The notes under the pieces are model-generated. The model saw only the letters and a program-made list of their open reading frames with translations, did not search any database and was not told the origin of the DNA. Positions 1 to 38,009 of a stretch of DNA of 38,009 nucleotides are shown here, piece after piece; within the stretch, counting starts at the first letter, position 1; every line of letters starts with the position of its first letter. The stretch covers positions 1 through 38,009 of the IMG/VR virus record IMGVR_UViG_3300042889_001398, one strand, 5' to 3'. The stretch comes from a virus. The position numbers and the translations under genes were made by a program.

Positions 1-185
1 GGTACCTCGTGAAGCTGCCCAGTTTCACCCGACATACCTTTGATCAGATTGATCCATGGTTGGTTGATGGTGTGAAGTTTGGTCAGTATAGTAAGGTTGG
101 CTGGGACAGTGGTTGCAGCTACAGCGTGGGTGTGATCTTCGAATCACCACGCGATGCTATGATGTTCAAACTGCGGTGGCGTTAA
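1..185 (+). CDS. 3' end of a small phage protein of the DxxxxFKL family (partial)
   Basis: The window opens inside this gene; the open frame runs from base 3 to the TAA at 183-185, about 60 residues. The visible part is rich in aromatic and charged residues and ends in ESPRDAMMFKLRWR. The same ending (a strand, then D-A/I-x-x-F-K-L-x-W/Y) closes the two small proteins at 186-500 and 1024-1341, so the three look like paralogues. Similar FKL-W/Y endings occur in small uncharacterised proteins of T4-like phages (from memory). Function is unknown. The next gene starts directly after the stop codon, so they are probably cotranscribed. Confidence 0.7.
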   Translation, partial: YLVKLPSFTRHTFDQIDPWLVDGVKFGQYSKVGWDSGCSYSVGVIFESPRDAMMFKLRWR

Positions 186-500
186 ATGGCTAAGGGTGGG
201 ATGGTCAAACACAAGGTAGCCAAGGATGACTTGTCTATCCGATTGCAGTGGTTTGACTTCCGCAAGAAGCACGGCATTTCGTGGGTCAAGAAAACCAACA
301 AGTCTGGTGGCACATTTCACGTACCAACATGGCCCGAAGGTATCTTAGATTTCATGCGAGAGCAGGGAATCAGATACAAACTGGAGGGCAATGGCAAGTA
401 CGCCAAGACGCCAGATGGGCGAACTGTGGAGATGAAAGACATTATTTTCATGTTTCCATCCAAGGACATAACGGCTCTTTTCAAACTTTCTTACCTTTAG
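186..500 (+). CDS. small conserved phage protein, DxxxxFKL family
   Basis: This 104-residue protein is basic and ends in SKDITALFKLSYL, the same C-terminal pattern as its upstream neighbour and the gene at 1024. The ATG at 186 directly follows the previous TAA and has GGTGG six bases upstream. The paralogue at 1024 is preceded by the same GCGGTGGC, which favours this start. A second ATG at 201 behind AAGGGTGGG is also possible and would give 99 residues. It ends in TAG, so amber is a working stop codon in this phage. No catalytic motif is visible and the function is unknown. Confidence 0.75.
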   Translation: MAKGGMVKHKVAKDDLSIRLQWFDFRKKHGISWVKKTNKSGGTFHVPTWPEGILDFMREQGIRYKLEGNGKYAKTPDGRTVEMKDIIFMFPSKDITALFKLSYL

Positions 501-503
501 TGG

Positions 504-531
504 TTGACACTTTCTGGAAAGAGCCTAACTT
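504..531 (+). promoter_or_regulatory. possible sigma-70-type promoter before pth2
   Basis: TTGACA at 504-509 matches the -35 consensus perfectly. With a 16-base spacer the -10 would be TAACTT (526-531), a weak match. It lies between the stop of the 186-500 gene and the ribosome binding site GAGGA (568-572) ahead of ATG 581. Low confidence because of the -10. Confidence 0.35.
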
Positions 532-592
532 ACAAGAAGAGGAAGCGGGTTGGCCGGCTCCCAAACAGAGGACTAAACAAATGACCATGTAG

Positions 593-1024
593 ATTGCACC
601 AAAGACTGCTCAAGGGGATGAGTTTACCCCGGAAGAGATCGCCCTCGGTGATCAGCTTCGAATCTACTCCATCATTCGTGGTGACCTGAACATGACCCCC
701 GGACGGCTCGCCGCCCAAGCATGTCACGCCGCGAAAAACTGTGCCCTCCTGGCTCAGCGCCATGCTTCCGAACTCCTGCGTATCTACCAGGGTCCGGATT
801 TCATTGGCACCCAGATCATCCTGAAGGCTAAGAACGAAGCTGCCCTGCAGCGAGCGTTTCAAGAAGCCGAAGACGCAGGACTGATCACTAGCCTGATTAC
901 CGATAGCGGCAACATCTATCCCGGCTTCAGCGAGGGCGAACCCATCGTTACGGCCCTGGGTATTGGTCCCTGCACTCGGGAACAAGCTCACGACATCACC
1001 AAGCGTTTCTCGGCGGTGGCTTGA
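593..1024 (+). CDS. Pth2-type peptidyl-tRNA hydrolase with an anomalous 5' end
   Basis: The translated frame shows the Pth2 fold signature: a first strand LRIYSIIRGDL, then MTPGRLAAQACHAA (family pattern R-x-DL-x-M-x-x-GK-x-A-x-Q-x-x-HA), and near the end VTALGIGPCTREQAHDITKRF. Pth2 enzymes cleave the ester bond of stalled peptidyl-tRNA, recycling tRNA. The first ATG inside the homologous region (692) would remove the first strand, so translation must begin earlier. In frame upstream lies ATG ACC ATG TAG (581-592), with a good GAGGA ribosome site eight bases before ATG 581; the amber codon sits at codon 4. After it there is no ATG, GTG or TTG before 692, only ATT at 593. The gene may therefore use reinitiation at ATT, amber readthrough, or be a silenced allele. 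Coordinates run from the codon after the amber. The TGA overlaps the next ATG. Confidence 0.75.
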   Translation: MAPKTAQGDEFTPEEIALGDQLRIYSIIRGDLNMTPGRLAAQACHAAKNCALLAQRHASELLRIYQGPDFIGTQIILKAKNEAALQRAFQEAEDAGLITSLITDSGNIYPGFSEGEPIVTALGIGPCTREQAHDITKRFSAVA

Positions 1025-1341
1025 TGGAAATAAAAGAAATCCGAACCAAGGCGCGACAAGCCTACGTGGATGTTCTCAAAGAACACCAAGTTGGCTGGTG
1101 CTCGCCACCCACAGAAATGAGGGACAAGAACTGGTCCCGGTTCCTTCGGGAAACCTGGCCGGACTGCGCTACCGTGTACCTGAAACACAAAGGGTCGGTG
1201 AATGTCACCGACCTGATGAACTGGTGCAAGGACAAACAATGCGGGTTTTGGGCAAATGCCAATCACACCGCATGGTATTTCGAACGCCGCGATATTGCGG
1301 TACTTTTCAAGTTGACCTATGGAGGATCACAAAATGACTAA
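1024..1341 (+). CDS. small conserved phage protein, DxxxxFKL family
   Basis: This 105-residue protein starts at ATG 1024, overlapping the TGA of the Pth2 gene (TGATG), which suggests coupled translation. It ends in RRDIAVLFKLTYGGSQND, the third copy in this window of the C-terminal D-x-x-x-x-FKL-x-Y motif. The body is rich in Trp, Cys and Lys. The last codons overlap the ribosome site and start of the next gene. Function is unknown; the paralogues on both sides of pth2 point to local gene duplication. Confidence 0.75.
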   Translation: MEIKEIRTKARQAYVDVLKEHQVGWCSPPTEMRDKNWSRFLRETWPDCATVYLKHKGSVNVTDLMNWCKDKQCGFWANANHTAWYFERRDIAVLFKLTYGGSQND

Positions 1342-1591
1342 CTTCACTTTCACCACCCGCGAAGAATACCTGGCCTACCGTGCCGAATGGAGGGCCAACT
1401 ACAAGGCTCAGAGCCAACTGATTCGAGACAAGCGTCGCGAACTCAAGCTGGCCGAGTGGGACGAACAACCACGCCTACAGAGCCGGCTCCACTACGCCCG
1501 TGCTCAAGCCAACCAGATGAACCTGGAACTGGCTGCTGCAAAGAAGGCGGCGGCGGCGCAACGTGCGGCTCGTCTGCCTGAAGCGGCTTAA
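1334..1591 (+). CDS. small coiled-coil phage protein (REEYLxYRxxWR motif)
   Basis: The start is ATG 1334, seven bases after a strong GGAGGA site (1321-1326); an in-frame ATG at 1319 precedes that site and is unlikely. The 85-residue product begins with an aromatic/Arg motif REEYLAYRAEWRANYK, followed by a charged helical stretch and an Ala-rich tail. The next gene has the same N-terminal motif (REGYLQWRRDWRDLH), so the two are paralogues. It probably forms a coiled coil. Function is unknown. Confidence 0.75.
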   Translation: MTNFTFTTREEYLAYRAEWRANYKAQSQLIRDKRRELKLAEWDEQPRLQSRLHYARAQANQMNLELAAAKKAAAAQRAARLPEAA

Positions 1592-1602
1592 GGGAGAGCG
1601 AG

Positions 1603-2175
1603 ATGAGCGTTCACGGAATGAAGCCCAACTTCAAAGACCGTGAGGGATACCTGCAGTGGAGGCGCGACTGGCGTGACCTCCACGCAACCCTCATGCAAGA
1701 GAAGCGGGCCACCAAGCGTCGGGTCAAAGACCTGCAACGCAAAGCGCAACAGGATGGCCGAGGCTATCGAGAGAATGAGTTCTGGCCTGAGATGTCTAGG
1801 CTGCAGGCTGAACTCCGCCGTCAACGTGTGATGGGCCACAAGCTCATGACGGTTCTCGATGAAGCCAAGATCCGTCGAGACAAGATCATCGGTATGGAAC
1901 AGGGTCTTCGAGAGCAGAACGCCCAGTTTCCTCTGGTCATCGAAGACGCCCGCAACATCGACTTCCACTTCAACAAAATCTCGCTGGAGTTTCCCTTCAT
2001 GCCCATGTGGACACTGAAGGCGAAGGGTAAGAGCTACTACCTCAATCACATCAATTGTATGGCTCCGTGGACTACCCGTGAGACCCCAGACAACCCCTCT
2101 ACCAAGGGCAGCCTGCGTATTCGCAAGGGTACGATTCACATCGCTGCTGATGGCTCGGCTGAGATCACCGCATGA
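1603..2175 (+). CDS. conserved phage hypothetical protein with REGYLxWRxxWR motif and added C-terminal domain
   Basis: This is a 190-residue protein with a ribosome site GGGAGAGCGAG just before ATG 1603. Residues 10-110 mirror the preceding protein: the REGYLQWRRDWR motif, then a long Arg/Lys/Gln-rich helix. Residues 115-190 form an extra, likely beta-rich domain (FPLVIEDARNIDFHFNKISL onwards) that the shorter paralogue lacks. No catalytic motif is recognised. The TGA overlaps the ATG of a 33-codon frame (ATGA). Confidence 0.7.
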   Translation: MSVHGMKPNFKDREGYLQWRRDWRDLHATLMQEKRATKRRVKDLQRKAQQDGRGYRENEFWPEMSRLQAELRRQRVMGHKLMTVLDEAKIRRDKIIGMEQGLREQNAQFPLVIEDARNIDFHFNKISLEFPFMPMWTLKAKGKSYYLNHINCMAPWTTRETPDNPSTKGSLRIRKGTIHIAADGSAEITA

Positions 2176-2273
2176 TCTTCCGCTCTCGGAAGTCCTTGTT
2201 ATCCTGCAACTATCCAGTGGGTTGTATGATGCGAGGACTTCCGCTAGAGTGGCGGCACTTCTGGAGTAAATAG
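2172..2273 (+). CDS. 33-residue small ORF, translationally coupled
   Basis: The ATG at 2172 overlaps the TGA of the preceding gene as ATGA, and the frame stays open for 33 codons to TAG 2271-2273. The product is compact, aromatic and basic, ending RGLPLEWRHFWSK, which looks like a genuine small phage protein rather than random sequence. Against it: there is no independent ribosome site, and a short hairpin (CTTCCG-CTCT-CGGAAG, 2177-2192) lies just inside the frame and might hinder translation. Function unknown. Confidence 0.45.
   Translation: MIFRSRKSLLSCNYPVGCMMRGLPLEWRHFWSK
2265..2272 (+). promoter_or_regulatory. T4-type late promoter motif (AGTAAATA)
   Basis: AGTAAATA carries the TAAATA core found at eight gene-upstream sites here and resembles the T4 late -10 element TATAAATA. 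It lies 87 bases upstream of the kinase/phosphatase-like gene, farther than the 14-24 bases seen before the - strand late genes. That makes this copy less certain. Confidence 0.4.
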
Positions 2274-2314
2274 AGGCAGTTAAAACTGTAGATAAAAGCT
2301 CTGCATCTGGTGCG

Positions 2315-2335
2315 GAACGAGCCTTTGGTTCGTTC
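2315..2335 (+). promoter_or_regulatory. strong leader hairpin before the kinase/phosphatase-like gene
   Basis: GAACGAGCC-TTT-GGTTCGTTC forms a nine-pair stem with one G-U pair and a three-base loop. It is not followed by a T tract, so it is unlikely to be a terminator. It sits 23 bases before ATG 2359, just upstream of the GAGAGG ribosome site. It could stabilise the mRNA 5' end or bind a regulator. A tRNA T-arm was considered because of the GGTTCG, but no other tRNA arms fit. Confidence 0.5.
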
Positions 2336-2358
2336 AGTTGTAGAGAGGAAATGAAAAT

Positions 2359-3546
2359 ATGAAAAAGATTCCCCTGCACTGCCTGGTGCTCATGGTGGGA
2401 CCAACTTCAGAGGAACGCACCTCCTTGCTCAGTAAGTTCTCCCCGCACGACATTCTATCGCCCAATCAGATCCGAATGAGTCTAGTTGGTGATGAGAATC
2501 GCCGTGATGTCGCGCCTTTAGTCAACCGTGAGATCAATCACCAGGCCACTCTCAAGCTAGAGTTGGGAGAGCGAGTGGTCGTTGATGCGCTGCACTACCG
2601 GAAGAGTGACAGAACCGCAATGACTCAAACAGCTCAGAAATTGGGCGTACCCATCTACTATGTGGTCACTGATCTTCCTGAAGAGGACAGTCAGGATATC
2701 CTTCGTGGTGATGGTGTGGCCAACGTGATTGATGCTCGCAATGATGATTTCTCACCCGTACATAAGATCTCAGCAAGTAACCTCATTCGTGATATCACTG
2801 ACTGCGGCTTCAGTGGAGTCATCGCGGTTGCAGACATTCACGGCATGGTGGAGTCTCTCAAGGGCGCCATTGAATGGGCGCAATCCCGTAACCTCTTCAT
2901 GATCTTCTTGGGTGATGTGGTTGATTATGGTCCGCATCCTCTGGAATGTGTTGAACTCGTCTATGGCGTTGTGACGCGTGGTCGTGGTGTGATGATCATG
3001 GGAAACCATGAACGTAAGATCTCCAGATGGTTGGAACAGGATGCGGCGAACGACGTGCGCCTCAAGCTGAGTGAAGGCAACCGAGTGACCACGGACGCCA
3101 TTCAACATCTGCGCTTTGACGAACGTCGTCGATTCGAGGTCAGATTTCAAGCACTCATGCACTTGAGCTATCAACATCTTTCCGCTGGTAAGACTCTGTT
3201 TGTGCATGGTGGTGCGGAGCCCGAGATGTTCGAGATCCACGATCACAGACTCATGGGTCGATTAGAATCTATCGCACTCTTTGGTGAGGTGGATCAGAAC
3301 CGTCGATTCTTAGATGATGGCAAGCCAAATCGTATCTACGACTGGGTTGATAGAATCCCATCCGGTTGCCAAGTTCTCGTAGGTCACGACATTCGATCAA
3401 CCCACATGCCCCTTCAAATCAAAGGTGAGGTGGGTGGAACGGCCGTGTTTATGGATACCGGATCAGGCAAAGGTGGGCGACTTACCACCGCCGATCTTAA
3501 AATTCGAGACGGTGAACTCGTAATTCAGAGTTTCACTTACCACTAA
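2359..3546 (+). CDS. polynucleotide kinase-phosphatase-like protein with degenerate kinase domain
   Basis: This 395-residue protein has two domains. Residues 1-110 follow the layout of a P-loop polynucleotide kinase: a hydrophobic strand, then GPTSEERTSLL where GxxGxGK(S/T) is expected, a D-I-R-x-x-L-x-GDENRRD segment, and VVVDALHYRKSDR matching the VVVDATN-x-K-x-DR of kinases. The catalytic P-loop lysine is absent, so kinase activity is probably lost. Residues 153-395 are a calcineurin-type metallophosphatase with all metal motifs: ADIHG (158-162), GDVVDYG (185-191), GNHE (215-218), VHGG (282-285) and GHD (342-344). The nearest known relatives are the phosphatase modules of bacterial Pnkp and PrpE/ApaH enzymes; no ligase domain follows. 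It likely removes phosphates from nucleic acid or nucleotide ends. The ribosome site GAGAGG is upstream. A three-codon frame (ATG AAA ATA TGA, 2351-2362) overlaps the start. Confidence 0.8.
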   Translation: MKKIPLHCLVLMVGPTSEERTSLLSKFSPHDILSPNQIRMSLVGDENRRDVAPLVNREINHQATLKLELGERVVVDALHYRKSDRTAMTQTAQKLGVPIYYVVTDLPEEDSQDILRGDGVANVIDARNDDFSPVHKISASNLIRDITDCGFSGVIAVADIHGMVESLKGAIEWAQSRNLFMIFLGDVVDYGPHPLECVELVYGVVTRGRGVMIMGNHERKISRWLEQDAANDVRLKLSEGNRVTTDAIQHLRFDERRRFEVRFQALMHLSYQHLSAGKTLFVHGGAEPEMFEIHDHRLMGRLESIALFGEVDQNRRFLDDGKPNRIYDWVDRIPSGCQVLVGHDIRSTHMPLQIKGEVGGTAVFMDTGSGKGGRLTTADLKIRDGELVIQSFTYH

Positions 3547-3550
3547 ATGG

Positions 3551-3579
3551 TTGACGTATCAGCCACTCTATTCTAGAAT
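3551..3579 (+). promoter_or_regulatory. sigma-70-type promoter for the HNH gene
   Basis: TTGACG (3551-3556), 17-base spacer, TAGAAT (3574-3579). Both boxes match the consensus at five of six positions with ideal spacing. Transcription would start near 3586, at the foot of the hairpin CGGGGT/ACCCCG (3586-3607). It lies just after the stop codon of the preceding gene. Confidence 0.7.
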
Positions 3580-3594
3580 GCAATCCGGGGTCCT

Positions 3595-3602
3595 CATAAA
3601 TA
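3595..3602 (+). promoter_or_regulatory. T4-type late promoter motif (CATAAATA) inside a hairpin loop
   Basis: CATAAATA differs from the T4 late element TATAAATA by one base and lies 26 bases before ATG 3628. It overlaps the loop of a stem CGGGGT (3586-3591) / ACCCCG (3602-3607). RNA from the upstream sigma-70 promoter would carry that hairpin, whereas RNA from this late promoter would start after it. Confidence 0.55.
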
Positions 3603-3627
3603 CCCCGTACTTCAATTGGTGAACAAC

Positions 3628-4185
3628 ATGGGAAATACTCTTGTACTGAACGCGGACTGTCTGCCCCTGAGCGTGGTGCCTCTGAGCACCCTCGGTTGGC
3701 AAGAATCGGTCAAGCAGGTCTACTCCGGCGCCGCCGAAGTTATGGCTGAATATGCTGACTGGCAGGTCCACTCGCCCTCGACAACCATCACGGTGCCCAG
3801 CGTTATCATGCTGCGCGATTACGTCCGTGTGAACCGTGGGGTGAAGTTCAGCCGGAATAACGTCCTGTTGCGCGACAACTACGAGTGCCAGTACTGTGGT
3901 GTGAACCACAAGGAGGACAGAAGCCTCCTGACGCTGGACCACGTCCTGCCTCGTTTCCACGGCGGTAAGACCCGCTGGGACAACGTCGTAGCCGCTTGCT
4001 CGGCTTGCAACCTCAAGAAGGCGCACTTCTTGACCATGAAGCCCAAGTGTGGTGATCCTCGTCGTCCTGGTTACTACGAGTTGGTAACCAAGTCCATGAA
4101 CAACCCAATCGTGGTCCCTGACCCCGCGTGGATTGCTTTCTTGGGTTGGGACCCCAACCTAGTCACCATCCGCACCAAGCGGTAA
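3628..4185 (+). CDS. HNH endonuclease
   Basis: This is a 185-residue protein from ATG 3628, with GGTGA five bases upstream; in-frame TTG 3616 and GTG 3619 are less likely. The C-terminal half is a classic HNH nuclease: CQYC zinc pair near residue 87, LTLDHVLPRFHGGKTRWDN (the DH dyad and downstream N), then CSACN with the second zinc pair and KK. The N-terminal half (VLNADCLPLSVVPLSTLGW) matches the group of phage and bacterial HNH proteins that begin with this strand-rich module. Such enzymes nick or cut DNA; in phages they act as free-standing homing endonucleases or in host DNA breakdown. It stands alone between its own promoters and a terminator, consistent with a mobile gene. Confidence 0.85.
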   Translation: MGNTLVLNADCLPLSVVPLSTLGWQESVKQVYSGAAEVMAEYADWQVHSPSTTITVPSVIMLRDYVRVNRGVKFSRNNVLLRDNYECQYCGVNHKEDRSLLTLDHVLPRFHGGKTRWDNVVAACSACNLKKAHFLTMKPKCGDPRRPGYYELVTKSMNNPIVVPDPAWIAFLGWDPNLVTIRTKR

Positions 4186-4187
4186 AG

Positions 4188-4215
4188 AAAAGGCTCTGAG
4201 AAATCAGAGCCTTTT
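4188..4215 (+). terminator. intrinsic terminator after the HNH gene
   Basis: AAAAGGCTCTGA (4188-4199) pairs perfectly with TCAGAGCCTTTT (4204-4215) around a GAAA tetraloop. The A and T tracts at the stem base make it work in both directions. It starts just after the HNH stop codon. Confidence 0.85.
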
Positions 4216-4248
4216 CCATGACTTCTACTCAAGTTGTGTACGCACTTA

Positions 4249-4256
4249 ACTAAATA
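4249..4256 (+). promoter_or_regulatory. T4-type late promoter motif (ACTAAATA)
   Basis: ACTAAATA carries the shared TAAATA core. It is 89 bases before ATG 4345 and just upstream of a sigma-70-type promoter, so the gene could be served by early and late transcripts. It is less certain than the copies close to start codons. Confidence 0.4.
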
Positions 4257-4270
4257 GAAGTACCAGAATA

Positions 4271-4300
4271 TTGACTGGGTACCTCCCAGTCCCTTATACT
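4271..4300 (+). promoter_or_regulatory. sigma-70-type promoter with internal dyads
   Basis: TTGACT (4271-4276), 18-base spacer, TATACT (4295-4300) followed by CTG. GACTGGG (4273-4279) and CCCAGTC (4285-4291) form a seven-base inverted repeat between the boxes, and CCAG-N8-CTGG (4263-4278) overlaps the -35. The stretch CCAGTCCCTTATACTCTG is nearly repeated at the promoter before gene 47. Predicted RNA start is about 4307. Confidence 0.7.
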
Positions 4301-4344
4301 CTGACTTAGATCGGTCCTTTATAACACTAACCAAGGAGAGATTT

Positions 4345-4611
4345 ATGACCGAAGTTGCCCCGGACCTACAGGGTCCAAGCTTTTCGCTACAAGACCTCGA
4401 GAACGCCGTTAAGGTGATTGATGCAGCTTGTAGTCGAGGAGCATTCCGTGGTGAGGAAATGAGCGGCGTTGGAGCCGTACGTGATAAACTGGTTTCCTTC
4501 ATCGTGGCCAGCGCTCCTAAGCAAGAAGGTGGTGAGCCCATCATCGAAGATGACGGAGATGCACCAGTTACCAAGAAGCCAGCTGCACCTAAGAAGGCTG
4601 CCAAGGCCTAA
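4345..4611 (+). CDS. small conserved phage protein with Lys/Ala/Pro tail
   Basis: This is an 88-residue protein with an excellent ribosome site (AAGGAGAG). Residues 14-58 form a helical core with the pattern AVKVIDAACSRGAFRGEEMS-x-VG-x-VRDKL, which I associate from memory with an uncharacterised protein of cyanophage-like T4 phages. Residues 59-88 are an acidic stretch followed by a Lys/Ala/Pro-rich tail, a likely disordered nucleic-acid- or protein-binding tail. It leads an operon that continues with the genes at 4628 and 5506. Function unknown. Confidence 0.75.
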   Translation: MTEVAPDLQGPSFSLQDLENAVKVIDAACSRGAFRGEEMSGVGAVRDKLVSFIVASAPKQEGGEPIIEDDGDAPVTKKPAAPKKAAKA

Positions 4612-4627
4612 CCCCTAGGAGAATTCC

Positions 4628-5503
4628 ATGGATATCAAGAGACACATTGGTCGTCTCAAGAACACTGATCGCCGCATTGCGGTGGTGTTCCTGCAGATTC
4701 CCGGTAAAGAAGACCACGCATTGGTGGTTGATACCGACTCGCTACCCGACAGTTATCACGACGCACTGATGCATGTCGTCGACAGCGTTGAGGGACAACA
4801 AACCCCAATTCTGGCCAACATCCTGAACCGTCGTATGCTACCAGATACCGGTCAGGACATCATGAGTTCGTTGCACGTCCGCGGCTTCATGCAGGCTCAA
4901 CCCATCAGTAACATCCTGATGTTCCCCCGTCCGAATATGCCGATGCCTCTCGAGGACATCATCAAGATGATGAAGCAGACTCCCGCGGAAGCACAGGCTG
5001 ACATTGAAGTCGTGCGTGATCGCTTCCAAGAAGCGGTCAGCCTGGATGGTGCCGAGAAGAATGAGATGCGTGCTCGCAATCTCATTCAACAAGCTCTGGA
5101 TCTGAAGAGCGAAGCCGATCGTAAGCTTCAACAAGCCTACGACATTGCTCCGCAATTCCGTCCTCAGGTTCAACCAAGCGTTCCCACACCCCAACAGGTC
5201 GTGGAGGCTCTACGTGAAGAACCCGTCGTGGCGGCACCAGAGCCAGAGGCTTTTAGTGTAGACGTTGGAGACCTGCCAAGTGACGTCGCGGCTGCCTACT
5301 TCGAGGCCGTAAGAGCGGCTGAGATTCAATCCACAGCTTATGTGGCTCCCGAGATTACCACTGATGCCGCCCACGGCATCAGTGTAGACGATGACGCGGT
5401 CCAGGCTTTCCTGGACCGTGCGGCATTCCGCGAAGACAAACTGAAGGCAGCCGTTGAACCGGTTGCTAAACGTCCAGTGGGTCGTCCTCGTAAGGCGAAA
5501 TAA
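4628..5503 (+). CDS. conserved phage hypothetical protein with AT-hook-like C-terminus
   Basis: This is a 291-residue protein; AGGAGA lies seven bases before ATG 4628. Residues 1-115 are a globular, conserved-looking domain (HIGRLKNTDRRIAVVFLQIP, HALVVDTDSLPDSYHDALM, RRMLPDTGQ, MFPRPNMPMPL). Residues 120-180 are a charged helix, likely coiled coil. The remainder is Ala/Pro/Glu-rich and probably disordered, ending in KRPVGRPRKAK, an AT-hook-like basic motif (GRP flanked by basic residues) suited to the DNA minor groove. I associate the N-terminal domain with an uncharacterised family in cyanophage-like T4 phages, from memory. Its role is unknown; DNA binding is an inference from the tail. Confidence 0.75.
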   Translation: MDIKRHIGRLKNTDRRIAVVFLQIPGKEDHALVVDTDSLPDSYHDALMHVVDSVEGQQTPILANILNRRMLPDTGQDIMSSLHVRGFMQAQPISNILMFPRPNMPMPLEDIIKMMKQTPAEAQADIEVVRDRFQEAVSLDGAEKNEMRARNLIQQALDLKSEADRKLQQAYDIAPQFRPQVQPSVPTPQQVVEALREEPVVAAPEPEAFSVDVGDLPSDVAAAYFEAVRAAEIQSTAYVAPEITTDAAHGISVDDDAVQAFLDRAAFREDKLKAAVEPVAKRPVGRPRKAK

Positions 5504-5505
5504 CC

Positions 5506-5769
5506 ATGTCGAGAATAGATGAAATCATTCAAAAGATCCGGGAAGAACGTCAACGACAGTTCGACCTTCCCGGATCTGAATGGGATGGAGAGAACACCCC
5601 GGGAGACTGGGTTGCAATTGTTTCCCATTACGTGAATGCTGAAGTTCGTCGAAATGGGGTTGTTCCTCTCCAGGAGAACTTCGAAGACAGTTTGATCAAA
5701 GCCGCTGCTGTTATTCTAGCTACAATCGAACACTCCGACCTCATGAAGGACCGGAACGAGCTACAATAA
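5506..5769 (+). CDS. small all-helical phage protein, MazG-like (uncertain)
   Basis: This 87-residue protein starts two bases after the previous stop. The pattern I-x-x-ERQRQF...DGENTPGDWVAIVSHYV...NFEDSLIKAAAVILATIEH matches a widespread phage family whose two-helix EERQRQ...AA-IE layout resembles the all-alpha NTP pyrophosphohydrolase (MazG-like) fold. The metal-binding EExxE/D pair of active MazG enzymes is not clearly present, so hydrolase activity cannot be claimed. It closes the short operon begun at 4345. Confidence 0.65.
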   Translation: MSRIDEIIQKIREERQRQFDLPGSEWDGENTPGDWVAIVSHYVNAEVRRNGVVPLQENFEDSLIKAAAVILATIEHSDLMKDRNELQ

Positions 5770-5770
5770 A

Positions 5771-5800
5771 TTGACTCTACTCTGAATGGTATGCCAGAAT
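5771..5800 (+). promoter_or_regulatory. sigma-70-type promoter whose RNA would start inside a hairpin arm
   Basis: TTGACT (5771-5776), 18-base spacer, CAGAAT (5795-5800). The -10 box overlaps the left arm of the inverted repeat at 5796-5829. A transcript starting about seven bases downstream of the -10 (near 5807) would keep only four bases of the left arm. The spacing matches the promoters at 4271 and 35826. Confidence 0.55.
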
Positions 5801-5829
5801 CCTAGGAACATAACTGTTCCTAGGATTCT
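5796..5829 (+). promoter_or_regulatory. perfect 15-bp inverted repeat covering the ribosome site of the next gene
   Basis: AGAATCCTAGGAACA (5796-5810) and TGTTCCTAGGATTCT (5815-5829) are perfect reverse complements around the loop TAAC. The right arm contains AGGA (5822-5825), the only ribosome-site candidate for ATG 5835. There is no T tract, so it is not a standard terminator. RNA read through from upstream would fold and hide the ribosome site; RNA from the promoter at 5771 would lack most of the left arm. It could equally be a protein-binding operator. Confidence 0.7.
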
Positions 5830-5834
5830 TCATT

Positions 5835-6404
5835 ATGGCCAAAACCCCAGCAACAAAACTCACTATCGCGACCGCAGGCCCGGTATCTTCCGCGAAGACC
5901 GGCCGTGGATACGTTGGGTTGGCTGGTCGGTCCCAACCCAAAGCCAAGCTGGCCGTAGTCGGTAATCGAGCCGACTCGACGATAGGCGGTCATCTCTGCG
6001 GAGACACTGATCGTATCAATTCTCAACTCGAAGCCCGAATGGGTCGACAACATAATGTGAAGTTCCGTCCACGCGGGGCCGCCCTGGCTGAGGAAGTCTT
6101 TCAGGCCCACTGGTATGGTGAAGAAGTTGATTTCGTATCCGAAGAGGATAGTTCTTCAAAGAATACATCCGATGAAGACTACCAATGGATGTATCAGACC
6201 TCATTGGATCTGGAAACAACCATCGAGCTTCAAGAGAGACTGCAGGCCCAGATCCGAAAGTTTGAGTACGCATACGACAAGATGTGTCTGGCTGCTCTTC
6301 GTTGGCATCAGCTCATGGAAGATGTTCACGATGATGATCAGGTCCGTAAGATGTTCTTGGATCTGCAGATGATCCGTAGACTCTCAGGAATTGAATACGA
6401 ATGA
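5835..6404 (+). CDS. phage hypothetical protein, basic N-terminus and helical C-terminus
   Basis: This is a 189-residue protein. Residues 1-45 are Ala/Thr/Lys/Gly-rich and probably disordered. Residues 60-85 (LEARMGRQHNVKFRPRGAALAEE) and 115-189 are mainly helical, the latter with a likely coiled-coil stretch (LDLETTIELQERLQAQIRKFE). No catalytic motif is recognised. Its ribosome site lies in the hairpin arm described at 5796-5829. The stop overlaps the next start as ATGA, beginning a chain of overlapping genes to 7456. Confidence 0.7.
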   Translation: MAKTPATKLTIATAGPVSSAKTGRGYVGLAGRSQPKAKLAVVGNRADSTIGGHLCGDTDRINSQLEARMGRQHNVKFRPRGAALAEEVFQAHWYGEEVDFVSEEDSSSKNTSDEDYQWMYQTSLDLETTIELQERLQAQIRKFEYAYDKMCLAALRWHQLMEDVHDDDQVRKMFLDLQMIRRLSGIEYE

Positions 6405-6787
6405 GTTATCCAACCACAATCGAAGAAAAGTGCCGCAAAGAATGGGGTGATCTCATTGCCAAACTCAATGCAGAGAACGCTGAGCTTAGAAAGAAGCTCA
6501 GCAAGAGCGAAGACAATCGCTATACTCTGGCGCATCAAATTGAGGATATCATCAAGGATTCTGGTATCAAGACTGGCATCAACAGTAGCCTCAAGGATAT
6601 CAAGGAAGAGGACTTCCAAGAGATCCTACCTGCACTTAAGGTGGAACTTCACAAGCGTCTCACACAGGCCTATCACTTTGATATAATGCTGAAAGCCGTT
6701 CACAGCAATGAAACCGTGGCGGGGGCCTGGAAGAAGTTCATGATGACTCTTCGGCTCTGTGGCTTCGACAAAGAGGAAGAGAAATGA
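6401..6787 (+). CDS. coiled-coil phage hypothetical protein
   Basis: This is a 128-residue protein overlapping the previous stop (ATGA), so probably translated by coupling. Residues 15-45 are a heptad-like coiled coil (LIAKLNAENAELRKKLSKSE). The rest is a charged helical domain ending FDKEEEK. There is no recognised family. It is coupled downstream by another ATGA overlap. Confidence 0.7.
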   Translation: MSYPTTIEEKCRKEWGDLIAKLNAENAELRKKLSKSEDNRYTLAHQIEDIIKDSGIKTGINSSLKDIKEEDFQEILPALKVELHKRLTQAYHFDIMLKAVHSNETVAGAWKKFMMTLRLCGFDKEEEK

Positions 6788-7203
6788 GTATCATTCACAA
6801 CAAGGTCGAGGAAAATTCCTCCATCATAGAGACTGACGAGTTCGCAGTCAGTCCTTCCACTGCTATCACATCAGCAACCACAGCAACATCATCTACCTGC
6901 AATACGACCGCAGCGACTATCTCGGGGACGGCCATTTGGTCTGGTACCTCAGTCATAGGTCGAGTCGGCACCCTGGAAACCTCTTATGGCAACCAGGTCA
7001 TTCGCTTAGATTCCAAGCAGACTGACGAGCAGGCTTTCCGTCTTCCTTGGGGTAAAGTAGCCAGTGTTTCCCATGAGGAACTGATTAAATACATTGGAGA
7101 GCGTGATCTACGTGAATCCAACGAACTGGTTCGCACTCTTTGGGACCGCTACCAAACAGCGGTAAAGCTCATATGGAGTGAAGACGATGAACAAGAAAAA
7201 TGA
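6784..7203 (+). CDS. phage hypothetical protein with Ser/Thr/Ala-rich N-terminal stretch
   Basis: This is a 139-residue protein overlapping its neighbours on both sides. Residues 20-60 are low-complexity Ser/Thr/Ala (SPSTAITSATTATSSTCNTT and on), resembling a linker or fibre-like segment. Residues 65-139 are more ordered, with FRLPWGKVASVSHEELIKYI and a helical tail. No signal peptide or catalytic motif is visible. Function unknown. Confidence 0.65.
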   Translation: MSIIHNKVEENSSIIETDEFAVSPSTAITSATTATSSTCNTTAATISGTAIWSGTSVIGRVGTLETSYGNQVIRLDSKQTDEQAFRLPWGKVASVSHEELIKYIGERDLRESNELVRTLWDRYQTAVKLIWSEDDEQEK

Positions 7204-7456
7204 GTTCATTGAGGACCTTATTCAAGATATTGAATTCAAGGACGTACCTGAAGAGTTTATCGACGGCGCACGAGTAACTAGCTACTCGGGTGAAGTCACC
7301 CTCATGGATTGTGATGAGGTGTTCAACCTCATCAGTGATCCCGAGAACCTAGAGCGTGAAGACGTGGCCAGCGTCGCTTTGATCCTTAATCTTGAGGCTA
7401 TCGGAGATGCTCTAGACTATTACGCCGAGATTTTATTGAGTTCAATTCCTGAGTGA
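7187..7456 (+). CDS. small acidic phage protein
   Basis: The start is ATG 7187, six bases after GGAGTG; an in-frame GTG at 7178 lies within that ribosome site and is unlikely. The 89-residue product is strongly acidic and helical (MNKKNEFIEDLIQDIEF, EVFNLISDPENLEREDVASV), with a hydrophobic C-terminal helix. It overlaps the preceding gene by 17 bases. It is the last member of the overlapping set before thyA. Function unknown; a small inhibitor-like or DNA-mimic role would be guesswork. Confidence 0.65.
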   Translation: MNKKNEFIEDLIQDIEFKDVPEEFIDGARVTSYSGEVTLMDCDEVFNLISDPENLEREDVASVALILNLEAIGDALDYYAEILLSSIPE

Positions 7457-7465
7457 GCGTATAGT
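7436..7465 (+). promoter_or_regulatory. probable sigma-70-type promoter for thyA
   Basis: TTGAGT (7436-7441), 18-base spacer, TATAGT (7460-7465), overlapping the end of the preceding gene. The -10 is one base from consensus and the spacer length equals that of several other promoters here. The -35 matches four of six positions. Confidence 0.45.
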
Positions 7466-7510
7466 GCTTCTGATAATTAGAATTGGCTAACAGTTCATCA
7501 GGAGTCACAA

Positions 7511-8371
7511 ATGGCTAACACGGGCGAGCAGGGTTACTTGGACCTACTCAAAGATATTCTCGACAATGGAGTCGATCGTGGAGATCGTACCGGTACGGGC
7601 ACGCGGGGCGTGTTTGGCCGGCAAATTCGTTTCAATCTCAATGAGGGCTTTCCCCTCCTGACCACCAAGAAAGTCTTCTTGCGTGGTATCATCGAGGAAC
7701 TTCTATGGTTCCTTCGTGGGTCTACGAATGCCAAGGAACTCGAGGACAAGAACGTAAACATCTGGAAGGCCTGGGGCGATCCTGAGACTCGTGAACTCGG
7801 TCCCGTTTATGGCAAACAATGGCGAAACTGGGAAAGCCCAATTGAGCATTTCGTGACCAATAGAGATGGTGACCGAATGAGTGCGGGCCAATTTACAAAG
7901 CACGTGGATCAGATCAAAGACCTTGTGGAGCGTCTAAAGGCCGATCCAAATTCACGTCGACATATAGTAGTGGCCTGGAACCCTGGTGAGATTGAATACA
8001 TGGCCCTACCGCCCTGCCACTGCCTGTTCCAATTCTTCGTCGCCGACGGCAAGCTCAGCTGTCAGCTGTACCAGCGGTCGGCCGACGTCTTCCTCGGCGT
8101 GCCGTTCAACATCGCATCATACGCACTATTGACGATGATGATTGCTCAACAGTGTGATCTTGAACTCGGTGAGTTTGTGCATACCTTTGGCGATGTCCAC
8201 ATCTACAATGACCATATGGAACAGGTGAACCTTCAGCTCACCAGGAACCCTTACGCCTTCCCCACCATGAATATCGAGAAAGCGCAGGACATCTTCTCAT
8301 ACACCATTGACTCCTTTCAACTTGAAGGATACGAGTGCCATCCCATTATCAAAGCGGACGTGAGCGCATGA
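7511..8371 (+). CDS. thyA: thymidylate synthase ThyA
   Basis: This 286-residue enzyme converts dUMP to dTMP using methylene-tetrahydrofolate, supplying the phage with dTTP. The family is certain: [12 protein letters not shown] near the start, [49 protein letters not shown], the catalytic PPCHC with Cys169, [23 protein letters not shown] and [15 protein letters not shown]. Length is close to the bacterial enzyme (264 in E. coli), with small insertions around residues 85-125. No intron or intein interrupts it, unlike T4 td. AGGAGT precedes the ATG. The stop overlaps the DHFR start, so both folate-cycle enzymes are cotranslated. Confidence 0.98.
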
Positions 8372-8931
8372 TTCCTCGTATGGTTGTGATTGCCGCCATG
8401 GACCGGAATGGTGCCATTGGCAAGGAGAACACGATTCCCTGGAAGGTTCCCGAAGATCTTCAGCGGTTCAAGGAACGCACTATGGGTTTTCCTATGATCA
8501 TGGGACGCACCACTTGGGAAAGTTTTGGTGGGCGAGCACTACCTGGTAGGGTCAGCATCATTCTCACAAGCCATCCCGATACGATTGAGATTAGGGAGAA
8601 GGACCGTGATAAGGTATGCGTAGTAGCCAGTCTTGAAGTTGCGACCGAACAGGCCATCAGCCTCTGCCGTATATCGGATCTAGATCAGTACTTTGTAATC
8701 GGAGGTGCGAAGCTCTATGAACAGGTAATCCATTTGGCCGATGAGTTCGATCTCACCACCGTTGACGTAGAGGTCGAGGAACCAGACACCTATTTCCCCA
8801 AAGAACAGCTCAACGAGCGTCTTGCAGGGGGTGAGTTCGCGATTAACGAGTACCACAGTACTCTGGGATATAAAGTCATCAGTGACACTGGTACGATGTT
8901 TGAAATACTCTGCGTGCAGAAACCATCCTGA
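8368..8931 (+). CDS. folA: dihydrofolate reductase
   Basis: This 187-residue enzyme regenerates tetrahydrofolate from the dihydrofolate made by ThyA. Family motifs: [32 protein letters not shown] (acidic active-site Glu in PEDLQ), [20 protein letters not shown], and [13 protein letters not shown]. Start ATG 8368 overlaps the thyA TGA (ATGA); a longer frame from GTG 8335 lies inside thyA and is discarded. The segment around residues 70-95 is slightly longer than in the E. coli enzyme. The thyA-DHFR pairing parallels T4 td and frd. A strong terminator follows. Confidence 0.95.
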
Positions 8932-8935
8932 TAGC

Positions 8936-8964
8936 AAAAGAGCGGGGCATTGCCCCGCTCTTTT
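8936..8964. terminator. bidirectional terminator between convergent DHFR and tail fibre genes
   Basis: AAAAGAGCGGGGCA (8936-8949) and TGCCCCGCTCTTTT (8951-8964) are perfect reverse complements, with T runs on both strands. It sits five bases after the DHFR stop and two bases before the fibre stop, so one structure can end both convergent transcripts. Confidence 0.92.
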
Positions 8965-8965
8965 C

Positions 8966-10492
8966 TTATACGCTGACAGCGAGGGTACCACCGCCGCCGC
9001 CAGAGCCAGTACCATCATTACCGCCGCCTCCAGATCCACCACCCTGTACTGGTGGAGAATAGCTGCCGCCTGTGACGCCGGCCATGTTGACCACTTCACT
9101 TGTTCCTAGCGCTCTCCAGAACATTCCTGGAATTGTTCCACTACTGTCACCACCACGTTGGAAATAAACTACAGCACTACTGGCACTGAGACTCACCACC
9201 TGTAGATCAAAGTGAACGCTATTACTTTGGTAAGGATTGTGTGGTGAACCAGTTACTTGCAGGCACGAACCAGGGAATGCGATTGGGAAACTGATTGTAT
9301 AGCTTCCTTCACTTAGCGGGCCCGTGATATATCCCCATTGTTCAATGACGCCGCCGGCATGATGTAGCCAACCAGAAACACCGATGACGTGTGGAAGTTC
9401 TAGAGCATCAGCAAACACCTTACTAGCTGCGATTGCGCCAGTAGAGGATCGAACCACCACGGTGTCGTTGACCGAGGTTACACTTGGCAGCTTGTTATCC
9501 AGTCTAGCAGAGTTGGCAGAGTTAACGGATGCCGTGGCGTTAGTGGCGGTAGTAGCGTTGACCGCGTTGGTCGCGTTGACCGCGTTGGTCGCGTTGACTG
9601 CGTTGGTCGCATTAGTCGCCAGTGTCGCCAAAGTAGCTAGATCTGCAAGATCGGCGTGGTCAGCATCCAAAGCGTTTGTGGCGATGTTAGCCGTACCTGC
9701 GAGGGTGGCAAAATCTGCCGTCGTCGCGCTTCCACTCGAACCAATGAACGTGCCGTTGAATGTACCGTAGAATGTGGTCGCGTAGATCGAACCAGTGCCG
9801 TCTCGCACCGCGACGGTATTAATCGTGGCCGCAGTAGCAGGCGCTTTGTTGGTCAGAGTATTAGCAGACGTGGCGGTCGTTGCAAGTGTGGCCAAACTGG
9901 CATTGGTGGCATTCGCAGCGGTGGTTGCCGTTGTAGCATTACCGAGGAACTGTGGGGCCGTAAGGTTGCCTGATGAATCTCGGCGAGCGATCGTATTAGC
10001 CGTACCAGACGCACTACTCACATAGCTATTCAACAAGCCCGCGTCACTTGCAAAACCGGCGGTACCAGCTGAAGTCGCGTTATTGGCCATCAGAGCCAAA
10101 TCAGCGGTGCCGTGGAATGCGGTGGCGGTTAGATCGCCTGCACTGTTACGAACACTCAAGGTATTGGGAGTTGCCGCCACCGCATGGGGTGGAAGACCGG
10201 AAAGGTTAGCAACGCCATTGATAAACGTCAGGGCACTGATCCAAGCCCCATCATAATAGAACTTCAAAGTATCGTTGCCACTGTCAGACCAAAATTGGCC
10301 AGGTAGTGGATTATCAGGGGCCACGCTGTGGTTGAAGTTTTCCATCAACTTCACAAAGTTCTCTGCGACCGCCGTTCCATAGTTGACTACGCCACGACCC
10401 AACAGTGCTAGACTGGTGTTGGCGGTGTCCTTTGTCTTGTCTGTTAGATTGACGAGAATAGTTCCGTCGGACTTATGGATTCTGTAGGTCAT
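8966..10492 (-). CDS. tail fibre protein
   Basis: This is a 508-residue fibre. Residues 1-90 match the N-terminal attachment module of many myovirus fibres (YRIHKSDGTILVNL, TSLALLGRGVVNYG, ENFVKLMENFNHSVAPDNPLPGQFW). Residues 90-360 are a repetitive Ala/Thr/Asn shaft with recurring TxxTIxVRDxxGxIxAxxFxG and NATNAV units, as expected of a trimeric beta or collagen-like rod. Residues 365-450 resemble the gp53-like fibre tip domain (GVIEQWGYITG, GSYTISFPIAFPGSCLQV), probably receptor-facing. The end is Gly-rich (VQGGGSGGGGNDG and on), recalling the glycine-rich loops of T4-type adhesins. The start has AGGAGT six bases upstream and a late promoter motif 23 bases before it. It probably contacts the host surface. 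Confidence 0.88.
   Translation of the reverse strand: MTYRIHKSDGTILVNLTDKTKDTANTSLALLGRGVVNYGTAVAENFVKLMENFNHSVAPDNPLPGQFWSDSGNDTLKFYYDGAWISALTFINGVANLSGLPPHAVAATPNTLSVRNSAGDLTATAFHGTADLALMANNATSAGTAGFASDAGLLNSYVSSASGTANTIARRDSSGNLTAPQFLGNATTATTAANATNASLATLATTATSANTLTNKAPATAATINTVAVRDGTGSIYATTFYGTFNGTFIGSSGSATTADFATLAGTANIATNALDADHADLADLATLATLATNATNAVNATNAVNATNAVNATTATNATASVNSANSARLDNKLPSVTSVNDTVVVRSSTGAIAASKVFADALELPHVIGVSGWLHHAGGVIEQWGYITGPLSEGSYTISFPIAFPGSCLQVTGSPHNPYQSNSVHFDLQVVSLSASSAVVYFQRGGDSSGTIPGMFWRALGTSEVVNMAGVTGGSYSPPVQGGGSGGGGNDGTGSGGGGGTLAVSV
9555..9608 (-). repeat. three tandem 18-bp repeats in the fibre shaft
   Basis: On the + strand the unit GCGTTGACCGCGTTGGTC occurs at 9555-9572 and 9573-9590, and again at 9591-9608 with one change (C to T). 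It encodes a six-residue NATNAV repeat in the shaft. Each copy keeps the frame, so slippage would change fibre length without breaking the gene. Confidence 0.9.
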
Positions 10493-10514
10493 CCCGGACT
10501 CCTGTTGTTATTCA

Positions 10515-10522
10515 TATTTATT
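10515..10522 (-). promoter_or_regulatory. T4-type late promoter motif (AATAAATA)
   Basis: On the - strand AATAAATA lies 23 bases before the fibre ATG, the spacing shared by the other - strand late genes. RNA would start just ahead of the AGGAGT ribosome site. Confidence 0.65.
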
Positions 10523-10547
10523 GGAGCATTAAAGCCCAGGTTATCCA

Positions 10548-11147
10548 TTAGGACATTTGAATCCGAAGAGTGTAGATGACCTCGATGAGGCGATTCAGAC
10601 TCTTCTGAATTGGGTTGAAGATCACGTGAGTGAGGAGAAGACCACTACCCGCCACTGGGTCGTAGGTCTTCAGGCCAATCTCGTCAAAGACGAAATCACT
10701 CTCTAGATCCGTGTCGTCATCGAAGGCACTCTGACCAGCAGGCTCGGAATAATCCAGCGTGCAGGTAATCACGATGTCCGTGTAGATGGTGTTATTGAGA
10801 TGGTTGACCTCAATGAAATTCTTACTTGGATCGACATTGAGTGGACTTAAGTCATTCACCACCTTGAAATAGGTGGGATTGTAGAGGTTGGCGGCACTGC
10901 CTGTGGTGTTGGGTGGGAAGTAGGTAATGGCGCCCGTGCCACTTACCGTTGAACCACCGCTACCAAAGTGCATCTCATGTATGTTACCATCTGGGCGGTT
11001 AGCTAGAGCCCGGCCCATGGCAACCGAGAAGTTCTCATAGTGAATAGCATTGCGCTTGTTGAGTAGCACTTCACCGCTCTCCACGTCCTTGATCACAAGG
11101 TGACCAGTGACTTTTGGAGTAGCGTCATCATCGATATCGTAGTCCAT
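10548..11147 (-). CDS. phage structural protein, probably baseplate or fibre-connector
   Basis: This is a 199-residue protein from the ATG at 11147, preceded at about five bases by GGGAGA; a TTG at 11159 in the same frame is unlikely. It is beta-rich: GHLVIKDVESGEVLLNKRNAIHYEN, MHFGSGGSTVSGTGAITY, FKVVNDLSPLN, then FDEIGLKTYD and HVIFNPIQKSLNRLIEVIYTLRI. The IHYENFSVAMGRALANR and DEIGLKT motifs are typical of small structural proteins next to fibre genes in cyanophage-like T4 phages (from memory). Its place between the giant baseplate gene and the fibre suggests it links them. It has its own late promoter motif 24 bases upstream. Confidence 0.75.
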   Translation of the reverse strand: MDYDIDDDATPKVTGHLVIKDVESGEVLLNKRNAIHYENFSVAMGRALANRPDGNIHEMHFGSGGSTVSGTGAITYFPPNTTGSAANLYNPTYFKVVNDLSPLNVDPSKNFIEVNHLNNTIYTDIVITCTLDYSEPAGQSAFDDDTDLESDFVFDEIGLKTYDPVAGSGLLLTHVIFNPIQKSLNRLIEVIYTLRIQMS

Positions 11148-11170
11148 GGTGTCTCCCAATTATGTGCTAC

Positions 11171-11178
11171 TATTTACT
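11171..11178 (-). promoter_or_regulatory. T4-type late promoter motif (AGTAAATA)
   Basis: On the - strand AGTAAATA lies 24 bases before the ATG at 11147, immediately after the hairpin that ends the giant gene. Transcripts from it would not include that hairpin. Confidence 0.65.
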
Positions 11179-11206
11179 CCAGAGAGGATCCTTAGATCCT
11201 CTCTGG
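11179..11206 (-). terminator. 12-bp hairpin with the giant gene's stop codon in its loop
   Basis: CCAGAGAGGATC (11179-11190) and GATCCTCTCTGG (11195-11206) are perfect reverse complements around a four-base loop that contains the stop codon TAA (11194-11192 on the - strand). No T tract follows; instead the late promoter motif AGTAAATA abuts it. It may protect the 3' end of the 11.9-kb message, act as a processing site, or attenuate readthrough. Confidence 0.5.
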
Positions 11207-14200
11207 TCCTGGCGTTACTGTGGCTAGGAGGAAAGTTCTCCAAGAGGCATTCTGAGCCTCGAGCTTGTCAGTAGTTGAATTCTCGGGCCACACTTTGGCC
11301 CGACCATTCACACCTGGTAGCCACTGGGTGATGCTGCCTTCTAGAACTTCATCTCCGATGGCGTGGATCTTCACAGCATTGCCGTTAGTCCAGTTAGATG
11401 TCTGAGCCGCTATTAGTACTTTAGTAACGGAATATCCTGCCTGATAACCAGTGTATGTGGTCGCCGCCTGTGTGAGAACCACGTTGGTACCCTGTACGAT
11501 GTAGTCAGGACCCAAGTTAAGGCGCTGAACGTAGGTGGGCTTTCCAGCTGCTGTGAAGATCAGAGTCACGAACACATGCTCAGCCAGACCATCCCAATTG
11601 GCATTGTTGATAGCCAGTGTGAGTGTCGATGAGGCGTTATAGAAAGTCCTCGACTGCTTCTCGGTGGCAGCTCTAGATGTAGAACCTGTACCACGTTCGA
11701 CTCCAGTAAGTTTGAACTTGTTGGCCGCAAGAGCTTCCACTCCCCAATAAACTAGGCGTTCCTTACCAATCCATATTACACCTGGATGAGTGCGGGCCGC
11801 GATGGCTGCAAGTTCTATCTCATCAATTTCGATATCACCATTAGCGTCGAGAATAATGTCACCATTCACGTCACGTTTGGCTTTACCCAAATTCAACCTC
11901 AGTGAATCCAAGAAGGGCTGGCTAGGATTCTCGGGATCATGGAATGGGAAGATTGCAGAAGGAGCCTGAATGGTGACTTCAGTGGAAGTGTTCTTGATTA
12001 CCGTAAGGTCTTCCGCAAGGGTCACGTCCTTGTCTAGAAGGCGAACAGCCTCCCATCGGTCCATACCTGATTTGAAGAATCTCATCGCGGTGGGTTGAGT
12101 CAAAAGACCACCTGTCTTTTGATAAACTGTGATCACCAATGGTGCGCGAGGACGCATTTTCAGTAGTTCGTCAGGATGCCCACTATCAACCGTTGGTTGA
12201 ATGAAGTCACCACCATCAAGCATAATAGCAGCTGGGCCGTAGATATCCGGAGACACCACTGGCACGGCAATGTTTCCTGGAAGAGTAGTGGGAACCTTGA
12301 ACAGGCCACTCTCCTCGTCATACACTGGATCCATAGTGCGTTCACCGGCCTCGGTGCGGATGCCATCAACATCTGCGGCAGTATCTAGGAATGAACGGTC
12401 CTCAATTGACACGTCGACACCGATGGCGAGTTCACGCTCGTTGCCCCAGCCTGATTCGAAGTCCCAGACGTACTGGTCGTACATTCCCTGTGCGAATGGA
12501 TCACCCAGTGCCGTTGTTCCACGGAAGTCCACGCCCTCAAGAAGTTCGTTGAATGCCTTACGCTTCATACCGGGACGTGGTTCGTAATACTGGTTAACGC
12601 GATCAACCATACTTGAGGCCCAATCTCTGTCCCAAGACACTGCCCAAATCTCATGCCACATCGTGCCATCCCAGATCCATTGAGTGTCGTCACGAGCGAC
12701 GGTCACGATGGTTCCGGCTGAGATCTCGCGACGGCGGACCAGGTTATTGCGCTCATCCATGTTACGAACCGCGATGTCTCCATATGGGTCGGCGTCGTCA
12801 ATTAGATCACCGCTGCTCACACTACCATGCGTGCCAGTATAGTGGTCCTCATTGCTATCCCATGGCACATCAGGCATATCCCAGCCTGATACTTCATCAC
12901 TCGCAATACGGTCGAAGAGTACGCGGGTTTTGAGTCGACGAATTGGGTTCCACGTCGCATCCCAGCGAAGTAGATTCAAGTTTCCATTCTGATAGTTGTC
13001 GTACCAGTCCTTCCAAGGCTTCCGCGTCTGCATGATTTCAAGATCTAGAGGATCATTGAAGCGTAGATTGCGGTACTCGTTCATACCGGTTGCATATACA
13101 GGACGGTCAAAGTCGGTGACGCCGGTGCGTGCGATATCTGGCTTTGTGGACAGTCTACGCACATAGTCACGAATCTTAACGTGGTATGGTTTGACCTCTT
13201 CCACATATTTGACCACGTTATCAATTTGATCCTTGAAGGCCAATGGGCTCTGACGTAGTTCCTCGGAGTATCCACCCAGATAGAGGAACGAGGTTTTGAA
13301 TGCCCAATCAACCTGTTGATTGAGTGCGAGTGCGCCCTTGAGCATATCGAAGAACAGCTCATTGATCTGAAGTTTGTCAAACAGAGTATCGTAGAAGTGC
13401 CCTAGTAACCAACGGAGTTCATGAGAACCATCACGCTTAGTAATTGCCGTGAGATCATAGCCCTGGTATCCATAGAGCAGAGCGTCGCTACGGTAGAAAC
13501 TATCCTTGAGCTCGATGGTTCCGTTTTGTACGGCCACCACTTCCCAGCCTCCGTTGGTATAAACGCTCCAGGACCAACGAGAATCATTAGCGTCTTGTCT
13601 GTCGATTTGAACCAGAGTGCCTTTAAGGAGAGTTTCATCCACAATGTTCGCGGCATCACGAGTGGCGCGATCAGCAAAGCGGTAGTTGGGGAAATCACTC
13701 TTGCTCCATCCCTCAGCATACCAATCGGCATACTGCCAGAGTTCACCTTCTTGCATACGCCATTTCTGCGCACGTTCCATAAAGAAACCCTTGCTATCAC
13801 TCTGTGGATGACTGGGATCATATCGCCATAGAGTCCAGAAACCATTAGCAGTCTGTGTATCGGTGAGCAGAATACGCTGACCGATTACGACTTGTCCTTC
13901 ATCCAACAGCGCATCACGGTAGTCCATGTCAGGCGCTTCAAAGCTATATTCGTGTGGATAGGGTAATGGTTCCGAGGATTCGAAGACCTCACGCCAGTTG
14001 AACCAAACATCTACGAATGGCTTCTTGCTCAGGATCGCGTTGATGCTTTCGATGAGTAGGCTGCGAGCTCTATGACTTGGGCGACCGTCAGTTTCGGCGG
14101 CAAACCAACTCTGGCGAGGGCGAATAAGGTTACCCAAAGCCTCGCTCTTGGTGAGCAGAGGAGCGGGAACCATTCGTGGATTCTCCACCACACTTTTCTG

Positions 14201-17200
14201 CTCCACCGCAGTACCTACGCCGAATACCGTTTCAGTAGTGTTGGTGATACCAAAGAGAGTGTTATTCTGCTTCCAAGCATACGTGAACCAGTGACCGCCA
14301 ATCTCAAGTTCGCCCACTGGGAGGAGTTGGCTGGCATCTGAAACCGTAATGGTTTCAGATATTTCATTGAACACACTGGTTAGGGTTACGCCCTTGACAT
14401 TCTTGACCTCGCTGTTGCTATCCCAGCCAACCACACTGTCTGTGAGTTTACTCCATTGCTGAGTGTCAATGATGTTACGCTCGTCCTTTTCCCGGATCAG
14501 CATCCACTGTTTGTGATGGTTGACTTCAGTGCCATCCACGGCCCAGTTGATCTTCAACACGGTATCTTCGTCTGTGAGGAATTGCTTGACGCCTCCCACG
14601 ATGACCTTGTTGCTTTGGATAACTGCAAAGTAAGGAATGTCGTTGGCTACTGGATCTGTGATCACGCTAGCTACCTGAATAGCTGTGAGTTTGCGATCCA
14701 CGCGCTTGCTTGGTGTGGTGACATTCTTGAGCCAGAAATAGTAGACGGTTTCCTGAGCCTGTACCACTGGGTTCCACTGGGAGGTTTCAACCCAACCCAG
14801 TGTACCAGGACGGACCTCACCACTCAGCTTATCGGCAGTTCCCGTGATCTTAGCACCCGATGAAACTGAAGCTTCCCAATCCTTGGGATGAATGGTGGAT
14901 TTAGTCCACTCATAGACTTCGATGGTGCTACCCGGAGCCATGCGGCCCCAGTTCTTCCAGCGATATTCCGTAGTTGAGGATTCATATTCTAGATAACGAA
15001 CAGCGCTGATATCCCACCATAGCGTGCCAACTTGCTCGTCGCCCCACACCATGGGTTCATTAACAGTTTCGCCCTCGATAGCGTTGTATCCTGCGGGATC
15101 ATATGGCAGCTTGTAGGTGATCTCACGATCGGCCACCCCAGGAATGATTCCTTTGTAGGGATCATACAATTGCAGGACCTGCTCAACATTATTGGTCAGG
15201 GTATTATAGATTGCAGCCTTGGTGATCTGATTGCTATCAACCTTGGCTCCCTCTGTGCGGATGGTGCGGAATTCATCACCCGACCATTCAAGAACTCTCC
15301 AGCCCGATGGTCCATCAATTTCAACAATGTCGCCAACTTGACGCGACACTAGAGGAGTGAAGGTATTGAGCTTGTTCAAGGTGGCAAATCGAGTTGGTTC
15401 CCAGATGAGAAGGTTGCCGCCCTCACCCTGTTCGTCGCCACTGATTGGAGAGCCACTAGCGTCCAGAAGTTCAAACCCACTCTCATAGTGGTAGTCAACA
15501 ACTACCGTGAGGAGGCCCCTATTGCCATTAGCTTCAAGGTAGGCGATCATGGAATCATCTGCATTGAAAAGTGAGCCATCAACTACGGTAGTGCCGGTGA
15601 CTGCGAGGTCTATGCTGTGGTTGTCAGCTGTAGTGTTCACAAGTTGCACTTCGGCGATGCGGTCAATGGCAGTCGCGTTCACACCATCATAAAGTTGGAT
15701 CTCATACGTTGTCGTTTTGTTAATGGACGACGGGACTGGCAACGCTATGACTCGGAGCCAATGATCCTTACCACTCACACCCGGATTGACCACGGAATTG
15801 AATGTCAACGTGTTACTCGATGGTGTAGTCCAAGTAAGAGCGCCCTTAAGGCGGTAGCGCCATCTTACAGTGCTCACCAGAGGGACTGTGGGGCTCGTAG
15901 CCAGGGTGGCCACTGCATGTGTACCCGAGACGCCTGGAACCACACCACCGCCCGAGAATGTAACCACAGGGGCTACTGCGCCCGAATAGTTGCACTTGCC
16001 AGGATCCTGGATTACAACTCGACTAACCCCATAGTTCATCCTAGCTTCGCCAGCGGCTCCTGAGCCATAATCGTGATGGAACAATACCGTGGGTGCGCTG
16101 GTGTAGCCGGTTCCTGCATTGCTGATTGTCACACCTAGAATTCTACCATCTTCTAGGTCAGCAGGATCAACTACTGCGACCGCTCCGGAACCACCACCAC
16201 CTACAAGTTCAACTGTTGGTACGCTAGTATAGCCTTCGCCCGCATTGGTGAGGTCAATCGAGAGAACTCCACCCGCTAGAACTGCTGTTGCCTTGAGACC
16301 CTCAGGACCGGTAACCACGACTTCTGGTGGACTGGTGTATCCTGACCCAGAAGAACTCACCGCAATACTCGAAGGAGTAAGGTAGATATTACCTGAGCGG
16401 ACAACTTCAACAGAAACAGTCGAATCACCTTCCGCCACCTTAAGACTGGTGTCAAAGATATCAATCTCAATTGGGCGGCCATATAGGAATGCTGGCTTTG
16501 GAGCCAAAACATTGGCGTAAGAAGCATCATCATTGATTGGTTCGAAGCGGTTTAAGAACAATTCGGTATCGTCAGCGCTACCCACGCTGATCGCCGCGGC
16601 CTCGCTACCACCCGTGAATGCTCTCACTACGTTGAACGTAAGCTTGTCCACCACCATGCCCGCATCGTAGAACAAGTACATAAGTTCCACTTCGTCTTTG
16701 GAACCGTCTAGGGTGAATCTAGCCTGATTCACCGTGCGAATGGTATGGATGTTTTGATATTCGTCAGATACTACTCCATCTAGAATGATGGGTGCCGTCC
16801 CCGTGATATCAGGCAGAGCCGTAGAAAGAGTGACCACGGAGCTCTGAAGCTCATGTGTGGGTTTGGCGATTCCTAGAATGGTTACACCGGTATCGATGGC
16901 ACGATAAGTCATCCAATCACCCGAACCGTTGTCATATACCCATGCACGATCACCTGGAAGTATAGATTCAACGATGTGTTCAACCTCCACCGTTACCTTG
17001 ACCTTACCAATGTTGGCACCCAACGGGGCAAGACCCAGATGGTTATATTTCACATACACTGCCGAATTTGACATCAGTGAGTTGTTGATCATTTCCGAAG
17101 GATAGAAATCATGCTCACCAGTCAGAGAAAGATGCTCATCCACGTTTAGATAGGCATCTGGGTCTGAGATAGTACCAACCGTAATCGAAGCTGCCGACTC

Positions 17201-20200
17201 TACAAAGGCCTCTGTGACATCTAGAGTGATTCTATGAATACGATAGAATCCCTTTGACGAATTACCAATGAGTTCCGTAGCGGGGATTACCGCAGGACTA
17301 GTCGAGATACCATTGTAGGCAAACTCCACACTTTTGGTTTTGAGAACACTGGGCTTTTCTGCTTCTTTTATACGGAATAGGGAATTGAATTCTTCTTTGT
17401 TGCGGGCGGTCCATTTCACATCATTGATGTTCACATATCCAGCATTGGGAAGCATGCCTTTTTCTCGCTGGGCATACATTCGGGTCGGCCACTTGATATC
17501 TAGAGCTGGATGACGATTAACCCAGCGTGCATCTTTGTAGAGACAAGTCTTGGTATCTTGGCTGAAGATATCCTTGATGGTGAGAATGTTGTCCTTATCA
17601 CTATCTACGGCTAGGTCTAGGAATCGCTCCGCCTTTACGCGGTAGTGGCCACTGACCTTGATATGACCAGTGGTAACCGCGCCTGTAATGTAGACGCGGA
17701 TGGATCCACCAGTGGGATACTGGAAGGGTGAATCCTTGAAGTCTAGACGGTAGTTGATTTCATCATTGGCACTGGTAAGCTTAAAGAGCTTCTGAGTGTT
17801 CAAATCGTCACCGATGCTGATCTTTGGTGATGTGGAGTTAAGCCCATCGAGGATCTCCACATGAAGATCCAAGAGCTCAGTGGCTTGTGGTAGACTCCAT
17901 ACTTCAAAGTACTTCTGAGAACCCAAGACTGGAAGGTTGGAGAAACCCGTTTGAATCTCAAAGGATATCTCTCGCACATCATCAACTTGATAGCTCTGGA
18001 ATTCGATGAGTTGTGGATTGTTATGGAATTCCTTTTGCTGGAGTTTGAGGTCTAGGCTGGGTAGAACTTCCGCGCCACCATAGTCACCCACGCGAACCGC
18101 CCACTCGTCGAAGAACTTGAGACCTTTGTTGTTTCGGATGAAATTGCTTCGTAGCAATTTCTCCATAACGGAACTCGTGCCTTTTTGTTGAACCATACCC
18201 TGATAGAACTCAAACTGGTTCGTAGGAGTCAGCATCAAGTTGGTCAAGTAATCACGTTCCGCGTAGCCCAGATTAGCACGTCCACGTTCTTGTAGGTCCT
18301 TGTTCTCAAGACCCTCAATATCGAAGATCCTACGGAAATCATCTGCTGCTCGTTCAAAGTTTGGGACGATGCGATTGTCCGTTACAATGAAACCAGGAGC
18401 ATCGATGCGACCACGCCAATTCTCACTGCGATATCCCTGCAGACGAACGCGCGGTTGACGAATATTGAGCAGTGGGTTGTAGATGGTGTCGTTGAAGATC
18501 GTCTGATTGTTGAGAATGATGATATGTTCTAGTTCACTCACATACAGACGTACTCCGAAGATACCGCCGGCCACTTCGAATGGTGTGATCGTGATCTCAT
18601 CATCTGCACGCACCACATTGGTGGATCGAACATCAATGGGTTGGCCCAATCTGTCGTTGATTGCGTAAATGCCGTTGATTACACGTTCCACTGTCTGAAT
18701 AGTGCCGTGCGTGCTGCGGTATTTTAGGGAGAATGCCGCCGGACTCACAGCAATGAAATCACCAGCATTCAAAGAGTTGTCCTGCCAGATGAGGATCTTC
18801 TTAACACTATCCTGCCAGTCCGAGATATCAATACCATCGGTGCTGTGATCGAAAATCCAACCCTGGCCTCTTAGGTAACGATCGTATCCATTCAACACAT
18901 CTACGACTTCCTGAATGGTCTTGAAAGAGGAACCATACGGGATCTGCTCCACGAGGGCACCGATTTCACCCTCAAGATACCAAGCCACGCCGTTGACAGC
19001 GATACGAGGACGTTCACTCATCTGAGTCCAGAACTCGTTCTCAAATGTCTTGCCCGAAGTATGAGTCTTCGCGCAGGTGTAGAAATTGTCACCACGTTGA
19101 ATCAATGTGCCTACGACGTAGTATGTTGAAGCACGCCACTGGCTGATCTTGGCCAGACGTTCTCCACTGTTGATTTGAATGGCGCCAGAATTGGGATCTG
19201 CTCGAAGGATCTTGAAGTATGGGTTCAGAACATCATAGCCAAAGACCTTCCAATCCTGACCTGACCATTCCACAATGGCACCACTATAGAATTCTTCTCG
19301 AATGCTAGGTGAGCGGTACATCTGAACCGTCACGTCCTCATTGGGCACTCGATCAAAGGAATCTGTTACCACATTGAGAGTTGAACTGTCGGTGAAGCCA
19401 CCCATCTTGTACGCCAGTTGAACCCCAAGGCCTCGAACAAGATTGCCAAAGTTCTCTGTGACATCTGCGCCTCGGTTGATCAAAAAGTCACTGATCCATT
19501 GCTGGATACCTATCAATTGGGCGACATTACCATCCTCGTCACGTTCACCATGCACGGCAAGATCGGAGGATTTGCTACGTTGCTTAGCCGCACCGTTAAC
19601 TACCTGTTCGTTATCGCTACCCAAGAAGATCTTGGTGACATTCTTAGCATCCCACGACATTTCTACGAACATTGCGGGTTTCATAAGGTATCCCACTTGC
19701 GCTATGGAATATGGGAACCACGTGCTGCGACGCCATAGAGTTTCGATTGGACTACCATCGCCCCATGCCCAATCTGCACGAGCTTCACCCATGGTAGGCT
19801 CGTTTTCTGCTAGGTTGGCCTGATAAGGTGTTACGAGTTTACCACTTGAATCCACGGGCAGATAGTTACGGAGATTGACTCGTGCATAACGAGGATTGAT
19901 TCCCCTTCGAGCACCTGCGAAAATACGGCCCGCTTCCAGATCACCCCATAGAATATGGTTGTTGCTCGTGTAAGGGGCAGGGCCGTAACGATTGGTCCAC
20001 CATGTGGGTTCGTTGTTGAATCCAAGCATCTCCCATGGATGAGTATGCGGGCGATCAGTGTCGTAGACATACTGATAGATTCCGCGCCAGTGGCCCTGGA
20101 GTTGTTTGCCTGTGATCTTGTTGGTCACAGAGCTCCAATTCCAAGTCATTGGATCCTCGATATCGAAGGTGTCGTTCGTTCGGTAGTTCAATCCATTGGC

Positions 20201-23098
20201 ACTACCCCAGCGCTCAAAACCTGGCTGAAGAAGGCTGAGGAATTCATTGTACGAATAACTGGAAGTGCTGAAGCAACCACTGACCCACTGGCTTACATCG
20301 AAGACGGGACGCTCAACGGTGCGCACACTAGCTGTTGTGGATTCATAGATCCTCTTCTCCAGATTCAACAGAACGTAGTCCCTGATGTCACCATACAGGA
20401 GTGTGAGACTACCATCGTGACCTTGAAGGAAATACTGAGGATTGACCAGGGTGGTGTCCGAGATAACCTTAGGGACATAAAGGTTGTGAACACCTAGATA
20501 GCTTGCCGTCGCGGGTATGTAGGTGGGTAGGGGATGATCCTCCGTGATACCCACGCCTGAATAGTAGAAAGCAAAACTGCTGGTCTTGCCCCTGTTGATC
20601 TCTTCCAAGGCAGTGTCAACCCAAGTATCAAGTGGATCTTGATTTCCCAGACGACCGTTGGTCAGGAATTCTGTGATCTTCTGTTCAAACTTGCTTCGGA
20701 ACCTGGCGTATTCAGCTTCCACGAAACGGATGCTAGACATAAGGTCCAGATTCTCTCGCGCACTCAAGAGCATGGTCTTCAACAGGCCAGCTGAGTGTTG
20801 AATGATATGAGTGCCACGGAAACGCTGCTGGCTGGAATCGCGCCAATTATTTGCGTCGTACACCGCACCTTGGAAGTCAGGCTGGTTAGCGATGATATCT
20901 GCGAACTGGACATAGTAATCACCCTTCGCCAGAGTGGAGATCTCCTCGTAGTCAGGGTTGGCTTGTAGGTTGAGCGGAACCTCGTAGAAGCCCTGTGCGT
21001 TTAGAGGCGGGTTCAGAGGGTTGAAGGATTTGACTTCAATGATGTCGCCGTCCTGTACCTCATTGACTACAAGAGTGCGATCGCTGAGGAAGAAGTCCAC
21101 GTAGCGTTCCAGATTGAGATTCTGATATTCACCACCGCTGTTCTGACGACCACGGGTGACTGTGATCATCGCAGGAGTATTGTCTATTTCAGACGCAGGC
21201 TCTTGGCTGATTTCAAAGATGCCATTGCCGTCTTTGACAAGGAACCGATCCACAATGGACTGACGAGACGTATAGTCTGCCTTGTACCAATCATTGCTCA
21301 GCTTGGGAGTTGACCCACTTGTCTTGTTGAAGTAGAAACCTTTGATTGTCTGAAGGTCACTGGTCTGCCCATACTGGAAGGTCTCAGTCGCGAGATAGTT
21401 TTGGAATACAAACTGACCAGTCTTATCATGAACAGTTCGGAAACCCAGCACGCTATCTAGCGCACGTGAACCACTGGTGTTCAACTGATAGGTAAAGAGT
21501 TTGCTTCCTTGGAAGGTTGAACCTGGGTAGACTTCCGGATCAGCTAGACTCACGCCATCATAATCGAATAGTTCGAAGAGTGGGAATTGGTTATCCTGTG
21601 TCTTCAGTTGAGCTTCTAACCAACTCACACCATCGAAGTAAAGTTCTTTGCCGGCAAACTTATCGCCGCTCTTGACCTTGACGACTTCACCAATTTCGGG
21701 ATTACCCGTTACGTCAAGACCATCCGTTTCCGGTGATAGTCGGAGTTTATTGTCCAGAATGGTGACGAGGTAAATGCGGCTATTCACAGCCTCATTCAAG
21801 TCACTATTGATGAGAAGACGTAGGCTGGGCGATGAGATGTTCACCGCATTGTCAATCACATACTGTACATTCAGAGTCACACCGTCGATGATGTCCAGTG
21901 CCGTGGCACGATCATGGATACTACCAATTACGTCAGTCACACCATCGCATACCAGATCCACATCATCACGTCGATGCGTGCCGTACTTGAAAAGCTTTAG
22001 GTCGCGTACGAATTCAACAATGGGCCTAGTAGCAACATTGGCCTTAAGGTCCACGAGTTCGTCTGCTTTAATGGTGTCCTTGTGGAACCAGCGGTTCCCT
22101 GTGCTCCAAGGATTCTTGTCATTACAACCACGTGCCATGACGAGATATTGTGGATCTAGGTCACCACCTGTATCCTCGATGATTTCAATCTGACTACCCA
22201 CTCCTTCAACGATGAATGTCTTACCGTTGTAGGTGGGATTGACATCATTGGTGATGGTGATGCGTTGGTTGCTTGATAGTACGACATCGCCTAGACTCTC
22301 AGGATCGTAACTCAATGAGTTACGTCCCAACACATACTGATCCAAATCACTACTGACCCAGACCGTTACCTGTGCATCAATCGCAGGAGCGGGGAAGAGT
22401 GTAACCTTCTTCGTGGTATCGTCGTAGGTGAAGGTATTGTTTGAGGTACCATTACCCAACACGTAGGTGAAGGTATCAACTTTGACTTTGATCTGTTCTT
22501 CATCGAGCGTGACCACATTGTAGAAGTCACTCTCTCCACTTTCCAACAGAGGAAGGTCGAATTGAGTCGTTACGCCATCGCCCACAAAAGTTTCCTTGGG
22601 GCCGATAATGGATAGAGCGGACACGCCGCTATTTACCCAGTAGTATTGGCGGAAGTTGATGAGTTTATCTAGATCAATGGGAGGACACCATGTGTAGAAT
22701 TCTTGCTCAAACAAACGGTTATGATTATTCACAAGGCTTCCTTGGAAGCGCAACTGGTTGATCAGATCCGTGTAGAACAGAGTAGAGTTAATTTCTCCAT
22801 CTGGGCTCTTGCTGACCATTGTACTCTCGAGTTGATAGAACGAACGCAAGCGGCTCAGTTCCTCGAGATAGTGATCCTGCTTGGGATCATGCCACACTGG
22901 ATACTGACCCACATAACCATTCAATGGTCGGGCCTCGCCTGGATTGAACAGGTGATCAACCGTACTACCAAAGAATTTGGTAAGACTTTCGGTCTGATGA
23001 ACTCCAGGAAGCTGTTTGATTATCCTTCGCTTTTCACCTGGATTCTGATCCAGAATCCTGGGATTGAACTTGTAGGAAGAGGGTAGGTTGTCTACCAT
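11192..23098 (-). CDS. giant baseplate wedge protein (gene 7 position), 3968 residues
   Basis: This single open frame of 11.9 kb starts at an ATG overlapping the gp6 stop as TAATG. It holds the place of T4 gene 7, directly after gene 6, but T4 gp7 is about 1030 residues. Residues 25-160 (KQLPGVHQTESLTKFFGSTV, LNGYVGQYPVWHDP, LFYTDLINQLRFQGSLVNNH, WCPPIDLDKLINFRQYYW) match the opening of very large structural proteins in cyanophage-like phages (from memory). Residues about 165-255 form a VGDGVTTQFDLP beta module. Residues about 2236-2350 hold three GxGYTSxPxV repeats, and residues about 3765-3810 hold a VIWIGKERLVYWGV...TGVERGT module. The rest is beta-rich and Trp/Tyr-rich with no enzymatic motif or transmembrane segment. 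It probably forms a large outer part of the wedge. A gp7-gp8/gp10-like fusion is possible but not demonstrable here. Confidence 0.85.
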   Translation of the reverse strand: MVDNLPSSYKFNPRILDQNPGEKRRIIKQLPGVHQTESLTKFFGSTVDHLFNPGEARPLNGYVGQYPVWHDPKQDHYLEELSRLRSFYQLESTMVSKSPDGEINSTLFYTDLINQLRFQGSLVNNHNRLFEQEFYTWCPPIDLDKLINFRQYYWVNSGVSALSIIGPKETFVGDGVTTQFDLPLLESGESDFYNVVTLDEEQIKVKVDTFTYVLGNGTSNNTFTYDDTTKKVTLFPAPAIDAQVTVWVSSDLDQYVLGRNSLSYDPESLGDVVLSSNQRITITNDVNPTYNGKTFIVEGVGSQIEIIEDTGGDLDPQYLVMARGCNDKNPWSTGNRWFHKDTIKADELVDLKANVATRPIVEFVRDLKLFKYGTHRRDDVDLVCDGVTDVIGSIHDRATALDIIDGVTLNVQYVIDNAVNISSPSLRLLINSDLNEAVNSRIYLVTILDNKLRLSPETDGLDVTGNPEIGEVVKVKSGDKFAGKELYFDGVSWLEAQLKTQDNQFPLFELFDYDGVSLADPEVYPGSTFQGSKLFTYQLNTSGSRALDSVLGFRTVHDKTGQFVFQNYLATETFQYGQTSDLQTIKGFYFNKTSGSTPKLSNDWYKADYTSRQSIVDRFLVKDGNGIFEISQEPASEIDNTPAMITVTRGRQNSGGEYQNLNLERYVDFFLSDRTLVVNEVQDGDIIEVKSFNPLNPPLNAQGFYEVPLNLQANPDYEEISTLAKGDYYVQFADIIANQPDFQGAVYDANNWRDSSQQRFRGTHIIQHSAGLLKTMLLSARENLDLMSSIRFVEAEYARFRSKFEQKITEFLTNGRLGNQDPLDTWVDTALEEINRGKTSSFAFYYSGVGITEDHPLPTYIPATASYLGVHNLYVPKVISDTTLVNPQYFLQGHDGSLTLLYGDIRDYVLLNLEKRIYESTTASVRTVERPVFDVSQWVSGCFSTSSYSYNEFLSLLQPGFERWGSANGLNYRTNDTFDIEDPMTWNWSSVTNKITGKQLQGHWRGIYQYVYDTDRPHTHPWEMLGFNNEPTWWTNRYGPAPYTSNNHILWGDLEAGRIFAGARRGINPRYARVNLRNYLPVDSSGKLVTPYQANLAENEPTMGEARADWAWGDGSPIETLWRRSTWFPYSIAQVGYLMKPAMFVEMSWDAKNVTKIFLGSDNEQVVNGAAKQRSKSSDLAVHGERDEDGNVAQLIGIQQWISDFLINRGADVTENFGNLVRGLGVQLAYKMGGFTDSSTLNVVTDSFDRVPNEDVTVQMYRSPSIREEFYSGAIVEWSGQDWKVFGYDVLNPYFKILRADPNSGAIQINSGERLAKISQWRASTYYVVGTLIQRGDNFYTCAKTHTSGKTFENEFWTQMSERPRIAVNGVAWYLEGEIGALVEQIPYGSSFKTIQEVVDVLNGYDRYLRGQGWIFDHSTDGIDISDWQDSVKKILIWQDNSLNAGDFIAVSPAAFSLKYRSTHGTIQTVERVINGIYAINDRLGQPIDVRSTNVVRADDEITITPFEVAGGIFGVRLYVSELEHIIILNNQTIFNDTIYNPLLNIRQPRVRLQGYRSENWRGRIDAPGFIVTDNRIVPNFERAADDFRRIFDIEGLENKDLQERGRANLGYAERDYLTNLMLTPTNQFEFYQGMVQQKGTSSVMEKLLRSNFIRNNKGLKFFDEWAVRVGDYGGAEVLPSLDLKLQQKEFHNNPQLIEFQSYQVDDVREISFEIQTGFSNLPVLGSQKYFEVWSLPQATELLDLHVEILDGLNSTSPKISIGDDLNTQKLFKLTSANDEINYRLDFKDSPFQYPTGGSIRVYITGAVTTGHIKVSGHYRVKAERFLDLAVDSDKDNILTIKDIFSQDTKTCLYKDARWVNRHPALDIKWPTRMYAQREKGMLPNAGYVNINDVKWTARNKEEFNSLFRIKEAEKPSVLKTKSVEFAYNGISTSPAVIPATELIGNSSKGFYRIHRITLDVTEAFVESAASITVGTISDPDAYLNVDEHLSLTGEHDFYPSEMINNSLMSNSAVYVKYNHLGLAPLGANIGKVKVTVEVEHIVESILPGDRAWVYDNGSGDWMTYRAIDTGVTILGIAKPTHELQSSVVTLSTALPDITGTAPIILDGVVSDEYQNIHTIRTVNQARFTLDGSKDEVELMYLFYDAGMVVDKLTFNVVRAFTGGSEAAAISVGSADDTELFLNRFEPINDDASYANVLAPKPAFLYGRPIEIDIFDTSLKVAEGDSTVSVEVVRSGNIYLTPSSIAVSSSGSGYTSPPEVVVTGPEGLKATAVLAGGVLSIDLTNAGEGYTSVPTVELVGGGGSGAVAVVDPADLEDGRILGVTISNAGTGYTSAPTVLFHHDYGSGAAGEARMNYGVSRVVIQDPGKCNYSGAVAPVVTFSGGGVVPGVSGTHAVATLATSPTVPLVSTVRWRYRLKGALTWTTPSSNTLTFNSVVNPGVSGKDHWLRVIALPVPSSINKTTTYEIQLYDGVNATAIDRIAEVQLVNTTADNHSIDLAVTGTTVVDGSLFNADDSMIAYLEANGNRGLLTVVVDYHYESGFELLDASGSPISGDEQGEGGNLLIWEPTRFATLNKLNTFTPLVSRQVGDIVEIDGPSGWRVLEWSGDEFRTIRTEGAKVDSNQITKAAIYNTLTNNVEQVLQLYDPYKGIIPGVADREITYKLPYDPAGYNAIEGETVNEPMVWGDEQVGTLWWDISAVRYLEYESSTTEYRWKNWGRMAPGSTIEVYEWTKSTIHPKDWEASVSSGAKITGTADKLSGEVRPGTLGWVETSQWNPVVQAQETVYYFWLKNVTTPSKRVDRKLTAIQVASVITDPVANDIPYFAVIQSNKVIVGGVKQFLTDEDTVLKINWAVDGTEVNHHKQWMLIREKDERNIIDTQQWSKLTDSVVGWDSNSEVKNVKGVTLTSVFNEISETITVSDASQLLPVGELEIGGHWFTYAWKQNNTLFGITNTTETVFGVGTAVEQKSVVENPRMVPAPLLTKSEALGNLIRPRQSWFAAETDGRPSHRARSLLIESINAILSKKPFVDVWFNWREVFESSEPLPYPHEYSFEAPDMDYRDALLDEGQVVIGQRILLTDTQTANGFWTLWRYDPSHPQSDSKGFFMERAQKWRMQEGELWQYADWYAEGWSKSDFPNYRFADRATRDAANIVDETLLKGTLVQIDRQDANDSRWSWSVYTNGGWEVVAVQNGTIELKDSFYRSDALLYGYQGYDLTAITKRDGSHELRWLLGHFYDTLFDKLQINELFFDMLKGALALNQQVDWAFKTSFLYLGGYSEELRQSPLAFKDQIDNVVKYVEEVKPYHVKIRDYVRRLSTKPDIARTGVTDFDRPVYATGMNEYRNLRFNDPLDLEIMQTRKPWKDWYDNYQNGNLNLLRWDATWNPIRRLKTRVLFDRIASDEVSGWDMPDVPWDSNEDHYTGTHGSVSSGDLIDDADPYGDIAVRNMDERNNLVRRREISAGTIVTVARDDTQWIWDGTMWHEIWAVSWDRDWASSMVDRVNQYYEPRPGMKRKAFNELLEGVDFRGTTALGDPFAQGMYDQYVWDFESGWGNERELAIGVDVSIEDRSFLDTAADVDGIRTEAGERTMDPVYDEESGLFKVPTTLPGNIAVPVVSPDIYGPAAIMLDGGDFIQPTVDSGHPDELLKMRPRAPLVITVYQKTGGLLTQPTAMRFFKSGMDRWEAVRLLDKDVTLAEDLTVIKNTSTEVTIQAPSAIFPFHDPENPSQPFLDSLRLNLGKAKRDVNGDIILDANGDIEIDEIELAAIAARTHPGVIWIGKERLVYWGVEALAANKFKLTGVERGTGSTSRAATEKQSRTFYNASSTLTLAINNANWDGLAEHVFVTLIFTAAGKPTYVQRLNLGPDYIVQGTNVVLTQAATTYTGYQAGYSVTKVLIAAQTSNWTNGNAVKIHAIGDEVLEGSITQWLPGVNGRAKVWPENSTTDKLEAQNASWRTFLLATVTPGPERI
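16060..16375 (-). repeat. three GxGYTSxPxV beta repeats in the giant baseplate protein
   Basis: The encoded units SGSGYTSPPEVVVTGPEG, NAGEGYTSVPTVELVGGGGS and NAGTGYTSAPTVLFHHDYGS follow one another with short Ala/Val-rich spacers. A fourth, decayed unit may follow (CNYSGAVAPVVTFSGGG). Such repeats occur in adhesive or structural beta modules of phage virion proteins. Confidence 0.75.
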
Positions 23099-26000
23099 TA
23101 TTTGATCCTTAGGCTCGTCTGGGTGTTCGCCGGTATGATCTCGATGTCACTCACCTGCACGGTGGTGAAAAAGAGTTCATCTGGTTGGCTCCTGACTTCA
23201 AAGAGCGCACCGAACGCTTGATTCTCGCCGGTGGGAACTATGTTCACACTGGCCACAGAGGTACTTAGTCTACGGTGAATGTAACTCGCTAGATTGGTGA
23301 AGTAGAAAGTCTCACCAAAGTCCCAATTATCAACATTAAAATAATCACGTACGAATTCCACAATCTTACTCTTGATCTCGCCATCACTCATGGTTGTTCC
23401 GGCCACTTTTACTACCTTGAATTTCGCACGAAGTTCCTGGTCGGCAGCGGGGCCGAAGAGAATCTTGAATTTAACAGGACGCCACACCATCTCGTCACTG
23501 AACATCTTAAACTTCTCAAGTTCACTGAAGTTCAGTCGTAGTTGGCGTTCACTTGGGCTCTTGGGCATATCCAAGAGTTCGCCATTGGAATTACGCCAAG
23601 TGGTCATGCGATCGCTGTATTCACGAGACAATACGAACAGATCAACGATGTTGCTGATGGATGGGTCAATCCTATGATCACTAGGAGCGTAGTGCTTCCA
23701 CTGGAATGCGAGCCCGCGACGACCCAAATGAGCCGTATAGATCAATGGATCGTTTACAATCTGATTGCCGTCGCTGGTGCCCAGGTAGAACACACCCTTG
23801 CTCTTGTCTCCTATGGCCGGCACTCGGTAACCCACCACTCCCACTCCAAGAGTAGGCGCAAGACCATTGTTGATCCAACGGTTCCCCACAGGAACATCCA
23901 TGAGTTCGTAGTACTCGTAACCATTGACATCAATCTTACGCTGGTGAAATACCAAAGCATCAGCAGCCACGACCGTGCTGAATGATTCCGGATTATCAGC
24001 TTGGCCGTCGATGTCACTGTCAAAGAAGCTCAAGAATACCCGACGAGGCTCCATGAAGCCATCGCCATAGTTGTAGGTTTTCTCTAGGTTGAAGGGAACG
24101 TCAGCACTGAGACTGTTGGCCTTGAGGATCTTGATGAGATCGTTGGATACGCGGCCAGTTTGTGGATCCACACCCTTGTATCCATTGACGAAGAAGAATT
24201 TACAGGACTTTTCACTTTCAAAGACGTACTGAAGTCCCCTAGAAGTCACACGCCAGTTCAACGTACTGTATTCACACTTGATCATCCAACTGGAATCGTT
24301 GTCGGTTCCACGAGTCTGTAGAATATACTCACCCTGGCCGTTGAGACTCGATGGTTCAATGAAATACCAGTCAAGAGTCTTGAAGTCGTAGCCAATACCA
24401 AAACTTCTCTTAGCATCCAGTAGGGCCACCAGACGGGCGGCGCTGACTTGGCTGAATTGGTTAACATACGCAGGAAGAATGGCATCGATGATGTCGCCCG
24501 TTTGAACTTCCTCATTGACCAGTACTTGACCACGTCCATTGGAGAGAACACCGTCACCATCGCCAGTGATATTCACGATGGTTGCCCATCCGGCATTGCG
24601 GAACTTCAACATTGCTCCCTTGGTCAAAACTGCCTCTGGCGCATTTTGGTTAGTGGCGGCACTTCCTAGCTTGATAGCCGTACCAGTACGCTTGATCACA
24701 CCAGCGTTACCAAACGCTACCTCACTGGGAAGACTCTGCCATGTCACGGTGCCGTTCGCAAAGAGGAAATCATAGAGTGGCGAGGCCGGCGTACCCCGGC
24801 GCCACTGGTCCACCAGGTAGTCTCGGATTTCAGTACCCAACAGAAGAGGTGCAATGTAGCGACCACTGATATCCTGTGAGGTCGGATTCCCCGACAATGG
24901 AATTTCACTGTATGAATTGCCATCCTGGATGTACAAGCAACCATCATCTCCGAACACGTTGGTGTCCTGATAGGTTCCCGTTGGGTCGTTAAGATCTAGG
25001 TAGCGGGACTGTCCTGAGTAGGTTCGGTTTACGGCCTTGATCTTCACAGCTAGGTTGGTGGAGACGGGAAGAGTGTTGTAGTCCTCGCCGCTTACCATCC
25101 TACCCTGGGTTTTGTTTACCAGGGCCGCTCGGCGGCGGACGTCCTCATTCCCCTCGCTCTGAAGAGCGTTGTCTACATTTCCCTTCAGCGATACTGAGAA
25201 GGTGATGCGACGGGAGGAATTACTATTGGACGTGTAGGGTATATTGATCTTCACGTTTTGTATGTCATCGGGACGGATGGTTAGATTGGAGTTTGCCGAC
25301 ACACGATACCAAACTCGAAGGTTGCCAGTGGGAATATCACCGAATCTTCCATCACCAAATCGGAGCATGATTTGATCATTTTCTTGCGTGACTACTTGGA
25401 AGATATTCTGAATGTCAGGACTGATATCATTGTAGGTCACGTTGTCACCATTCAACACTACCTTGGTGGCGTTATCTGTGGGAACAGATCCAACTCGCGT
25501 CCAATCCCCCTTACTCAGAATCTGACCACTATCGCTGACACTCTGTACCCATACATCAAGCTCATTGATATTTGAGGTGGGGATCATAATGGTACGGTTT
25601 TCACGAGGTTCGTTGATCAGGAAATCATTGAACTGCAGGGCTCCTTGTTTGAAGTATAGGAAGAATCCAGTGTCTGGACTGGAATTTCCATTGCCGTCAC
25701 TGCGATAGATGATGTGAAAGGGATTCTGTGGGTTTGGTGTTTGTTCCTTGAATCCAACCTGATTATCAAAGTCAGCATTCACAGCTTCAAATCGAACACT
25801 CTGGTTATCTACATAAGATGTGAATGGGTAGGTGCCGGCATTGTTAGTTTGACTAGACATACGATAGAGATGCGTCTGAACACCATCATAGATCGCACTC
25901 TTCAAAGGAGTACCAAACGGATTGGTGCCGATCAAACTATCGTTGAGTACCAGTATCCATTGCTCGAACCAATCAGGATTGGTAGGGTCATCCCAACGAA

Positions 26001-26418
26001 TTGTCTGGTTATTGAGATTGCGGCCGATAGAGTCATAGATGTCGTTGGTGGTTCGCACCTCGGTTAGTTTGACTAGGCCACGAGCAGGATAGTTGCGTCG
26101 AACGCTGTAGCTGAGGAAACGCGCTAGGCGGAGAACACTCTCGCGGCGGCGAGCCACGTCCATGAAGTTTTCACGGGCGTTGATGTCCATCCTAAAGGCA
26201 AGACTTTGACCCATGTAAGCCAATAGGTCCAAGATAGCAATGAACTCACTGCTCTCCACCCAGTCATTGAAATCCTCGGGATAGTTCTGCCTGATATAGT
26301 CGATCATCGCAGCACGGATGGTAGTAAAGTCAAAGGCGTTGAAATTGATCTCCGTGAAAGCACGATAGATTGCTGTCCAACTGTTACCCGCGAAGAGCTC
26401 TGATTGCTTGATGCTCAT
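23098..26418 (-). CDS. 6: baseplate wedge protein gp6
   Basis: This 1106-residue protein is clearly the gp6 family: FTEINFNAFDFTTIRAAMIDYIRQNYPEDFNDWVESSEFIA, then AYMGQSLAFRMDINARENFMDVARRRESVLRLARFLSYSVRRN near residues 65-115, and a C-terminal region with VKFKILFGPAADQELRAKFKV and YFNVDNWDFGETFYFTNLASYIHRRL. gp6 pairs form the inner ring of the baseplate and clamp gp7 and gp53. T4 gp6 is 660 residues; the extra length is in the middle (about 420-900), which is beta-rich. It begins two bases after the gp25 stop with GGAG upstream, and its stop overlaps the giant gene's ATG. Confidence 0.93.
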   Translation of the reverse strand: MSIKQSELFAGNSWTAIYRAFTEINFNAFDFTTIRAAMIDYIRQNYPEDFNDWVESSEFIAILDLLAYMGQSLAFRMDINARENFMDVARRRESVLRLARFLSYSVRRNYPARGLVKLTEVRTTNDIYDSIGRNLNNQTIRWDDPTNPDWFEQWILVLNDSLIGTNPFGTPLKSAIYDGVQTHLYRMSSQTNNAGTYPFTSYVDNQSVRFEAVNADFDNQVGFKEQTPNPQNPFHIIYRSDGNGNSSPDTGFFLYFKQGALQFNDFLINEPRENRTIMIPTSNINELDVWVQSVSDSGQILSKGDWTRVGSVPTDNATKVVLNGDNVTYNDISPDIQNIFQVVTQENDQIMLRFGDGRFGDIPTGNLRVWYRVSANSNLTIRPDDIQNVKINIPYTSNSNSSRRITFSVSLKGNVDNALQSEGNEDVRRRAALVNKTQGRMVSGEDYNTLPVSTNLAVKIKAVNRTYSGQSRYLDLNDPTGTYQDTNVFGDDGCLYIQDGNSYSEIPLSGNPTSQDISGRYIAPLLLGTEIRDYLVDQWRRGTPASPLYDFLFANGTVTWQSLPSEVAFGNAGVIKRTGTAIKLGSAATNQNAPEAVLTKGAMLKFRNAGWATIVNITGDGDGVLSNGRGQVLVNEEVQTGDIIDAILPAYVNQFSQVSAARLVALLDAKRSFGIGYDFKTLDWYFIEPSSLNGQGEYILQTRGTDNDSSWMIKCEYSTLNWRVTSRGLQYVFESEKSCKFFFVNGYKGVDPQTGRVSNDLIKILKANSLSADVPFNLEKTYNYGDGFMEPRRVFLSFFDSDIDGQADNPESFSTVVAADALVFHQRKIDVNGYEYYELMDVPVGNRWINNGLAPTLGVGVVGYRVPAIGDKSKGVFYLGTSDGNQIVNDPLIYTAHLGRRGLAFQWKHYAPSDHRIDPSISNIVDLFVLSREYSDRMTTWRNSNGELLDMPKSPSERQLRLNFSELEKFKMFSDEMVWRPVKFKILFGPAADQELRAKFKVVKVAGTTMSDGEIKSKIVEFVRDYFNVDNWDFGETFYFTNLASYIHRRLSTSVASVNIVPTGENQAFGALFEVRSQPDELFFTTVQVSDIEIIPANTQTSLRIK

Positions 26419-26420
26419 GA

Positions 26421-26792
26421 TTAACTCCGTTCAGCCGAACGCTTGTCGAAATCAACAGCAAAGCGCTGGATGACATCCAAGGGTTCGTATTTGAGTTGCA
26501 TTTCAATTTTGATACCATGGGTCAGTTCTTTGACTTCTATGGAGAGTAGCTGGACGCGAGAGTCAGCTTCAACAACCGCAGTGGCGTCTCGGATCAATTC
26601 ATCTTTGAGTGCAGGGGTGAAAGGTTCGAATAGGAGTTCCCAGATGCGCGTACCGTACGTGGGCATCATGCGACGTTCACCCTTGCGGGTGTGAAAATGA
26701 TTCAACAGATCTCTGTTAACCAGTTGAAGATCATAGAGTTTGTTGCTGCCTCGTGAGTCTTGGCTGCTGAAACCTACAAAAAGTCTGCGCAT
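26421..26792 (-). CDS. 25: baseplate wedge protein gp25
   Basis: The 123-residue product starts at the ATG at 26792, seven bases after GGAGAA; the frame stays open upstream to 26909, but those starts lie before the late promoter motif. The gp25 signature is present: MMPTYGTRIWELLFEPFTPALKDELIRDA (the R-x-P-x-G-T-x-L-W-x-L-L-F-E-P element) and a C-terminal beta hairpin KELTHGIKIEMQLKYEPL. gp25 (132 residues in T4) joins the wedge core and nucleates the tail sheath. The order gp25-gp6-giant matches the wedge assembly set. Confidence 0.92.
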   Translation of the reverse strand: MRRLFVGFSSQDSRGSNKLYDLQLVNRDLLNHFHTRKGERRMMPTYGTRIWELLFEPFTPALKDELIRDATAVVEADSRVQLLSIEVKELTHGIKIEMQLKYEPLDVIQRFAVDFDKRSAERS

Positions 26793-26812
26793 GATGTTTC
26801 TCCGCTTTTCCA

Positions 26813-26820
26813 TATTTAGC
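26813..26820 (-). promoter_or_regulatory. T4-type late promoter motif (GCTAAATA)
   Basis: On the - strand GCTAAATA lies 21 bases before the gp25 ATG at 26792; the same octamer precedes the hub gene at 32458. It would drive gp25, gp6 and the giant gene. Upstream (26843-26861) there is a small inverted repeat ACTGCAA/TTGCAGT of unknown role. Confidence 0.7.
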
Positions 26821-26940
26821 GGGTCTATAAAATACACTGTTAACTGCAACTCATTTGCAGTGTTCGCGTTTATCTTATGAGTGGTCGGATTCGCCCCCAC
26901 GCCACTCACGACGGCAATCTAGTAAGATTTGCTGTCATGA

Positions 26941-26982
26941 GCCTGGTCCAGCCCCCTGTTTGAGGATTGGACCAGGCTTTTT
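26941..26982 (+). terminator. intrinsic terminator at the left edge of the + strand cassette
   Basis: GCCTGGTCCA (26941-26950) pairs with TGGACCAGGC (26968-26977) across a 17-base loop, followed by TTTTT (26978-26982) on the + strand. No + strand gene is recognisable upstream, so it is an orphan. It could insulate the cassette or be left from an earlier neighbour. The T tract is on the + side only. Confidence 0.75.
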
Positions 26983-26983
26983 C

Positions 26984-27012
26984 TTGACATAGATGTTACC
27001 AGAGTCCATACT
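26984..27012 (+). promoter_or_regulatory. sigma-70-type promoter of the exonuclease cassette, with dyad over the -10
   Basis: TTGACA (26984-26989), 17-base spacer, CATACT (27007-27012). TTACCAG (26996-27002) and CTGGTAA (27011-27017) flank the -10 as a perfect seven-base inverted repeat. The left half ACCAGAGT is shared with the promoter at 27832. RNA would start near 27019, directly at the next start codon. Confidence 0.7.
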
Positions 27013-27019
27013 GGTAAAT

Positions 27020-27226
27020 GTGAAAAAGAAAACTACGCCGCGCAGCTTTCTTGGCGTTGCTGCACAGAACATACCTCCTGCAATCAGCAAGCTTCCTGTC
27101 CTCGACATTGTGGATAAGAAGCGTCCTGCACCTAAGGTTATCAAACCGGACAGTAAGAAGAAACTGATTGACGTTCCGGAAGATCGAATCAAGTCCGACA
27201 AATCCAAGGACTTGCTTGATGAGTGA
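27020..27226 (+). CDS. small basic Lys/Pro-rich protein, possibly leaderless
   Basis: This frame encodes 68 residues from GTG 27020: KKKTTPRSFLGVAAQNIPPA, then Lys/Pro-rich sequence (DKKRPAPKVIKPDSKKK) and a charged tail. It ends overlapping the exonuclease start. The open frame extends back to ATG 26993, but that lies between the -35 and -10 boxes and would not be transcribed from this promoter. The predicted RNA start falls at the GTG, with no room for a ribosome site, so translation would be leaderless or weak. It is likely disordered and nucleic-acid binding by charge. No family recognised. Confidence 0.5.
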   Translation: MKKKTTPRSFLGVAAQNIPPAISKLPVLDIVDKKRPAPKVIKPDSKKKLIDVPEDRIKSDKSKDLLDE

Positions 27227-27845
27227 GCGTATGGCCAAACAAGAAATATACTGCATGACGGACGTAGAAGCCGACGGCAAGGCACCGGGCATCTCCAACA
27301 TGCTGAGCTTCGCGACCGCTGCCTTTGACATTGAGAAGAACCTATTGGGTACGTTTGAGGCCAACCTGGCGCTCATGCCCGGTGCTCTACCTCATCCCGA
27401 TACCACAGCGTTTTGGAACGAATCGGCTGCCAACAAGGCGGCCTATCAGATCACTAGGTTGAATCTACAAGATCCCGCAGAAGCAATGGCCGCATACGTG
27501 GCGTGGCTCGCCACGCTTCCTGGTACTCCGGTGTTCGTGGGCTATCCGGCAGCCTATGATTTCAAATGGATTGACTGGTATTGTATCAAATACCTAGATA
27601 TGAACCCGTATAGCTTCAGCAGAGTCATCGACGTCAAGAGTTTTGCGTGGGCTCAGATGGCCAAAGGCACGTTCCAATCCTGCAGCAAGCGTAGAATGCC
27701 CAGTGAATGGTTCGATGATCTGCCGCACACTCACGTGGCTATCGATGACGCGATTGAACAAGGTGCGATGTTCATTAACATGCTCCGCGCCAACCGGAAC
27801 ATGACTCCCATCCAGGGGATCAAAACAAAGGTTGACGCTACATAA
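27219..27845 (+). CDS. DEDDh-type 3'-5' exonuclease
   Basis: This is a 208-residue protein from ATG 27219, eight bases after AAGGA and overlapping the previous stop. DEDDh exonuclease motifs: I-x-CMTDVEADG (first Asp and Glu, residues 15 and 17), PVFVGYPAAYDFKWIDW (second Asp), and HTHVAIDDAIEQGAM (His and the last Asp). The helix-and-Trp region between them (DTTAFWNESAANKAAYQ) resembles the Rv2179c/DexA-like group of phage exonucleases more than the polymerase proofreading group. It would trim RNA or DNA 3' ends in the cytoplasm. It sits on the strand opposite the baseplate genes in a cassette with its own promoter. Confidence 0.82.
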   Translation: MSERMAKQEIYCMTDVEADGKAPGISNMLSFATAAFDIEKNLLGTFEANLALMPGALPHPDTTAFWNESAANKAAYQITRLNLQDPAEAMAAYVAWLATLPGTPVFVGYPAAYDFKWIDWYCIKYLDMNPYSFSRVIDVKSFAWAQMAKGTFQSCSKRRMPSEWFDDLPHTHVAIDDAIEQGAMFINMLRANRNMTPIQGIKTKVDAT

Positions 27846-27859
27846 CCAGAGTATATACT
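27832..27859 (+). promoter_or_regulatory. sigma-70-type promoter at the exonuclease 3' end
   Basis: TTGACG (27832-27837), 16-base spacer, TATACT (27854-27859), followed by CTGG. No protein gene follows on the + strand before the terminator at 27935. RNA would start near 27866. The only visible product is a short RNA of about 95-100 bases. Confidence 0.6.
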
Positions 27860-27869
27860 CTGGTTATGT
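27840..27869 (+). promoter_or_regulatory. perfect 30-bp palindrome over a promoter
   Basis: The half site ACATAACCAGAGTAT (27840-27854) is followed directly by its exact reverse complement (27855-27869). It covers the -10 box and start site of the promoter at 27832, beginning at the exonuclease stop codon. The core CAGAGTAT/ATACTCTG recurs at 34791-34807 before gp55. Best read as an operator for a dimeric DNA-binding protein. Confidence 0.75.
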
Positions 27870-27964
27870 GGTAGGGACAAGGACTAGATCCAAGGTCCCC
27901 GGTGTAGGGCGAGGGCGTGGGCCGCTACGCAAACGGGGAGGGCAGTGATGCCCTCCCCTTTCTT
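27866..27964 (+). ncRNA. putative small RNA between exonuclease and gp5 genes
   Basis: A promoter (27832) and an intrinsic terminator (27935-27964) bracket about 100 bases with no convincing reading frame. The RNA would be G-rich. One possible fold pairs GGGAC with GTCCC around 27873-27899, with an inner GGA/TCC, followed by the terminator stem. It might be a regulatory RNA or only a short abortive transcript. No known RNA family is recognised. Confidence 0.35.
27935..27964 (+). terminator. intrinsic terminator between the cassette and the gp5 gene
   Basis: GGGGAGGGCA (27935-27944) pairs perfectly with TGCCCTCCCC (27949-27958) around GTGA, followed by TTTCTT on the + strand. The gp5-like gene ends at 27963 on the other strand, so the same stem may also end its transcript, with a weaker T tract. 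Confidence 0.85.
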
Positions 27965-29966
27965 ATGTGCGTTCTCTGCCGACAATCGTACCGCCCTCTC
28001 TACCACATTTAGGCAGAAAGCTATGCACGACCAGCCATTGTCCCATGTAGCGATTTCGTAGAATTTCAAAGTGAAGGTGGGGTTGGCTATTCACGATTCC
28101 TGTTCTACCACTCGTACCAACCACTTGTCCCTGTTGTACGCTCTGACCCACTCTGACATTTAGGCTGTTCATATGGGCATAGAGAGTAACTAGGCCGTTG
28201 TCGTGCTTGATACAAAGAGCTGTTCCATAGCCACTGCCTTGACCTCCACTACCACCTGTTCGTCGAGTTGTTCTAGTTCCAAACCTACCTTGGAATGTAT
28301 CGACCACCACACCTGATTTGGCTGCATATACAGGCGTGCCAATAGGTGCCGCAATATCCACTCCTTTGTGGGGTCTAGTTCCACCACCTGACTTAGTTCG
28401 AATCTTACCTGAACGACTGGTGATTCTACCAGAAATTGGATACATCCAACCTCGGTCCTCGCCATCAGGGGGCGGTGGGGTGGTGCCATCCTCATTGTCA
28501 GCACCGCCCTCGGGTGTTGGCACGTTAGGTGCCGATTCTAATTGAGATCCAGAAGTATTTGGGTTAGGAGCAATATCGTCCGGTGGTGTTTCTGATCTAG
28601 GATGGCCTGGCCAAGGTTCGTGAGTTGGAAGAACGCCGACGGTCGAGCCCGTTGCCATATCAGGATAACCAGCTGCTTGGTTGACCTCGATATCGTGATG
28701 TGATTCTGGTTCTGGAGCCGTTGCTCCTTCAGCTTGGGTCGCGGCCGGACCCGCACCTCCGTTGGTGTTAACCTTTGAACCATTGAGGAACAATTGTCCC
28801 GACGACGTTACACCTAGCGCGCCACTACTCTGCAGGGCCAGAGTACCAGAACTCAAGACGCTGGAATTACCAGCCGATGTAAGGTTGATGTCTCCCATGG
28901 AATTCAAGTGAATACTACCCGCAGTGCTGACGCGGAAGCTTCCTGGCACCACAATATCTAGATCCCCAGCCACTTGGAAGCTACCCGTGCTACCAGTCAT
29001 ATTGGTGCCTCCCACACTGTTGATCGTGGTGTTGCCCTCCGTATGGAGATTTGTGCCTTGCATGGCACGAACATTGAAGGTTCGTGTCGTGAATGCGTTA
29101 ATTCCTTCATCACTAATCTCGAACCAGCTGTTACCGTTCTTGCTGATCATGTAGACATAACCCACTGTCTCATTGATGAGAACCTGAGCTCCCGAACGAG
29201 TCCGTAGACGGATGAATTCGTTCTCGGGATTGTCGTCGACGTGAACCGTGTTTCCTCGAGGTGTGGAGAAGCCATAGACATGACTTGCTTCTACGCTAGC
29301 CACCGCGGCTCCACTCTCATTCGTGTTTACGCTGACATTACGACGGGCGCTGCTGTCAGAAGGCCCACGTTGAGGGTCGGTATATAGACCCTGAGCCAAG
29401 AAGCCATCATGCAATGGATCAAAGCGAGGACGCATGGGATCGTCCGAGACGGCCTGTGATTCGTCCTTTTTGTTGTACTCAACAGTAGGTGGGTTGATAC
29501 CGTCTTCCCCTTCTTGATGCGATGCACTACTGGCCAAACCAGGAACCATATGATTCATGCGTTGCTGGAAGAGACATCCGATCCATAGACCACGAGTGGG
29601 ATCACCATTTGCAAAGATCACCACAACTTCGTTACCCACGTGGGGAGGCACTGCCCACCAACCGTAGCTCATCTGGCTTTCTTTGTATTCTTTGCCATCC
29701 TTGACGTTGCCAGCGATTGACGTGGCACCAGCGAAGGGGCTGCAATAGTTCACTGTAATCCAATTCTCTGCATTGTCGGCATCGGTCGATGATGTGGATG
29801 TATTGGGGTGAATCTCAGGAATCCAAACCCGTAATCTACCCATGTAGGTTTCATCATCGACCGCTTTTACGAAGCCAACGTATGTTTGGTTATAGAGATT
29901 GACGCGTCCTTCGGGTTGGCCCTGATAGACCTTGGGTGAATGGACGGAACGACGGGCCGTACTCAT
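27963..29966 (-). CDS. 5: gp5-like baseplate spike with C-terminal M23 peptidase
   Basis: This 667-residue protein combines an N-terminal gp5/VgrG-type OB domain (YVGFVKAVDDETYMGRLRVWIPE, GWWAVPPHVGNEVVVIFANGDPTRGLWIG, residues 30-135), a middle beta-helix-like spike (residues 240-400), a Pro/Glu/Ser-rich linker (400-500) and a C-terminal M23 endopeptidase (506-667). The M23 metal and catalytic motifs are complete: RPHKGVD (His533, Asp537), YAHM (His598), PHLHFE (His630, His632). T4 gp5 carries a lysozyme in the middle; here no lysozyme domain is seen and a peptidase cutting peptidoglycan cross-links takes its role at the end of the chain. It would pierce and digest the cell wall during injection. 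The start overlaps the hub gene stop (ATGA). Confidence 0.9.
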   Translation of the reverse strand: MSTARRSVHSPKVYQGQPEGRVNLYNQTYVGFVKAVDDETYMGRLRVWIPEIHPNTSTSSTDADNAENWITVNYCSPFAGATSIAGNVKDGKEYKESQMSYGWWAVPPHVGNEVVVIFANGDPTRGLWIGCLFQQRMNHMVPGLASSASHQEGEDGINPPTVEYNKKDESQAVSDDPMRPRFDPLHDGFLAQGLYTDPQRGPSDSSARRNVSVNTNESGAAVASVEASHVYGFSTPRGNTVHVDDNPENEFIRLRTRSGAQVLINETVGYVYMISKNGNSWFEISDEGINAFTTRTFNVRAMQGTNLHTEGNTTINSVGGTNMTGSTGSFQVAGDLDIVVPGSFRVSTAGSIHLNSMGDINLTSAGNSSVLSSGTLALQSSGALGVTSSGQLFLNGSKVNTNGGAGPAATQAEGATAPEPESHHDIEVNQAAGYPDMATGSTVGVLPTHEPWPGHPRSETPPDDIAPNPNTSGSQLESAPNVPTPEGGADNEDGTTPPPPDGEDRGWMYPISGRITSRSGKIRTKSGGGTRPHKGVDIAAPIGTPVYAAKSGVVVDTFQGRFGTRTTRRTGGSGGQGSGYGTALCIKHDNGLVTLYAHMNSLNVRVGQSVQQGQVVGTSGRTGIVNSQPHLHFEILRNRYMGQWLVVHSFLPKCGREGGTIVGRERT

Positions 29967-32458
29967 ATGTTATCCTCATTGAAGCCATCGAGTGAACCGT
30001 CGATGGCTGGTGGGTTAAATCTCGTTGATGTGGTTGGAACTTGCGAGGGTGTGGGAACCGTCGGTGTTGGTTCATTGTTGAGATCTAGATCACCAGGGTC
30101 CTGCGATTCTGCGGCTTCAGTGGTTTGATTAAGATCGCTGAGCGCGATGCCAGGAATTCGGAATGCCTCAAGCTTCTGTGTGAACTTACCTTGCGAGAAG
30201 GTGTGTTCGATCTGCGTCACGGCATAGAAACCACTGTATGTCTCGTCATTATTGAGACTGACCGACCCAGTGCTTTCGTCGAAGCCCTGTGGAAGACCAA
30301 AGTTGAAGGCGAACATGTGCTCTCCATTCATAAGGTTGGGCGTTTCTACAACACTCGGACCGTAGCGACTAGCCACTTCAGCGGCTTCTAGCATCCTGTA
30401 GTTTCCCATCGGTGTGGGATCTGGGCCCAACCAATAGGGGTCTCCTCTGATTTCCAATGAGAGAGTTTGAAGATTACCATCAAAACTACCATAGAGCTGA
30501 TTCAGAAGCGTGCCGTAGACGCTCTTTGTACCAGTGCGATAATTGGGCATACCAACACCGCTTTGAATACTTGGATCTTCAGAGGAGCGGCTTACTGTCA
30601 TTGGATGAACTACGCTCATTTCTGGATCTAGATCCTCTGCAAGAATGATTTCAGAATCTTCGAATTCCTCCGCTCCTTGTAACTGGTCTAGGCGCTGTTG
30701 TCCATCACGGCGAGTTGCGAGAATGAGCTCTCGCTCCTGCGCGGTTAGACGTTCATACTCCACTCTAGCCGTCGATTTTTGCTCTTCGGTAACCACGGTG
30801 GTGTCAGTGTTCTGTAGAACACCCCAAAGGTTGTTTCGCTGACTACGAAGCTCCTCAATGGCGGATCTGCGCTGTTGTGGATCTACAGGATACGATACGT
30901 CTTTGACGTGGCGTGGAAGGGTGGCATTGCTGTAGTTGGGAGTGGTTGCTCCTTCGCCTCCCTGATAGAGCATAGGCGCGCTCACGGCCCAGCGGAAGTT
31001 AAGTTCGATATCAAACTTCTCAACCTCGGTGTTCAGACCGGTGAAAATGTAATCGTATTGCTTACACAAGAAAGCACGCTTGATGGCATGCTGTATCTTC
31101 TCTTGAGCCCCCATGGCGGGATCAGCAGCACTCTTGAGACCGCTTTGGATTCGCATTGTCTCGTATGGTCGGATCACGAAGGTGATCCTCTTCTGATAAT
31201 CACCATAGATGGGGTCAAACTTTACAGCATCGACGTAAGTCTCTACACGGTGCATAATAGAGGTGGGTTTGGCTTCGATGTTGCTTCCCTCTATTGGAAC
31301 AGTAATGCTACGCTCTAAAGTTCCCAGCGAAACTGCTCCTTCGCTGGCACTGAAGACAGTATCCACAATACTTGGGATGTCAGTGCCCTGACTGAATTGG
31401 GCACGAACTTTTTCATTGGGGCCGACTGAGCGCTCACTCTCCTCATTCATCAAGGATGTTTTAACCGATTGCTCGAAAGGACGAGCTACTGGAGAACCCG
31501 AGCCCTCGGGGTAGGGAACATCTATGAATTCATAAGTGATGAAGTCAAAGCCGTGAACTTCTTTCACATACTCATTCATCTTGGTGGCCATGTTTGTCAG
31601 AATATCACCCACAGTGTCGCCATCAACAGTGATGTTGGTTGGAAGAATACCGTTACGGTCCTGTAGGGCTATTTCAGGATACGGAATAGCTGAGATGGTG
31701 TGTTCGGCCCCTTGCTCACTAACCTTGCTCTTGATGTCGATGATCATGATGCGCCAACACCATCCCTCACCGATCTCTACGGCACGACCAGACTCTGCGT
31801 AGCCTTGCAGCCTAAGACGAAGCATAAAGGTAGTCTTAAGGTAGTTCTTAATCTTGAGCTGGCGGGCGGCGGAGACCAGGCGATCGGGCAGGTTCATACC
31901 AAAAGGCTCACTTAACCGTATAGTGATGTTAGTGGCCATCGAGTTTCGGGTCCGCATATTGGGACCCACGATACCGTCAATTTTGACCTCTGTGATGTTC
32001 AGTGCGGTCAACCCAGTCTCAGCAATGACGACTTGGTTGTCTTCACTGGGATTTAGATCATTGAGTACATATAGTTTGAAGTAATAGGTGGGTTGATAGA
32101 TCCCACTCATTAGATTGGGCTCGGGGGTGAATAGAGTGTCTGAGTTTCCATCGGGATTAGTACCACTTATCAATGGTGAAGCGTCGCCTGATTCCTCTTG
32201 GAGGTCTTCATCTTGTACTGGCTCTTCTAAATCACCCTCGGTGCGAGATGGTGGGACAACGGTCACAGGTCGGTTTAGAGCGGCTAGTTGGTCTGCGGTG
32301 GTCGCTCCATTGATTGCAGCTATCCGTGCGGTGGTTGCCCGATCGCGGTCAACTTGCCGTTGATTGAATCGTGCTATCGCTTCTTGGATAGCCACCTGCT
32401 TTGCAGCTTCCAGTTCAGCAGCTCTCTGCTCTGGTGTCTGTCCTGTACCGTCTACCAT
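29963..32458 (-). CDS. baseplate hub protein, gp27/gpD-like (inferred)
   Basis: This is an 831-residue structural protein. Residues 1-105 are a charged helix and acidic linker. Residues 115-300 are beta-rich (YYFKLYVLNDLNP, ITIRLSEPFGMNLPDRLV, FMLRLRLQGYAES), and residues 300-480 include EYVKEVHGFDFITYEFIDVPYP and YQKRITFVIRPYETMRI. An inserted coiled coil lies at about 525-590 (RRSAIEELRSQRNNLW, EYERLTAQERELIL). The last domain contains YSGFYAVTQIEHTFSQGKFTQKLEAFRIPG, the strand pattern of hub proteins of the gp27/gpD type. Overlap with the gp5-like gene supports a hub role, since gp27 and gp5 form one complex in T4. The family assignment is inferred. A late promoter motif lies 24 bases before the ATG. 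Confidence 0.7.
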   Translation of the reverse strand: MVDGTGQTPEQRAAELEAAKQVAIQEAIARFNQRQVDRDRATTARIAAINGATTADQLAALNRPVTVVPPSRTEGDLEEPVQDEDLQEESGDASPLISGTNPDGNSDTLFTPEPNLMSGIYQPTYYFKLYVLNDLNPSEDNQVVIAETGLTALNITEVKIDGIVGPNMRTRNSMATNITIRLSEPFGMNLPDRLVSAARQLKIKNYLKTTFMLRLRLQGYAESGRAVEIGEGWCWRIMIIDIKSKVSEQGAEHTISAIPYPEIALQDRNGILPTNITVDGDTVGDILTNMATKMNEYVKEVHGFDFITYEFIDVPYPEGSGSPVARPFEQSVKTSLMNEESERSVGPNEKVRAQFSQGTDIPSIVDTVFSASEGAVSLGTLERSITVPIEGSNIEAKPTSIMHRVETYVDAVKFDPIYGDYQKRITFVIRPYETMRIQSGLKSAADPAMGAQEKIQHAIKRAFLCKQYDYIFTGLNTEVEKFDIELNFRWAVSAPMLYQGGEGATTPNYSNATLPRHVKDVSYPVDPQQRRSAIEELRSQRNNLWGVLQNTDTTVVTEEQKSTARVEYERLTAQERELILATRRDGQQRLDQLQGAEEFEDSEIILAEDLDPEMSVVHPMTVSRSSEDPSIQSGVGMPNYRTGTKSVYGTLLNQLYGSFDGNLQTLSLEIRGDPYWLGPDPTPMGNYRMLEAAEVASRYGPSVVETPNLMNGEHMFAFNFGLPQGFDESTGSVSLNNDETYSGFYAVTQIEHTFSQGKFTQKLEAFRIPGIALSDLNQTTEAAESQDPGDLDLNNEPTPTVPTPSQVPTTSTRFNPPAIDGSLDGFNEDNI

Positions 32459-32481
32459 GGAATCCCCAAATTAGTTGCTGA

Positions 32482-32489
32482 TATTTAGC
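32482..32489 (-). promoter_or_regulatory. T4-type late promoter motif (GCTAAATA)
   Basis: On the - strand GCTAAATA lies 24 bases before the hub gene ATG at 32458, and the same octamer precedes gp25. It would drive the hub and spike genes. The rest of this 104-base gap contains a CTCGCGAG palindrome and a TATACT box without a clear -35. Confidence 0.7.
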
Positions 32490-32562
32490 TAGGCATTAAC
32501 GTGGGATATAAATGATAGCTCGCGAGTATAACGAAAGGCTCTGGCTAATCTAAAATTAGGAA

Positions 32563-32868
32563 TTAGCTGGCTAGTATCGCAATAAGACGCTCTAGAGTAG
32601 GGACGAAGATTCTCTTACCTGCCTTCTGATCATAGATGTAATCCTTAATCACATTAGGATTACGAATCATGAAGACCCAAAGATACTCTGAGTTACCGTA
32701 AAGATCGAAGGCCAAAAGATCAGGCCTTTCATGATGTTTGTTCTCAATGGTTATGATGCGATCACTTGAATGTGGTGGAATATCACGAAGTTCCAGATTA
32801 CTCAGAAACCAACTAGCTTGTTTGGTTTTGTGATATGGTGACGTCTTTGAATATGCAATCTTGGACAT
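32563..32868 (-). CDS. 53: baseplate wedge protein gp53
   Basis: The 101-residue product from the ATG at 32868 (overlapping the preceding stop as TAATG) has the gp53 signature: LELRDIPPHSSDRIITIENKHHERPDLLAFDLYGNSEYLWVFMIRNPN, then IKDYIYDQKAGKRIFVP. gp53 joins neighbouring wedges around the hub. T4 gp53 is 196 residues; this is the compact form that resembles the gp53/LysM-like core alone. An alternative ATG three codons upstream (32877) is close to the AAGGGG ribosome site and less likely. Confidence 0.9.
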   Translation of the reverse strand: MSKIAYSKTSPYHKTKQASWFLSNLELRDIPPHSSDRIITIENKHHERPDLLAFDLYGNSEYLWVFMIRNPNVIKDYIYDQKAGKRIFVPTLERLIAILAS

Positions 32869-34127
32869 TAGATCCATCCCCTTGCTTTGAGTTGCTCACC
32901 ACTTGCGAACCTATCAAAATTAAAGGCTCTTTGTTTCTTGGGAGTCTGTTGAACGATGAACGTGAGTTGGAATGTCATCATAGCCGGGACCCATGATGTC
33001 GCGTCCAATAAATCCACTTGAACATAATCCTGGTCATCGGGTAGATCTACGGTGAAGTTAGTCATGATCACGGGTAAGTTGTTGAACATGAAATCTCCAT
33101 AGCCACTGAATACCAGGATGGGAGGTGGAAGGCCTCGCTTTTCATCATCTTCACCGAAGCGCATCTTTGAAGCCGTTTGGAAGAAGTGTTTGGCAGCCAG
33201 AAGGTATTGTGCTTCTCGGGTATTCTGCGCTGTGAATTTTGCAGAAATTTGGAATTGAACCGAGGGAGTATTGTTGTAGAATTGATAATCCTGGTTGGCA
33301 TGAACCGGTGCACTTGAGCTATAATTGACTTGGTGTCCGTATGTGATACTCGGAGTATAGGGGAATATCACACCATTGGTTTCTTTGATCAGTTGTAACA
33401 AATGCCCATCATTCGCCTGTTCCTCGGTATTGGATTCAGTGGTTGAACCATAAAAATCCTCGGCATTCAAAGGCTTAACACGGACCCGGTGGTCCGTAGG
33501 AGCAATGGCTATTGAACTAGATTCAACAATGACTTCTTCTAGTTCAGCCGTTTCTCCGTCTAGAGTTGGAGTACCAGGTTCACCTGTGAATTGGTTTCTA
33601 TAGCCCGTGGGAGAAGAATCATCCCCAATAAATGTGCCCTGCGCCCGGCGCATCATTGCCTCATCAGCCGCATCAGCCATGATCGGTCCGGTACCCGAGC
33701 CGTCAGCATTCAATGTAGGAGTAGCATTGGGAGCAACCGTGGTTGTCGTTGCAGGCTCTGGTGGAGGAGGCGGAACTACTGCCGCCCGTGCTTCTCGATC
33801 ACGGCGCTCCTGATCCAACCTACGTTGTATCCTGACCATCGCGCCTTCAGCTATGAGCGTCATTTCACCATAAGCAGAGACCTGAGAGACCGCCATCTCC
33901 TTGTTATTTTCCAAAACGTCAATACGGCTCTGCCAGTTAGATGCTCGTGGCGGTCTTAGAACTTCTAAGATTTCCCGTTCAATGCTCTGCCATCTCTGAT
34001 TGGCTTGATGATAATTGTCACGAGCAAGATCCAAATGAAACTGAACCAAAGATCTACCATCCGGCTTCGCCTCATGGCTGGCCATTAGACTCTCATATTG
34101 CTGTCTATTCCAACTCATCGTGGGCAT
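32868..34127 (-). CDS. tail-tube initiator/baseplate cap-like structural protein (gp48/gp54-like, inferred)
   Basis: This is a 419-residue protein; AAGGAG lies seven bases before the ATG at 34127, which is preferred over an in-frame ATG at 34151. Residues 10-105 are helical and charged, residues 110-145 a Pro/Thr-rich linker, and residues about 240-419 the conserved domain: NGVIFPYTPSITYGHQVNY, QFQISAKFTAQNTREAQYLLAAKHFFQTASKMRFG, LPPPILVFSGYGDFMFNNLPVIMTNFTVDLP. That domain is common to T4-like tail tube cap and initiator proteins (gp48/gp54 group) from memory. Position immediately before gp53 supports a baseplate-tube junction role. Its start overlaps the end of the nucleotidyltransferase gene by 23 bases, and its stop overlaps gp53. 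Confidence 0.7.
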   Translation of the reverse strand: MPTMSWNRQQYESLMASHEAKPDGRSLVQFHLDLARDNYHQANQRWQSIEREILEVLRPPRASNWQSRIDVLENNKEMAVSQVSAYGEMTLIAEGAMVRIQRRLDQERRDREARAAVVPPPPPEPATTTTVAPNATPTLNADGSGTGPIMADAADEAMMRRAQGTFIGDDSSPTGYRNQFTGEPGTPTLDGETAELEEVIVESSSIAIAPTDHRVRVKPLNAEDFYGSTTESNTEEQANDGHLLQLIKETNGVIFPYTPSITYGHQVNYSSSAPVHANQDYQFYNNTPSVQFQISAKFTAQNTREAQYLLAAKHFFQTASKMRFGEDDEKRGLPPPILVFSGYGDFMFNNLPVIMTNFTVDLPDDQDYVQVDLLDATSWVPAMMTFQLTFIVQQTPKKQRAFNFDRFASGEQLKARGWI

Positions 34128-34650
34128 TGTGGGTCTCCTTGCGAATCTCATTCATAAGATCCACGAGGAGTACATCCGAGGCACCTTTGGGCATTTGGGT
34201 CTTGAAGACCTTCCAGTTACCCTCCAGCGCCGCTTTGCGTGCCGCTGTGGCACTCACGCCATCTGCTTCACCTGCCTCGCGATCAACTGCAAGAACCTTG
34301 CCACCCAGACCATAGAAGTCTAGAATGCCTTGGTACTTGGAAGACCGATCACTACCCGCGATCCAGAGAGCTGGTTTGAGCCCCTGAACATCGATGATCT
34401 CGAGAGCTTCCCATGCACCACTGGCAAGGTCTACATGAACTCCCGGGAAGAGGGTTTTGAAGTAGGACAGGCGGGAATCTCCACTGAGGGGATTCTTGGC
34501 TTTATCCTTACCCGACTGAGCGCCGTCAACGATGAACACCATAACCTGGCCGCCAATCTTCAGGGCCTCTTTCTCCGCAAGCTCAACGAGAACTCTGTGA
34601 CCATCAGTGATAGGATTTAGGCGTCCTACGACCATGACAACAGGCTTCAT
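34105..34650 (-). CDS. nucleotidyltransferase (NMN adenylyltransferase/cytidylyltransferase-like)
   Basis: This 181-residue protein has the HIGH-superfamily signature in its phage form, VVGRLNPITDGHRVLVE (the first His of HxGH is Thr, as in the GR-x-NPPTxGH group), a KNPLSGDSRLSYFKTLFP segment, LWIAGSDRSSKYQG (ligand-binding G-S-D), and GVSATAARKAALEG in place of ISxTxxR. Such enzymes transfer a nucleotidyl group, for example to NMN in NAD synthesis, or to phosphorylated small molecules. The true substrate cannot be read. It opens the late baseplate operon, an odd place for a metabolic enzyme. GGGAGA precedes the ATG. Confidence 0.8.
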   Translation of the reverse strand: MKPVVMVVGRLNPITDGHRVLVELAEKEALKIGGQVMVFIVDGAQSGKDKAKNPLSGDSRLSYFKTLFPGVHVDLASGAWEALEIIDVQGLKPALWIAGSDRSSKYQGILDFYGLGGKVLAVDREAGEADGVSATAARKAALEGNWKVFKTQMPKGASDVLLVDLMNEIRKETHNAHDELE

Positions 34651-34663
34651 CAGTCTTCTCCCG

Positions 34664-34671
34664 TATTTATG
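34664..34671 (-). promoter_or_regulatory. T4-type late promoter motif (CATAAATA)
   Basis: On the - strand CATAAATA lies 14 bases before the nucleotidyltransferase ATG at 34650. It would drive the first baseplate transcript. The short distance leaves a very short leader beginning at the ribosome site. Confidence 0.55.
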
Positions 34672-34751
34672 GCAGGTGTAAACACTGTAGTTAACATACT
34701 GGGGAACTCTGGTGCGATATTCGCGTTATAGTTCAATCCAGTCAAGGCTAT

Positions 34752-34770
34752 AGCGACATCTGATGTCGCT
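34752..34770. promoter_or_regulatory. nine-base inverted repeat upstream of the gp55 promoter
   Basis: AGCGACATC (34752-34760) and GATGTCGCT (34762-34770) are perfect reverse complements about a single T. It ends six bases before the -35 box of the gp55 promoter, in the divergent region between the baseplate operon and gp55. Possible regulator site. The rest of the 34651-34893 gap holds a late motif, the gp55 promoter and a leader hairpin. Confidence 0.55.
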
Positions 34771-34776
34771 TCTGAA

Positions 34777-34810
34777 TTGACGCGACAACTCAGAGTATCA
34801 TACTCTGAGT
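34777..34810 (+). promoter_or_regulatory. sigma-70-type promoter for gp55 with an 11-bp dyad over the -10
   Basis: TTGACG (34777-34782), 16-base spacer, CATACT (34799-34804), then CTG. ACTCAGAGTAT (34788-34798) and ATACTCTGAGT (34800-34810) are perfect reverse complements about one base. The core CAGAGTAT/ATACTCTG is the same as in the palindrome at 27840. Predicted RNA start is near 34811. Confidence 0.7.
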
Positions 34811-34852
34811 ATATTGCAAGTATCGGACAAACCACTCCGAGAGGGCAATATA
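34810..34852 (+). promoter_or_regulatory. leader inverted repeat of the gp55 transcript
   Basis: TATATTGC (34810-34817) and GCAATATA (34845-34852) are perfect eight-base reverse complements separated by 27 bases, in the 83-base leader before ATG 34894. A long-loop stem of this kind could stabilise or regulate the message; support is only the symmetry. Confidence 0.35.
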
Positions 34853-34893
34853 TTCCAACTGCCGAATAATAAAACAAGAAAGGGCAGATACCA

Positions 34894-35826
34894 ATGACAG
34901 TCACCCCAAAAGTGAACTACCTAACCAACAAGGAACTCCTCAGTGAGATCCATAAGTCCAAGAATTCATTCTCCTACTACCTAGAACCCCACCACAAACA
35001 ATATGATTTCATCGTCGACAGTCTCGACGAAGTCACCCCAGAGCTAATTGCCGAGGCACGCTCAAAGCGTGCGACTCGCATGATGCAGGCCGACAAAGCA
35101 GCTCAGAAGCTCAAGGGCCTCAAGAACCATCAAATCAAAGTCGCCCTGGTAGATCCCGAGAGCATTGCTATCGAGGACCTTGTATGGCGCGTCAATACCT
35201 ATGAACACATTCCCGAGATGCCTGGTCGGGTTAAGATTCCCAAGACCACAGCAGACCGCTACACCAAGTTGATCTTCCCTCCGTTCAAGCACTATTGCGT
35301 GGATGGTCAGGGCAATGCCACTGAAGTGGGTCGATCACACTGGAAAGACGGTCTGGGTAACGGTCAATTCTCTCAAGAGCACGGTAAGATTTCCAACCGA
35401 CTAGCTTTGATGTTCATGAAATTGGTAGAGCGTTACAGCCAACGCGCGAACTGGCGTGGTTATACATACGTTGACGAGATGCGTAGCCAAGCACTTCTAC
35501 AGCTCAGCGCCGTGGGATTGCAGTTTGACGAATCTCGCTCCGACAACCCATTCGCCTACTACACTGTGACGGTCAGTAATGCTTTTACGAGGATTCTGAA
35601 TCTCGAGAAGCGTTGCCAGAACATCCGTGATGACATCCTGATTCAGAATGGTGTCACTCCGTCTATGACGCGCCAGTTGCAGAATGAAATCGATCAGAAG
35701 ATGACCATTGAAGCTGAGGCTCTTGGTATGACACTTGAAGAACTCAAAGCAGAACGAGCACCTGCCAAGAAGGTCTTTGGTCGGGGCCGCCCCAAAAAGC
35801 TTGTCACTTCCTCCAAAGACCAATAG
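34894..35826 (+). CDS. 55: late transcription sigma factor gp55
   Basis: This 310-residue protein is gp55, which directs host RNA polymerase to late promoters. The start VNYLTNKELLSEIHKSK matches T4 gp55 (NYVNNKELLQAI). The sigma region 2 core is clear at about residues 165-235: ISNRLALMFMKLVERYSQRANWRGYTYVDEMRSQ, LQFDESRSDNPFAYYTVTVSNAFTRILNLEKR. T4 gp55 is 185 residues; here residues 20-165 add a domain with DLVWRVNTYEHIPEMPGR and KLIFPPFKHYC, as I recall from cyanophage gp55. The C-terminus ends FGRGRPKKLVTSSKDQ, an AT-hook-like motif, and lacks the acidic-hydrophobic clamp-binding tail of T4 gp55. TAG is followed directly by TGA. It has its own dyad-bearing promoter. Confidence 0.93.
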   Translation: MTVTPKVNYLTNKELLSEIHKSKNSFSYYLEPHHKQYDFIVDSLDEVTPELIAEARSKRATRMMQADKAAQKLKGLKNHQIKVALVDPESIAIEDLVWRVNTYEHIPEMPGRVKIPKTTADRYTKLIFPPFKHYCVDGQGNATEVGRSHWKDGLGNGQFSQEHGKISNRLALMFMKLVERYSQRANWRGYTYVDEMRSQALLQLSAVGLQFDESRSDNPFAYYTVTVSNAFTRILNLEKRCQNIRDDILIQNGVTPSMTRQLQNEIDQKMTIEAEALGMTLEELKAERAPAKKVFGRGRPKKLVTSSKDQ

Positions 35827-35855
35827 TGACTCTCTGGGTGCCAGTTCCTTATAAT
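35826..35855 (+). promoter_or_regulatory. sigma-70-type promoter for gene 47
   Basis: GTGACT (35826-35831), 18-base spacer, perfect TATAAT (35850-35855), then CTGG. CCAGTTCCTTATAATCTGG (35841-35859) nearly repeats CCAGTCCCTTATACTCTG at 4286-4303, and the CCAG...CTGG ends are symmetric around the -10. RNA would start near 35862, before the AGAGGG ribosome site. Confidence 0.7.
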
Positions 35856-35884
35856 CTGGTTTAGTACCATAACAAGAGGGTCGT

Positions 35885-36913
35885 ATGACTGAACCCCTAT
35901 TCAAGCGAGCAGCCGTTTTTACCGATATCCATTTCGGTAAGAAAAACAACGACCGCCAACACAATCAGGATTGTGAGGCGTTCGTAAAGTGGTTCATTGA
36001 ACAGGCCAAAGCCCGTGAGGTTGACTGCGTCATCTTCACGGGCGACTGGCATGACAACCGCCACTCCATCCATGTCTCCACACTCAACTACTCCCTGAGC
36101 AACATGGAGCGAGTGGCCAGCGAGTTTGAGCGCTTCTACTTCATACCTGGAAACCACGATCTCTACTACAAGGAGAAGCGTGAAATCTCCAGTGTGAGTA
36201 TCGGGCGCAACCTCAAGAGTATGACACTGATCAATGATTTCCTCCACGTCGGAGGAGTGACATTCTGCCCGTGGCTCGTGGGCGACGACTGGAAGAAGAT
36301 TCCAGAGTATGCAGCCAAGTCCAAGTATATGTTCGGCCACTATGAGCTTCCACACTTCATGATGAACGCCATGGTGGAGATGCCAGATCACGGCGGCCTC
36401 AGTGTCAAGGACTTCGACAGTCTCGAGACCATGGCCTTCAGTGGCCACTTCCATAAACGCCAAGCACGCGGCAAAGTCTGCTACCTGGGTAACCCCTTCC
36501 CTCACAACTTCTCAGATGCATGGGATGACGACCGTGGCATGATGATCCTGGAATGGGGCAAAGAGCCAGAATTCATGACATGGCCGGGTGCTCCCCAGTA
36601 TCGCACGCTGAAGATGAGTGAAGTACTTGAGGATCCAGAACACTATCTGACTGAGCGCACTTACGCCCGTATCACTACGGACCTTGGTGTCACGTATGAG
36701 GAAGCTCAATTCATCAAGGACACCCTAGTTGCACAATATCAGTGCCGTAAGGTTGATGTTACTCCTGGTCAGAAGGAAGAGGAAGAACAAGACTTCGGTG
36801 GTGATGTTCAATTCCAATCGGTGGATCAGATTGTCATCGAAGGACTCAAGAATATCGACAGCCTGACTGTCGACAAACAACTCCTCATCGAACTCTACAG
36901 AGGTCTCCAATGA
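35885..36913 (+). CDS. 47: recombination endonuclease subunit gp47 (SbcD/Mre11 family)
   Basis: This is a 342-residue metallophosphoesterase with the Mre11/SbcD motif series: FTDIHFGKKNNDR (motif I, residues 13-25), VIFTGDWHDNRHSIHV (II), YFIPGNHDLYY (III), MFGHYELP and MAFSGHFHKRQ (IV and V), then YLGNPFPHNFSDAWDDDRG. T4 gp47 is 339 residues. With gp46 it forms the nuclease-ATPase that resects DNA ends for recombination-dependent replication and degrades host DNA. The stop overlaps the gene 46 start (ATGA), keeping the two subunits coupled. Confidence 0.96.
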   Translation: MTEPLFKRAAVFTDIHFGKKNNDRQHNQDCEAFVKWFIEQAKAREVDCVIFTGDWHDNRHSIHVSTLNYSLSNMERVASEFERFYFIPGNHDLYYKEKREISSVSIGRNLKSMTLINDFLHVGGVTFCPWLVGDDWKKIPEYAAKSKYMFGHYELPHFMMNAMVEMPDHGGLSVKDFDSLETMAFSGHFHKRQARGKVCYLGNPFPHNFSDAWDDDRGMMILEWGKEPEFMTWPGAPQYRTLKMSEVLEDPEHYLTERTYARITTDLGVTYEEAQFIKDTLVAQYQCRKVDVTPGQKEEEEQDFGGDVQFQSVDQIVIEGLKNIDSLTVDKQLLIELYRGLQ

Positions 36914-38009
36914 TCCGTTTCAAATCCGTAACGATGAAAAACTTCCTCAGCGTGGGTAATGTCACCCAAGCTGTGAACCTAGATCAAGATGGTCTCACTC
37001 TGGTACTTGGTGAAAACCTAGACCAGGGTGGTGGTGGATCACGTAATGGTGTGGGCAAGACCACACTCATCCAAGCAATCTTCTTTGCGATCTACGGCGT
37101 GCCGTTGACAAACATCAAGAAGGACAACCTCGTCAATAAGACCAACCAAAAGAACATGGCAGTCTCCATCGACTACGACGTTGATGGTAAGAACTACCGG
37201 ATTGAACGCGGTCGCAAGCCCAACTTTATCCGCTTCTACGTCGACGACGGTATCGTGAACTCTCCCGAGACTGACGAGAGCCACGGTGAATCCAAGTGGA
37301 CCCAGAAAGAGATTGAGCGCAGCATCGGTACGATGTCTCACAATCTGGCGAAGCACATCTTGGCTCTTCACGTGAAGACCACACCCTTCCTTGCCAGTAA
37401 GCCACCTGAGCAACGGGCGATCATCGAAGAGCTACTGGGTATCACCCAGTTAAGCATCAAGGCTGATCAGGTCAAAGACCTTCTCAAGGATGTCAGGGAT
37501 GCCATCAAGATGGAAGAGATTCGTATGAAGACAGTCACGGCCAGTAATGATCGTATCCAACAACACATCAATGATCTCAACTTCCGTAGCATCACGTGGG
37601 AGAAAGAACACCATAAGAAACTCGAGAAGCTTGCTGGTCAGATCACCACCATGGAGAAGGTGGATATCGAGAAGGAACTAGAAGCGCACACCAAGGTCAC
37701 CGATTGGGCTCAAGTCCAAAGCGGTATCGTGCGTATTACTCGTGACCGTGATCATGTGTTCAAAGCACGCAACATGCTAGGTCTACAGGTCAAAGGTGTG
37801 GAGCAACAGCTTAAGAGTGCCGAGGACCACAAATGTCACGCATGTGGCCAGGACGTCCATGACGAGAAGCATGAAGTCATGATGTCCTCATTGTTGGCCG
37901 CACTTATTGAAAAGCAAGTGGAGTACGACATTCTGGATTCTGAGCTCATTAGTCTTGATGCCCAGTTGGTCAGCAAGAATGTAGAACTCTCCCAGTTGGG
38001 TGAAGAACC
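36910..38009 (+). CDS. 46: recombination ATPase subunit gp46 (SbcC/Rad50 family), partial
   Basis: The gene starts at ATG 36910, overlapping the gp47 stop, and runs off the end of the window after 366 codons. It opens with MIRFKSVTMKNFLSVGNVTQ and a Walker A loop, GENLDQGGGGSRNGVGKTTL, then a Q-loop-like region and LGITQLS typical of Rad50. From about residue 175 it is a long coiled coil, reaching a zinc hook CHAC (bases 37834-37845) within HKCHACGQ. It partners gp47 in end resection. The ABC signature and Walker B lie outside the window. Confidence 0.95.
   Translation, partial: MIRFKSVTMKNFLSVGNVTQAVNLDQDGLTLVLGENLDQGGGGSRNGVGKTTLIQAIFFAIYGVPLTNIKKDNLVNKTNQKNMAVSIDYDVDGKNYRIERGRKPNFIRFYVDDGIVNSPETDESHGESKWTQKEIERSIGTMSHNLAKHILALHVKTTPFLASKPPEQRAIIEELLGITQLSIKADQVKDLLKDVRDAIKMEEIRMKTVTASNDRIQQHINDLNFRSITWEKEHHKKLEKLAGQITTMEKVDIEKELEAHTKVTDWAQVQSGIVRITRDRDHVFKARNMLGLQVKGVEQQLKSAEDHKCHACGQDVHDEKHEVMMSSLLAALIEKQVEYDILDSELISLDAQLVSKNVELSQLGEE

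Follow-up and report, generated by a model that had tools for sequence, protein, structure and literature searches.

A predicted short RNA under a probable early-type promoter overlapped by a perfect palindrome, where an exonuclease gene ends in a T4-related jumbo phage contig

Known small RNAs and the genomic setting of the unit

Bacterial small RNAs that derive from 3′ untranslated regions (3′ UTRs) and are transcribed from a promoter internal to the open reading frame, such as MicX of Vibrio cholerae, have been reviewed (PMC9438474). A passage of that review cites a 3′-UTR-derived small RNA found experimentally in the giant phage phiKZ (Gerovac et al. 2021, cited in PMC9438474). Small RNAs are also known from virulent phages, namely sRNA1 and sRNA2 of PAK_P3, which are about 100 nt long and induced late, and the band C and D RNAs of T4 (PMC4933390). 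The unit described here consists of a promoter overlapped by a perfect palindrome and followed by a terminator. It resembles MicX in having a promoter where a coding gene ends and a short RNA in the 3′ UTR but differs from the MicX-type RNAs in being predicted from sequence, in lying under a perfect palindrome and in occurring in one phage only. The phiKZ RNA and that of the unit would both be gene-less products of a jumbo-phage 3′ UTR, although the phages are unrelated and the latter RNA is a prediction. Similarly, the RNAs of PAK_P3 and T4 have been observed, whereas the small RNA of the unit, also from a virulent phage, is predicted from an early-type promoter. The unit is predicted to belong with own-promoter 3′-UTR RNAs and phage small RNAs, both of which are already known. 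The papers searched on the jumbo phages Atu_ph07 and AP-J-162 make no mention of promoters, palindromes or small RNAs.

The window (the whole stretch of DNA analysed) is a viral contig of 38,009 bp. Its T4-type genes encode baseplate wedge proteins like gp25 and gp53, a gp5-like hub that has a peptidase domain, the late sigma factor gp55 and a gp47-like (SbcD-like) nuclease. The large gene adjoining gp25 was taken to be gp6 because Atu_ph07 has a baseplate wedge gene at that position. Beside this gene lies an unusually large open frame of 3968 codons (11192-23098, minus strand), and Atu_ph07 has a giant structural gene at the equivalent place. Among the contigs compared, the closest relatives of the window reach 465 kb, have the same gene order and show exonuclease identities of 66 to 74%. 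Among annotated phages, DNA similarity over 27301-28700 was confined to 64 bp of the exonuclease gene of the Agrobacterium jumbo phage Atu_ph07. The T4-type genes together with the jumbo-phage relatives indicate, therefore, that the window is part of the genome of a jumbo phage related to T4. Within it, the unit is located where the exonuclease gene ends and is convergent with gp5:

27219 to 27845, plus strand: exonuclease gene (start at 27219 or 27231), with its stop codon within the palindrome
27963 to 29966, minus strand: gp5-like baseplate hub gene with a peptidase domain, convergent with the promoter unit

The palindromic promoter and its predicted RNA

The unit comprises the following features:

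27832 to 27837, plus strand: −35 hexamer TTGACG, from a promoter scan
27840 to 27869, no strand: perfect 30-bp palindrome and presumed operator, from an inverted-repeat search
27854 to 27859, plus strand: −10 hexamer TATACT, from the promoter scan
27866 to 27964, plus strand: predicted RNA of about 99 nt with no recognisable reading frame, its start placed by a leaderless-gene rule
27935 to 27958, plus strand: intrinsic terminator hairpin, corresponding in position to the short post-exonuclease hairpin of the relatives

The palindrome is loop-free, with two arms of 15 nt (27840-27854 and 27855-27869) that are 100% complementary, and is the longest perfect palindrome in the window, the next longest being 14 bp. 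It takes in the distal part of the spacer together with the −10 and extends over the predicted start at 27866, and its centre adjoins TATACT, 16 nt behind TTGACG. The original prediction described a promoter fully covered by a perfect palindrome; this description was accurate for the 30-bp palindrome, the −10 and the start but not for the −35, which lies outside the palindrome and inside the exonuclease reading frame. The promoter is sigma70-like (TTGACG-N16-TATACT) and matches the consensus at 10 of 12 positions. As promoter-like sites were no more frequent in this region than in shuffled sequence (17 versus 18.6), the hexamers alone prove nothing, and it is the palindrome combined with the sister sites in the window that makes the promoter credible. 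With up to three mismatches allowed, the half site occurred six times against an expectation of 0.8, and six occurrences were reached in 0 of 100 shuffles. Two other roles for the palindrome were considered and rejected. A bidirectional promoter would have a minus-strand −10 by symmetry but TCCCTA at the −35 position, and a terminator would need a U tract, which is missing on both strands.

All three of the other plus-strand promoter candidates in the window bear related symmetric sites:

26984 to 27012, plus strand: predicted exonuclease-operon promoter, TTGACA-N17-CATACT, with the inverted repeat TTACCAG-N8-CTGGTAA at 26996-27017
34777 to 34804, plus strand: gp55 promoter, TTGACG-N16-CATACT, with a palindrome at 34788-34810
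35826 to 35859, plus strand: gp47 promoter candidate, GTGACT-N18-TATAAT, with CCAG-N11-CTGG at 35841-35859

The gp55 palindrome reads ACTCAGAGTAT-C-ATACTCTGAGT and is accompanied by TTGACGC and a 16-nt spacer to CATACT, in agreement with the earlier proposal that the unit and gp55 have an operator core in common. Relative to the unit, the gp55 sequence has one base fewer to the left of the core and one extra at its centre, a loss and a gain that leave the −35 to −10 distance at 16. The short CCAG/CTGG motif is not specific by itself, since only three of the eight CCAG-N8-12-CTGG sites in the window fall on plus-strand promoter candidates and five lie elsewhere. The small gene 5′ of the exonuclease gene (27020-27226, plus strand) may start at GTG 27020 rather than at the listed ATG 26993; this GTG coincides with the predicted start site of the exonuclease-operon promoter and would make the gene near-leaderless.

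The exact palindrome was found nowhere else in a search across viral contigs, and the combined promoter-operator pattern gave no match in viral contigs. The operator core of the window was absent from all 11 related records, and no copy of the operator was seen upstream of gp55 in the relatives. A looser form of the core, CAGAGTAT-N0-2-ATACTCTG, returned 28 stretches, none of them with a TTGACGC context and most with minimal arms, which were read as chance. The promoter and control site of the unit are probably real, with counterparts in related viruses.

The start of the RNA was placed according to the leaderless ATGs of the relatives, which stand at position 34 from the first T of TTGAC; applied to the unit, this rule gives 27866. 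The terminator, GGGGAGGGCA-GTGA-TGCCCTCCCC-TTTCTT, begins 65 nt 3′ of the palindrome and was first in the list of terminator-like sites for the region, consistent with the strong terminator that had been proposed. The unit is predicted to have its promoter at the end of a coding gene and its terminator in common with the exonuclease gene, and a transcript of about 99 nt from about 27866 to about 27964 is a reasonable prediction. The absence of a convincing gene between promoter and terminator was upheld. No tRNA or tmRNA was detected in the unit, Rfam gave no gathering-score match in the window and only weak, chance-level matches near the unit, and no frame of the unit had a convincing protein match in related contigs. 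The start codon of a small gene is missing.

A regulatory or decoy function for the RNA, as originally suggested, is unsupported. Searches for an RNA homologue in ten related contigs found none, DNA similarity in annotated phages was limited to chance-level matches at the terminator end, and no Rfam family was assigned. The original prediction would be refuted by a palindrome conserved alone beside a freely changing RNA region; in the related contigs compared, neither the palindrome nor the RNA was conserved. The proposed stem GGGAC/GTCCC was present in the minimum-energy fold, but the 68-nt RNA body, excluding the terminator, was no more stable than shuffled sequence (z of −0.69, with 45 of 200 shuffles at least as stable). 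Folding energy relative to shuffles gave a z of −6.4 for the whole unit and −2.5 from 27866 onwards; as the body without the terminator has a z of only −0.7, it is the palindrome and the terminator that account for the low energy of the unit as a whole. A possible long-range pairing was noted between 27866-27877 and 27997-28008, about 0.2 such pairs being expected by chance on our own estimate.

The junction and the promoter class in related jumbo phages

The junction was compared in 13 related loci, of which about nine are distinct. One short hairpin lies no more than a few bases beyond the exonuclease stop codon, except in L012, where the end of gp5 is directly behind the exonuclease stop with no hairpin. 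The window junction has about 90 extra bp, made up of the palindrome and G-rich DNA, ahead of an equivalently placed terminator. As this promoter block is missing at the junction in the 13 related loci, it was interpreted as a local insertion. The C terminus of the window exonuclease also differs from the PIKGIPNR of the relatives. A more distant relative, L188, has a small open frame at the identical place, indicating that the site accepts extra genes.

The related contigs contain a strong promoter class, CTGGTTGAC-N16-TAnnnn, mostly with a start codon 50 to 70 nt downstream; 149 CTGGTTGAC promoters in the relatives have a start codon nearby. These start codons are either led by a Shine-Dalgarno sequence, 50 to 70 nt behind the promoter, or leaderless. 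A weight matrix found 326 sites in the relatives, and in a control it found 151 sites in real sequence versus 2 in the same contigs reversed. The class is presumed to be early from its host-type promoter and its many small genes; nearly all of its members in the relatives drive small genes, and a few drive gene-less RNAs. Hundreds of early-type promoters were observed in G001, G003, G004, G007 and G010, some with the −10 inside inverted repeats. Apparently leaderless genes, in which the ATG begins exactly 34 bases beyond the first T of TTGAC, were seen at G004:C1:191846, G010:C1:462318 and G001:C1:171175 and, in G007:C1, at 290303, 313282, 354977 and 429634.

The promoter of the unit has the TTGAC −35 of the class, the 16-nt spacer to the −10, CCAG/CTGG half sites and, with arms of 15 nt, the inverted repeat over the −10 that is present in part of the class only. 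It differs in having neither the CT of CTGG nor the TG before the −10 and in having no start codon behind it. Its matrix score of 3.9 was exceeded by one other site in the window, and the reversed window contains a single site with a score of 8.7. As the training set has its 5th percentile at 6.5 and its median at 30, both above this 3.9, the window site is related to the class in architecture rather than a proven member.

Inverted-repeat arms of at least 8 over the −10 were present in 40 of 278 class promoters. When right halves were swapped between promoters of one genome in 50 runs, the mean was 9.7 and the maximum was 16, indicating that the two arms of one promoter match beyond the shared consensus; duplication among promoters could inflate this excess, as the swap control removes its effect incompletely. 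Many different arm sequences were found in the relatives. Mismatches flanked within the arms comprised 16 G-T and 21 A-C, and the absence of a G-T excess favours symmetry at the DNA level over an RNA stem, although the numbers are small. It is an unlikely proposal that early-type promoters are built inside palindromes whose symmetry, not fixed sequence, is kept and is read by a regulator or through DNA structure, with the unit of the window as an extreme, perfect and non-coding case. The main alternative is a mutational origin of the matching arms, by quasipalindrome correction through template switching in replication; passages in two papers document such homogenisation of inverted-repeat arms in other organisms (PMC7202029, PMC8604942).

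A structured, covarying gene-less RNA, the GACRATA-loop RNA, was observed in five related jumbo-phage contigs:

L090:463-639, L076:9611-9825, L132:7702-7888 and L117:11485-11672, minus strand: copies of the GACRATA-loop RNA
L232, about 4740-4860, plus strand: copy of the GACRATA-loop RNA

This RNA has a rod-like fold made up of short stems and containing two symmetric 7x7 internal loops, in which GACGATA or AACGATA faces GACAATA or AACAATA. In the five sequences, 6 of 13 pairs were changed on both sides, a signal that was destroyed by sliding the partners. Several copies have a TTGAC promoter upstream and a terminator downstream. No Rfam gathering match was obtained for loci L090 and L132, a model built from this RNA recovered no copies from 18 related records beyond the four already known, and covariance model R1 had no match in the window at E values up to 10. 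As this gene-less structured RNA uses the same promoter type in relatives, it was counted for the small-RNA reading of the unit, which is kept alive by the gene-less RNAs driven by this promoter class elsewhere in the family. A further gene-less candidate is located at G001:C1:256650 (plus strand), where a class promoter has a terminator about 170 nt downstream and no open frame was found; another class promoter lies beyond it at G001:C1:256867. At G007:C1:363257 (minus strand), a leader of about 110 nt separates a promoter from the start codon and includes a very long stem (from GCGCATAGTTGACTACCGAGA); it may be a leader element of a mobile or regulatory kind.

Competing explanations and implications

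The preferred reading, which we hold at even probability, is that an operator-controlled promoter of early type produces an RNA of about 99 nt using the exonuclease terminator. In this T4-related jumbo phage, a sigma70 promoter of early type would have its −10 and start site inside a symmetric operator, and the block would be a local insertion of about 90 bp placed where the exonuclease gene ends, immediately ahead of the terminator. When the regulator is absent, transcription by the host RNA polymerase would begin near 27866 and end at 27958-27964. The product would be a 3′-UTR-type small RNA of about 99 nt with its own promoter and the terminator of the parent gene. A putative dimeric regulator, from phage or host, would control the unit through the palindrome and might also control the promoters of the exonuclease operon, gp55 and gp47 jointly with it. 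We infer promoter activity, regulator binding and RNA accumulation from the sequence features described above. Weighing against this reading are the matrix score of 3.9 beside the reversed-window site at 8.7, a body unstructured beyond shuffles, the lack of a homologue in ten related contigs, the absence of the block from the junction in 13 related loci and a palindrome that the searches found in no other viral contig.

Nearly as good an explanation, held tentatively, is a solo promoter. The block would then be a promoter-operator cassette that entered together with a small early gene, or as a copy made from one, the coding part having since disappeared or having stayed behind, with the RNA, if transcribed, a functionless by-product. 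The small genes driven by nearly all class promoters in the relatives, the small open frame of L188 at the same place, the featureless RNA body without homologues and the restriction of the insertion to the window phage, against 13 related loci, all fit such a history. A gene remnant, however, is recognisable in no frame, the palindrome is perfect over 30 bp, unlike a decaying site, and a proper terminator ends the transcript, though it is the exonuclease gene's own.

An improbable alternative is that the palindrome acts as an RNA hairpin ending the exonuclease mRNA, as a stabiliser or processing site, and that the promoter match is incidental. The palindrome would form a strong RNA stem of 13 bp right at the stop codon, and the relatives carry a hairpin directly behind theirs; that hairpin, however, corresponds to the terminator, which the window also has. 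Related symmetric sites, identically placed with respect to the hexamers, at three other promoter candidates in the window, and the lack of a G-U bias in the relatives' arms also argue against it. About equally improbable is a tiny basic protein from GTG 27868, 2 bases past the predicted start, for although relatives have leaderless genes behind such promoters and this near-leaderless frame of 26 codons (MVGTRTRSKVPGVGRGRGPLRKRGGQ) is open as far as the terminator, a frame of such length is likely by chance in G-rich DNA, has no protein match in related contigs and no Shine-Dalgarno site, and an ATG exactly at the predicted start gives two codons only (ATG TGG TAG).

If the RNA of the preferred reading is made, the few small RNAs listed for virulent giant phages would gain a testable candidate. 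The wider setting is of greater use: promoters with symmetric sites over the −10 number in the hundreds among related uncultivated jumbo phages, and this class offers a handle on gene timing in phages that still rely on the host RNA polymerase.
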